NCBI GenBank assembly: GCA_029762575.1
Contig: JARVGL010000003.1
Location: 1 to 55,571, forward strand
Direction of reading: 5' to 3'
DNA: 55,571 nt
Origin: Thermoplasmatota archaeon
GTDB lineage: Archaea > Thermoplasmatota > E2 > DHVEG-1
In this document: piece after piece, positions 1 through 55,571 of the stretch
How positions within the stretch are numbered: position 1 is the first letter of the stretch
Layout of the letters: each line of letters starts with the position of its first letter
Made by a program: the position numbers and the translations under genes
Notes under the pieces: generated by a model
Told to the model about the DNA's origin: nothing
Seen by the model: only the letters and a program-made list of their open reading frames with translations
Databases searched by the model: none

Positions 1-1
1 C

Positions 2-1966
2 ATGAAGGAATTTGAAGAATTATTACAACAAGTTCCTATAGAATCTATCCTATTTCATTCACGGCGAAATCATTTTTCGAACTGGCTTATGGCCAGATGT
101 GAATTCGGTCTTGCTCGTAAATTACGACAGATCAAAGTATCCGATTTTTCAGATGTCACTTCTATGAGAGATTATCTTATCAGGGTTTTTAATGATACAC
201 GGAGAAATAAGCAACGAGGCATTATAACAGATTTCTCAGGTCAAAAATTCGAATTCGATTCTTCTTTCACACGTCTAAGAGGAGATTCTCTTGGAGGAAA
301 AGGACGAGGGCTAGCGTTTATGCGTGCACTCATCACACGATACGCTCTCGATAAAAAATATGAGGATGTGGTTATTAAAGTCCCAAATACCGTTGTGATT
401 GGTACATTAGAGTTCGATAGATTTGTTGCTGACAATGATCTTTATCGATTCATACGAAATGAAGAAAGCAATGACGAAGAAATAGCTCGAGAGTTTATTT
501 CATGTGAGATATGTGATGAACTCAAACAGAATCTTGCAAGAATCCTAGAACATTTCACGGCACCTATTGCGGTTCGATCATCTAGTCTTCTTGAGGATTA
601 TCAAAATCATCCTTTCGCAGGTATGTATCATACCTTTCTATTACCTAATAACCATAAGGATGATTCGATCCGCTTACAGCAACTCTGTCATGCGATAAAG
701 CTTATCTACGCATCCGTCTTTTTCAAGGAACCCCGTTCATATGCAAAATCATTATCATTAAAAATAGAAGAGGAAAAGATGGCAATCATCATCCAAGATC
801 TCGTGGGACAACAATACAACGGTCATTTTTATCCAACGATATCAGGTATAGCAAAATCATATAACTTCTATCCTATTTCTCATCAAACCGCGGAAGATGG
901 TATAGCAAATATTGCAGTTGGTTTTGGTAATACGGTGGTAGGCGGCGGGAAAGTCTTTCGTTTTTCCCCGAAGTACCCTAACGTTAATCCAGATTTTTCA
1001 ACCCCTGAATCGATCTTGGAGAACTCGCAACGGGATCTTTATGTCCTTGGCACCTCAAACAACGATACCTATCTTGATACGCCTTTTATTGATACTCTTA
1101 AGAAATTAAACGTGTCTGAGATCCGTTCGGAAGGATCCCTTGATCTTGTAGCAAGCACCTATGATAGAGATGATGCAATGATAAGAGATGGACTATCTGA
1201 GGGCGGGTTTCCGCTTATAACCTTTGCAGGTATTTTGAAATATGATGCATTCCCTCTTTCGTCGATCCTCCAGGATCTCTTAGAGCTAGGTCAAAAAGGA
1301 ATGGGTTGCCCCGTCGAATTCGAGTTTGCGGTATCAATCGATCCTGAAAAGAGAACACCGCCCACTTTTGCTATTTTGCAAATACGACCATTTGTCATAA
1401 ACAAAGAAACAATAGACCTAGATTGGGACATTATAAAACAGGAGCAGATATTCATTCGATCAGACCGTGCACTGGGAAACGGGTTGATAGAAGAAATAAA
1501 AGATGTTGTTTATATACCTTTGAATACGTTTGATTCAGCAAGAACCGTTGAAATGGCCGATGAGATCGGATCGATTAATAATAAATTGACATCAACTTCC
1601 TCGCCCTATTTGTTAATTGGTCCAGGTAGATGGGGTACTCAGGATAGATGGCTTGGCGTACCAGTTCGTTGGGATCATATATCTCAGGTCCGGGTCATCG
1701 TTGAAACTGCACTTGAGTCTTTCAATATTAAGCCATCGCAGGGCACGCATTTCTTTCAGAATATGATCAGCCGAGGTATTGGATATATAGATATTCCCTT
1801 ACATTCAAAAGACTGCTTTGTTGATTGGGGCTGGTTGGAGAAGCAAAAAGTTCAGAATAAACTGACATATGTCTCCCATATTCGTCTATCCTCTCCTCTC
1901 ATTGTAAAACTCGATGGGCGGCAAGGATACGCAGTTATACTTAAACCAGAAAAACGAAAAAAATAG
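2..1966 (+). CDS. PEP/pyruvate-binding (PPDK N-terminal-like) domain protein; may be truncated at the window's left edge
   Basis: 654 aa ORF with GDSLGGKGRGLAFM, 'APIAVRSSSLLEDYQNHPFAGMYHTF' and 'EFEFAVSIDP..FAILQIRPF', typical of the PEP synthase ATP-grasp domain. No phosphohistidine or PEP-utilising barrel domain follows. Confidence 0.7.
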   Translation: MKEFEELLQQVPIESILFHSRRNHFSNWLMARCEFGLARKLRQIKVSDFSDVTSMRDYLIRVFNDTRRNKQRGIITDFSGQKFEFDSSFTRLRGDSLGGKGRGLAFMRALITRYALDKKYEDVVIKVPNTVVIGTLEFDRFVADNDLYRFIRNEESNDEEIAREFISCEICDELKQNLARILEHFTAPIAVRSSSLLEDYQNHPFAGMYHTFLLPNNHKDDSIRLQQLCHAIKLIYASVFFKEPRSYAKSLSLKIEEEKMAIIIQDLVGQQYNGHFYPTISGIAKSYNFYPISHQTAEDGIANIAVGFGNTVVGGGKVFRFSPKYPNVNPDFSTPESILENSQRDLYVLGTSNNDTYLDTPFIDTLKKLNVSEIRSEGSLDLVASTYDRDDAMIRDGLSEGGFPLITFAGILKYDAFPLSSILQDLLELGQKGMGCPVEFEFAVSIDPEKRTPPTFAILQIRPFVINKETIDLDWDIIKQEQIFIRSDRALGNGLIEEIKDVVYIPLNTFDSARTVEMADEIGSINNKLTSTSSPYLLIGPGRWGTQDRWLGVPVRWDHISQVRVIVETALESFNIKPSQGTHFFQNMISRGIGYIDIPLHSKDCFVDWGWLEKQKVQNKLTYVSHIRLSSPLIVKLDGRQGYAVILKPEKRKK

Positions 1967-2045
1967 CTAAACCCACTTCTCCATAAATATAATTAAAGAA
2001 TCTTGGATATATCCATTTATTAAAATCGATGGGTGTGTATGATTC

Positions 2046-4258
<2,213 letters not shown>

Positions 4259-4442
4259 GATGAATCCCTTTTTTCATATTTTCTTCTAGATATGGTATGT
4301 TGTTTTTAGCATTCGCCAACATATATTATAATGAGGCTTTAAGGGGGGAGAGGGGTGAGACATTTTTATTGTTGTCTTTTGTGCTTTCATTATATTTCAC
4401 GGCAATCTTTAAATATTACATATGTTATAAATATTTTTTATT

Positions 4443-4490
4443 GGAAGGGGTGTAACAACCTTTTTTTTATAACATTCTTACACCCTTTCT
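4443..4490. other. Inverted repeat / potential RNA hairpin in convergent intergenic region
   Basis: ggaaggggtgtaa (4443-4455) pairs with ttacaccctttct (4478-4490): 13 bp with two G-T pairs, 22-nt T-rich loop. Confidence 0.5.
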
Positions 4491-4562
4491 TCCCTCCCTC
4501 ACATCTTTTTTAGCAATTGGATATATGCTTAAAGACAAAGAACGAATTGAAAGATTAGTCCA

Positions 4563-5870
4563 TCAGCTGGAGGGATTCTCAACAGCACCCATAAATAGTA
4601 TGGTTCCTGTATCCCGATGATGTAAGGTGAAGAGGAATGGATGGTCACAATCAAAGACGATTCGAGAACTACCACCGCCATTGATCGATTTTAATTCCAT
4701 TATGACTGCGGTAGCCGCAGCAGCCTCTGTGCCTTCTTCATTTACATCGATATATGCTTTATGTAGAACATCACTGATCCGTAACTCTTTGTTTCCTGTT
4801 ATCCCTGAAAAATCTGCATTCATGCCAAATGCATCTCTTATGCCAAGGTTTTGGAGATAGTCATTTAAAGTAAGGACTGGGGTTTCGATTTTGAATGTTG
4901 GTAGATAGATATCAACCTCTTGTTTCTCCATAGATTCGAACCATCTGTTATATGCTGTCTCATCTATCGACTCTACTACAGTCGAAAGATCTGTTTGTGT
5001 TTTAGGTAGGATGATGACCATGGAAAGAGAATTGCCTGCATAGGGGAGTTCAAGGATCTGAAGTGTATCGGTCTCAGTATAGTTGAATCTCTCTTTCGTT
5101 CCCACCATTGTCATTGTTGGTACATTTGTTATAATTCCTTCCGATACTTCAAAATCTCTATTGGTGGTGTTCTGTTCATCGAATTGTACTTCCCATGTTC
5201 CTTTGAAATAGATAGCGTTTGTAAGGATCAATCGACACAGTACAGGATCGATAGCATCGGGTGGTATGAGGTCTTTAATGAGATTGTTTGTATTGTCTTC
5301 GACCCATTGGTTTATGATCTGTGCTGCTTCCGTTGGATCTGAAAAATCAATTGATTGAGACGCTGCATGATAATAAGTTTCAACAGTTGAAAGATATGAG
5401 CTGAGGATTTCATAATTCTCCTTGATCCATAGAGCGTTTGCAGTACTGAGGGTGTAGAGATCCTTTTGGTTTAGATATGAATAGAGAGAACTAACGTAGG
5501 TATGAAACGAGATATTGTCCTGGGGGATCTTTAGGACATCAGCCATTTCGCTAGCTGTCTTTCCACTAGCGCCCTCATAGGTCATTGCAAGAGCGGTAAA
5601 AACACTATAAGGAGAATAAAAGAGGTTATCTTCCTTTAAAGGGTCATTGGTCATTTGTTTTAAGAGATCAAAAGCAAAACTATTGATCGTTTTCACATAG
5701 GCTGTGCTATCTTCCTGGTTTAATGATGGTATAGTGTTTGAAGGATCATCAAATATACTATCATCTGAAACGTTCAAAGGGTTGAAGATAACATATACTG
5801 ATATTACAGAGAGTACAACAAATGACGCTAGAAAACAAAAGATCATTTTTCTTTTCGTCATATTCATCAC
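4563..5870 (-). CDS. Secreted or membrane-anchored serpin (family I4 protease inhibitor)
   Basis: N-terminal hydrophobic signal/anchor; serpin core; hinge 'NEEGTEAAAATAVIMELKS', C-terminal 'FDCDHPFLFTLHHRDTGTILFMGAVENP'. Confidence 0.93.
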   Translation of the reverse strand: MMNMTKRKMIFCFLASFVVLSVISVYVIFNPLNVSDDSIFDDPSNTIPSLNQEDSTAYVKTINSFAFDLLKQMTNDPLKEDNLFYSPYSVFTALAMTYEGASGKTASEMADVLKIPQDNISFHTYVSSLYSYLNQKDLYTLSTANALWIKENYEILSSYLSTVETYYHAASQSIDFSDPTEAAQIINQWVEDNTNNLIKDLIPPDAIDPVLCRLILTNAIYFKGTWEVQFDEQNTTNRDFEVSEGIITNVPTMTMVGTKERFNYTETDTLQILELPYAGNSLSMVIILPKTQTDLSTVVESIDETAYNRWFESMEKQEVDIYLPTFKIETPVLTLNDYLQNLGIRDAFGMNADFSGITGNKELRISDVLHKAYIDVNEEGTEAAAATAVIMELKSINGGGSSRIVFDCDHPFLFTLHHRDTGTILFMGAVENPSS

Positions 5871-6040
5871 ACATAATAATGAACGGGGACATGATATTTA
5901 AAAATAAAGATATTGTTTGGAAAAAACCAACATAAAAGACATTAGAAGAAAAACAAGAAACAGTGGGGGCTACGAGACAGCCTTACAATAGATAAATGAG
6001 TACTTAATTGAAAAGGTGGATCTGATGAAAGGAAAGGCAT

Positions 6041-7696
6041 CTACGCAAGTTGCTTTATCGCGGTCTTATCTATATATTCTTTTTTTTTAGCTGCTGCTTT
6101 GATGAACCCATTGAACAAAGGTGATGGTTTAAGTGGACGTGATTTGAACTCTGGATGGGCCTGTGTCGCTACAAAGAACGGATGATCTGGTAGTTCTAAG
6201 AACTCCATAAGGACGCCATCTGGTGAATGACCTGAGAACATAAGACCACATTTCTCAAGTGTCTCAACATATTCTGGGTTCACCTCATACCGATGTCTAT
6301 GTCTCTCGGTGACCTCTGTAGCATTATAGAGTTTATTGACGATTGTTCCTTTTTTGATTACTGCGGGGTATGATCCCAGTCGCATGGTTGCCCCATATCG
6401 GGATTCCTGTAGGATGTTTACTTGTTCAGGGATATAATCGATGACTGGATATCTTGTATGTTTATTGACCTCTTTGGAATGAGCGCCTTCTAATTTACAG
6501 ACATGTTGCGCATAATCAACGACAGCTAATTGCATCCCTAGACAGAGGCCAAGAAATGGAATGTTGTGTTCACGTACATATTTGATTGCATCGATCTTTC
6601 CTTGTATCCCTGAGAGACCAAAACCACCGGGGATGATGATACCATCTACTGATTCCAATGTTTTAAGTTTCGTTGGATTGTCTTCAAAATCCTTGGAATC
6701 GATCCATTGTATCTTTGGTTCAAGGTTGTTTGCCCATGAGGCATGTTTCACTGCTTCGATTACAGAGATATATGAATCAGATAGTTTCGATGTACCAATA
6801 TCAAAATATTTTCCAACGATGCCAATCGTGACCGCCGTATCAAGATTTCGAATATTAGTGATAAACTCCTTCCAGGGTTTGATGTCCTCAACATCCTTAC
6901 GGAGATGTAATTTCTTAAGTATCTTCCTACAGAGATCTTGTTCCTCGAAAAGCAGGGGTACTGCATAGACATGATCGATATTAGAATCGGAGATGACATC
7001 ATCCTCATGAATGTTACAGAACAATGCTATCTTTTCCCGTCTTACAATGTCTAGGGGGTCATCTGAACGAGCGACGATAAAATCAGGTTGAATACCGATC
7101 TCCCTCAGTAGCTTTACCGAATGTTGTGTTGGTTTAGTTTTCGCTTCACCTAATGCATCAAGGACTGGAACATAGGTTACATGGATGAAAATGACCTTAT
7201 CTCCTTCAAGTTTCATCTGACGGACCGCTTCAAAGAATAAGACATTTTCATAGTCACCGACGGTCCCACCGATCTCTACAAGAACGAAATCGAACTTTCC
7301 TTCTTTTGCCGGTCGTCTCACTCGTTTCTTGATCTCATCGGTGACATGTGGAATAGGTTGAACAGTTTTTCCAAGATATTCTCCTTTCCGTTCTTTTTCT
7401 ATCACTGCACCATAGACCTGACCTGAAGTGATATTATGATGTTTTGGAATATTTATATCAAGGAATCTTTCATAATGGCCAAGGTCCTGATCTATCTCTC
7501 CGCCATCTTCAGTGACCCATACCTCTCCATGTTCTGTTGGACGTAACGTTCCTGCATCACAGTTGATATAGGGGTCTATTTTCATAGCGGTGACATTGTA
7601 TCCATGGAGTTGAAGGATCTTGCCAACCGATGCTGTAGTGATACCTTTACCTAACCCTGAAACAACTCCACCTGTTACAATAATATAATTGACCAT
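6041..7696 (-). CDS. pyrG: CTP synthase
   Basis: 'YIIVTGGVVSGLGKGITTASVGKIL', glutaminase 'FLGLCLGMQLAVVDYA', 'ATQAHPEFKSRPLKPSPLF'. Confidence 0.97.
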   Translation of the reverse strand: MVNYIIVTGGVVSGLGKGITTASVGKILQLHGYNVTAMKIDPYINCDAGTLRPTEHGEVWVTEDGGEIDQDLGHYERFLDINIPKHHNITSGQVYGAVIEKERKGEYLGKTVQPIPHVTDEIKKRVRRPAKEGKFDFVLVEIGGTVGDYENVLFFEAVRQMKLEGDKVIFIHVTYVPVLDALGEAKTKPTQHSVKLLREIGIQPDFIVARSDDPLDIVRREKIALFCNIHEDDVISDSNIDHVYAVPLLFEEQDLCRKILKKLHLRKDVEDIKPWKEFITNIRNLDTAVTIGIVGKYFDIGTSKLSDSYISVIEAVKHASWANNLEPKIQWIDSKDFEDNPTKLKTLESVDGIIIPGGFGLSGIQGKIDAIKYVREHNIPFLGLCLGMQLAVVDYAQHVCKLEGAHSKEVNKHTRYPVIDYIPEQVNILQESRYGATMRLGSYPAVIKKGTIVNKLYNATEVTERHRHRYEVNPEYVETLEKCGLMFSGHSPDGVLMEFLELPDHPFFVATQAHPEFKSRPLKPSPLFNGFIKAAAKKKEYIDKTAIKQLA

Positions 7697-7848
7697 GGAA
7701 AATCAACAGCATCACGTAATGTTTGTCCCCATTAAAATTATTTTGCCTAACGTCTCGTCATTGATTTATCAATAAAATTTGATGTTAATGATGGAAAAAG
7801 GAAAAAATAAGGGTTATTCTTTTATAGTTGATTTGGTGCTTTCTGCCC

Positions 7849-8139
7849 TTATTTTGTTGATAAAGTTATTTCGATTGATGAGACGTTTGAACTCCTACCT
7901 TCTTCATTAGTTATAGTCTCTGTTCCAATCACAATGTCTTTTACTTTTGCGTCTTTGACAAATCGATTCCTCACTATTTCCGCGGTGTCAACTGCTCTAC
8001 TGATGGCTCGGCCTCTTGCTTTGATCATGACAATATCTGATCCGCCGTTGAACTGTGTGACAACTGCTAGAACGTAGCTCATTGGTGGTTTGTTCCCTAC
8101 AAATATGGTGTTTTCGTCGTTTCTTTCATTTTCTGTCAT
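7849..8139 (-). CDS. albA: Alba family DNA/RNA-binding chromatin protein
   Basis: '[51 protein letters not shown]' is the canonical Alba signature. Confidence 0.96.
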
Positions 8140-8404
8140 ACTTCTTTACCTCCCGAAGCACTTTTGTCTTTTTGATGTTACTAGTACGCCTCAAAACATA
8201 TCTAGAATTAATAAACCTTTCGTTATAAGTATTAGGAGATATGATATGTGGGGGGACATGAACTCATAAAATAACTCTGATATAAGGTTTAGATCTCTGT
8301 AACTAGTTTTAATCGTTTCATACTACCAATTTTTTGAAATAATTCAAAATATTTAAATCACAATATTATATTTTGTATGTGGATATGGTCGGGAGGAGTG
8401 AGGA

Positions 8405-9397
8405 ATGAATATACGATTCATCGCATTATTAATTATTGTGATTCTTGTAACTGCTGGCGTAACCACACTTCTTCATAGTGAACCTACTATCAAGAGATCA
8501 CCAATTATACGGGCTTTTGCCGACCCATGCTCCGGTAAAGCTCCTTTTACAAGTTCCTTTTCCTTCGAAAAGATAGATGCCCAAGCAAGGATCACTTCCG
8601 TTCTTTGGGATTTTGGAGATGGCACTAGTTCCTCTCAACATGTAACGAACAATACCTATCCTTTGGCCGGGCATTATCGTGTAGAACTCACTGTTTGGTC
8701 TAGTGAGGTCTTTGTCACTGAAACCATTGATATCACCGTATTAGATTTCCCTATACCAATCGTGTCTATTTCTGCTGATACTACCTGTGGAAAACCACCA
8801 TTCACCGTCTCATTCACAAGTAACTCATATGATACCGATGGTTCTATCGATAGATATCTATGGGATTTTGGAGATGGAACTACATCATCAAAACAGTACC
8901 CGAAACATACCTATGAAGAACCCGGTGTCTATTATGTCTGGCATACAGTTATCGATAATGATGGTCAACAAAATTCTGCTAGACTTCAGATAAATGTTAT
9001 TGAAAATTATCCCCCAGTTGTTACCATATCCGCAGACATTACTTCAGGAAGAGCTCCTTTGACCGTCAACTTTGTATCTGAATGTCAGGATATCGATGGT
9101 GATGATCTCGTGTATCGTTGGGTGTTTGAAGATACGTTACTACCTAAAAATAGAGAGAGCACTTTGCAAAACCCGTCCCATACATTCTGGCTTCCAGGCA
9201 TCTATGATGTCAGGGTCTATGTGACAGATGAGGATGGAGCGATGGATACGTCTACGATTAGGATAACCGTACAGGAAAGTCTGTTTTCCTGGGCTCTTCA
9301 AAAAGGTCTTACCTCTCTTATACATCGAGCCTTGCCTGAAACAGGCGGCCCAGTTCTAGGTTTACTTCTTGATAGATTGGTGAACATTATCATATAG
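8405..9397 (+). CDS. Surface protein with three PKD domains; C-terminal LPETGG plus hydrophobic segment
   Basis: N-terminal TM/signal; PKD motifs 'LWDFGDGTSSS', 'LWDFGDGTTSSKQYPKHTY', 'YRWVFEDT..NPSHTF'; SD gggaggagtgagg before ATG. Confidence 0.85.
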   Translation: MNIRFIALLIIVILVTAGVTTLLHSEPTIKRSPIIRAFADPCSGKAPFTSSFSFEKIDAQARITSVLWDFGDGTSSSQHVTNNTYPLAGHYRVELTVWSSEVFVTETIDITVLDFPIPIVSISADTTCGKPPFTVSFTSNSYDTDGSIDRYLWDFGDGTTSSKQYPKHTYEEPGVYYVWHTVIDNDGQQNSARLQINVIENYPPVVTISADITSGRAPLTVNFVSECQDIDGDDLVYRWVFEDTLLPKNRESTLQNPSHTFWLPGIYDVRVYVTDEDGAMDTSTIRITVQESLFSWALQKGLTSLIHRALPETGGPVLGLLLDRLVNIII

Positions 9398-9432
9398 TAA
9401 AGAATCAAAAACAAGAGTCTGATGACCCGAAC

Positions 9433-10779
9433 CTATATTTCCTCCTTTATATTCTTTAGTTTTTCAATGACCTCGATAGGTGTTTTTCCTAAGAGTCGTA
9501 TCATTGGTTCCTTTCCGATCCCTCCGGTATCAAAGATGATATCCGGACAGACGGTTGTATCCTGTAGCGCAGTGGTTGTCCCCCAATCCATTGAAGATAC
9601 CTGTGGTGGTTCCTCAGCTCGGTCAAATGATGTGACAGTATACCCTGTTTTTGTACATAGCGAAAGAATTTGTGGAGAGTACCGGATATTCAATGCACAT
9701 CGTATCGATGGATAATATCTAAGGGTTGCAAGGATGATTGATGCGATATGTTTGGAAGCACCAAATCGTAGTGGTCCACAACGATAAGGTTTTGCTGTTC
9801 TTCGAACGATTCTTCCATCGAGAGCACAGATATCAGTGTGAGCCTTTGCATGAGGAATCGCATATCCAATGTTGCACCCTACTTCCGGGATATAGGATGT
9901 GGGAAGAGTAGTCAAAAGGCTTGACAATGCTGCATAGAGGGTCATCCATGTATCTGTATGGTCTTGCGTTAATAGGTCAAAGGGAGCATCTTCAACAGTT
10001 GATTGAGAGACCGCTAATACATCTGCACCCTTTCCTATGATATAACCTGAGTTGATCATCTGCCATAATATCGGTTTTGCTTGAAAGAACGATTCCTGTA
10101 CCGTGTATCCTTTTGCAAGAAAACCGGTTATCAGAGCTGAAAAGGTACATCCTGATCCATGGGCTTTTTTACTAGGTGTCTTTGGTAACTCTTGTTTGAT
10201 GAGTGTAGTGCCATCATACAATAGGTCACAAGCAGTATTTCCTAGGAGATGTCCACCCTTAACAATAACGTTTTTTGTTCCTAAACCATAGAGCAACTTT
10301 GCGGCCTGACCCATATCCTCAACTGTTTTGATGTTCATAGTGGCCAGTGTTTCTGCCTCAGAGATGTTAGGGGTGATGATCTCAGAGAGAGGGATAATCG
10401 TTTTTTTAAGAGTCATTACAAGATCAGAAGAGGAAAGGGTATCCCCGCTTGTTGCGATGAGAACAGGGTCAACAATAAGATGCCAGTTATATCTCTTCGT
10501 TGCCTGTGCAACCCTCTTTGCGATATCTGATTGATAGAGCAACCCTGTTTTAACGAATTGGACCGGTATATCTTCCATGATCGTTTCGATCTGGGCGGTG
10601 ATAAGGTCTGGTGGCAGTGGAAAGATGTGTTTTACGGTCTGGGTGTTTTGAACAGTACTACTTGTAAGTACACTTACTGGATGAAGGCCAATGCTCTGGA
10701 ATGCTTTAATATCTGTTTGAATACCTGCTCCACCGGATGGATCAGATCCGCCTATCGTCATAACTGGGATAGGTTCCAT
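9433..10779 (-). CDS. thiD: Bifunctional HMP/HMP-P kinase (ThiD) fused to thiamine-phosphate synthase (ThiN)
   Basis: 'VMTIGGSDPSGGAGIQTDIKAFQSIG' (ThiD) and C-terminal ThiN-like 'PEVGCNIGYAIPHAKAHTDICALDGRIVR...FGASKHIASIILATL'. Confidence 0.92.
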   Translation of the reverse strand: MEPIPVMTIGGSDPSGGAGIQTDIKAFQSIGLHPVSVLTSSTVQNTQTVKHIFPLPPDLITAQIETIMEDIPVQFVKTGLLYQSDIAKRVAQATKRYNWHLIVDPVLIATSGDTLSSSDLVMTLKKTIIPLSEIITPNISEAETLATMNIKTVEDMGQAAKLLYGLGTKNVIVKGGHLLGNTACDLLYDGTTLIKQELPKTPSKKAHGSGCTFSALITGFLAKGYTVQESFFQAKPILWQMINSGYIIGKGADVLAVSQSTVEDAPFDLLTQDHTDTWMTLYAALSSLLTTLPTSYIPEVGCNIGYAIPHAKAHTDICALDGRIVRRTAKPYRCGPLRFGASKHIASIILATLRYYPSIRCALNIRYSPQILSLCTKTGYTVTSFDRAEEPPQVSSMDWGTTTALQDTTVCPDIIFDTGGIGKEPMIRLLGKTPIEVIEKLKNIKEEI

Positions 10780-10914
10780 AGAGAAACGGTAAGGTTTTGG
10801 GTTATGTATATGTTATGATTGGTTGCTGTTGATATTTTTTCAAATAGTTCGTTTTCCAATTCCATTATATATACTTGTATTAGACAGATATGTAACGTAC
10901 TGAGGCGATACAAT

Positions 10915-11019
10915 ATGGTCTATCAACTTCGTAAACAATGTGAAGAGAAATATGTAAGATATCTAGAGAAAAGATACGGGAAGAAACGAGCACTTCTCTT
11001 TTTACAGCACTCGTCCTAG
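10915..11019 (+). CDS. Possible small basic protein (34 aa)
   Basis: ATG 10915: MVYQLRKQCEEKYVRYLEKRYGKKRALLFLQHSS; TATA-like 'ttatatatact' about 50 nt upstream; ORF lies in an otherwise empty intergenic region. Confidence 0.35.
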   Translation: MVYQLRKQCEEKYVRYLEKRYGKKRALLFLQHSS

Positions 11020-11045
11020 CTAGCATACATAGTTTTTGTGTCGTT

Positions 11046-11570
11046 CTAGAAGTATTGTTGTTTTATTCGAACCAAACGCTCAACAGGGTTCTCGTACTTC
11101 TGTTTCATTGAATCATACTGTAGAGGATTCTTTTCTTCCCATTTCTCGAACTTAACCACATCAACATACATCTCAGGGAAATCATGGAACATATATTCCT
11201 TCTGCTTATCTGTTACAAAGAGATCATCAGTATCAAAAGCAAGGAAATAATCGATAAGAACCTGTTTGGCTCGTAAGAGATCATGTTCGAATTGTGGGTT
11301 ATCCTTTTGTTTTTCCTTGATATGGCGGAGGACAGTTTTTTCCTTGAGTTGTTTTTCAACATCTTTTTTAATATGGGTTTCTTGTTCATCCTGCATTCGT
11401 TCTTGTATTGAGTTTTGAACTAGTTTAGATAGGCTGATGTTATGTTCGTAGAGAAACGCATCCATGTATTTTGGTATGCTGACGTTCTTGCGTACATGGC
11501 TATACATCTCTTCTGTTGATAGAGAATCATATTCCTTTGTTATATCCTTTCGTTTTCCCACCGAGTCCAC
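11046..11570 (-). CDS. Ribbon-helix-helix-like domain protein, putative transcriptional regulator (GTG start inferred)
   Basis: 'HVRKNVSIPKYMDAFLYEHNISLSKLVQNSIQERM' resembles a CopG/MetJ-type RHH N-terminus followed by a charged helical domain. The called ATG start (11717) lies inside the neighbouring peptidase gene; GTG at 11570 or 11561 is more plausible. Confidence 0.55.
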   Translation of the reverse strand: MDSVGKRKDITKEYDSLSTEEMYSHVRKNVSIPKYMDAFLYEHNISLSKLVQNSIQERMQDEQETHIKKDVEKQLKEKTVLRHIKEKQKDNPQFEHDLLRAKQVLIDYFLAFDTDDLFVTDKQKEYMFHDFPEMYVDVVKFEKWEEKNPLQYDSMKQKYENPVERLVRIKQQYF

Positions 11571-11584
11571 CCTTAAACAAGTAT

Positions 11585-11604
11585 TTACACAATATTTTGT
11601 GTAA
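11585..11604. promoter_or_regulatory. Perfect inverted repeat, candidate autoregulatory operator of the RHH-like gene
   Basis: TTACACAA-TATT-TTGTGTAA, 8-bp arms with 4-nt spacer, 15 bp upstream of the inferred GTG. Confidence 0.55.
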
Positions 11605-11640
11605 TGTGATGGGGGGTTAAATTTTTTTTCATTTATTCGA

Positions 11641-13470
11641 TTATGGATACCCGCCAAGCCGTAGACTTGGGTCTCCAACAAGGATGAACTCTTCCAAGGT
11701 GATACATTCCTTGCCAACAGTATGTATGTATTCAGTTTGGGTCTGGGTCATGAGCTCACCTAAATATTTTCCCGGTGTATACGCCTTGTAGAAATTTGTG
11801 TTCAAGAGCCCTGCACCCCAATGAGCCCCATTTGCATCAACACCAGTGAAAGCGACCCGGGTTGATCCAACTGCTGCGATGCCCCCTCCTACTCTTTTAT
11901 TGAGTATCTCCCAGGTGAAGGTAGGATATAATGAATCCATCTTATATGAGACGCCAGAAGCAAACGAGAACAATTTGACAAGCGGCGTTGGATACCATTC
12001 ATGAAGATCTTCAACAGTGAAATCAAGTCGAGTTGTGGAACAAGCATCAAAGAAGATGACGGGTAGTTTATCATGATTGAAAATACCATAAAGATACGGT
12101 GAGAAATATTCGATTCGTTGTTCAACATTAGGCGGAGAGGTACCAAAACCCTGTTCATATCCATGTCCTGAGTAACTAATGAACCCTGCACCTTTATTGA
12201 TCTCCTTATTGATGTTCAAAGGTCTAAATGTTCCAAGCGAGGTCCAGAGTTTAATTGGTTCAAAGCCATATTGCTGCATATGATCTGCGATAAAACCAGT
12301 GACAACCTCCCCTTCTATCACGCCATGATTCGGGAACGTATCTCCAGCAAGAAGTAGTATCCTTTTATACCAATCACTCCCATATGTTTGTGTCTCATAG
12401 GTGATGATCTTCTCAACCATGAGATCTACTTCCTTTGTCGAATTGCAAGGAAGTCGACCCACGTGAAGATCTGGGTAGAGGTCTACGATATCAATTAATC
12501 CATCCTGCCAGTTATATTCACTGAACTTGTTGTTATTATTAGAATCCCAGCTACTGAAACCTCCATATGCATCATAGATATCTGCATAATAGAGGTCTGT
12601 GAGGATGTCATCATCATGATAGACCCGTATCGCTGCACGTCTCATAGGTGTCTTATCAACGTTTCCGACGAGAAGAACAAACGTGATCTTCGAGTCTTCA
12701 GATGTATCAAAAATAAAATACTTGATCTTTTCCGGCGCATCTCTTCCGCGAGTGTGTGCAAGGATCGATTCCACACTAGCAAATACTGTTCTAACACCAT
12801 ATGACTCCTTATGGGTGATAAGTGGTTGAAGTGCTTGTTCATATTCATCTGGTGCAATGATCAAAAGATCATACGCATCATTTGTTTGAGTCGCCTCAAC
12901 AGTACTCGTATAGAAAAAACGGATGCTTGCCTTGTTTGTGTATCTCATCTTTTGCTCGCTAGGGTAATACTGAAGAGGATACCAACGAATGGTAGCATAC
13001 GTTACCTGTTGGTCATCGTTTATCCCGGTGCCAATGGAAACCTCATATTGCTTTTCAGGAAAGGGTAGCGATCGTGTATAGATTCTTTCATCCATGGTAT
13101 ACTCAAAAGCGTTGATCCCTAACGAAACAGGATTCGGATAAGGAACGGGACGAAGAGGTTTTTGGAGGAAAAGATCCATGGTCAGTATTGGATCGTATTC
13201 AACAGAAGAGATGATCGAACCAAATGGAAGGATATATGTTTGAGAGAGAACAGGTACTTGGGGATACCCTGGCTGAAGGGTCCACGATGCATGTTCACTC
13301 ATTCGTAATATAGTAAATGAGTCCTCCTCTTCAAAACATGGCTCAGAAAAACTCAAGGTTGTTTCAACAAGCAGTGTTCCCTGTTCCTCCTGTATGGAAA
13401 AAACTTGTGGTATTGTGCCGATTGGTATAATCAGTAATGCTATGCATAAGCCGATAGAGATAGATTTCAT
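11641..13470 (-). CDS. Secreted C25 family (gingipain-like) cysteine peptidase
   Basis: Signal peptide; catalytic His 'GFISYSGHGYEQ' and Cys 'PVIFFDACSTTRLDF'; C-terminal 'FILVGDPSLRLGG'. Confidence 0.92.
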   Translation of the reverse strand: MKSISIGLCIALLIIPIGTIPQVFSIQEEQGTLLVETTLSFSEPCFEEEDSFTILRMSEHASWTLQPGYPQVPVLSQTYILPFGSIISSVEYDPILTMDLFLQKPLRPVPYPNPVSLGINAFEYTMDERIYTRSLPFPEKQYEVSIGTGINDDQQVTYATIRWYPLQYYPSEQKMRYTNKASIRFFYTSTVEATQTNDAYDLLIIAPDEYEQALQPLITHKESYGVRTVFASVESILAHTRGRDAPEKIKYFIFDTSEDSKITFVLLVGNVDKTPMRRAAIRVYHDDDILTDLYYADIYDAYGGFSSWDSNNNNKFSEYNWQDGLIDIVDLYPDLHVGRLPCNSTKEVDLMVEKIITYETQTYGSDWYKRILLLAGDTFPNHGVIEGEVVTGFIADHMQQYGFEPIKLWTSLGTFRPLNINKEINKGAGFISYSGHGYEQGFGTSPPNVEQRIEYFSPYLYGIFNHDKLPVIFFDACSTTRLDFTVEDLHEWYPTPLVKLFSFASGVSYKMDSLYPTFTWEILNKRVGGGIAAVGSTRVAFTGVDANGAHWGAGLLNTNFYKAYTPGKYLGELMTQTQTEYIHTVGKECITLEEFILVGDPSLRLGGYP

Positions 13471-13663
13471 GGTTTGATCCCCTATATTAAGAAATATGAC
13501 TACTTACATATATAAATTTTGATTTACGATTCTTGTACAATCATACACATGTGAAAAATATGTTTTTGATGAATCTTGTAAGGATTTATAGCTGTTTGGG
13601 TTAGATTTATATGGTTTCTAAAGTTCACCAGTTTAGAGATACGAAAACGTAGTCACTCATCAT

Positions 13664-15556
13664 ATGGGGAGACCTTTCATGCAGATCATAGATGAAAAAT
13701 CGAATAAGACGATATTACTTTTAGGAAATGAGGCTATTACAAGGGGCGCTATTGAAGCAGGGGTCGATGTCGCAACGACCTATCCAGGGACACCCTCTTC
13801 TGAGATAGCTGACACATTCTCAGCGATCGCAAGATATCTTAAAAGTCAAAATCAAACACCATCCTTTTACTTTGAATATTCGACCAATGAAAAAGTATCG
13901 CTAGAAGTTGCAGCTGCAGCATCATTCTGTAACCTTAGAAGCCTTACCTGTATGAAACATGTCGGGCTCAATGTAGCTAGCGATGCATTCATGACCTATC
14001 TTTATGTTGGGTGTAAAGGCGGCCATATCATTGTTTCTGCTGATGACCCTGCGTGTCATTCCTCGCAGAACGAACAGGATAACAGATATTTCGCCTTATT
14101 TGGGAGCGCACCGATGCTTGAACCCACTACTCCACAGGAGGCAAAAGAGATGACCCGTCTTGGATTCGATCTCTCAGAACAGTTACGTTTACCTATACTT
14201 CTTCGCACTACAACTCGTCTTAATCATGCACGAGGCCCCGTCAAACTCCTTAAACCAAAGCAATCAAAAGGTAAAGGATTCTTTGAAAAGGACCCAGATC
14301 TAGTGACCGTTCCCTCTGTTGCACGGAAACAACACCCCATCCTTTTAGAGAAAATGGAGAAAGCAGCTGCGCTTTCTGATGTATCCCCATTTAATGAGAT
14401 CATTACTCATGGAAAGAAGAACCGTATGGGTATTGTGACCTCTGGAGTCTCTTTTAACTATGTCACAGAGGCAGTTAAGGATCTAGGTATTGAAGCTTCC
14501 ATTTTAAAATTAGGGATGACCCATCCTTTGCCACCACAGATGTGTAAACGTTTCATTGAGACCTGCGATACTCTTGTTGTAGTAGAGGAGTTGGAACCTT
14601 TCCTTGAAAACCAATTCAAAGCAATGGCCCATGATATGGGCTCATCTGTTAAGATACTAGGGAAATCAACCGGGCATTTCTCACGTTTATCTGAATATAA
14701 TCCTGATATAGTTACAGGGACTTTAGCTAAGATATTTAAAAAGAAGAACCCGTTAGTAGTGCCAGCCGCTACCACAGTAAAACTTCCTCGAAGACCTCCT
14801 GCGCTCTGTCCAGGGTGTCCCCATCGAGCAACCTATTATGCGGCAAAAAGGGTTGCTCCAGAAACAACGGTATATCCTACTGATATCGGTTGTTATACCT
14901 TAGGAAAGGAACCACCGCTTGAAATGGCCGATCTCTTATTATGTATGGGGTCAAATGCAGGGACGGCGTGTGGTCTAGCAGTAGCAACTGATCAAAAGAT
15001 CATCTCCTTTATGGGGGATTCAACCTTTTTTCACTCTGGTATCCCACCAGTAGTCAATGCTGCTCATCATAATCATGATGTCGTCATCACTGTTCTAGAC
15101 AATCGGACAACCGCGATGACGGGTCATCAACCTCATCCTGGAACGGATACAGATGGTATGGGGAACAAAGCAAAAAGGATCCTTGTGGAGGATGTCGTCA
15201 AAGGATGTGGTATTGAACATATCGAAGTGGTCAACCCAAATGTTATTCGAAAGACCTCTGAAGCATTCAAACGAGCTCTTGATTTCAAAGGTCCTTCAGT
15301 AGTTGTCAGTAAAGCACCCTGCATCCTTCTTGAAAACAGGGATAAACGACGTCAGGGAAAAAAGATACATACCTTTATGGTAGATCAAATTAAATGTGAA
15401 GGCTGTGATATCTGTATCAATGAATTTGGCTGCCCTGCGTTCTATCATGATGAGAAAGATTTGGTTCAGATAAATGAGACATTATGTAATGGATGTGGGA
15501 ACTGTGTGCAGGTCTGTCCGGCCCATGCAATCAAAGTTCGAAAGGAGGAGGAATAA
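13664..15556 (+). CDS. iorA: Indolepyruvate:ferredoxin oxidoreductase alpha subunit (start 13664 or internal ATG 13679)
   Basis: 'LLGNEAITRGAIEAGVDVATTYPGTPSSEIADTF', TPP domain 'PPALCPGCPHRATYY..DIGCYTLG', two C-terminal 4Fe-4S motifs. Confidence 0.96.
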   Translation: MGRPFMQIIDEKSNKTILLLGNEAITRGAIEAGVDVATTYPGTPSSEIADTFSAIARYLKSQNQTPSFYFEYSTNEKVSLEVAAAASFCNLRSLTCMKHVGLNVASDAFMTYLYVGCKGGHIIVSADDPACHSSQNEQDNRYFALFGSAPMLEPTTPQEAKEMTRLGFDLSEQLRLPILLRTTTRLNHARGPVKLLKPKQSKGKGFFEKDPDLVTVPSVARKQHPILLEKMEKAAALSDVSPFNEIITHGKKNRMGIVTSGVSFNYVTEAVKDLGIEASILKLGMTHPLPPQMCKRFIETCDTLVVVEELEPFLENQFKAMAHDMGSSVKILGKSTGHFSRLSEYNPDIVTGTLAKIFKKKNPLVVPAATTVKLPRRPPALCPGCPHRATYYAAKRVAPETTVYPTDIGCYTLGKEPPLEMADLLLCMGSNAGTACGLAVATDQKIISFMGDSTFFHSGIPPVVNAAHHNHDVVITVLDNRTTAMTGHQPHPGTDTDGMGNKAKRILVEDVVKGCGIEHIEVVNPNVIRKTSEAFKRALDFKGPSVVVSKAPCILLENRDKRRQGKKIHTFMVDQIKCEGCDICINEFGCPAFYHDEKDLVQINETLCNGCGNCVQVCPAHAIKVRKEEE

Positions 15557-16144
15557 ATGAAAACAAGTATTGTACTCTCAGGCGTTGGTGGACAAGGAGT
15601 TATCACTGCAGCTAACATCCTAGGTAAAGCAGCGGTGAATGGAAAGGTCAACGTACATACCTCTGAGGTCCATGGGATGGCACAACGAGGTGGTTCAGTA
15701 TATTGTACGGTGCGAATGGGTGACGTCTCCGGCCCCCTTGTTGCGAGTGGAACTGCCGATGCTCTTATCAGTACAGAGCCTGTCGAGGCACTTCGATATA
15801 TCCAGTTTGTCAATAAAAAAACAAAGGTAGTCACCGATATCAATCCCGTGGTCCCTTTCACGGTTGCAGTGGGTGGTGAGGCCTATCCATCCTTAGATGA
15901 GGTATTTAAAGAGATAGGATCACGCGCGATATTGTATACGGTCGATGCGTTAGGGATTGCAAAAAAAGCTGGCGGGTCCATTACAAGAAACATCGTCATG
16001 CTTGGTGCACTAGCTGCAACAGACGTTCTCCCTTTTGATGCTGATATCCTACTTGAGACGATACTTGAAAACGTCCCTGAGAAATTCAAGGCCGTGAACA
16101 AGAATGCATTCAATGGGGGTATGCAGGCACTTACTAGACGTTAA
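15557..16144 (+). CDS. iorB: Indolepyruvate:ferredoxin oxidoreductase beta subunit
   Basis: 'SIVLSGVGGQGVITAANILGKAAV...TSEVHGMAQRGGSVYCTVRMG'; abuts iorA. Confidence 0.96.
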   Translation: MKTSIVLSGVGGQGVITAANILGKAAVNGKVNVHTSEVHGMAQRGGSVYCTVRMGDVSGPLVASGTADALISTEPVEALRYIQFVNKKTKVVTDINPVVPFTVAVGGEAYPSLDEVFKEIGSRAILYTVDALGIAKKAGGSITRNIVMLGALAATDVLPFDADILLETILENVPEKFKAVNKNAFNGGMQALTRR

Positions 16145-16165
16145 ACGTGTCTGTTATTTTTTCAC

Positions 16166-17071
16166 ATGCGGACACAACAGATGTTCATCATCCTCCTGCT
16201 TATCTTTTCAAGTCTCACATGGGCAGGTAGTTTTGTCGCTGTGAGACTGGTTTATACTGATCTTTCACCGCTCTATCTTGGATTCCTTCGATTCGTCGTT
16301 GCAGCACCTCTTATGGTCCTTGCAACAGCCCTTCTTAAAAAACCATTATTTTTACCAAAAAAAGAGTTACCTTCTCTCTTTGTATTGTCTTTAACAGGGG
16401 TGACATTATTATATATCTTTCAATTCTTTGGAGTTGCATATACCACCGCAGCGACCGCATCTGTATTGATAAACACAAACGTCCTCTTCATCAGTTTCTT
16501 CTCCCTTTTATTCTTAAAGGAGCAGTTCACCAAGAAAAAGACTGCAGGTATCCTGTTATCCTTTGCAGGGGTCATCCTTGTTGTCTATGCACAGATGACT
16601 AATGATACTATTCTTGTGGATTCGATGTTTCTCTTTGGTTGTCTTTTGGTACTTCTTTCTGCAATATGCTGGGCCGTCTATTCGATTGTTGGGAAACGCT
16701 TACTCGCGCGTTATGACCCTTTTACAGTTACCACCAATGTCTTTATCGTAGGTGTTCTCTTGTATGTACCTCTCGTGATGCCAGGTGTTTTCTCAGCGGT
16801 TATAAGAATCACGATACCAAGTCTGATTGCAATACTCTATCTAGGGCTTTTTTGTTCTGTATTTGCCTATGCTGCATGGTATTATGCTTTGAAACACCAA
16901 CAGGCCGCGGAATCCGCGGTGTTTCTCACGTTGATCCCTCTCTTCACCATGATACTCTCTTTTTTTATCATTGGAGAACGACCTACACTTCTTTTTTTCC
17001 TAGGAGCAGCCTTTATAATGTATGGTGTATATCTCACACAGAAGAAGAACAAGTTTGTACAAAAGGTCTGA
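16166..17071 (+). CDS. EamA/DMT family transporter
   Basis: About ten hydrophobic segments; 'SLTWAGSFVAVRLVYTDLSPLYLGFLRF' and the second EamA repeat. Confidence 0.88.
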   Translation: MRTQQMFIILLLIFSSLTWAGSFVAVRLVYTDLSPLYLGFLRFVVAAPLMVLATALLKKPLFLPKKELPSLFVLSLTGVTLLYIFQFFGVAYTTAATASVLINTNVLFISFFSLLFLKEQFTKKKTAGILLSFAGVILVVYAQMTNDTILVDSMFLFGCLLVLLSAICWAVYSIVGKRLLARYDPFTVTTNVFIVGVLLYVPLVMPGVFSAVIRITIPSLIAILYLGLFCSVFAYAAWYYALKHQQAAESAVFLTLIPLFTMILSFFIIGERPTLLFFLGAAFIMYGVYLTQKKNKFVQKV

Positions 17072-17074
17072 TAT

Positions 17075-18118
17075 ATGTTCTGTGTTGACTGCGGTGAAGA
17101 GAAACCAATATTTCGTGAAGGATCCTGTGTGGAATGTTACCTTAAAAGACATCAGTTCACCACAGGTCCTCCATTCATTGATATCCCCGCATGCGCCCAT
17201 TGTGGTTCACTTAAATATAAAAGCCTTTGGACCACTGATACCTTAGAGACCATTGTTAAAAGAAATGTCAAGCAGTTGTTCTCAATAAGTAATGAACTTG
17301 AAAACATTACAATCGAAGTGGTTTGTACTGAGGAACAAGAACGTTTTTCCTGCAACATCACCATCTCTGGAAATGTTGAAGGTATCCCTATCTCTGAAAG
17401 TAATCATGTATTTGTTCGTTTGAAACCACATTCCTGTGATATGTGTTCAAAGCAGTTCGGTGGATATCATGAGGCAATCCTACAGATACGGCCACATGAA
17501 AAGAAGATTCCTAAAGATGAACTTTTTAAGATTAGACAGTTCGTTGAAGCCCTTATCGTTTCAATGAAACAGCAAGGACATCGAAACCTATTCATTGCGG
17601 ATGTGGGAGACGAACATGGAGGTATCGATTTCTATCTTAGTGACAAACAAGCAAGTGCCACCATCATACGAAAGGTCCAGGAACGCTTTGGAGGTGTACT
17701 TACCACCTCATCAAAGAACATTGGGATGAAGGATGGCATTCAGTTGTACCGGGTCACCTATCTTCTCCGTCTTTTTCCATACCGTCAGGGCGATTTACTT
17801 GAAATCAATAAACACTATTACTATATTCTCTCACTCTCACATCACTCTATTCATCTTTTCAATCTAACAACAGGGGAAAAACGAAGTATTCCTCCTAAAG
17901 AACTTGAATTGGCTAAGATAATTGAAGGTAAGGATCAGATACGAGATATGATTTTTATTAGTCAAACCGAGAAGGATATACAAGTGATGGATCCTAAGTC
18001 CTATAGGGTTTTTATGGTAAAGAAATTGTTCCCTTTCACCTATGAAACGGAGAACATACGTGTTGTATATATTGATGAAAACGCTGTATTTCTTTTTCCT
18101 TGTGAAAAACAAAAATGA
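17075..18118 (+). CDS. NMD3-family protein (60S export-like, archaeal)
   Basis: N-terminal zinc motifs 'FCVDCGEEKPIFREGSCVECYL', 'CAHCGSLKYKSLW', 'LKPHSCDMCSKQFGGYHEAILQIR'. Confidence 0.88.
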   Translation: MFCVDCGEEKPIFREGSCVECYLKRHQFTTGPPFIDIPACAHCGSLKYKSLWTTDTLETIVKRNVKQLFSISNELENITIEVVCTEEQERFSCNITISGNVEGIPISESNHVFVRLKPHSCDMCSKQFGGYHEAILQIRPHEKKIPKDELFKIRQFVEALIVSMKQQGHRNLFIADVGDEHGGIDFYLSDKQASATIIRKVQERFGGVLTTSSKNIGMKDGIQLYRVTYLLRLFPYRQGDLLEINKHYYYILSLSHHSIHLFNLTTGEKRSIPPKELELAKIIEGKDQIRDMIFISQTEKDIQVMDPKSYRVFMVKKLFPFTYETENIRVVYIDENAVFLFPCEKQK

Positions 18119-18191
18119 TAAATAGTGTTTATGGTATCTGCGAATCAAAATTACACAAAAATTCAAATGTAATGTTGAAAGGAGAATTATT

Positions 18192-18581
18192 ATGGCAGAA
18201 AAGAACACGTCTATGAATATGGAAGAAAATGTTGCAAGCGCGTTATGCTATGTGTTGGTTTGGGTGACGGGGATTATCTTCTTTTTCTTGGAAAAGAAAA
18301 GCAAAACAGTGAAATTCCATGCGATGCAATCGATATTGACCTTTTTACCACTTTCAATACTTGGTTGGCTGTTTGGTTGGCTCGGTGCACCAAGTGTTAA
18401 CTGGAGCGGTGGTTGGGCTTATTCCTATAATCCTGGGATACCAGCACTTCTTTATCTCTCATGGATCATCTGGGTTTTAACAGTTATTCTCTGGATCCTG
18501 CTGATATTCAAAGCTTATTCTGGAGAGATGTTTAAACTTCCTGTTATTGGCGACATCGCAGAGAAACAGGCAAATAAATAA
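18192..18581 (+). CDS. DUF4870-like small membrane protein
   Basis: 'NVASALCYVLVWVTGIIFFFLEKKSKTVKFHAMQSIL' followed by further TM segments. Confidence 0.85.
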   Translation: MAEKNTSMNMEENVASALCYVLVWVTGIIFFFLEKKSKTVKFHAMQSILTFLPLSILGWLFGWLGAPSVNWSGGWAYSYNPGIPALLYLSWIIWVLTVILWILLIFKAYSGEMFKLPVIGDIAEKQANK

Positions 18582-18599
18582 TCTCTTTTTCCTTTTTTT

Positions 18600-19892
18600 T
18601 TATCTTTTTTTCTCGTTAAAATAAGTTTTTTCTGGTGTTTCAAAAGAGATATCTGTCTTCATCAATATTTTGATCTGTTCTTTAGTATCTCCATGTGTAA
18701 GAGCCCACATAAGCTTCACATATGCAGTCTCTGCAAGCATCGTCTCAAGAGGGATCACTCCTGCTTTAATAAGATCTCTACCTGTTGAATACACATTCAT
18801 GTTGACCCGTCCATGGATACATTGTGAGGCCATGATGATTGTGGCTCCCTTTTCGATGAGTTCCTTTATCCTTGGAACAAGACTTGTTGAAATATGGCCT
18901 AGGCCGGTTCCCATGATAACAAGACCCTTTTTTTCCGGGATATCTTCTGGTTTCATCCCGGGATATGCATAGATGATAGCGACATCTTTTTCAAGAGCGG
19001 TGTCGGTCGTTACTGGTCCATTTCCTGGTTTCCTATATGCTTGTTTAAGTGTTATTTCCCCATTGTCAACATATCCAAGGATCGGAGTATTAACCGAAAC
19101 AAACGCATCTCTTCGAGAGGTATGGCATTTCCGTACGCATGTTCCACGATGTATCGCGGTCTTTGCATCAGAACTATCTAAATGCATCATAACAACTACC
19201 TCTCCAATTGATCCAGCTGCAGCTACACGTACTGCATCTAGGAGGTTTTGCGCTGCATCTGATGATGGCCGATCACTAGATCGTTGCGCTCCTACAAGGA
19301 CCACTGGACCTGTTAGATCTTGGAGCATGAATGAAAGCGCTGCAGCAGTATACCCCATGGTATCGGTCCCATGTGGTATAACGACCCCTGTTGCTCCATT
19401 GTTTAATGCACTAGCTATCTTTTCTGCAAGGATCTGCCAATGGTCTGGTTCAATATTCTCACTGAGAAGTTGATAGGCTACCTCTGTTTTCACATTGCAG
19501 ATATCAAATATCTCAGGAACAGAGAATGCAAGATCCTCTGAAGATGTCGCAGGATGCACCGCGCCTGTCCTATAATCAACATAACAGGCAATGGTTCCAC
19601 CTGTACCAATGATATGTATCGTTGGTTTTGTCTTGTCAACTGGTATCGCTCTCTGTTTTTTCTCTTGTGCTACCAGTTTCTTAACAAGATTTATCTCTGT
19701 CTCCTTGTTGATATGAAGACCAATGTTGTATCCATTGTCAAGTTTGATGATGAGGATGTCAGGGTCACTAAATTGATGATGCGGCATCAGCACACCAATA
19801 AAATTATCCTCTGGAAGATTAACCGCGATAATGTCACCGGGTTTAGCATTGAGTGCTGAGAGCTTTTCCATTATAAATCCTGCATGTGTCAT
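18600..19892 (-). CDS. gatD: Glu-tRNA(Gln) amidotransferase subunit D
   Basis: N-terminal GatD domain plus asparaginase domain 'IHIIGTGGTIACYVDYRTGAVHPA', 'VVIPHGTDTMGYTAAALSFML'. gatE is not in the window. Confidence 0.94.
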   Translation of the reverse strand: MTHAGFIMEKLSALNAKPGDIIAVNLPEDNFIGVLMPHHQFSDPDILIIKLDNGYNIGLHINKETEINLVKKLVAQEKKQRAIPVDKTKPTIHIIGTGGTIACYVDYRTGAVHPATSSEDLAFSVPEIFDICNVKTEVAYQLLSENIEPDHWQILAEKIASALNNGATGVVIPHGTDTMGYTAAALSFMLQDLTGPVVLVGAQRSSDRPSSDAAQNLLDAVRVAAAGSIGEVVVMMHLDSSDAKTAIHRGTCVRKCHTSRRDAFVSVNTPILGYVDNGEITLKQAYRKPGNGPVTTDTALEKDVAIIYAYPGMKPEDIPEKKGLVIMGTGLGHISTSLVPRIKELIEKGATIIMASQCIHGRVNMNVYSTGRDLIKAGVIPLETMLAETAYVKLMWALTHGDTKEQIKILMKTDISFETPEKTYFNEKKR

Positions 19893-19977
19893 GAGGCTTC
19901 AACAGTTGAATAGATAAGGATTTATAAATCATTACCTAGAATTTATAATGATACATTTGTTTCTTCTTTCTTGATTC

Positions 19978-20754
19978 TTGATGAGAGTTGCAATACAATT
20001 CGCTTATAATGGAGATGGTTTTCACGGCTATGCTAGACAACCTGGTTTAAAGACCGTTGAAGGAACCCTTCTTTCCTCTCTCATCTCTGAAGGATTCATT
20101 GAGGATGTCTCCATTGCACGGTTTCGCTCCTCTAGTAGAACGGATAAAGGGGTATCTGCTCTTTGTAACGTAGTTGCTTTTGATACCAACATCAAAAAGG
20201 AAGACCTTACTTCAATATATCACTGTTCAACAGATGAAATCATCATCTATGGCGTTGGATTAGTAAAAGACTCATTCTATCCTCGATATGCATCTCTGCG
20301 AATCTATCGATATTATCTTCCAAAGTACGTCATCGGTCTTGAGGCATTGCTTTCAATGCTTTCTCTTTTCACTGGAGAACATGATTTCTCTAATTTCGCT
20401 CGAGTTGAACAAGGGAAAAACCCTGTCCGTATCATTGAAAACATCATTGTGGGATATGATGATGAATTTCTTTGGGTTGATTTTTATGCACAAACATTTC
20501 TCTGGCATCAGATACGACGTATCATTTCATCAATACTACACCATGGACGAGGTAAGATAACAAAGAACGATATCATACAAGCGTTGGAACAACCTACTGT
20601 TCAGGTAGATTTCGGGTTGGCACCCTCAGAACCACTTATCCTTAAAGATATCAGGTTCAAGGATATCATCTTTTTTTTTCTCCCAGACCAAAAAAGAAAG
20701 ATCTCTTGTATAGAGACCACAGTAAAAGACCGATCTAAATATCTCTTTTCTTAA
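19978..20754 (+). CDS. truA: tRNA pseudouridine synthase A
   Basis: 'QFAYNGDGFHGYARQPGLKTVEG', catalytic 'SSRTDKGVSAL', 'FLWHQIRRI'. Confidence 0.92.
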   Translation: MMRVAIQFAYNGDGFHGYARQPGLKTVEGTLLSSLISEGFIEDVSIARFRSSSRTDKGVSALCNVVAFDTNIKKEDLTSIYHCSTDEIIIYGVGLVKDSFYPRYASLRIYRYYLPKYVIGLEALLSMLSLFTGEHDFSNFARVEQGKNPVRIIENIIVGYDDEFLWVDFYAQTFLWHQIRRIISSILHHGRGKITKNDIIQALEQPTVQVDFGLAPSEPLILKDIRFKDIIFFFLPDQKRKISCIETTVKDRSKYLFS

Positions 20755-21580
20755 AGAATATATAAGCGATGATGAGGGAGATAGCTATCCAAAGGAAAAG
20801 GATTGTTGCCATAAGCTCTGATGAATAAAATGCTGGGTTAGAAAATGCCTGTTCGGTAAACGATGAAGATACAGGGCCAACGTTCAATGAAACAAGTGTA
20901 CCATATGCTGAGATTGGATTGATGATGTTTATTGCGTAATACCAATCAGGGAAACCCGAGGTAAATGCGGTTTCAACGTCCATAGAGAGCATCGCGACCC
21001 CTAGCATAATGATGCCCCATATCATGGTGAAGAAGAACCAGAGGAAGATGGCTAGTCCCATTGCTGTAGAGCGGTTATGAAAGAACGATGATGCTAAAAG
21101 GGAAAGAGCCACAAATACAAGTCCAAGAAGCACTGACGCTAGCAAGAATATGAGATATTGACCGATATCGACCTCAGAGACATTAGCGCTAATGACGATT
21201 CCCGCGATACCGAAACCAACAAGAAGTGAGAAAGAGAGGACGCCACCAAGACCAAGGAATTTACCGATCAGAACCTCTATTCTCTTCAATGGAAATGAGA
21301 GAAGTGCGCTCATCGACCCTCGTTCTATCTCTCCAACAATAGCAGCATATCCAAGCATCAAACCAATAATTGGTATGAGATATTGTACTAGGGCCATCAT
21401 ACCAGCAATGGTCAATCCAAGATCCTGCCACCCTTGACCTAACGATCCAAAGTAGGATATAAGTAACGTAAGAGCTGCAAAAATACCCGTCATAAGAAGG
21501 ATCCATTTGTTTCGAATATTATCCATTATCTCTTTTTTTGCGATGAGAACGATTGGATGATGTAAGAAGGATATATTCAT
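20735..21580 (-). CDS. ABC-2 type transporter permease
   Basis: Six hydrophobic segments; 'AKKEIMDNIRNKWIL...GEIERGSMSALLSFPLKRIEVLIGKFLG'. Confidence 0.88.
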   Translation of the reverse strand: MNISFLHHPIVLIAKKEIMDNIRNKWILLMTGIFAALTLLISYFGSLGQGWQDLGLTIAGMMALVQYLIPIIGLMLGYAAIVGEIERGSMSALLSFPLKRIEVLIGKFLGLGGVLSFSLLVGFGIAGIVISANVSEVDIGQYLIFLLASVLLGLVFVALSLLASSFFHNRSTAMGLAIFLWFFFTMIWGIIMLGVAMLSMDVETAFTSGFPDWYYAINIINPISAYGTLVSLNVGPVSSSFTEQAFSNPAFYSSELMATILFLWIAISLIIAYIFFKKRDI

Positions 21581-21582
21581 GT

Positions 21583-22644
21583 TTAGTCCTCCGTGAATCT
21601 CATAAAAACATCCTCAAGGGACGGCTCACGTATCTGAAGGTTCATGATGTTGCCACCAGCTTTCACGACAGAGAGGATGACATTTGCTTTTGCAGATGCA
21701 AGACAGTTCACCTCAAGTAGCGTTCCTGTTGTTTCGACATGATCAACGTCTTTGAGCTTTTCAACTGCTTTTAAGATCTTCTCTGTCATTTTTTCTAAGA
21801 GTATGACGATTTTTGGTCGAAGATGCAACCGTGTTCCTAGATTATCGATCCTATCAACAGCAACGATCTTTCCTTTATTGATGATACAGACACGATCACA
21901 CATCTCCTGGATCTCTCCAAGTATATGGGAGGAGACGAGGACTGTTGCACCTCGTTGTTGCATATGTTTGATTTTCTCTCTCATAAACACAACACCCCGA
22001 GGATCCAGTCCACTTGATGGTTCATCAAGGATAAGGATCGATGGATCGCCCATGACCGCTCGAGCCATCCCAAGGCGTTGCAACATTCCTTTTGAGAACG
22101 CACCAACCTTTTTATCCACTGCATCAGCTAGACCAAATTCATTTAAAAGTGGTTGACAACATTGTTTAGAGACCTGTTTTATCTCAGCATAGAACATAAG
22201 ATTCTGTAACGCTGTTAGATTATCATAGAATGCAACCTTCTCTGGAAGATAACCTATCTGGGATTTCGCTTTTTTCTCATCGGTAAAAATGTTGGTACCG
22301 TTGATACGGATCTCTCCCTTATCTGGATAAAGTAAACCAAGGATTGCTTTGATGGTCGTTGTTTTCCCAGCACCATTAGGGCCAAGGAAACCAAAGATCT
22401 CTCCTTTCTTTATATGAAACGTTGCAGAATCAACAGCAGATACGGATTCAAAGGTCTTTGTTAACTCCACGACAGAGATAGCAGAAGAGGTATCATCAGA
22501 CGGGTGTAACGAAGGATCTTTAGGAAATTGAAAAGCACCGACATTGTTACAGGAGGGGCATGTGATCTTAACCGTCTGACCTGGTTCACCGTTCACGGTC
22601 TGAACAAAATCGCAAGAGGGGCATCTTATCTTTTTTTCAAGCAT
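21583..22644 (-). CDS. ABC transporter ATPase with N-terminal zinc ribbon
   Basis: Walker A 'GFLGPNGAGKTTTIK', signature 'FSKGMLQRLG', Walker B 'ILILDEPSSGLDP'; N-terminal 'IRCPSCDFVQ..VKITCPSCNN'. Confidence 0.93.
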   Translation of the reverse strand: MLEKKIRCPSCDFVQTVNGEPGQTVKITCPSCNNVGAFQFPKDPSLHPSDDTSSAISVVELTKTFESVSAVDSATFHIKKGEIFGFLGPNGAGKTTTIKAILGLLYPDKGEIRINGTNIFTDEKKAKSQIGYLPEKVAFYDNLTALQNLMFYAEIKQVSKQCCQPLLNEFGLADAVDKKVGAFSKGMLQRLGMARAVMGDPSILILDEPSSGLDPRGVVFMREKIKHMQQRGATVLVSSHILGEIQEMCDRVCIINKGKIVAVDRIDNLGTRLHLRPKIVILLEKMTEKILKAVEKLKDVDHVETTGTLLEVNCLASAKANVILSVVKAGGNIMNLQIREPSLEDVFMRFTED

Positions 22645-22714
22645 ATCTCTTCAGTACTCCTTAGAGGATTCCATGGAAAGTTACCTTTTTGGTCCATTTA
22701 AATGTTTAGGATGG

Positions 22715-22822
22715 TTAGCCGTTTTTCTTTTTTCTAAATGCAATAAAGAGAAAATACGCTAGGCTGCCATAGATGACGATGATGCCAACAAGAAGCATAA
22801 TAATCGCAGATACTGGTAGCAT
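22715..22822 (-). CDS. NSS transporter small accessory subunit (MetS-like, 35 aa)
   Basis: MLPVSAIIMLLVGIIVIYGSLAYFLFIAFRKKKNG; its ATG overlaps the TAA of the NSS gene (TAATG). Confidence 0.7.
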   Translation of the reverse strand: MLPVSAIIMLLVGIIVIYGSLAYFLFIAFRKKKNG

Positions 22823-24252
22823 TATACTATCTCCTTTTGTGATCTTTTCATAACAAGTATTGATAGAAGTATGATTGTCACAAGGGGTATGACCCCGACG
22901 AGTATTAAAACGAACCAGGGATAGTCCATGTAGGGATGAATGATGTTTTCGATGATAGAGAGCGCAAGAAGAAGGATGAGGACAGAAGGAATAATGAATT
23001 TGATGAGCACGAGCCACCAGTTTCCAATGTGAACCTCAGATGTTTTATTGGCATAGTTTTTAAGACCATGTAATGGTCCGAACCAGCCGATGAGGATACA
23101 TTCAACTAGACCCACTGCCACAAGTCCAAAGTTTGCAACGAAATGATCCATGAGCTGTAAAAGATAGAGTCCATTTCCAGCGGTAAAGAAAAGACTAAGA
23201 ACAAACCCGACAAAGCAAAGAATCGCGGTGATTTTTTCTTTTGTTATCTTGAAACGATGATTGATGCCTGCAGTGAGCGGTTCTATCATGGAGAATGCTG
23301 AATCGATTCCAAAAGTAAGTAGTGCGATATAGAATAGTATCCCAAAGATCGCTGCAGCAGCGGGGAGAAGGGAGATTGCTGTTGGATAGGTCACAAAGAC
23401 TAGAAAAGGACCTGCGATGCCAAGTTGATCGATACCGACGCCTTGGCTAGCTGCAAGATATCCAATGACAGAGAAGACGGTGAATCCTGCAAAAAACGAT
23501 GTTCCTGCGTCTGCAAGGGCAGTAATGATCGCGTTGTTGTTTATATCTGAGGTCTTTTTTAGATAGCTTGCATAGGTGATCATGATACCTTGTGCGACTC
23601 CTATGGAAAAGAATACTTGTGCATAGGCTGCTAGCCAGACATTAACATTTTTCAGAGCACTGAAATCTGGTGTAAGATAGTAGCTTATCCCGTCTATTGC
23701 CCCGGGTAATGTCATCCCTCGTATGGTAAGGATGAGAAGTAGTATCGTTGGTAATGGGACAGTGAGAAGGACTACTTTTCCTATGCGTTCAACTCCTTTG
23801 TAGAGGACAAGAAAGATCATCGTCCAAATAGCGATAAGTCCTAGTATTACAGGGATGCTCATGCCTCCGAATTCCAGTGGTCCTTCTGTCACCCTTAGGA
23901 ATGTGTGAAGGAAAAATGATTCCGTATTTGTTCCCCATCGAAGGTTTATAGCATAGATCATGTATGCAAAACACCACGCCATGATAACGACGTAATAGAT
24001 TGATACAAGAAACGGGATACATGATGCCCACCAACCGGTCCATTCCCATTTTTCGTTCATCTCTTTGAACGCAGCTGGAGGTGGTTTTTGTGACCAATGT
24101 CCTATTGTGAATTCGAGGATAAGAAGGGGGATGCCTGCGGTGAACAATGCGATGAAGAACGGAAGAAGAAATGCTCCACCTCCATTTGCATAACAGATAT
24201 AGGGGAATCTCCATACATTCCCAAGACCTATTGCAGAACCGACTGCCGCCAT
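22822..24252 (-). CDS. Neurotransmitter:sodium symporter (NSS/SNF) family transporter
   Basis: 'AAVGSAIGLGNVWRFPYICYANGGGAFLLPFF', 'GVERIGKVVLLTVPLP', 12-TM pattern. The conserved N-terminus extends upstream of the listed ATG. Confidence 0.93.
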   Translation of the reverse strand: MAAVGSAIGLGNVWRFPYICYANGGGAFLLPFFIALFTAGIPLLILEFTIGHWSQKPPPAAFKEMNEKWEWTGWWASCIPFLVSIYYVVIMAWCFAYMIYAINLRWGTNTESFFLHTFLRVTEGPLEFGGMSIPVILGLIAIWTMIFLVLYKGVERIGKVVLLTVPLPTILLLILTIRGMTLPGAIDGISYYLTPDFSALKNVNVWLAAYAQVFFSIGVAQGIMITYASYLKKTSDINNNAIITALADAGTSFFAGFTVFSVIGYLAASQGVGIDQLGIAGPFLVFVTYPTAISLLPAAAAIFGILFYIALLTFGIDSAFSMIEPLTAGINHRFKITKEKITAILCFVGFVLSLFFTAGNGLYLLQLMDHFVANFGLVAVGLVECILIGWFGPLHGLKNYANKTSEVHIGNWWLVLIKFIIPSVLILLLALSIIENIIHPYMDYPWFVLILVGVIPLVTIILLSILVMKRSQKEIV

Positions 24253-24465
24253 GATAAATGCAAGCCGAGAATTCCAATGTTCTTTTTGACTGATCGGTAT
24301 TCCCCCAAGTATTGAAAGATTGCTAAACAGATTATTTTAATAAGGAAATGATTATTTTAATTTATTGGATTGATCTATTTTCGGTTTTTTTGTATGAAAA
24401 CTATTTATGCAACAGTAATATACGAGCAATGTCCCTTATCATGAAATGTTTTAAAGGCTGCGGTC

Positions 24466-25416
24466 ATGAGCGTTGCACAATCTTCAGATAAATCCTTAAA
24501 TGAATCTTCTGCGTTGTTCATGATCATCATCTCTGTCATCTTTTGGGCTTGTGCTTTTCCTTTAATCAAGGTTGGTCTGACAGGTTTATCGCCAGAAAAC
24601 CTTGCAATCCTCCGGTTGTTTCTCGCTTCTTTAATTTTTTTAGCATTCTATCTTTTAAGACCAACAATGTTCTCCCGATTAAATAGAAAAGACATCCCTG
24701 TTCTCTTTGTACTAGGTTTTACTGGAATATCTGTATATCACCTAGGTTTGAATTATGGTGAACAATTTGTTTCAGCAGGTGCTGCGAGTTTGATCATTGC
24801 AACGATACCTATCTATGTGGTCATTCTTGCGGTTATCTTTTTAAAAGAGCACGTATCACTTAAAATAGGTCTAGGGATTATTATTTCCCTAGTAGGCGTT
24901 GTGGTCATCTCTTTATGGGGTAATCCCGAGACCGTAATCGAGATCAACTATATCTTAGGTGCACTAGCGGTCGTTGTTGCTGCATTTGTCGGGTCAGTGT
25001 ATACGATCGTAGGGAAAAAACTCTTGCAGCGCTATAATGGTTTTTCATTGACAGCGTATGCGTTTCTCTTTGGTAATCTTGGCTTAATCGTCTTTGTTCG
25101 TGGGTCTCTCTTCGAAGAGGTTAGTTCATTGTCACTTGAGATATGGGCAGCGGTTATTTTTTTGGCATGTTTTCCAACGGTAATTGCGTATTCATTATGG
25201 TATATAGTGCTTCAAGTAAAATCAGCTTCAGAACTTAGCGTGTTCCTGTATATAACACCGATATTGTCAACATTGATTTCAACTCTCTTTTTTGGAGAGA
25301 AGATAACTATCTATTACATTTTAGGTGGAATCCTCATTATTGGTGGGTTGTATATTGTCAATAAAAAAAAGGGAAAACGTCAGTATGCACCTTCATTACG
25401 CGTGGATCAAGGCTGA
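24466..25416 (+). CDS. EamA/DMT family transporter
   Basis: Two EamA repeats; 'VIFWACAFPLIKVGLTGLSPENLAILRLFLASL'. Confidence 0.88.
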   Translation: MSVAQSSDKSLNESSALFMIIISVIFWACAFPLIKVGLTGLSPENLAILRLFLASLIFLAFYLLRPTMFSRLNRKDIPVLFVLGFTGISVYHLGLNYGEQFVSAGAASLIIATIPIYVVILAVIFLKEHVSLKIGLGIIISLVGVVVISLWGNPETVIEINYILGALAVVVAAFVGSVYTIVGKKLLQRYNGFSLTAYAFLFGNLGLIVFVRGSLFEEVSSLSLEIWAAVIFLACFPTVIAYSLWYIVLQVKSASELSVFLYITPILSTLISTLFFGEKITIYYILGGILIIGGLYIVNKKKGKRQYAPSLRVDQG

Positions 25417-25471
25417 CCTAAATCTTTATTACTGTTTTCCTGTTCTCAGATTGGGTTCGATTATTGATTTT

Positions 25472-25556
25472 GCAGGGGTAGCCAAGCCAGGTCAACGGCG
25501 ACAGACTCAAGATCTGTTCCTGTAGAGGTTCGGGGGTTCAAATCCCTTCCCCTGCA
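25472..25556 (+). tRNA. tRNA-Leu (anticodon CAA, 25508-25510), no intron, CCA not encoded
   Basis: Manual cloverleaf: acceptor GCAGGGG/CCCCTGC + A; D-arm GCC..GGC; anticodon stem ACAGA-CTCAAGA-TCTGT; long variable arm CCTGTAGAGG; T-loop TTCAAAT. Confidence 0.95.
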
Positions 25557-25589
25557 CTTTTTTATATTCATAGTATATAATGTGTTATT

Positions 25590-25925
25590 ATGCAATATTA
25601 CAATGAAGAAATAATGAAAAATCTCAGATTGAAAATTGAAAAAGAAATCCTTAATTGGCCTGAGGTAACTACGAAAAAAATGTATGGTTGTCCCTGCTAT
25701 AAGCATAAAGAAAAATTATTTGCATTTCTTGTTACAGATGGTGTTGTTCTTACGAAAGCAAGTGAAAGGGACAAACTAGAATTGTCTAAGGAATTTCAGA
25801 TAAAACCTTTTCAAGCGGCAAATAGAACGATGAAAGGGTGGCCGCAGATACCAGTTGATGAGACGTCTGATCTTGGAAAAATCCTTGTATTCATAAAGAA
25901 TAGTTATGAAAATTCTAAAATCTGA
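25590..25925 (+). CDS. TfoX/MmcQ-like small protein
   Basis: 'TTKKMYGCPCYKHKEKLFAFLVTDGVVLTKASERDK' resembles the TfoX N-terminal/YjbR-like fold; 111 aa. Confidence 0.5.
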   Translation: MQYYNEEIMKNLRLKIEKEILNWPEVTTKKMYGCPCYKHKEKLFAFLVTDGVVLTKASERDKLELSKEFQIKPFQAANRTMKGWPQIPVDETSDLGKILVFIKNSYENSKI

Positions 25926-26179
25926 AAATATCTTCTATTTCTTTCATTGATCAATATCAACAGCTCAATTTTTGGAATATCACAAAAAAAACAGAACAGT
26001 GCTTTCCTTTTTCTGTAACTTTCTTTTCAATACTATTGGGTGAGTCATATTCGATTAATAACCTAACGGTATTAGATTTAGATAAGTTATCAGTTGGAAT
26101 ATTATTTGTTTTTGCGGTTGGAGCAGTATATAGGGTCATTATTGGTCTTATGGCCCAAGATATTGATCTCCAGAACTAG
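25919..26179 (+). pseudogene. Open frame lacking a convincing start, membrane-protein C-terminus remnant?
   Basis: Manual translation ...FIDQYQQLNFWNITKKTEQCFPFSVTFFSILLGESYSINNLTVLDLDKLSVGILFVFAVGAVYRVIIGLMAQDIDLQN*; no ATG before the last ten codons, no SD. Confidence 0.35.
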
Positions 26180-26219
26180 TAAGAATGATTTCGCAAGTGA
26201 GATGATCAAGTATAGCACT

Positions 26220-26996
26220 TCAAAAAGGGATCAACGGAAACAGTACGTAGAGGATTATATCTGCGGAGAAATGTGATATCATTGCTGATTCCAATCCTTT
26301 TTTCCAGTAAAGCCACCCAAAGATGACCCCGCCGATGCCGTTGAGCAAAATTGCACGAACAAGGATCAATGGGGTGATAGAGGTGATTGCTGCGGTAAAC
26401 GGAAGATGTACAATTCCAAAGAGAATAGCAGCAAGAAAAATGGCAAACCATACAAGACGATTTGTTGCTTTTTTATTTTCGGTTTTCTTTATTTTTAAAC
26501 ATATCCATATAATAAGGCTCATGAAGAATAATCGAAGCATTATCTCCTCATTTATAGCTCCATAGAATGATGCTAAGAACCCTTGCCAGACTGGTATAGC
26601 ATACGTTGTTAGATCTAAGTTTACATTTCCTAGACGGGATACAATGTAATCTCCAAGGAGTATTAGCACGCCTGCGATGATACCTAGTCCTATCGAGAGT
26701 CTCGTTATTGATCTAATAGAGGTTTTGACTTCTTTTTTTTCAATCAATCTTTCCAAAATGGGAGCTCCAAATCCGATTTTTTTTGATATGACTAGACCAA
26801 CTAATGTCAGCATGAAGAACATAATTGCACTTTGAACAATTGATAGAAGAATGATCACGGGGAAAGGAAGAGGGACTTGTTCCAAAAGGTCTTGTTGAAT
26901 TGTTAATGCAAAAGGCATTACAGCGATTACTCCGAAGATACTTGCTCCAAAGAGAATCAAAAACACTTTCCAATTTATTAATGAACCTCTTGTCAT
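26220..26996 (-). CDS. CPBP (CAAX/Abi) family intramembrane glutamic protease
   Basis: 'SFYGAINEEIMLRLFFMSL' (EExxxR) and 'ILFGIVHLPFTAAI', multi-TM. Confidence 0.85.
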   Translation of the reverse strand: MTRGSLINWKVFLILFGASIFGVIAVMPFALTIQQDLLEQVPLPFPVIILLSIVQSAIMFFMLTLVGLVISKKIGFGAPILERLIEKKEVKTSIRSITRLSIGLGIIAGVLILLGDYIVSRLGNVNLDLTTYAIPVWQGFLASFYGAINEEIMLRLFFMSLIIWICLKIKKTENKKATNRLVWFAIFLAAILFGIVHLPFTAAITSITPLILVRAILLNGIGGVIFGWLYWKKGLESAMISHFSADIILYVLFPLIPF

Positions 26997-27097
26997 TTTT
27001 CTTCACCTTGCGTAAAAGAGGTTGATATATTATCTTTTCTTAAATATGCTGCTTAGATGAAAAAACCGATGGTTTCAATACCCAAAAAGATTATTTT

Positions 27098-29029
27098 TTA
27101 AGGAAGGTAGTAAACTATCGAGTTATTCTTTATTTTTGACCATTTCTTATTGTTAATAAAAAACAATACTGCGATTACACTAAATATCATAAAATTAGCT
27201 CTTTCAAGATGCATAAATAAGCTAGGCGCCTCATCATAAAGTTCTGAATTGTAGAAACAATCTGAGGATAACAGATATGATAAAATAAGGGTGTCAAATC
27301 CTTCATTAAAATATCCCTGTGTTATATTGTAAGAACCTTGTTCAAATAACCGTTCAGCCTCTGGACAGGGGATGCCTGATGCATGGCATAGATCTATAGA
27401 AGTTTTTGTGATGTTCAATACTATTTGTATGAGCGAATCCTGTAATAACTCTGTATCTTGTATCTTCTGTAGTTCGAAAAAAGCCTCTTTCATTTGATAT
27501 AGACTCGTCGTATAGCTCTCATTATAGGTTTCCTTAAACAGGGATAATAGATCCTCTTGGGTCTGTTGCTCAAACACAGTAGCTATCTCTTTATAGATCT
27601 GAAGTAACATCCATGCTTGGTATTGCATTGAGATATCTGAAAGTGTTATGGCTAAAGCGACCTCTAAATTGTTATCAAGTGAGGTTACTGCCCACTGTTC
27701 AAGTCGATGGTTTTCAAAGAGAAACACGTTTTCTACGTCTTTAATGAGCGGTTGTAACGTGTCAAAATATGTTTGAGAGAGTTGTGAACATAGCACTGAT
27801 ACCTCACCAGTCTCATATGGTTCATAGATGTCAATATTACAGATATGAAAAGGGATAAAAATACTAGAATGGGCATGATTGGCAGCAAACCATCCATTCC
27901 CTAGAACATAGGGGTATTCTTTTGGTATCTTATAGATGGCTGATCCTTCGTAGATGAACTTGGGTTCACACATTGGTCGTAGACCTTTTAGCATTGATTC
28001 GTTCAATCGCGCCCACTCCATCATATCCTGAACGGTTATCGAACCAAGTGCTGGTTCAATGATCTGTTCCATTTGTCTTTGCCAGGCATGGTGCACTGTT
28101 TCAACATGGACCAATGCAGAAGATCCCTGTATATCTAGTACTGTAACACTATAGTCTCCAACTGTTTCTCGATTGCCAAGGGTTATAGTTACAGGATCTT
28201 TTATAAAGACAGGTTTTCCATTCTGGTAGGATATAAACGTAAAAAAAGGGATTTGTTTTGCACTAACGCTTGTATCAGTAACATTGGTAAACTGTATTCC
28301 TTGAAGTGAATTCAGAGTGATGATATTACCTTTCTTGACCAATTGCTGCTTTTCTATATCAAATGAGGCTGCGATGGGAAGCGTCCTAAAGAACTGAGTG
28401 TTCCATAGTTCTCTTGGATAATTTGAGATGACATCATATCCATTGACTATCTCTTTGATATGATAACGATACGCATCTGCTTCTACCACATATCCTTTGT
28501 CAGGTCCTAGGACAAAGAGATTTTCTGATACGCCGGGTGCATGTAACGTATCAACTACATCGTTTGTCAACAGTTCCACTGCTTCTTTTGTGGTTTCAGC
28601 TTGTTCACAAGCATATCTGATCCAGTCGAAATCATCCCAAGCATACTTAGTTGGGTTCACCCATCGTGAAAGAGAATCAGCATCTCCAAAAGCAAGCCCA
28701 GCATCAGTTAACACCATCCCAGATTTCACAATTGCCGGAGGGGTATCATTGCTGCTAGTGACCCCAATATACTTGTGAGCGGTAATGATGGAAATTTCTT
28801 CACCGGTCCATGGATGATGATACTCATACTGATATCCTTCTGGTATCATACAGAGCACTTGGTATCCTGGGCGGCTAGGATCACGGACTTTTAGAAGAAG
28901 GTTATATTCTCCCTCTGTTGCATTTCCGCAGACAATGATATCCTTACAAGCTGAGACATCTGGAAAGAAAAGTAGTAGGAGTACCATGGTGAAAAGAATC
29001 ATACTATTGCGTGCACATGTCTTTCCCAT
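27098..29029 (-). CDS. Secreted Ntn-hydrolase (C45/C69-like acyltransferase/dipeptidase) with C-terminal TM
   Basis: Signal peptide then 'SACKDIIVCGNATEGEYNLLLKVRDPSRPG' with candidate nucleophile Cys; C-terminal hydrophobic anchor. Confidence 0.65.
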   Translation of the reverse strand: MGKTCARNSMILFTMVLLLLFFPDVSACKDIIVCGNATEGEYNLLLKVRDPSRPGYQVLCMIPEGYQYEYHHPWTGEEISIITAHKYIGVTSSNDTPPAIVKSGMVLTDAGLAFGDADSLSRWVNPTKYAWDDFDWIRYACEQAETTKEAVELLTNDVVDTLHAPGVSENLFVLGPDKGYVVEADAYRYHIKEIVNGYDVISNYPRELWNTQFFRTLPIAASFDIEKQQLVKKGNIITLNSLQGIQFTNVTDTSVSAKQIPFFTFISYQNGKPVFIKDPVTITLGNRETVGDYSVTVLDIQGSSALVHVETVHHAWQRQMEQIIEPALGSITVQDMMEWARLNESMLKGLRPMCEPKFIYEGSAIYKIPKEYPYVLGNGWFAANHAHSSIFIPFHICNIDIYEPYETGEVSVLCSQLSQTYFDTLQPLIKDVENVFLFENHRLEQWAVTSLDNNLEVALAITLSDISMQYQAWMLLQIYKEIATVFEQQTQEDLLSLFKETYNESYTTSLYQMKEAFFELQKIQDTELLQDSLIQIVLNITKTSIDLCHASGIPCPEAERLFEQGSYNITQGYFNEGFDTLILSYLLSSDCFYNSELYDEAPSLFMHLERANFMIFSVIAVLFFINNKKWSKIKNNSIVYYLP

Positions 29030-29145
29030 ACAATAAGATAAAAATATTTATCCAGCTATATAAAACATTGGTCTTGTTCTTCTACTCCTAAGCGGTTTGA
29101 TATGAGCAAATATATTTGTAACATGAATGTGCTTCTAGTGGCCTT

Positions 29146-30057
29146 GTGAACGAACGATTCATCCTCGTACGATATGGAGAACTAGCATTAAAGAAGAGAG
29201 AGACTAGGAGACATTTTGAAAACACTCTCAAAAGGAACATCACCTCCGCATTCGCAAGTCAACACATCGATTGCAGGATAGAGACAAGTTGGGGGAGATT
29301 GTTTGTACATACCTCCGATCTATCAAAGGGCATGAATATCCTTCAGCATATCTTTGGTATCACCTCAATTAGTCCAGTTGTCTTATCCTCTTCAGATCTT
29401 CGCGCTCTTTCAAAGGATCTCACCTCGTATCTTACTGGAAAGATCTATTCCAACGATTCCTTTGCATTGAGAGTGACTCGGGTAGGAACCCATACGTATA
29501 CAAGCCAGGAGGTAGCAGTTCAACTTGGTGATGATATTAGACATACTTTTTCAAACAGGGTGGATCTAAACAAACCGGATAATGAGATATTTATAGAGAT
29601 CCGTGATGACAAGGCTTATATCTATTTAGAAAAAATTCCTGGTCCTGGTGGAATGCCATTAGGCACGCAAGGACGGGTGTGTGCCGTTCTTAGATGTGAA
29701 GATGATGTTGTCGCATCTTGGTTCTTATTAAGACGTGGATGTTCCATGGTTTTTTTCCTTCTAGACCCAACTGTTGAGGATTCTCTGTCCCTTCTTACAG
29801 ATACATGGTTTGTTCCTTCAAAGATATACTACAAAACAAAAACACAGGATTCTTTAAAACATCTCGATTTATTTTTGGTCTCTCACCACTGTATAGCTCT
29901 TTGTACAGGTGATAGTTTTTCGAAGAAAAAGAAAGATCTGATGGGGGAGTTACATGATATGAAGAAAGGTATCTCTCGACCAATATTAACCCCGCTTATT
30001 ACAATGACTGTCGATGAAATAGAACAGAAAAAAGTATCCTTAGGCTTGAAACCATGA
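29146..30057 (+). CDS. ThiI-like THUMP-domain protein with degenerate PP-loop (GTG start at 29146)
   Basis: 'FILVRYGELALKKRETRRHFENTLKRNI', THUMP region, 'GPGGMPLGTQGRVCAVLRCEDDVVASWFLLRRGC'. Confidence 0.85.
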   Translation: MNERFILVRYGELALKKRETRRHFENTLKRNITSAFASQHIDCRIETSWGRLFVHTSDLSKGMNILQHIFGITSISPVVLSSSDLRALSKDLTSYLTGKIYSNDSFALRVTRVGTHTYTSQEVAVQLGDDIRHTFSNRVDLNKPDNEIFIEIRDDKAYIYLEKIPGPGGMPLGTQGRVCAVLRCEDDVVASWFLLRRGCSMVFFLLDPTVEDSLSLLTDTWFVPSKIYYKTKTQDSLKHLDLFLVSHHCIALCTGDSFSKKKKDLMGELHDMKKGISRPILTPLITMTVDEIEQKKVSLGLKP

Positions 30058-30956
30058 ACATTGTCATATATGGAGCAGGGGCAATAGGATCCTTAATCGG
30101 CGCAAAGCTTTCAAGAAATAACAATGTCTTTCTCATCGGTCGAAAACCCCATATCGATGTTATCCGTTCGAAAGGATTGAACATCACTGGTAAAACAAAA
30201 TTTACTCAAACACTTCAAGCATCGGATAGTGTCTCTGATGTTACATTCAACGTGGACCTGTTGATACTAACTGTGAAATCCTATGATACACTTGATGCAA
30301 TGATACAAGCTAGACCACTAGTCTCGAAGGATACGATGGTGCTTACGTTACAAAATGGCCTAGATAATATTGAAAAGATCAAGACTGTGGTGCCTAAAGA
30401 ACAGATTCTAGCAGCTATCACTACACATGGTGTTGTTTTCAAAGAGCCCGGCAAGATCCATCATACAGGATTTGGACGTACGATACTAGGTGAACTTGAT
30501 GGGAAAAACACCCAACGTCTGGATACTCTAACTGACTTATTTAATAAGGCAAACATCCCAACAATAAAAAGCAACGATATCCTGAGAGATATCTGGCTGA
30601 AAGGTATCGTTAACTCTTCGATTAATCCTCTTACAGCACTCTTTACATGCAGAAATGGATATCTCAAAGAAAACCCTATCCTTTATCATCTGGTCCTTTG
30701 TCTCTGTGAGGAATCAGTTACTGTTGCTAGATGTATTGGATATCAATTCACGGCTAAAGAGTTGGCAGAACAAACATTCCAAGTGATCGATGAGACCGCT
30801 GAAAATTATTCATCGATGCTACAAAGCATCATACGAGGATCTAGAACAGAGATCGATTCAATTAACGGAATAATTGTAGCGAATGGAAAAAAGAATCATA
30901 TATCAGTTATGTTAAACGAAATCGTTTGCAATCTCATCAAACAACTGCATACATAA
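30054..30956 (+). CDS. panE: 2-dehydropantoate 2-reductase (ApbA/PanE family)
   Basis: 'IVIYGAGAIGSLIGAKLSRNNNVFLIGR', 'LTLQNGLDNIEKI', 'DILRDIWLKGIVNSSINPLTAL'. Confidence 0.88.
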   Translation: MNIVIYGAGAIGSLIGAKLSRNNNVFLIGRKPHIDVIRSKGLNITGKTKFTQTLQASDSVSDVTFNVDLLILTVKSYDTLDAMIQARPLVSKDTMVLTLQNGLDNIEKIKTVVPKEQILAAITTHGVVFKEPGKIHHTGFGRTILGELDGKNTQRLDTLTDLFNKANIPTIKSNDILRDIWLKGIVNSSINPLTALFTCRNGYLKENPILYHLVLCLCEESVTVARCIGYQFTAKELAEQTFQVIDETAENYSSMLQSIIRGSRTEIDSINGIIVANGKKNHISVMLNEIVCNLIKQLHT

Positions 30957-31117
30957 AAAAAAACACATGTTTGCAAATATTTTCTCATTAATCTTTTAGC
31001 CGTAATACCATTTTTTTCGCTAAAATTTGATTATCCGATATCTTGGTACTATTTTTTATAATGATTATATCATACTATTTTTGTTGTGATTACAGAAGTT
31101 ATGGAGGTAGAAGGTTT

Positions 31118-32092
31118 TTGAAAATTTTTGTGACACGAAACATCCCTGAAAAAGGAATAAGGATGTTAGAGGAACAATATGAAGTTGAGATCAATCCGTA
31201 TAACCGTGTTCTTACAAAGACGGAGATCCTCAAAGGTGTAAAAGGGAAGGATGGTCTTCTTTGTTTACTTACCGACCACATTGATAAGGATCTCATTACT
31301 GCTGAACCACGGTTGAAGATGATTGCAAATTATGCGGTAGGTTACAATAATATAGATGTTCAGACTGCAACTATCCAGGGTATCCCTGTGAGCAATACAC
31401 CTGATGTGTTAACTGATACGACTGCAGAGATGGCCTGGGCTCTTGTATTTGCTGTTTCCAGACGTCTTATCGAAGGTGATACGTTTACAAGATCTGGAAA
31501 GTTTGACGGGTGGGCACCGATGTTGTTGCTTGGTCAAGATATTTCAAGAAAAACACTTGGAGTGATCGGTGCTGGACGGATTGGTACAGCGTTTGCATTG
31601 AAAAGCAAAGGGTTTGATATGAATGTACTCTATGTTGATGAAAAAAGAAACAAAGATCTTGAGAGACATCTTCATGCAAAAAACGTATCATTGGAACAGT
31701 GTTTACAGGAATCTGATGTGATCTCAGTTCATGTACCATTGAACTCAAAAACGCATCACCTTATCGGTGAAAAAGAATTAAAAATGATGAAGAAGACCGC
31801 TCTATTCATTAATACCTCTCGCGGACCGGTCGTTGATGAGGATGCATTGATACATGCATTACAAAATAAATGGATATATGGTGCAGGGCTTGATGTCTAT
31901 GAACATGAACCATCAATACCGATAAAATTACTAAGGTTAGAAAATGTTGTATTGCAGCCACATACTGCATCAGCAACGACAGAGACTCGAACGAACATGG
32001 CCATCATGGCTGCTGAGAATATGATAGCTGGTTTAAACGGTGGGATCCCCCCTAATTGTGTCAATCCTGAGGTATTCAAAAAAGCTATTTAG
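31118..32092 (+). CDS. D-isomer specific 2-hydroxyacid dehydrogenase (glyoxylate/hydroxypyruvate reductase-like)
   Basis: 'KIFVTRNIPEKGIRMLEEQYEVEI', 'LGVIGAGRIGTAFA'; TTG start at 31118 preceded by ggaggt, rather than the called ATG 31043. Confidence 0.88.
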   Translation: MKIFVTRNIPEKGIRMLEEQYEVEINPYNRVLTKTEILKGVKGKDGLLCLLTDHIDKDLITAEPRLKMIANYAVGYNNIDVQTATIQGIPVSNTPDVLTDTTAEMAWALVFAVSRRLIEGDTFTRSGKFDGWAPMLLLGQDISRKTLGVIGAGRIGTAFALKSKGFDMNVLYVDEKRNKDLERHLHAKNVSLEQCLQESDVISVHVPLNSKTHHLIGEKELKMMKKTALFINTSRGPVVDEDALIHALQNKWIYGAGLDVYEHEPSIPIKLLRLENVVLQPHTASATTETRTNMAIMAAENMIAGLNGGIPPNCVNPEVFKKAI

Positions 32093-32727
32093 AGAGTAAA
32101 AACCCAAACCTCTGGGTCGCTTGGGATCTCTGTTTTTTCGATATCGATCTCATTTCCAACCCGCAGTACTGGCAAAGGACTCTGTTCAATGAACTCATCA
32201 ACTGGTGCAATGGGAAGGGAGAGACCTTCTATCTTATAATGCATAGGGATGGTTACCCTTGGTTTGATTTTATTGATTATCTCCCATGCTTTCTTTGCGT
32301 CAATGGTATAGGTGCCACCAACAGGGATGAAAAGAATATCTATGTCCTCTAAGGATTCGATAGTTTTATCATCAAGGTCATGGCCGAGATCTCCAAGATG
32401 TACAAAAGATATATCATCAATAATTGTCTTATATATGATGTTCTCTCCACGGCGTTCTCCCATAGATTCATCATGGTAGCTTGGAAACCCCTTTATCAGT
32501 ATCTGTCCGATCGTTCTTTTACGTCCATCTGTGATGATCTTTGTCCCTTCTTTCTCCACTGTTTTCACACTGTTATGGTCGTAATGGTTATGTGAGACGA
32601 GGATGATATCTGCAGAAACAAGCGGTGTGGGGATACCAATCGATTTGCCATCATGGGGATCGGTTACTATCGTTATGTCGTCTGCTATTTCAAAACAGGA
32701 ATGGCCATGCCATCGAATAAGAAGCAT
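32089..32727 (-). CDS. MBL-fold metal-dependent hydrolase (UPF0173-like)
   Basis: 'IRWHGHSCFEI', 'LVSHNHYDHNSV', 'FVHLGDLGHDLDD', 'VTIPMHYK'. Confidence 0.88.
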   Translation of the reverse strand: MLLIRWHGHSCFEIADDITIVTDPHDGKSIGIPTPLVSADIILVSHNHYDHNSVKTVEKEGTKIITDGRKRTIGQILIKGFPSYHDESMGERRGENIIYKTIIDDISFVHLGDLGHDLDDKTIESLEDIDILFIPVGGTYTIDAKKAWEIINKIKPRVTIPMHYKIEGLSLPIAPVDEFIEQSPLPVLRVGNEIDIEKTEIPSDPEVWVFTL

Positions 32728-32788
32728 ATTTTTTTCCTCAACCCAATTATCAAGACATATGATGGATTTAGGTGACTCTATAAATAAG

Positions 32789-33847
32789 TTATGGCCGAAG
32801 TCGACTTATCGAAAGATATGTTATCGTTTTTCCTTTGTTTTGTACAAGCGCAAATATCATTTTCTTATTGACCGCATGAGCAAGTCGTACCGCACGGCTC
32901 AGTTCAGACCATACGATGGGATCTTTTCCTTGTACCGCATGGATTAGATATTCTGCGTGTGTCTTGTTTGGTGTTTGTGTATATGCGCGGAAATGAGTGC
33001 CGAATTTGAAACCTGTTTTTACGATTAGTTCACGGTTTTTTAGATCTTCAAACACATGGGATATAAACGAAAGATTTGGTTGTTGTTCGTTCATTTTTTT
33101 TAGTAGGGTTTTTCCTTGTAGATTGTTTCCTTGTGCGGTGGTGACATGAAGAATCCTTTTTTTTGTAAGATATGCTGCTTCAACAAGAGAGAGTTGCAAG
33201 CCTTGAGCAAATGGTTTGCCGAAGAACTCGTTTTGATGCATGGTCCTACTTATTTCTTGGTTGAAGAGTATTACTCTATTTGCAAGAAGTAACCCTGTTG
33301 TTTTTCGATAACTTTGATTTGAGATGTTTCCGGTAGGTACTAGTGCCTCGAGGATATAATAGGTGATATCTCCTTCTTCATCGGCAACTGCTATCCAATA
33401 GGTGCCTTTAGCACTATCAAGAAGATCTTTAAGGTGAAGAAATGTGGATGTTTCTCTTTCTGAGAACGCGATGATAGCGGTATGATGTTGATTTTTCTTT
33501 TTATGATCCGTCTGATTGAAGAAAAAAGTGAATTGCTGGTTCTTTTTTATTATATCTAGCTGCAAACCTCTTTTTCTTAGATCTTGGAATACAAGATAAT
33601 GTGTCTCAAAGGAATCATCATATGATGCCGCGTAATGAAATAGTTGATCAAAAAACACTTCTCTTTTGTCTTGGAACACCCTAAGTTTTTGTTCCTCCAT
33701 GAGAAACAACGCTTCGATAAAGCTAAGTTTTAAGGTATTACCTGTTTGAGTGATGCCAAATCTACTTTTACCATACAGTTTTCCAACGTCTTTTGGTCTA
33801 TGTACCTGGATGTATGATTCTTTCAACTCCGCTGATGCAGGTTTCAT
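32789..33847 (-). CDS. endA: tRNA-splicing endonuclease, duplicated (alpha2-type)
   Basis: Two EndA repeats; catalytic C-terminal half 'VKTGFKFGTHFRAYTQTPNKTHAEYLIHAV...LAHAVNKKMIFALV' (Tyr/His/Lys). Confidence 0.9.
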   Translation of the reverse strand: MKPASAELKESYIQVHRPKDVGKLYGKSRFGITQTGNTLKLSFIEALFLMEEQKLRVFQDKREVFFDQLFHYAASYDDSFETHYLVFQDLRKRGLQLDIIKKNQQFTFFFNQTDHKKKNQHHTAIIAFSERETSTFLHLKDLLDSAKGTYWIAVADEEGDITYYILEALVPTGNISNQSYRKTTGLLLANRVILFNQEISRTMHQNEFFGKPFAQGLQLSLVEAAYLTKKRILHVTTAQGNNLQGKTLLKKMNEQQPNLSFISHVFEDLKNRELIVKTGFKFGTHFRAYTQTPNKTHAEYLIHAVQGKDPIVWSELSRAVRLAHAVNKKMIFALVQNKGKTITYLSISRLRP

Positions 33848-33870
33848 ATATGGTTGACAAGACTAGTCCT

Positions 33871-36048
33871 TTATTTGTTTTTTTTGTAAAAATCATAGAT
33901 GTTCTGTGGAAAGGATTCTTGTGTATATGCTGTTTTTCTTATTTCTGGATAATACGTCTGAATGTTTTTTTGAGCTGTTTGTTGTATAGGGCCTTGCTGA
34001 TCTTTTTTGAAGAAGAGCAGTCCAATAAAAAACCCGATGAGGATTCCACCTACTGCCCAGATACCCGCAAAAAAGATCATATACGTAGTGTATTGGATGG
34101 AAGGGGGCAATCGACTTTGACTACCTGAGATGGGTATGCCGACATATCGGGAGGATGTGTTAGATCTGCAACTACTTGAAAGAGTTAATACTCCTGTTAT
34201 CATATTACTATATTTATAGTAAAACAAAGAATTCTCGACATTGGATTCCAAGAGGCTTTCTGCATATTCGTAATAACTTACGGCTAATACTGGTTCAATA
34301 CCCATCGATCGACTTTCGCTGATACCTGCACTTGCGCTTTCATTTGCTCGTTCGAGTTTGCTTTGTATCCGTTCCGTTGTTGTTGCATCAAAGATTTCTA
34401 ATGCAAGATTTCCTTTAGATAATGCTTCTAATGCTTCGAATAATGCTGCAGCATAGTATCCTTCTTCATTGTTCGATCGTGCATTTTCCAGCATTTCTTC
34501 AGCTTCAGTAAGTAATGAAGAAGTTTTTCCAAGTTCTTGGAGGATCACCTGGGAATAGATGATGGATTGTTGCGCATCCTGGATATAGTCGTTAGCCAAC
34601 GATTTCACATCGTCATGTTCAATGTCATTTGTATCGTTGAAAGATGATTGTAGACCAAGCCACCATCCAATGCTTTCCGTTCGTTGTATCGCAAAAGCTA
34701 TTTGGTACAGTGCGTTGAAATCATCATTTCTTTGAAGATTGTTTTGAGCCGCAGAGAGATAGGCTGCTGCCTCTGATGCGCGTTTTTGCGCTGCACCGAC
34801 ACATTGAAGAGAGATTGCACCAGTTACTGGTGTCTGTTTGGCTTTGCTGCTTTCATTTGAGTGATATGATTGAGCATTTGATAGGAGAGTTTCAAGATAG
34901 TTTTCTTTATTATCGCTGGAAAAATATTCACAGGCTAGTGATACGAATCGAGAGTTTATCAACGATTGGAATGATTTACTCGTACTTGAATAATAGAGGT
35001 CCTTTGAGAACCATTCATGAGATTTTATATTGGCGTCTTTTGCATAATTAAGATAATCGGTTATTTGGTTCCGATAATAATAAGGGAAATAATTAGGGAT
35101 GGTTGTTGTGTTAAATGCGTTGCTTGAGTTAGCATAATTTGTTTCTGCTTGTTCTAATAGAGTTGTTGCAAGAGGCTTCATCGAATCGACGTATTGTTCT
35201 GTTGAGATACTATCATTTGAACTGGTGAGAGGAACAGTGTATCCTGTGTAATACTCCAACACATCGTTTATATCCGTAACTTCCGTGACCACGATTCCAT
35301 AGTTTTCCATTGCATAGTCAGTGACGCTTTTTGTAACGGTTCGACTTACGATTTGCTGACCCCATGAGGTTGTGACCGTCTCATATATCTGTTCTGTGTA
35401 TGAATCTTGACCTTCAGGTATGAGAAATCGTGTTGCTCCAACTGAATGAGCTGCATCGATCTTGTAGGGTATACCGCCGATAGGTCCTATGCTTCCATCT
35501 GGATTGATCATGCCGGTCATGACGGTTTTTTCATCCATGTCCCAGTTTTCTAAGAGGGAGATAACCGCCGAGGTCATGATCCCTCCGGCCGATGGTCCTC
35601 CGATGATGGGTGAATCTGTTCGTATGACAAAGAAGTAATCATATGTTGAGGGATTGATAGGACAGTTTTTGTCTTTTGAGACATATGCTGTTGCAACGTT
35701 TACAGCGAGTCGTGCTGATCCTTGCATGTCGATTTGAGCAAGAGGGAGCGTATCGACAAAGACCCGTCCTGAGCCATTTGATTGGATGGTTATGGTTATT
35801 GTTGAGATAACTCCAGTATATCCTTTTGTTGTTTGACCAACGGCTGGAGCATATACTGTGACGTTCCTATATTCTATTGCAAGTTCATCGTTATTTATGA
35901 TGCCTGGGGTGACGATAGCTGTAGATGCAGGGATGATTAGCAAGAAACAAAGGGTAAGGATCTGTAAGAATAGTATCGTTTTTTGTACATGGTTTGAATA
36001 GGTGCCTTTTATGCCGCTATCCTTATTGTTGAGGGTATTTTGCTTCAT
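33871..36048 (-). CDS. Secreted membrane-anchored Lon-type (S16) protease without AAA+ domain
   Basis: Signal peptide; 'DSPIIGGPSAGGIMTSAVISLLENW' (Ser) and 'GGIPYKIDAAHSVGATRFLIPEG' (Lys); C-terminal TM. Confidence 0.85.
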   Translation of the reverse strand: MKQNTLNNKDSGIKGTYSNHVQKTILFLQILTLCFLLIIPASTAIVTPGIINNDELAIEYRNVTVYAPAVGQTTKGYTGVISTITITIQSNGSGRVFVDTLPLAQIDMQGSARLAVNVATAYVSKDKNCPINPSTYDYFFVIRTDSPIIGGPSAGGIMTSAVISLLENWDMDEKTVMTGMINPDGSIGPIGGIPYKIDAAHSVGATRFLIPEGQDSYTEQIYETVTTSWGQQIVSRTVTKSVTDYAMENYGIVVTEVTDINDVLEYYTGYTVPLTSSNDSISTEQYVDSMKPLATTLLEQAETNYANSSNAFNTTTIPNYFPYYYRNQITDYLNYAKDANIKSHEWFSKDLYYSSTSKSFQSLINSRFVSLACEYFSSDNKENYLETLLSNAQSYHSNESSKAKQTPVTGAISLQCVGAAQKRASEAAAYLSAAQNNLQRNDDFNALYQIAFAIQRTESIGWWLGLQSSFNDTNDIEHDDVKSLANDYIQDAQQSIIYSQVILQELGKTSSLLTEAEEMLENARSNNEEGYYAAALFEALEALSKGNLALEIFDATTTERIQSKLERANESASAGISESRSMGIEPVLAVSYYEYAESLLESNVENSLFYYKYSNMITGVLTLSSSCRSNTSSRYVGIPISGSQSRLPPSIQYTTYMIFFAGIWAVGGILIGFFIGLLFFKKDQQGPIQQTAQKNIQTYYPEIRKTAYTQESFPQNIYDFYKKNK

Positions 36049-36162
36049 TTATTTCATCACCATTTTTTTTGATTTCTTACCACGACAGTTATTGTCTTTT
36101 TAGATATAGTGGTCTCTGTTTTTAAGTATGACCTACCATATTCTTATGGTGTGGGGGGGTAG

Positions 36163-36255
36163 GAGAGGGGGAGAAAAAAAGATAAACAAGAGTTTTTCTC
36201 GGGAGGCAAAAGGGAGGGAAAATCCTCAAAAAACTTATGTTTGCAACCCCCTCTC
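36163..36255. other. Nested inverted repeats in G-rich intergenic region (possible structured RNA)
   Basis: GAGAGGGGG (36163-36171)/CCCCCTCTC (36247-36255); nested GAGAAAAA (36171-36178)/TTTTTCTC (36193-36200). Confidence 0.4.
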
Positions 36256-36409
36256 GTTGTAAATATTGTTTGTTGAATCGATGGTAGATGATTCTGCAAT
36301 ACCTTTTTGGGATGATACAGTAGTATAATGGAAAGTTCGGATAGTGGTTTTTCCATTTTTTGAGTTTTTGCCATTGTTTTATCATCTCTTGGTATTTCAG
36401 CCTTTTAGC

Positions 36410-36424
36410 GTTACACAATGTAAC
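36410..36424. promoter_or_regulatory. BlaI-type operator candidate (distal)
   Basis: GTTACA-CAA-TGTAAC perfect 6-bp dyad. Confidence 0.45.
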
Positions 36425-36512
36425 ACTACGAATTATAGTATATATGATGTCATATAAATAATTTTCCCATCAATCCGTAAAAATCTCGGAAAAATAATAG
36501 TAATAGTAATAT

Positions 36513-36528
36513 GTCTACAATATGTAAC
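36513..36528. promoter_or_regulatory. BlaI-type operator candidate (proximal)
   Basis: GTCTACA-ATA-TGTAAC containing TACA-N3-TGTA, just upstream of TATA-like 'tataaata' and ATG 36572. Confidence 0.5.
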
Positions 36529-36571
36529 GTGACAAAGTATAAATACTATGTTTTTATTCTAAAATATATAT

Positions 36572-36955
36572 ATGATTAAAAACATCGGACCACTAGAACA
36601 AAAGATACTGGCAATCCTCTGGCAGAACCATGAAGCAACAGCACGAGATATTTGCAGTAGTCTAGAGGAACTAGGTGAACGAAGGGCATATTCCACCGTT
36701 CGAACGATAATAAACAGGCTCGTAAAGAAAAATATCGTCAGCCAACGATTAGATCCAACAGAAAGAATATATATTTATACCCCTATTTATACAAAAGGCG
36801 AGCTTGAAAAAAGGATCATTCACGGTCTCTTAGGTGAAATGCTAAGGAAGTTTGAACAAAGTACCATTAACTATCTTGCAGAAGAACTATCAGAAGATGA
36901 AGAGGAGATAAAAAGAATAAAGCAAAGGCTTGCTGAGATGAAAAAACATGGCTGA
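36572..36955 (+). CDS. BlaI/MecI-family winged-helix repressor
   Basis: 'LGPLEQKILAILWQNHEATARDICSSLEELGERRAYSTVRTIINRLVKKNIV' is the Penicillinase_R signature. Confidence 0.9.
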   Translation: MIKNIGPLEQKILAILWQNHEATARDICSSLEELGERRAYSTVRTIINRLVKKNIVSQRLDPTERIYIYTPIYTKGELEKRIIHGLLGEMLRKFEQSTINYLAEELSEDEEEIKRIKQRLAEMKKHG

Positions 36956-38612
36956 AGAAATCCTAACACTTATCGGTATCTCAATAGTGCTATCATTCGT
37001 AGTGTTCTTATCAGCAAACTTTTTAATAAATATAGGGCGCATCAAACACCCTAAAAACCGATTTTCGATTTACCTTATAGTCATTGTGACCATTACTGCT
37101 ATCATCTATGCTCCCCTCTTATCGATGCCTGCCATCTTGTCAAAGGAACCATCACAGATGCAAAACAATTGCTTCGATAACGACTCGCCACCGGTATCAT
37201 TGATGGTAAGCTATGGTAATGAGGAAATGATCTTTCAATCTCCCCTTGAAAATATCATAACCGGTGTCGCATCCTCATCCCGTTCAGACGAAGAAAGTGT
37301 AAATCCTACAGATTCGATGAATTCATCCCTTCAAAGAGCAGTATGTATCTCAATCCTCTACGAGAAATTCTTTAAAAATGGTAACAACTGCTCATTTAAC
37401 ACACTCTTAAAAAGATATGACCTTCAACTTGATGAAAAAAAGATACAGCAATCTAGTGTTAGCGCGATTCTAGCAGAGATCATTGCATTGCAACTAAACA
37501 CCTCACTTTCAGAGTATTCTTCCTATCCTATCACTTGTAAATTCGTCCTCAACAGTGGACAAGACAACGAGAATCAGACCTCTGCGTCATTATCTGTTCC
37601 CCCTTCCCAAACCCAAAATGAACCCCCGTTCCTTTGGCTTTATCTAGGGCTCTATAGCCTCTTGATCATAGGTGTCATATATCTTTTCTTCAGTCTTACC
37701 CTTGGAAAAAAAATGACACTTAAAGCTCTTCAAGCAAAACCTTGCAAAGACGACTCAATTCTTTCCATTATCCGGGAAGTATCCAAGCAGATGAACATTT
37801 CTATGCCAAACGTGTTCATCTCACAAGGAAATCCCAATGCGTTTGTCTTTGGCTTTCCTGTTACCCTTGTTCTCTCACAAAACCTTCTTTCATTGTTAAC
37901 AAAAGAAGAACTAGAGATGACCGTACGTCATGAACTATCACATATAAAGAACAAGGATATATTCATAAAACCTGCATTACAAATGCTTCGCATCATCCTC
38001 TGTTTCAACCCCATCATCCATCTTATCGTCCCAAGAATGTTAAAACAACGGGAGACAATGGCCGATGTCCTCTCATTTTCAAATAAAAAGGATAAGATCA
38101 CCTTTATGGATGCACTGATAAAGATAGAAGAATTCATGATTCGTGCGCCGGCAAAACCTTGCTTATTCCCTTTGCCGAGTGCCTCATCGCTTTTAGATCA
38201 TACGAAAAAACAACCATCCCTTGAAGATCGCTTCAACTGTTTATTTGAAGATACCCATCCGAAGCGTTTCCTCTCTGTTTCAATATGCCTTCTTTTGATC
38301 ATAACAAATCTCTCCATCATGGCTGTTGCATATCAAGTCGTTGCCCCCACGGCTCCTGCACAAACGCCTCTTGATATGATGAATGGTACAGAGTGTATGC
38401 CACAAAAGGAAAGCTACATCTATGAATGTACCTTTTATGTTGGCGACCATGATATCATGTGCCAAGAGATCGTCATGTTCAAATCTGATCTTGGCAGAGG
38501 GAGTTGGATACAGTATCAAACAGAGATATTGCCGCTAGCTCCATATCTTTTTACAAACGCATATATGTATCCCCAACCTTTAACTGAAGAAACATATGAA
38601 CCAAATTTTTAA
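36948..38612 (+). CDS. BlaR1/MecR1-like M56 membrane metalloprotease
   Basis: Multi-TM; 'LEMTVRHELSHIKNKDIFIKP' (HExxH), 'RMLKQRETMADVLSF'; overlaps the BlaI-like gene by 8 bp; no PBP-like sensor. Confidence 0.88.
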   Translation: MAEEILTLIGISIVLSFVVFLSANFLINIGRIKHPKNRFSIYLIVIVTITAIIYAPLLSMPAILSKEPSQMQNNCFDNDSPPVSLMVSYGNEEMIFQSPLENIITGVASSSRSDEESVNPTDSMNSSLQRAVCISILYEKFFKNGNNCSFNTLLKRYDLQLDEKKIQQSSVSAILAEIIALQLNTSLSEYSSYPITCKFVLNSGQDNENQTSASLSVPPSQTQNEPPFLWLYLGLYSLLIIGVIYLFFSLTLGKKMTLKALQAKPCKDDSILSIIREVSKQMNISMPNVFISQGNPNAFVFGFPVTLVLSQNLLSLLTKEELEMTVRHELSHIKNKDIFIKPALQMLRIILCFNPIIHLIVPRMLKQRETMADVLSFSNKKDKITFMDALIKIEEFMIRAPAKPCLFPLPSASSLLDHTKKQPSLEDRFNCLFEDTHPKRFLSVSICLLLIITNLSIMAVAYQVVAPTAPAQTPLDMMNGTECMPQKESYIYECTFYVGDHDIMCQEIVMFKSDLGRGSWIQYQTEILPLAPYLFTNAYMYPQPLTEETYEPNF

Positions 38613-38686
38613 GAAAAAAATCCCTTTTCAAACGCTATGTCCCCCCGATATAATTAAGTAGAGGAATAGGATACCATGCAGCAATC

Positions 38687-38705
38687 AGGAGATATGATAT
38701 CTCCT
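38687..38705. promoter_or_regulatory. Perfect palindrome upstream of pycBA
   Basis: AGGAGATAT-G-ATATCTCCT, 9-bp arms, just upstream of TATA-like 'aatataataa'. Confidence 0.5.
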
Positions 38706-38755
38706 TTCATCACGCTATGAAATATAATAAATATCGATAAATGGAGGCAAGAGAC

Positions 38756-40573
38756 ATGGTCCAATTACATGAATTGATTTTAAGAGATGCTCATCAGTCT
38801 ATGCTTGCAACAAGAATGCGAACAGAAGACATGTTACCCATTGCAGACAAACTTGATCAAGTTGGATATTTCTCCATGGAAGTATGGGGTGGTGCAACCT
38901 TTGATGTTTGCATCAGATATCTCAATCAGGATCCCTGGGAGCGTCTACGACTCTTGAAAAAAGCAATGCCCAACACACCCTTACAAATGCTTGAACGGGC
39001 AATGAACATTGTGGCATACTGGAATTTCCCCGATGACGTTGTAAAAAAATTCATTTTCCTTGCAAAGAAGAATGGTATCGATTACTTTAGGATATTTGAT
39101 GCGTTAAACGATCTTCGAAACATGCAAGTCCCAATGAAGACAGCAAAAGATGAAGGGGGTCATGTACAAGCCTGCCTCAGTTATACCATATCACCGATAC
39201 ACACCGTTGACTATTTTGTTGAAAAATTCAAGAAGCTCGAAAAGATGGGAGCAGATTCACTCTGCATCAAGGATATGGCAGGTATGATCTCCCCTCAACG
39301 AGCCTATGACATCATCAAAGGAGTCAAAGATGCAGGTGTGAAGATACCAATCGATCTTCATTCCCATTACACCAGCGGTATGACTGGAATGGCCTATCAA
39401 AGAGCAGTTGAGGCCGGTGTTGACATACTTGATGGTGCAATCTCACCAATCTCCGGTGGTACTGCTGCACCTGCAACAGAAAGCATCGTTGCAGCACTAC
39501 AAGGAACAGAATGGGATACAAACTATGATCTGGAACTACTAATAGAAATACGAAAATATTTCCTTGAAATATGGGATAAATATCGGCATTTACATCGCTT
39601 TAATGCACTCAAGGTCGACCCAAGTGTTACCCTTCATCAAGTCCCCGGCGGCATGCTTTCAAACCTGATCTTTCAACTGGAACAACAAGGCGCACATGGA
39701 AAATACCAGGAGATCCTCCTAGAGACCGCACGGGTCCGTGAGGAATTAGGATATCCTCCTTTGGTCACACCAACAAGTCAAGTTGTTGGAGTCCAAGCGG
39801 TCATGAATGTGCTACATGGACGTTACAAGGTCATTACAAAGGAAACAAAGGATTACTGCCGTGGTATGTATGGCCAACCACCAGGGAAGATCGACCCAAA
39901 GATCATGAAAGCGGTCCTTGGAAAAGATTGGAAGGACGAGGTCATTGATTGCAGACCTTCTGATCTTTTAAAACCAATGTGGAGCACCAGGAAATCTGAA
40001 CTTAAAGAACATTCAGATATCGAGATCACTGAAGAGAACATCATGACCTATGCAATCTATCCACAAGTAGGTTTGAAATACCTTAAAGGTGAGGCAACTG
40101 CTGAGTTTACCTCTGCAGAGTTACCTCTCCCTATCACACATCCTTTGATACGCGGGATGGTAAAACAATCATTCCCTAAGGAAAAAGAATTATGGTTAGA
40201 GAACGAACCTCCAGAGAATAGATCTGGACCTGCGCAGATCCCTACAGAGTTTGAGGTTGAGGTAGATGGTGAACCTTTCGAAGTCAAGGTCACTCCAACG
40301 GGTGGATTCCTTGTTGCAGGGGGTTCAGGCGCTGTGGCAGCACAAAAACCAAAGGATGTAGAAGGCGGTGTGAAATCAAACATGCAAGGTACGATTCTCA
40401 AAATAAAGGTTAAAAATGGTGATAAGGTCAAGAAAGGAGATGTCCTTGCTACCATTGAAGCGATGAAGATGGAGCAAGAGATCCTCTCAGAAAAAGATGG
40501 AGAGGTCAAAGACGTCTTCATCAAAGAAGGAGCTGCAGTGAACAACGGTGATGTGTTAATGCAGATCCTTTAA
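38756..40573 (+). CDS. pycB: Pyruvate carboxylase subunit B (carboxyltransferase + biotin carrier)
   Basis: 'LHELILRDAHQSMLATRMRTEDML', 'IDLHSHYTSGMTGMAY', C-terminal 'ATIEAMKMEQEI'; GGAGG at 38743 serves ATG 38756. Confidence 0.95.
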   Translation: MVQLHELILRDAHQSMLATRMRTEDMLPIADKLDQVGYFSMEVWGGATFDVCIRYLNQDPWERLRLLKKAMPNTPLQMLERAMNIVAYWNFPDDVVKKFIFLAKKNGIDYFRIFDALNDLRNMQVPMKTAKDEGGHVQACLSYTISPIHTVDYFVEKFKKLEKMGADSLCIKDMAGMISPQRAYDIIKGVKDAGVKIPIDLHSHYTSGMTGMAYQRAVEAGVDILDGAISPISGGTAAPATESIVAALQGTEWDTNYDLELLIEIRKYFLEIWDKYRHLHRFNALKVDPSVTLHQVPGGMLSNLIFQLEQQGAHGKYQEILLETARVREELGYPPLVTPTSQVVGVQAVMNVLHGRYKVITKETKDYCRGMYGQPPGKIDPKIMKAVLGKDWKDEVIDCRPSDLLKPMWSTRKSELKEHSDIEITEENIMTYAIYPQVGLKYLKGEATAEFTSAELPLPITHPLIRGMVKQSFPKEKELWLENEPPENRSGPAQIPTEFEVEVDGEPFEVKVTPTGGFLVAGGSGAVAAQKPKDVEGGVKSNMQGTILKIKVKNGDKVKKGDVLATIEAMKMEQEILSEKDGEVKDVFIKEGAAVNNGDVLMQIL

Positions 40574-40601
40574 GGTTGTAACTGTAGGAAGTGAATATTT
40601 C

Positions 40602-42062
40602 ATGTTAAATAAGGTTCTGATTGCAAACCGAGGGGAGATAGCCGTCCGGATCATGAGGGCCTGCAAGGAATTAGGCATACAGACGGTTGCAGTATACTCT
40701 GATGCGGATAAGAACGCATTGTTTGTCAAATATGCGGACGAGAAATATAACATCGGTCCGGGTCCTGCAAGTCAAAGCTATCTAAAAAAAGAGGCAATTA
40801 TCGATGTTGCATTGAAAACCGGTACGCAGGGCATACATCCAGGCTACGGGTTCATGGCAGAGAATGCGGATTTTGCAGAGATGTGTCATAAGAATGGTAT
40901 CGAGTTCATCGGTCCCCCAGTTTCTGCTATGAGACTGATGTGTTCAAAGATCGATTCAAAGAAATCAATGATACAAGCCGGTGTCCATGTTGTACCAGGG
41001 GTGACTGAGGCTATCAGTGATCATGAACGAGCAAAGGATATCGCATGCGAAATTGGTTTTCCTGTCATGCTCAAAGCATCTGCTGGCGGTGGCGGTATTG
41101 GTATTAGAAAGGTCGATGATGAGAAAGAGATGGAGAAAGCATTAGCTAGTGTACGTCAACTCGCTAAGAACAGTTTTGGTGATGACTCCGTGTTCATTGA
41201 GAAGTTCATCGATGACCCACGACATATCGAATACCAGATTATTGGTGATAAAAAAGGCCATATCATTCATTGTTATGAACGTGAATGTAGTGTCCAACGT
41301 CGTCATCAGAAGCTCATCGAAGAGACCCCGTCCTGTGCGTTGACCCCAGATCTTCGTGAAGAGATTGGGAAACAGGCGGTGCTTGCTGCAAAGACCGCAG
41401 GATACTATAATGCAGGAACCTGCGAGTTCATGTTTAAGGATGGTAAATATTTTTTCCTTGAGATGAACACACGTTTACAGGTTGAACATCCTATAACAGA
41501 GGCTATCACTGGTGTGGATCTTGCAAGAGAACAGTTACGGGTAGCCTCAGGTCTTGATCTGGAATATGGACAATCGGATATCAAACCCCGTGGTCATTCC
41601 ATTGAATGCCGTATCAATGCAGAGGACCCTCTTAATAACTTCATGCCAGCGCCTAGTAAGATAGTTCGATATGCTGAACCAAGCGGGCCAGGTATCCGAG
41701 TTGATACAGGCGTATATCAAGGCTTTACTATTCCTCCGTTCTATGATTCTATGATAGCAAAACTTATCATATGGGCAGAAGACAGACCACGTGCCATCGC
41801 AAGGACAAAAAGAGCGCTCTGGGAGTTTCAGATCGGTGGTGTTCGACATAATATCCCATTCCATGAGATCGTCATGGATGACCCTCAATGGATCAAAGGC
41901 AACTATAATACGAGTTTCATCCCCCGATATAAGATCCTTGATAGGGTTGTTGAGTATGTAAAAGCCAAGAAAACCCAATCATCATCTCCTAAGGTAGCTG
42001 CGGCTATGGCTGCAGTTCAAGCAGTCAATGCTTCATTTATAAGTTCACAAAAGAAAAAATAG
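40602..42062 (+). CDS. pycA: Pyruvate carboxylase subunit A (biotin carboxylase)
   Basis: 'LIANRGEIAVRIMRACKELGIQTVAVYSDAD', 'LKASAGGGGIGIRKV', 'FLEMNTRLQVEHPITE'. Confidence 0.96.
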   Translation: MLNKVLIANRGEIAVRIMRACKELGIQTVAVYSDADKNALFVKYADEKYNIGPGPASQSYLKKEAIIDVALKTGTQGIHPGYGFMAENADFAEMCHKNGIEFIGPPVSAMRLMCSKIDSKKSMIQAGVHVVPGVTEAISDHERAKDIACEIGFPVMLKASAGGGGIGIRKVDDEKEMEKALASVRQLAKNSFGDDSVFIEKFIDDPRHIEYQIIGDKKGHIIHCYERECSVQRRHQKLIEETPSCALTPDLREEIGKQAVLAAKTAGYYNAGTCEFMFKDGKYFFLEMNTRLQVEHPITEAITGVDLAREQLRVASGLDLEYGQSDIKPRGHSIECRINAEDPLNNFMPAPSKIVRYAEPSGPGIRVDTGVYQGFTIPPFYDSMIAKLIIWAEDRPRAIARTKRALWEFQIGGVRHNIPFHEIVMDDPQWIKGNYNTSFIPRYKILDRVVEYVKAKKTQSSSPKVAAAMAAVQAVNASFISSQKKK

Positions 42063-42138
42063 TCAACCGATACCCCTACGTTACCCTTCTTCAATTTTCT
42101 CTACGATTTGAAGATATGACCAATGGAAAAAAGGTCCG

Positions 42139-42696
42139 TTATCTTCTTAAAAGATCAAGTGAGGTAAGTTCATCAGTGAGTTTTTGTATGGCAAGGGATA
42201 CATCTTCAGTCTTTCGTGCACCGGTACAAACGAGCTTACCTGACCCAAAGAGAAGCATAGCAACCTTTGGTTCATCGATACGATAGACAAGACCAGGGAA
42301 TTGCTCTGGTTCATATTCCACGTTTTCAAGACCAAGACCTATTGCAACCTCGTTGAGATTCAGTTCAGATCCAAGATCTGAGATGGCAACGATGTTTTGG
42401 ATAACGATTTTCAACTCATTATTTTCATAGACCTCTATACCTAGTTTTCGTAATTTGTCTGCGATGATATCAATGGTCTTTCGAACGTTATCAACATTTT
42501 TTGCTCCAGTACAATTCGCTTTTCCACTCCTGAAAAGTAATGTGGCGGTTTTTGGATCTTCCAGTCTATAGACAAGGCCAGGGAATTGCTCTGGTTCGTA
42601 TTCAGCTTCTTCAAGTGCTTGCGCGATTGCATCTAGATCCAGTTTCTCTGCAAATGAGGTTGATGCGACAATATTCTCAACGATTACTTCAGGCAT
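42139..42696 (-). CDS. tbp: TATA-binding protein (canonical)
   Basis: Two direct repeats 'YEPEQFPGLVYRLEDPKTATLLFRSGKANCTGAK' and 'YEPEQFPGLVYRIDEPKVAMLLFGSGKLVCTGAR'. Confidence 0.97.
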   Translation of the reverse strand: MPEVIVENIVASTSFAEKLDLDAIAQALEEAEYEPEQFPGLVYRLEDPKTATLLFRSGKANCTGAKNVDNVRKTIDIIADKLRKLGIEVYENNELKIVIQNIVAISDLGSELNLNEVAIGLGLENVEYEPEQFPGLVYRIDEPKVAMLLFGSGKLVCTGARKTEDVSLAIQKLTDELTSLDLLRR

Positions 42697-43255
42697 GTTT
42701 CCCCTCCGTGTTTTCTAGGATCCCCTTCAATGTAAGAGTATGTTTCACAGAGTTCAATGCTGCTTTTATCTCTTCAAGGGTTGTGTGTCCCGTTAGGATT
42801 AGTTTTCCCGAGGGAAAGAATAGTATTACGAGATGTTCCGACGGATGGTATTCAAGCCAGGGTGATTGGTTCGGTTGATATGATACTAGTTCAATGGGCA
42901 ACGCTTCATTGACCCTTGAAAGCTTAAGGGATTGTCCCACATCATAGGATGCGGTAATGGTATGTATCTTAACTGGGCATGTATCTTGGATTCCGATACC
43001 TGTTTTTTTAACCATATCCATAACATTGTTCAAAGTCTCATTTGCAACATCAAAAGAGGGAGATCCTGTACAAAAAAACTGACCATCAGAAAGAATGAAC
43101 ACCGCACGTTTAGGGTCAGAAAAACGGATAACACAGACAGGTTGATCAATCGGATTGTACGTTATATCTGGGAACGATCCAACCAACGCATCAAGCGGGA
43201 TTTGTTGATGGATATGTGCTACAGCAATGACGTTCTCGATAAGAAGTTCTGTCAT
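42689..43255 (-). CDS. Divergent TATA-binding protein paralog
   Basis: TBP-type repeats 'YNPIDQPVCVIRFSDPKRAVFILSDGQFFCTGSP' and 'YQPNQSPWLEYHPSEHLVILFFPSGKLILTGHT'; overlaps tbp by 8 bp; SD ggaggg. Confidence 0.9.
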   Translation of the reverse strand: MTELLIENVIAVAHIHQQIPLDALVGSFPDITYNPIDQPVCVIRFSDPKRAVFILSDGQFFCTGSPSFDVANETLNNVMDMVKKTGIGIQDTCPVKIHTITASYDVGQSLKLSRVNEALPIELVSYQPNQSPWLEYHPSEHLVILFFPSGKLILTGHTTLEEIKAALNSVKHTLTLKGILENTEGKHA

Positions 43256-43336
43256 ACAAATACCAGCCTTCCCTCCTTAAAGTATATAAAGGATATTTAA
43301 AAGGATTTCGTTACTTGTAGGCACGCTTCTAGGTTC

Positions 43337-44032
43337 TTACCAGATGCGATCGATATCAAGATCTTGTTTCTTCTGTTGGCTTTGTTGAGCTTTTTCTTTG
43401 TTCATCTCATCAAGTAACGCCCTGAACTCATCGGTACGATATTCAATGCGTTGTTCACAACTTGCCACCGCTAGTTCTCCCCTTGTCTTTTCTATAAGAC
43501 TGCGGGTGATATCTTGCTTTCTTTTAATAGGGATAAGAGATGCAGGATAATCGAATCGAAGTATCGCATCATAGATTGCTTCCATGTTGATTAGGTAGCT
43601 ATATGCTTCCTTTGCTTCCCCATTGAGAACGGAATCAATTGCCTTTCGTCTCAGCTCGCCTACGACATCACATAGACCTTCCAAATAAGACGTATAGGAG
43701 GTATGGAGTTCATCAGGGTCGGGGAGGTCCTTTTCTAGCAAGATATTCAGTAGACAATTCGCTTCAACGAATTCTTGAGATGCATTCTCGACAAACCCCG
43801 CATTTGATAGATCCGGATAGTTCTTTGTTTCATCAGAGAGATCGCTAAGTACTTTAGAAGCTTGGGTTATGAGTTCCTCAGACTCTTTGAAATGTCCTTG
43901 GTGGAGGTGTTGAATCGATTTTCGACAAAAGATGATGATGGTTCTGGAATATCGAAGAGCAATCTCACGTACCTTTTCTTTATCATCAATATTTTTTTCA
44001 ATCTTAGTAATGATCTCTTCTAGATTCTTCAT
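43337..44032 (-). CDS. Translin family protein
   Basis: 'DKEKVREIALRYSRTIIIFCRKSIQHLHQGHFKESEELITQA...FVENASQEFVEANCLL', all-helical translin pattern. Confidence 0.8.
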   Translation of the reverse strand: MKNLEEIITKIEKNIDDKEKVREIALRYSRTIIIFCRKSIQHLHQGHFKESEELITQASKVLSDLSDETKNYPDLSNAGFVENASQEFVEANCLLNILLEKDLPDPDELHTSYTSYLEGLCDVVGELRRKAIDSVLNGEAKEAYSYLINMEAIYDAILRFDYPASLIPIKRKQDITRSLIEKTRGELAVASCEQRIEYRTDEFRALLDEMNKEKAQQSQQKKQDLDIDRIW

Positions 44033-44063
44033 TGCGCACCTAACAGATTTACTTCTCTAATCT

Positions 44064-45038
44064 CTACACCATCATGGATTTGTTCACCCAGTGATCCGGT
44101 GTTTCACCTTTAAGGGCTTTATCGACCTGCTCAGCGCAAATCGTACCCGCTCGTATCTGCCCTTCTTTAGTGTTTGCTCCAATATGTGGGGTTAATACGA
44201 TATTTGGAAGATGGAGTAGATCCGTGTCCCCGGGTGGTTCCTTTTCAAAGACATCAAGAGCGGCTCCAGCTATCTTTTTTTCTTTCACCGCGTGATAGAG
44301 TGCGTGCTCATCCACGGTTCCACCACGAGCACAATTTATAAGAAACGCGGTTGGTTTCATTAATGAGAACATCTCCTCGTTCATGATATGATGGGTCTTT
44401 TCGATGTGTGGGATATGCATCGAAATAACATCAGATTGTCTTACAAGGCTTTCCAGTTCATCTACCTTTTTGATATTGTCTTTCTCCATATCTTCTTTTG
44501 AGATATATGGATCGTATCCAATGACTCTCATGCTGAACGCTTGGGCAAAACATGCGGTCTGCCGTCCAATGTTGCCACAGCCAATAAGGCCAAGGGTCTT
44601 TCCATGAAGTTCTGTACCCTTCAACTTTTTCTTTGCCCATTCCCCTTTTTTCATCGTTGCATCAGCGACAGTGAGATATCGTGAAAGAGAGAGCATATGG
44701 CCAATCGCGAGTTCAGCAACACTTACTGTTGCGCCTGTTGGAGCATTGACGACCTTTATACCAAGGGATGCAGCTGTTTTGATATCGATATTGTCAACTC
44801 CGATACCCGCTCTACCGATTACCTTAAGCGATCCTTTTGCCCCTGCTTCAACGATCTCTTTTGTTGCCTTGGTCCTACTTCTAACCATAAGCGCATCATA
44901 GTGTGAAATCTCTTTTAGAAGTGTTTCAGCATCCATCTCTTGATATGTTATCGCATGACCTGCATCTTCCAATACTTTGACTGCTTCATCAGCCATTTTA
45001 TCGGTAATAAGTGTCTTCATCGAGGTAACCCCCAGCAA
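44064..45038 (-). CDS. serA: D-3-phosphoglycerate dehydrogenase (short form)
   Basis: 'LGLIGCGNIGRQTACFAQAFSMRVIGYDP', 'NCARGGTVDEHALYHAV', 'LTPHIGANTKEGQ'. Confidence 0.87.
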   Translation of the reverse strand: MLGVTSMKTLITDKMADEAVKVLEDAGHAITYQEMDAETLLKEISHYDALMVRSRTKATKEIVEAGAKGSLKVIGRAGIGVDNIDIKTAASLGIKVVNAPTGATVSVAELAIGHMLSLSRYLTVADATMKKGEWAKKKLKGTELHGKTLGLIGCGNIGRQTACFAQAFSMRVIGYDPYISKEDMEKDNIKKVDELESLVRQSDVISMHIPHIEKTHHIMNEEMFSLMKPTAFLINCARGGTVDEHALYHAVKEKKIAGAALDVFEKEPPGDTDLLHLPNIVLTPHIGANTKEGQIRAGTICAEQVDKALKGETPDHWVNKSMMV

Positions 45039-45064
45039 GAGTATCCCTCATCGTGTAATAAAAG

Positions 45065-46354
45065 TTATGCCAGATGATCAACACGAAAATCAATACCGGG
45101 GTATTCTGCCTCTTCTCCGAGTTCTTCTTCAATACGTAACAATTGATTGTATTTTGCATTACGATCACTTCTGGCAGGGGCACCTGTTTTTATTTGTCCA
45201 GCACTGGTTCCCACGACCAGATCTGCGATAAATGTATCCTCTGTTTCCCCGCTTCGATGACTCACCACAGCCGTCCATCCTGCATCATGAGCCATTTTGA
45301 TTGCATCAAGTGTCTCAGTGAGAGTACCAATCTGATTCAGTTTTATTAGAACGGAGTTAGCAGCTTGGATTTCGATCCCTTTTTTTATTCTCGCTGTATT
45401 TGTTACGAAGAGGTCATCCCCAACGATTTGTATCTTCGTTCCAAGTTTTTTGGTTATTTCGACCCATGAGTCCCAATCATCCTCAGCGAGACCATCTTCG
45501 ATGCTAATGATCGGATATGTTTTACATAAGTCGACATAGAAATCGACGAGTTCGCCACCGGAGAACGATTTCTTTCCTATCTTATATGTTCCATCGTAGA
45601 AGAACTCGCTTGATGCAGGATCTAACGCTATCTTCATCTTACCGTCGTATCCTGCATTATCGACAGCTTTGAGCATGATATCGAATCGATCAGTAACAGA
45701 GGTTATTTCTTGAGGGGCAAATCCTCCTTCATCTCCGATAAGGATTGATGCTGCACCATATGTTTCTTTAAGGATTTTTGATAGATGATGATATGATTCG
45801 GAGATCATACGTATCCCCTCATGAAAAGTCTTAGCACCTGTAGGCATGAGCATATGTTCTTGGATGCTGTTCTCCTGTCCAGCGTGTTTCCCCCCATTAA
45901 TCACATTACACATAGGGACTGGTATCACTTGTGGTAGAACGCCAAATAATTCAGCAATATACCCATATAAAGGTAATTCCTTAGCAGCAGCACCCGCCTT
46001 TGCAATTGCCATAGAAACAGGTAATATTGAGTTTGCGCCAAGTTTTTCCTTGTTCTCGGTACCATCAAGTTTCATCATGACATTGTCCAATGTCTCTTGA
46101 TATTTACAATCCATACCTATGATCTTAGGGGCGATAACCTGATTTACATGTTTCACAGCATTCAAGGTTCCTTTCCCTAGATATCTTTTTTTATCATTAT
46201 CTCTTAACTCAATTGCTTCATGTTGACCAGCACTTGCACCACTAGGTGTCATCGCTCGAAATAAACCATCTTTTGTTATGACATCAACCTCTACGGTTGG
46301 ATTGCCACGGGAGTCAAGAACCTCACGTGCTTTCAATTGTAAGATTTCGGTCAT
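45065..46354 (-). CDS. eno: Enolase
   Basis: 'AREVLDSRGNPTVEVDV', 'GDDLFVTNTARIKKGI', 'VSHRSGETEDTFIADLVVG'. Confidence 0.98.
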   Translation of the reverse strand: MTEILQLKAREVLDSRGNPTVEVDVITKDGLFRAMTPSGASAGQHEAIELRDNDKKRYLGKGTLNAVKHVNQVIAPKIIGMDCKYQETLDNVMMKLDGTENKEKLGANSILPVSMAIAKAGAAAKELPLYGYIAELFGVLPQVIPVPMCNVINGGKHAGQENSIQEHMLMPTGAKTFHEGIRMISESYHHLSKILKETYGAASILIGDEGGFAPQEITSVTDRFDIMLKAVDNAGYDGKMKIALDPASSEFFYDGTYKIGKKSFSGGELVDFYVDLCKTYPIISIEDGLAEDDWDSWVEITKKLGTKIQIVGDDLFVTNTARIKKGIEIQAANSVLIKLNQIGTLTETLDAIKMAHDAGWTAVVSHRSGETEDTFIADLVVGTSAGQIKTGAPARSDRNAKYNQLLRIEEELGEEAEYPGIDFRVDHLA

Positions 46355-46498
46355 AATCTTCTTTTCCCCATCTATACTGACTTTTTCAGAGTATGTGTTC
46401 TTTTCTAATAAAATTGTCTATTTTACCATTTAGTAGGAAAAGAAGAGAATATGTGTAGATAATGACTGAATAGGGTGGTACAGCTGGTATGATATAGG

Positions 46499-49400
46499 TT
46501 ATACATCAACGAGGAACGGCTCTTGTAGGGGGCTATAATCAAATTTGAGTTGAGAACGGATATTCTGAGTGTTGTCATGAACACCATTTATCAATTTTGG
46601 CAGAGGGATACGAGTGTTGAACCTTAGCCCGATCCAATCATCCCAGTAATTAGAAGTGAATTTTGTTTGTTTTATCTCTGAGAATTGACACTGTTGTGTG
46701 TTCGCTAGGAAATTATTTAATGTGACATCTCCTTGTTTTACATCATTAAAGAAAAGACCAACTCGGTTATTCTCTATAGTGTTTCCAAGTATGTTTACCT
46801 GTTTTGTTTCCAGTAGATATATGCCGTAATTGTTGCTTGATAGGGAATTGAGAGATACGTCTATTCCACTGGTACCACTTTTGGAATAGATGCCAAAATT
46901 ATTGTATACTATATCGTTTTGCAGTATGTTGATGAGCGGGTTCAATATTTTATGGGGGGCATTGATGTAGATGCCGCAATTCTTGTGATCTCTAATAATG
47001 TTATGTTCAATGATGATTGGTTTTGGTCTTACGGTCCTTTTTGGTTGGATACTGATACCTGCATTCCACGGGTCTTTCCCACAATGTTGAATAGTGAACC
47101 TAGATATGGTAACATCATCAGAAATGATCGATAGAACATCATCGTTTCCACCTCCATCTATGATCGTTCTTTCCTTGTTTTCACCAAGAAGGATGCAAGG
47201 TGTTTCTATGGTGATGGATTCAAGGTAGGTTCCCTCAAAAACGTAGATGGTATCCGAGGATGTGGAATGATCGAGAGCATCTTGGATAGAGTTCCAACGA
47301 GTTATACCAAATCCGGTTGTTTCACTAGTGTAATCATCATCTACTGGTCGTGCGGCCGTATAATATAACCAGTCCTCTTTACCATCCAGTGATTCTGATC
47401 TAAGAAGCATAAGTGGTCCAGCTGAGGGAGTGAACTGTATCGTTGCATTCCCGTCATGGGTTGCATGTGTTGATAGAGTGACTTCTACATTTCTATATTC
47501 TCCGGTTTCGACCTGTTTGACATTGATGAATGGAGAATCTGTAACACTTTCGTATCTAGTTTGTTCATCAATAGCATGAAGACCGATTGATCCATTATAT
47601 TCCATGCTCACTGATTCGTAAGGGATCATACCAACTGGTTGAATGGAGGATGTCTCAGGTTGCCGATATGAGACTTGTTGAAACAAGCGTTCTGGTAATA
47701 CTAAGGCAGGATCACCAAGGAGAATAAAACCAAAATAATGATACTGGTTCCAAAAATCGGTCATATCGTTATCCTTTAGATATGTTTCTGCTGCAAACAT
47801 TGTAAGATCCCCTAGATGGCGCACGTTGTTTTTGTATGCTTGGTTGACATACGTCAAAAGACCCGCCATGTATGTTTCCTTTGAGATTTCCACGCGTCCA
47901 TTCACTATGGTCAATACGGGGTATCCCATATTGGTTCGAGATCCACCGATATAGGCGATCCCTCCACCTTTTGAGACAACGACTCCTTCACCAAATGATG
48001 TACGGTCAAAAGAATATCCTTGTCTGATGATATGGGTATCATATGATCCACTACTGCACGCAATACAGCTTACGATCGGTGCTTTGGTGTTCTTAGGCAG
48101 GTTCCCAAGAGTTCTAGCTGATATCCTCCCGTCCTCGACAGCGACAAGATTCGCGTTACCATGGCAGATCATATACAAGAGGCCATAGTTATTTTGTAAT
48201 GCTGAGAGGATATCTGTATCGCCAAACCGTTCATCGGTCCTATAATACTTATCCACCTGTAATCCATCAAAGAATCCTTGGTTCACTGAATCTATGGTGA
48301 TAAGCTCACCAATGAAAAAAGGTGAGTTAAATGGGATCCCACCGGCTATTGCAACATTATCCATTTGATAGGTTTCAGGATCCCATTGGATAATCTTGTC
48401 CACGGTTCTTTTCGCTTCTAGGATACTATCTACGGGAAGCCTCCCAACACGATAATTCTGGATTAGATCAAGATCTGGTGACGCATAGAAGAAATCTGTT
48501 GGTACCGGATAGTAACTATATCCGAAATAATAACTTGGTGGGACGTGGATTGCATTTCCAAACAAGGTGACGAACTGAAGATGAGGATTAGTGGATTGGC
48601 TCTGTAAGAAGGAGATGATTTTTAGGGAAAGGTCCTCATCGTATTTTCGTATACGCTCCCGAAATGAAAAATCTTTATACCCCATAAATGGGGGATACGG
48701 TGCTTGATCATAGTTTTCCTTTATCCATGTTGTTGTAACAACACTTGATTGGATGCCTTGACTATTATGGAATTGCTGTAATCGTTGGGCTTGTTGAACA
48801 AATAAGGGGCGGGTAATGATGATGTTTTCAAAAGAATCCATATTCGTAGTTGAACAAGTATCATCATCTGATTCCATTGTATAAGAAACAGTAAGTGTTC
48901 CATTGGTAACTAGATATGTTTCCTTTGTATCAAAATGATGCTGGATAGGAAAAAGATACACAATAACAGTACAGTTCGTATTGTTTTTCCCTATTATATA
49001 TGAATGTGTTGAACCTGGATATATGTTCTCGTGTTTTGCCTCAAGGATTCGTTTTTGTACGATTTCATCAACATGGATATGTAAGGGTGTTTCATCGATA
49101 CTCCAGAACAGTGGTTTTGGGGTGAGCATAAATGAAACAGGTGTTAGACTTCTTTGTACAGAATAATTTTTGAGATCAATAGAGAGAACGGTACTGTTTT
49201 TCGGTAAGGAGATCAGGATTTGTCTCATTGGGACAAGTGGAAGCCCAGGTTGATTCAATAGAATCGAATCTGAAAGGGTGAGACCAAATCTATCATTACC
49301 GATTTCTTGGATTTGTATGTCTTCCGAAGAAATCAAAAATGAATGGTTTTTGAACAGGACTTGTTGAGCCTCTTTTTTCATTATCTCTGTTGAATCCTGA

Positions 49401-49576
49401 AGCACACTATCATTATTCTGAGATGGGTTTTGGATAATCATCTCCTGTTGATATATCTCATTACTTGGTTTGCTCTGTATCATTGTCTCTTCAGCGGGCA
49501 CGGTTAAAACGCTCGAAAGAATTGAAAGAAGAAAGAGAATCATTACAATGATGCCGATACGTTTCATACTACTCAA
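46499..49576 (-). CDS. Secreted C25 (gingipain-like) peptidase with C-terminal NosD-like right-handed beta-helix
   Basis: Signal peptide; 'LLYMICHGNANL' His and 'PIVSCIACSSGSYDT' Cys; C-terminal 'IEHNIIRDHKNCGIYINAPHKI...NNYGIYLLETKQVNILGNTIENNRVGLFFNDV'. Confidence 0.9.
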   Translation of the reverse strand: MSSMKRIGIIVMILFLLSILSSVLTVPAEETMIQSKPSNEIYQQEMIIQNPSQNNDSVLQDSTEIMKKEAQQVLFKNHSFLISSEDIQIQEIGNDRFGLTLSDSILLNQPGLPLVPMRQILISLPKNSTVLSIDLKNYSVQRSLTPVSFMLTPKPLFWSIDETPLHIHVDEIVQKRILEAKHENIYPGSTHSYIIGKNNTNCTVIVYLFPIQHHFDTKETYLVTNGTLTVSYTMESDDDTCSTTNMDSFENIIITRPLFVQQAQRLQQFHNSQGIQSSVVTTTWIKENYDQAPYPPFMGYKDFSFRERIRKYDEDLSLKIISFLQSQSTNPHLQFVTLFGNAIHVPPSYYFGYSYYPVPTDFFYASPDLDLIQNYRVGRLPVDSILEAKRTVDKIIQWDPETYQMDNVAIAGGIPFNSPFFIGELITIDSVNQGFFDGLQVDKYYRTDERFGDTDILSALQNNYGLLYMICHGNANLVAVEDGRISARTLGNLPKNTKAPIVSCIACSSGSYDTHIIRQGYSFDRTSFGEGVVVSKGGGIAYIGGSRTNMGYPVLTIVNGRVEISKETYMAGLLTYVNQAYKNNVRHLGDLTMFAAETYLKDNDMTDFWNQYHYFGFILLGDPALVLPERLFQQVSYRQPETSSIQPVGMIPYESVSMEYNGSIGLHAIDEQTRYESVTDSPFINVKQVETGEYRNVEVTLSTHATHDGNATIQFTPSAGPLMLLRSESLDGKEDWLYYTAARPVDDDYTSETTGFGITRWNSIQDALDHSTSSDTIYVFEGTYLESITIETPCILLGENKERTIIDGGGNDDVLSIISDDVTISRFTIQHCGKDPWNAGISIQPKRTVRPKPIIIEHNIIRDHKNCGIYINAPHKILNPLINILQNDIVYNNFGIYSKSGTSGIDVSLNSLSSNNYGIYLLETKQVNILGNTIENNRVGLFFNDVKQGDVTLNNFLANTQQCQFSEIKQTKFTSNYWDDWIGLRFNTRIPLPKLINGVHDNTQNIRSQLKFDYSPLQEPFLVDV

Positions 49577-49727
49577 ATAAAATATATCACAATCATTCTA
49601 TATATACATAATTATCAGAAAGCTCTCTCTGTTTTTTCATAAAACGTATAATTTAACTATACAGATGTTAACAAGAAGAACCCATCGATGAAGGGTCTGT
49701 TGCAAACATTTAAAAGCGCCTCTTGTT

Positions 49728-50510
49728 TTGTATGTGCGAGGAAAGATCATGGTAATATACATTCTCTTTGTAGTGCTGTTGTTTTTAATGATGATTTTAG
49801 CATCGTCTATTAAGATAATGGCGGAATATCAAAGGATAGTCATTTTTCGATTAGGTCGTTTACAAGGAATAAAAGGCCCTGGACTTGTTTTCATCATCCC
49901 TATCATTGATTCTATCATCAAACTTGATCTGAGAACCCGGGTCATCGATGTACCAAAACAACGGGTCATCACTGAAGATAATGTCACTGTTGATGTGGAT
50001 GCGGTTGTCTATTTCAGAGTGGTCGATCCTCAAAAGGCAATTGTTGAGGTTCAACGATATGAGATGGCAACAGGCCTTCAAGCTCAAACGACCCTAAGAG
50101 ATGTGTTGGGTCGTCAAAATCTCGATGAACTTTTATCAAACCGTGAAGAGTTGAATAAAAGCCTTCAGACTATCATTGATTCTGCGACAGATCCTTGGGG
50201 TGTTAAAGTCTCTGCAGTGACGATACGTGATGTGTCTATTCCTGATAGCATGCTACGAGCGTTGGCAAAACAAGCTGAGGCAGAACGAGAGAAACGTTCT
50301 CGAGTGATAATCGCAGAAGGTGAATTCCAAGCATCGAAAAGGATGACCGATGCTGCAAAACTATATGAGGCGACACCTATGGCTATGAGATTACGAGAAT
50401 TGCAAACACTCTCAGAGATATCCCGGGAAGGGAATGTGATCGTGGTACCTGGTAGTTCAATGGGCGACATGGTAGGTATTGCAAAGGCGGTTGCAAAGGA
50501 TAAGAAATGA
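49728..50510 (+). CDS. SPFH/stomatin-like membrane protein (ATG 49728 or 49749)
   Basis: 'IKIMAEYQRIVIFRLGRLQGIKGPGLVFIIPIIDSIIKLDLRTRVIDVPKQRVITEDNVTVDVDAVVYFRV'. Confidence 0.95.
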   Translation: MYVRGKIMVIYILFVVLLFLMMILASSIKIMAEYQRIVIFRLGRLQGIKGPGLVFIIPIIDSIIKLDLRTRVIDVPKQRVITEDNVTVDVDAVVYFRVVDPQKAIVEVQRYEMATGLQAQTTLRDVLGRQNLDELLSNREELNKSLQTIIDSATDPWGVKVSAVTIRDVSIPDSMLRALAKQAEAEREKRSRVIIAEGEFQASKRMTDAAKLYEATPMAMRLRELQTLSEISREGNVIVVPGSSMGDMVGIAKAVAKDKK

Positions 50511-51835
50511 TGAGGCGCTTACCTCTTTTCCTTTTTTTAATATGTCTTATCTCTCTTAATACAACTTTTGTAGCATCTGCTGCAGATCGATCAGTTCTTC
50601 TTGTGGAATTGACCGATACGATCGACCATATCTCAAAAGATATCTTCACTGATGCCCTTGCACAAGCTCATGATATGGATGCAGCGGCAGTTATCCTTAT
50701 CCTACAAACTCCAGGTGGTGGGTTAAAGGAGACTTTTGAGATAGCGGAATCTATTGATACAAGCGAAATCCCTGTTGTTGGGTACGTCTATCCAACGGGT
50801 GCCAGTGCATGGTCCGCGGGGACATTCATCCTTCTTAGCACACATATAGCAGCAATGGCTGATCACAGTATCATTGGATCCTGTCAACCAGTTGAGATAG
50901 GTTTTACAGGTTCTCGGGTCATCAATGATTCAAAAACGATAAATGCTCTTGTACAATGGCTTACAGAACGAGCTAGCATCTACGGACGTAACACAACACT
51001 TGCAGAGGAATTCATACGGATCAATAGAAATGTGAATGCATCAGTTGCCTTGGAACAGGGAGTTATCGAGTTCACTGCAAATACTCTAACTGAACTGCTG
51101 AGTTCAATTGATGGAAAGATGGTAAAAACAACCATAGGCAACACTACCCTTGAAACAGCCAATAGCTGGATCAGATGGTTTTCTCCACCACTTCAGACTC
51201 AGATACGTAAGATCCTCTCCAACCCTGTTCTCTCCTCTCTCTTACTTATGCTAGGGATATTCTCGCTTCTTGCAGGTATCTCAGCACCAGGATACGGGGC
51301 GGAGGTGTTTGGTGTTGTTGCAATCCTCTTATCGCTTATCGGGTCGGGGTTTGCGGTCACAGAGCTAAGTATCCTTTTTATAGTGATAGGTGTTTTACTT
51401 TTGGTTCTTGAACTATGGGCCATTCCAGGTTTTGGCGTTGTCGGAATTGGAGGAATCATATGTCTTGTAATAGGATCGGTTTTTTTGATACCTACGTATC
51501 CAAATCAACAATGGGTGATATCTATGGCATGGGTTGATACTTTTCTTGTCGTTCTTATCGTAACCGTGATTCTTTTTGCAGTGTTCTTTTTGTTTCTTTT
51601 ATATAAGATTGTTGAAGTACGCAAGAAGAAACGTGTTGTAGGAGAGTTTGTTGGTGAGACTGCATTGACCGTTGATACCCTTACTCCCGATATGATTGGT
51701 TACGTACGCTTCAAAGGTGAGTTATGGCAGGCGTCCTCAGACCAAATCATTGAAAAGAATACAAAGGTATTGATAACTGGGAAAGATGGGGCTGTTTTAT
51801 TAGTGGTTCCTCTAGATATCAGTCCCAAACATTAA
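50507..51835 (+). CDS. NfeD family membrane serine protease (stomatin operon partner)
   Basis: ClpP-like 'ILQTPGGGLKETFEIAESI', 'PTGASAWSAGTFILLS..IIGSCQP'; C-terminal NfeD OB domain; overlaps the stomatin gene. Confidence 0.92.
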   Translation: MMRRLPLFLFLICLISLNTTFVASAADRSVLLVELTDTIDHISKDIFTDALAQAHDMDAAAVILILQTPGGGLKETFEIAESIDTSEIPVVGYVYPTGASAWSAGTFILLSTHIAAMADHSIIGSCQPVEIGFTGSRVINDSKTINALVQWLTERASIYGRNTTLAEEFIRINRNVNASVALEQGVIEFTANTLTELLSSIDGKMVKTTIGNTTLETANSWIRWFSPPLQTQIRKILSNPVLSSLLLMLGIFSLLAGISAPGYGAEVFGVVAILLSLIGSGFAVTELSILFIVIGVLLLVLELWAIPGFGVVGIGGIICLVIGSVFLIPTYPNQQWVISMAWVDTFLVVLIVTVILFAVFFLFLLYKIVEVRKKKRVVGEFVGETALTVDTLTPDMIGYVRFKGELWQASSDQIIEKNTKVLITGKDGAVLLVVPLDISPKH

Positions 51836-51869
51836 TCAACCCCTTTTTCCCTATCCGGCCTGAACATTC

Positions 51870-53114
51870 ATGGTAAACGATATGCACCTACGCTTTCTTG
51901 GTGGTAGTGACAGAGTTGGCAGTCTTGCAATGCTTTTGGACATCGATGATACACACCTTCTCTTTGATTATGGGATGACCCCTAGTAAACCTCCTGAGAT
52001 CCCGCTTCCAGCTCCACCGGTTGATTATGTTTTTCTCTCTCATGCTCACTTGGACCATTCAGGTATGCTTCCAGTTCTCTCTGAAAACGGTTCCGTTCCC
52101 ATTTATTGTACGAATATCACTAGTGAGATCAGTCATTTACTCCATAAGGATTCTTTGAAGATAGCGGAGACCGAAGGATATTCTCCACCATATAGTACGC
52201 TTGAGATCAAGAAAATAATGCATTTGTTTGAAGTGGTCAAACCAAAGGAATCCTTTGAAATCAGTTCGATGTATGACGTAAGGTTTCATGATGCTGGGCA
52301 TATCCCTGGCTCACTCATGGTTGAGATCTCAGGGTCCAAACGATTATTGTTCACTGGTGATTTCAACACCATTGACACCCATCTTGTCAAAGGCACTAAA
52401 CCTGTTGACTGTGACATCCTTGTTATGGAAGGAACATATGCAGGAAGAGATCATCCTATGGGTCGAGAGGAACTTGAGAAAGAGTTCATAGACAAGATCG
52501 ATGAGGTCGTTGGCCGCGGTGGGGTAGCTGTTCTTCCAGCATTTGCTGTTTCACGGTCCCAAGAGATAGCTTTAGTGTTACGGAAGGCTGGTTTTGATAT
52601 ATGGTTTGATGGTATGGGGCGAAAGGTGTCTAAGTTATTCTTGAAACATCCAGAGTATCTCAGGGATGCAAGTGCGTTAAAACGGGCTATGAACGATATC
52701 AATCTTGTTCATTCGGACCATGGGAGAAAACTTGCTTTAGAATCCGAGGTCATCCTTACATCAAGTGGTATGATGGATGGCGGACCAGTGTTACATTACA
52801 TGAATAAATTAAAGAATGATCCTAAAAGCGCGGTACTTCTTACAGGTTATCAGGTGGAGGGGACCAATAGTAGGCTTCTAGTTGATCATAGGAAACTTGA
52901 TTTCTATGGGGTCCTTGAAAGTGTATCCTGCGAGGTTCAGTATTATGATTTTTCAGGTCATGCTGGGCACAGTGAGCTCGTTAGCTTTGCCAAAGCATGT
53001 AGTCCAGAAAAGATCGTTCTCATGCATAGTGAGAATCGTGAGGTCCTTGCGGAATCATTGAAGGATTTCTCTGAAGTGATCCTCCCGCATAATGATCAAT
53101 ATATCTCTTTGTGA
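51870..53114 (+). CDS. MBL/beta-CASP ribonuclease (aCPSF2/aRNase J-like)
   Basis: 'FLSHAHLDHSGMLPVL', 'LLFTGDFNT', 'LLTGYQVEGTNSR', 'DFSGHAGHSELVSF'; no N-terminal KH domain. Confidence 0.9.
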   Translation: MVNDMHLRFLGGSDRVGSLAMLLDIDDTHLLFDYGMTPSKPPEIPLPAPPVDYVFLSHAHLDHSGMLPVLSENGSVPIYCTNITSEISHLLHKDSLKIAETEGYSPPYSTLEIKKIMHLFEVVKPKESFEISSMYDVRFHDAGHIPGSLMVEISGSKRLLFTGDFNTIDTHLVKGTKPVDCDILVMEGTYAGRDHPMGREELEKEFIDKIDEVVGRGGVAVLPAFAVSRSQEIALVLRKAGFDIWFDGMGRKVSKLFLKHPEYLRDASALKRAMNDINLVHSDHGRKLALESEVILTSSGMMDGGPVLHYMNKLKNDPKSAVLLTGYQVEGTNSRLLVDHRKLDFYGVLESVSCEVQYYDFSGHAGHSELVSFAKACSPEKIVLMHSENREVLAESLKDFSEVILPHNDQYISL

Positions 53115-53224
53115 CAACGGTTTTTCCAGTAGATGGTTTTGTAATATGAGAAATCTATTTAGCAATGGTTATTGATTTGAGAAATGAAGGATACGACATA
53201 GAAAAGGAGTAAGGTACGGATACG

Positions 53225-54475
53225 ATGACTGAGTTATCTCAACGACAGAAATATGATTTGAAACGTCAGTTAGAAGAGCTTAAGGCTTGTAGAGGAAAGC
53301 ATACTGAGCTTATTTCGTTATATGTTCCACCAACAAAACAAATATCTGATGTGACCTCGTATCTACGTAACGAGATATCTGAGTCGCAGAACATCAAATC
53401 AAAGACAACAAAAAAGAATGTGTTATCAGCTATCGAATCCATCCTCAGCAGGTTAAAGATGTTCCGTCAGCCACCGGAAAACGGTGTTGTCTTCTTTGTT
53501 GGTCATAAGAGTATAGGTAGCGATCAGACAACGATGGTTGCATTTGTCGTGGAACCACCACTTCCAATACAAACCTTTCTCTATAGATGTGACTCCCTGT
53601 TCTTTATTGAACCATTGGAGCAAATGCTCACGGAAAGGGAGCTCTATGGGTTATTCCTTATCGATCGACGTGAATGTACCATAGGCCTTCTCAGAGGAAA
53701 TCGTGTTGAGTTACTGAAATATATGACGTCTCAGGTTCCTGGTAAACATGGTCGTGGAGGTCAATCTCAGAGGCGTTTTGAACGATTAACAGAGATAGCT
53801 GCCCATGAATGGTTTCAGAAATGTGGTGAGAAAGCTAGTGAGATCTTTCTAGCAGAACCAGATGTTAAAGGAATTTTAATTGGTGGCCCAGGTCCTACGA
53901 AACGGTATTTCAATGAAGAAGGCTATCTTCATTATGAGATACAGGATAAGGTCGTTGATCTGTTCGATACTGGGTATACCGATGAGTATGGACTTCGGGA
54001 ACTTGTCTCCGTTGCATCAGATACCATGATGGATTTGAAGATATCTCAGGAAAAAAAGGTGATGAAACGGTTCCTTAGAGAGATAACAAAAGGAGATAAT
54101 AGTTTAGCTGTCTATGGAGAACATTTTGTTAGAAAGGCTCTTGAGATGGGTGCGGTAGATAGCTTGCTTCTCTCTGAAGATCTTAGAAAATATCGGATAA
54201 CGTTACGTTGTCCAACCTGTTCATATGAAGAAAAAAAAACGATTAGCGAGGACGTATTAGAAACATTTGAACCACCGATGTGTCCTACGTGTAAGACACC
54301 GACTCAGATGGAGATCACTCAAAAAATCGATATCATTGATGAGCTCTCAGAGCTTGTAGAAGCGACCAGTGGAAAAGTCTTTTTGATATCTCAAAGTAGC
54401 GAGGAGGGGGATTCCTTGAAAGCAGCATTTAGCGGTATTGCTGCTATCTCTCGTTATCCACTTAAACTTGTGTAA
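53225..54475 (+). CDS. prf1: Archaeal peptide chain release factor aRF1
   Basis: NIKS motif in 'ESQNIKSKTTKK', GGQ in 'KHGRGGQSQRRFERL', C-terminal 'CPTCSYEEKKTISEDV'. Confidence 0.97.
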   Translation: MTELSQRQKYDLKRQLEELKACRGKHTELISLYVPPTKQISDVTSYLRNEISESQNIKSKTTKKNVLSAIESILSRLKMFRQPPENGVVFFVGHKSIGSDQTTMVAFVVEPPLPIQTFLYRCDSLFFIEPLEQMLTERELYGLFLIDRRECTIGLLRGNRVELLKYMTSQVPGKHGRGGQSQRRFERLTEIAAHEWFQKCGEKASEIFLAEPDVKGILIGGPGPTKRYFNEEGYLHYEIQDKVVDLFDTGYTDEYGLRELVSVASDTMMDLKISQEKKVMKRFLREITKGDNSLAVYGEHFVRKALEMGAVDSLLLSEDLRKYRITLRCPTCSYEEKKTISEDVLETFEPPMCPTCKTPTQMEITQKIDIIDELSELVEATSGKVFLISQSSEEGDSLKAAFSGIAAISRYPLKLV

Positions 54476-54615
54476 ACCCTGAAAATTATTCAATGGTTTA
54501 ATATCAAGAGAATTTTTGAGTATGGTTGAATCCTTTTTCAAAAATTTCTCAAAATGTTAGTTTAAATAGAACATTTTATAAATGGGGAAATATATTATTA
54601 GGGCGGTAATGTGCG

Positions 54616-55571
54616 ATGACATCTCGAGAAGACTTTCTCTCTTTTATTCCTGCCAACAAGAAGATACCCGAATTAACAATAAAAGCCGTGCTTGTCGGAG
54701 CACTTCTTGCTATCATTTTAGGTTCAGCAAATGCGTATCTAGGTCTTTATGCTGGAATGACCGTTTCTGCGGTTATCCCTGGAGCCGTTATGGCCTTTGC
54801 ACTCCTCAAACCTTTTAAAGGAAATATCCTTGAAGTAAACATTGGGATGATGGGTGCAGCAGCCGGTGAAGCCCTTGCTGCAGGCGTCATCTTCACTATC
54901 CCTGCAATCGTTCTTCTTGGAACATGGACCGAGGTTCATTATCTAGAGACAACGTTGATAGCTGCATTAGGCGGAGTCCTTGGCGTTCTCTGGATGGTTC
55001 CGCTGCGTCGGGCGTTGATCATTAAAACTGATCTTCCTTTTCCTGAGGGGGTCGCTGTTGCTGCAGTTCTTACAACTACTGTGGGGGGAGATGAAACCGA
55101 GAAACAGAAAACAGATGACAAGGGTAAGGTCAGTGGTATATGGCTGATCGTTGGTGTCGTGCTCGCAGGATTATTGAAATTCGGTCAGGTCTCCCTGAAA
55201 GCATTCAATGGAACCGTTAATGGAATTGTAAATATAGGTAAATATAATATCGGCAGCGGAGAGAATACTGGTGTGTTATATGGTGGTGTGGCAACATCAC
55301 CTGCGCTGTTAGCAGTGGGTTGGATCATTGGTCCTAAGATTTCTTCTTTTGTCTTTGTTGGTGGTCTTCTTGGCTGGGTCATCCTTGCACCACTCATTGC
55401 ACTTGCAACAGGTCTTCCAACACCAAGCCCTGATCAGTATACAGATGCATTAGCCTATGGTGGTGGTAATTTTGAAGTTGGTAGCATGATCTGGGGTTTC
55501 TACAAAATATGGGGTGATTATATCCGTTATATTGGTGTAGGGGCTATGGTTGTTGGTGGATTATTTACTAT
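54616..55571 (+). CDS. OPT family oligopeptide transporter (partial, runs off the window)
   Basis: Manual translation MTSREDFLSFIPANKKIPELTIKAVLVGALLAIILGSANAYLGLYAGMTVSAVIPGAVMAFALLKPFKGNILEVNIGMMGAAAGEALAAGVIFTIPAI... Confidence 0.88.
   Translation, partial: MTSREDFLSFIPANKKIPELTIKAVLVGALLAIILGSANAYLGLYAGMTVSAVIPGAVMAFALLKPFKGNILEVNIGMMGAAAGEALAAGVIFTIPAIVLLGTWTEVHYLETTLIAALGGVLGVLWMVPLRRALIIKTDLPFPEGVAVAAVLTTTVGGDETEKQKTDDKGKVSGIWLIVGVVLAGLLKFGQVSLKAFNGTVNGIVNIGKYNIGSGENTGVLYGGVATSPALLAVGWIIGPKISSFVFVGGLLGWVILAPLIALATGLPTPSPDQYTDALAYGGGNFEVGSMIWGFYKIWGDYIRYIGVGAMVVGGLFT

Follow-up and report, generated by a model that had tools for sequence, protein, structure and literature searches.

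A BlaI-M56 repressor-protease locus in Thermoplasmatota archaea, with conserved operators and candidate envelope and RNA outputs

In Staphylococcus and Bacillus, the BlaI-BlaR1 and MecI-MecR1 systems place a repressor gene beside that of an M56 membrane protease, which has a four-TM layout and carries HEXXH, EXXXD, and an extra Asp, and TACA/TGTA operators lie at the system's own promoter. All of these features, the four-TM layout as a prediction, are shared by a locus in the stretch of Thermoplasmatota DNA analyzed here (55,571 nucleotides; hereafter the window). Unlike the bacterial systems, it has no penicillin sensor and belongs to an archaeal host without penicillin-binding proteins (PBPs); in addition, its dyads have a 3-bp spacer, its operators are set on TATA boxes, and its targets appear to be envelope genes and a candidate RNA rather than beta-lactamase or PBP2a. 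Because the penicillin sensor is the defining part of BlaR1, we class the locus apart from it. M56 proteins that lack a PBP domain have precedent, the short mycobacterial BlaR being an example. Also known is a membrane-protease-gated envelope stress response with small RNAs, bacterial sigma-E/DegS, which works through anti-sigma cleavage. Two further groups of repressors invite comparison. The regulons of BlaI_0696 and BlaI_1845 in Clostridium thermocellum are small and autoregulated, as proposed for the present one, with operators ordered for four protomers, but they use the half-sites GTCTAT/GACTAT and bacterial promoters (PMC8457756). CopR/CopY belongs to the same repressor superfamily and shares TACA...TGTA half-sites (with a 2-bp spacer in the CopY consensus), but senses copper by CXC motifs and has no M56 partner (PMC7253601). 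In the open-licence literature that we searched, nothing dealt directly with archaeal BlaI-M56 pairs, which is weak evidence of novelty.

A preliminary description of this DNA had proposed a Penicillinase_R repressor gene overlapping by 8 bp the gene of an M56 (HELSH) protease, and both open reading frames, which lie on the plus strand, and both Pfam families were borne out (Table 1). The repressor match exceeded the curated cut-off and covered residues 5-121 of 127, a full-length match to the winged-helix domain, and a profile search against the PDB returned BlaI (1sd4, E=1.5e-10) as well as MecI (1okr). It is the sole Penicillinase_R protein of its genome. A CopR/CopY identity was rejected because the sequence has no CXC metal-binding motif and scored 50 bits with NCBIfam TIGR02698, below the cut-off of 122. 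Among the repressor orthologs, which are 55-69% identical to that of the window, the stretch S-T-I-x-Y101-L102 is invariant; it aligns with the BlaI/MecI cleavage region (near residues 101-102). The protease likewise exceeded the curated Pfam cut-off, and its solved relatives in profile searches were BlaR1 (8exp/8exs, E=4e-6) and HtpX (3cqb). Its H328ELSH332, D337, and E369xxxD373 match the catalytic residues H201EXXH, D210, and E242XXXD of BlaR1 (PMC9834060), and H328-E329-x-x-H332, D337, and E369-x-x-x-D373 are invariant across the seven M56 orthologs described below. NCBIfam returned BlaI/CopY and BlaR1/HtpX relatives for the pair, all far under any equivalog cut-off (for blaR1_generic, 50 bits versus 400). 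We rejected an HtpX/Ste24 (M48) identity for the protease, as the M48 match covered residues 267-371 only and HtpX models scored about 52 bits against cut-offs of at least 245. An AlphaFold model built on seven sequences only had a mean pLDDT of 56, rising to about 80-95 in the protease core. Its four long helices (residues 2-29, 35-59, 228-260, and 440-465) stand in the places expected from BlaR1, whose protease is set between TM3 and TM4 and whose two ends are outside. Foldseek ranked BlaR1 cryo-EM structures best (E=3e-5) and ZMPSTE24 next, with overall TM-scores that were low because of the unstructured parts. By homology, the active site would lie on the cytosolic side.

The Thermoplasmatota survey of such pairs proposed in the preliminary description was carried out by seeking orthologs of the M56 protein in 390 sampled genomes with an alignment query. 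They were rare and patchy, with seven carriers: the window genome (G000) and G016 from the same genus, G009, G038, and G039 from the same family, G005 from the same order, and G172 from the same class (named records include Thermoplasmata archaea AUK221, AUK189, and B44_G15, Thermoplasmatales bin105, and Thermoplasmatota GSL3510_11). The orthologs are 26-34% identical to the window protease and keep the 8-bp overlap with blaI, and this recurrence takes the pairing beyond chance. Contig L126 (JAFCDH010000079.1), labelled Pacearchaeota, carries a Thermoplasmatota BlaI-M56 locus with G038-type neighbors and is probably misbinned. In G039 the M56 gene (L058 2184-3659) contains in-frame stops, due to either an assembly error or recent pseudogene formation, whereas blaI and the operators are intact there. 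These stops and the patchy distribution are what one would expect if the pair were a decayed or incidental horizontal acquisition, functionless in these archaea; yet catalytic residues, gene overlap, and operators have been kept in several genera despite the low protease identity, and we consider such decay highly improbable. Downstream of blaI-M56, both the window (38741-42062, plus strand) and, beyond one extra gene, G016 encode subunits of the pyruvate carboxylase or oxaloacetate decarboxylase type; no operator was found between the pair and these genes.

Table 1. Features of the blaI-M56 locus and its surroundings (window coordinates).
Feature	Coordinates	Strand	Evidence
Extracytoplasmic Lon-like (S16) serine protease, signal peptide, C-terminal TM	33871..36048	-	PF05362 E=1e-11
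Putative BlaI-controlled RNA (small RNA or structured leader), approximate ends	36138..36430	-	fold z=-2.46; operator and hairpin statistics
Long hairpin GAGAGGGGG...CCCCCTCTC enclosing two CCTCC (36202-36206, 36213-36217)	36163..36255	-	helix search, p=0.04 alone
Distal (target-type) operator TATAATTCGTAGTGTTACATTGTGTA	36412..36437	-	same element in G016, G009, G038, G039, G005, G172
TATA box TTTATATG of distal minus-strand promoter	36451..36458	-	TATA-operator order common to 12 target-type sites
Proximal (self) operator TACAATATGTAACGTGACAAAGTATA, last half-site merged with TATA box	36516..36541	+	conserved in 7/7 carriers and L126
TATA box TATAAATA of blaI-M56 promoter	36538..36545	+	sequence; conserved in self-type sites
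BlaI-type repressor (Penicillinase_R, winged helix), 127 aa	36572..36955	+	PF03965 E=5e-21
M56 membrane metalloprotease, 554 aa	36948..38612	+	PF05569 E=1e-17
Loop of ~167 residues where BlaR1 has EL1, variable and matching no known domain	37125..37631	+	topology, model, domain searches
~89-residue tail past last TM, no penicillin-binding motifs	38340..38609	+	motif and domain searches

We then considered what the protease might sense. As had been claimed, the tail of about 90 residues is free of a PBP domain: SxxK, SxN, and KTG motifs are absent from its ~89 residues after TM4, it matches no domain, and the ortholog tails (about 54-89 residues) are without SxxK. Judged from its sequence, the window M56 is thus devoid of the C-terminal penicillin-binding (class D-like) sensor. 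The contrast drawn with PBP-sensing systems also stood at the genome level, where a PF00905 transpeptidase occurs in 0 of the 7 carriers, which makes a PBP-type ligand unlikely. The preliminary description had further pointed to a Cys-containing loop of about 170 residues as an ectodomain. A loop of about 167 residues with four Cys is indeed present between TM2 and TM3, in the place that EL1, the extracellular loop linking helices 2 and 3, holds in BlaR1 (residues 56-96; PMC9834060), but its role as a sensor ectodomain was not upheld. Residues 59-226 and 461-554 have pLDDT <50 almost throughout, loop and tail gave no significant match in Pfam or the PDB, and neither domain search nor structure prediction turned up a PBP-like or already described sensor domain in them. 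One or the other could instead be a real lineage-specific ligand-binding sensor of undescribed fold, as was originally suggested: both would lie outside the membrane, some orthologs have paired Cys, and the model shows a short beta-hairpin in the tail. This we hold to be quite improbable in view of the low-confidence model, the missing domain matches, and an ortholog loop that ranges from about 64 to 167 residues (more than 2-fold) and from 0 to 5 Cys with no conserved columns. We therefore find no support for a conserved, folded sensor in the loop; a small domain is possible, as the model was built on so few sequences. Sensing probably runs through the membrane part, through the loop or tail as flexible segments, or through a partner.

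Upstream of blaI we found a 26-bp element with four half-sites, TACA-N3-TGTA-N4-TACA-N3-TRTA. Operators, likely regulon, and candidate RNA had all been missed in the preliminary description; its start, 36410, coincides with the distal operator, which it does not mention. In the self promoters of the carriers, TACA-N3-TGTA is followed by a conserved stretch and then the TATA box. When two mismatches were allowed, the pattern occurred in 7/7 carriers versus 29/383 other genomes, where a reversed control pattern was about as frequent; when one was allowed, five carriers retained it and G130 was the sole other genome to have it. The G130 site (C94:8214-8239; L159 ~4715) is a perfect 26-bp match near a LamG-like secreted protein, and the BlaI-M56 pair was not found in this 54% complete genome. 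A single dyad, TACANNNTGTA, was uninformative over the genome of the window: its 28 sites were mostly intragenic and were outnumbered by the 41 of the reversed control, hence the need for the longer motif. Two candidate sites were dropped, C13:315 near an asparaginase-like gene because the second dyad is missing, and C161:23361 because it is located within a gene. The only convincing operators of this genome are the two beside blaI, and the protein-coding regulon was therefore deduced from relatives.

A second type of site, to which the distal operator belongs, sits at orthologous or other places in these relatives. In its 12 instances, a TATA box is followed after about 13-17 bp by the operator and then the transcribed region; six instances precede genes for envelope or secreted proteins, and six precede non-coding segments. 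In both G005 and G172, next to blaI-M56, such sites lie directly before a gene for a transglutaminase/LapG-like protein and also before an operon that encodes a permease of the FtsX/MacB type, a LolD-like ATPase, and a membrane protein with a coiled coil (a LolCDE/MacB-like ABC system). In G039 they precede genes for two secreted proteins, one of the beta-helix kind and the other with a PKD domain. The BlaI regulon is thus likely to be envelope-related. In G038, a gene divergent from blaI-M56 (L059 4916-7141, minus strand) encodes a caspase-domain (Peptidase_C14) protein with NosD/beta-helix repeats.

The distal operator might serve blaI itself, as a second operator/promoter that strengthens autoregulation by looping, in which case the hairpin and CCTCC motifs described below would be incidental. 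Two operators are common at bacterial BlaI/CopY promoters (PMC7253601), and self and distal sites are 92-114 bp apart in four genomes. The G009 element, however, is located away from blaI, with the distal place of the G009 blaI promoter empty, and more copies are found elsewhere in G039. Protein-coding targets share the TATA-operator order, the strand of the distal site points away from blaI, and the helix and CCTCC statistics speak against the motifs being incidental. We therefore judge a looping role improbable.

Behind each of the six non-coding sites (the distal operator of the window, sites in G016, G009, and G038, and two in G039) come 150-280 nt in which no ORF is conserved. A conserved small peptide from the distal transcript was discarded, as the ORFs of 58-98 aa in G000, G016, and G009 look unrelated, and no Rfam family was found for the segment. 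Each segment carries two sense-strand CCTCC motifs, giving 12 observed versus 1.7 expected (0 of 1000 shuffle sets reached 12). Segment lengths for this count were initially picked by eye; at fixed lengths, the counts were 11 (200 nt) and 12 (250 nt), versus 0 behind the six sites whose targets are protein-coding. When the best uninterrupted long-range helix within 280 nt was sought mechanically, the p-values were 0.040 (window), 0.007, 0.007, 0.099, 0.007, and 0.020, compared with 0.21-0.61 for four protein-coding control sites. The Fisher-combined p was 2e-6 over the six sites, in an exploratory search where these sites form two groups of related loci and not six independent events. The CCTCC motifs lie within the hairpin loop in all but one of the six cases, and T-runs follow the G039 and G038 segments. 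Alignment across genomes is limited to the first ~30-57 nt, which are largely operator, so the hairpin with CCUCC has been kept while the letters changed. In G039, a region of contig C274 (L082 600-2200) has no long ORFs but two similar stretches about 900 bp apart, each with a TTGATTGGTA-type inverted repeat, and one of these stretches carries the operator. An SD-like motif precedes only 11 of the 39 window genes. On these sequence features, the case for an independent small RNA behind the distal operator comes close to an even prospect without quite reaching it. Given such an RNA, we regard the chances that it acts against Shine-Dalgarno sequences via its CCUCC loop as evenly balanced. An archaeal RNA thought to mask a ribosome binding site has been described in Methanosarcina mazei, sRNA162 (PMC3510493); the candidate has no sequence relation to it, and differs in the BlaI operator in its promoter and in the placement of CCUCC in a hairpin loop.

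In the window, the segment lies between blaI and a gene for a Lon-like protease with a PSAGG catalytic motif and a long helical region but no ATPase domain. The segment could be the long 5' leader of the Lon-like mRNA, making the output an extra extracytoplasmic protease that would clear damaged secreted proteins. It stands 250-380 nt before this gene on the same strand in G000, G016, and G009, and in G009 it stays with the Lon-like gene though blaI-M56 is on another contig. Against this, a nearer TATA-like TTAAAAAC occurs at the Lon-like gene, the G039 element runs towards a convergent gene and has a stem and T-run at its end, and the next gene in G038, about 500 nt away, is that of the caspase-domain protein. 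Overall, we regard a leader role as unlikely, though worth weighing. Within the order, 47 of the 52 genomes carry the Lon-like gene. Among 30 such loci examined, a conserved operator was seen upstream only in G000, G016, and G009, all three of which carry blaI-M56; the 27 Lon-like loci from genomes in which the pair was not found had no conserved site (one has almost no upstream sequence). It is possible that the Lon-like gene is a read-through target of the distal promoter.

Taken together, these data are consistent with the view that BlaI and M56 form an autoregulated proteolysis switch, which we consider very probable. Two BlaI dimers would occupy the 26-bp operator at the TATA box or start region and would block transcription initiation at the level of TBP/TFB or polymerase. 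M56 would stay inactive until an envelope or membrane signal arrives via its membrane and outer parts; it is solely from the targets that we infer envelope or membrane damage as this signal. Activated M56 would then cleave BlaI, by homology probably near Tyr101-Leu102, and derepression would raise blaI-M56 expression along with a lineage-specific output. This output would consist of the transglutaminase-like protein and the LolCDE/MacB-like ABC transporter in G005 and G172, of secreted proteins in G039, and of a small RNA (or structured leader) in the window's family, where CCUCC loops could mask Shine-Dalgarno (GGAGG) sequences. As an overall explanation, an archaeal regulated-proteolysis switch with envelope and RNA outputs is the best that we can offer, and fairly probable. 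The full joint proposal, that protease-relieved BlaI controls both anti-Shine-Dalgarno CCUCC small RNAs and envelope-maintenance proteins, in an archaeal response to envelope stress that would include an RNA arm and whose parts are unrelated to those of bacterial sigma-E, is put forward tentatively, as plausible rather than probable. The likeness to sigma-E/DegS would lie in a protease-gated regulator, envelope outputs, and, if the candidate RNA is real, the RNA arm; no parts are shared, and the proposed cleavage is of a repressor here and of an anti-sigma factor there.

How trouble at the archaeal cell surface is sensed and passed on to transcription is poorly known, and the locus is a compact, testable candidate: it supplies a sensor protease and a repressor, gives the operator letter by letter, and has candidate outputs in several genomes. 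With its likely regulon and candidate RNA it goes beyond a mere distant BlaI/M56 homolog, and a repressor-controlled archaeal small RNA is nominated. More broadly, the findings suggest that the BlaI/M56 module may be a general device for envelope signals, of which beta-lactam sensing would be one special case.
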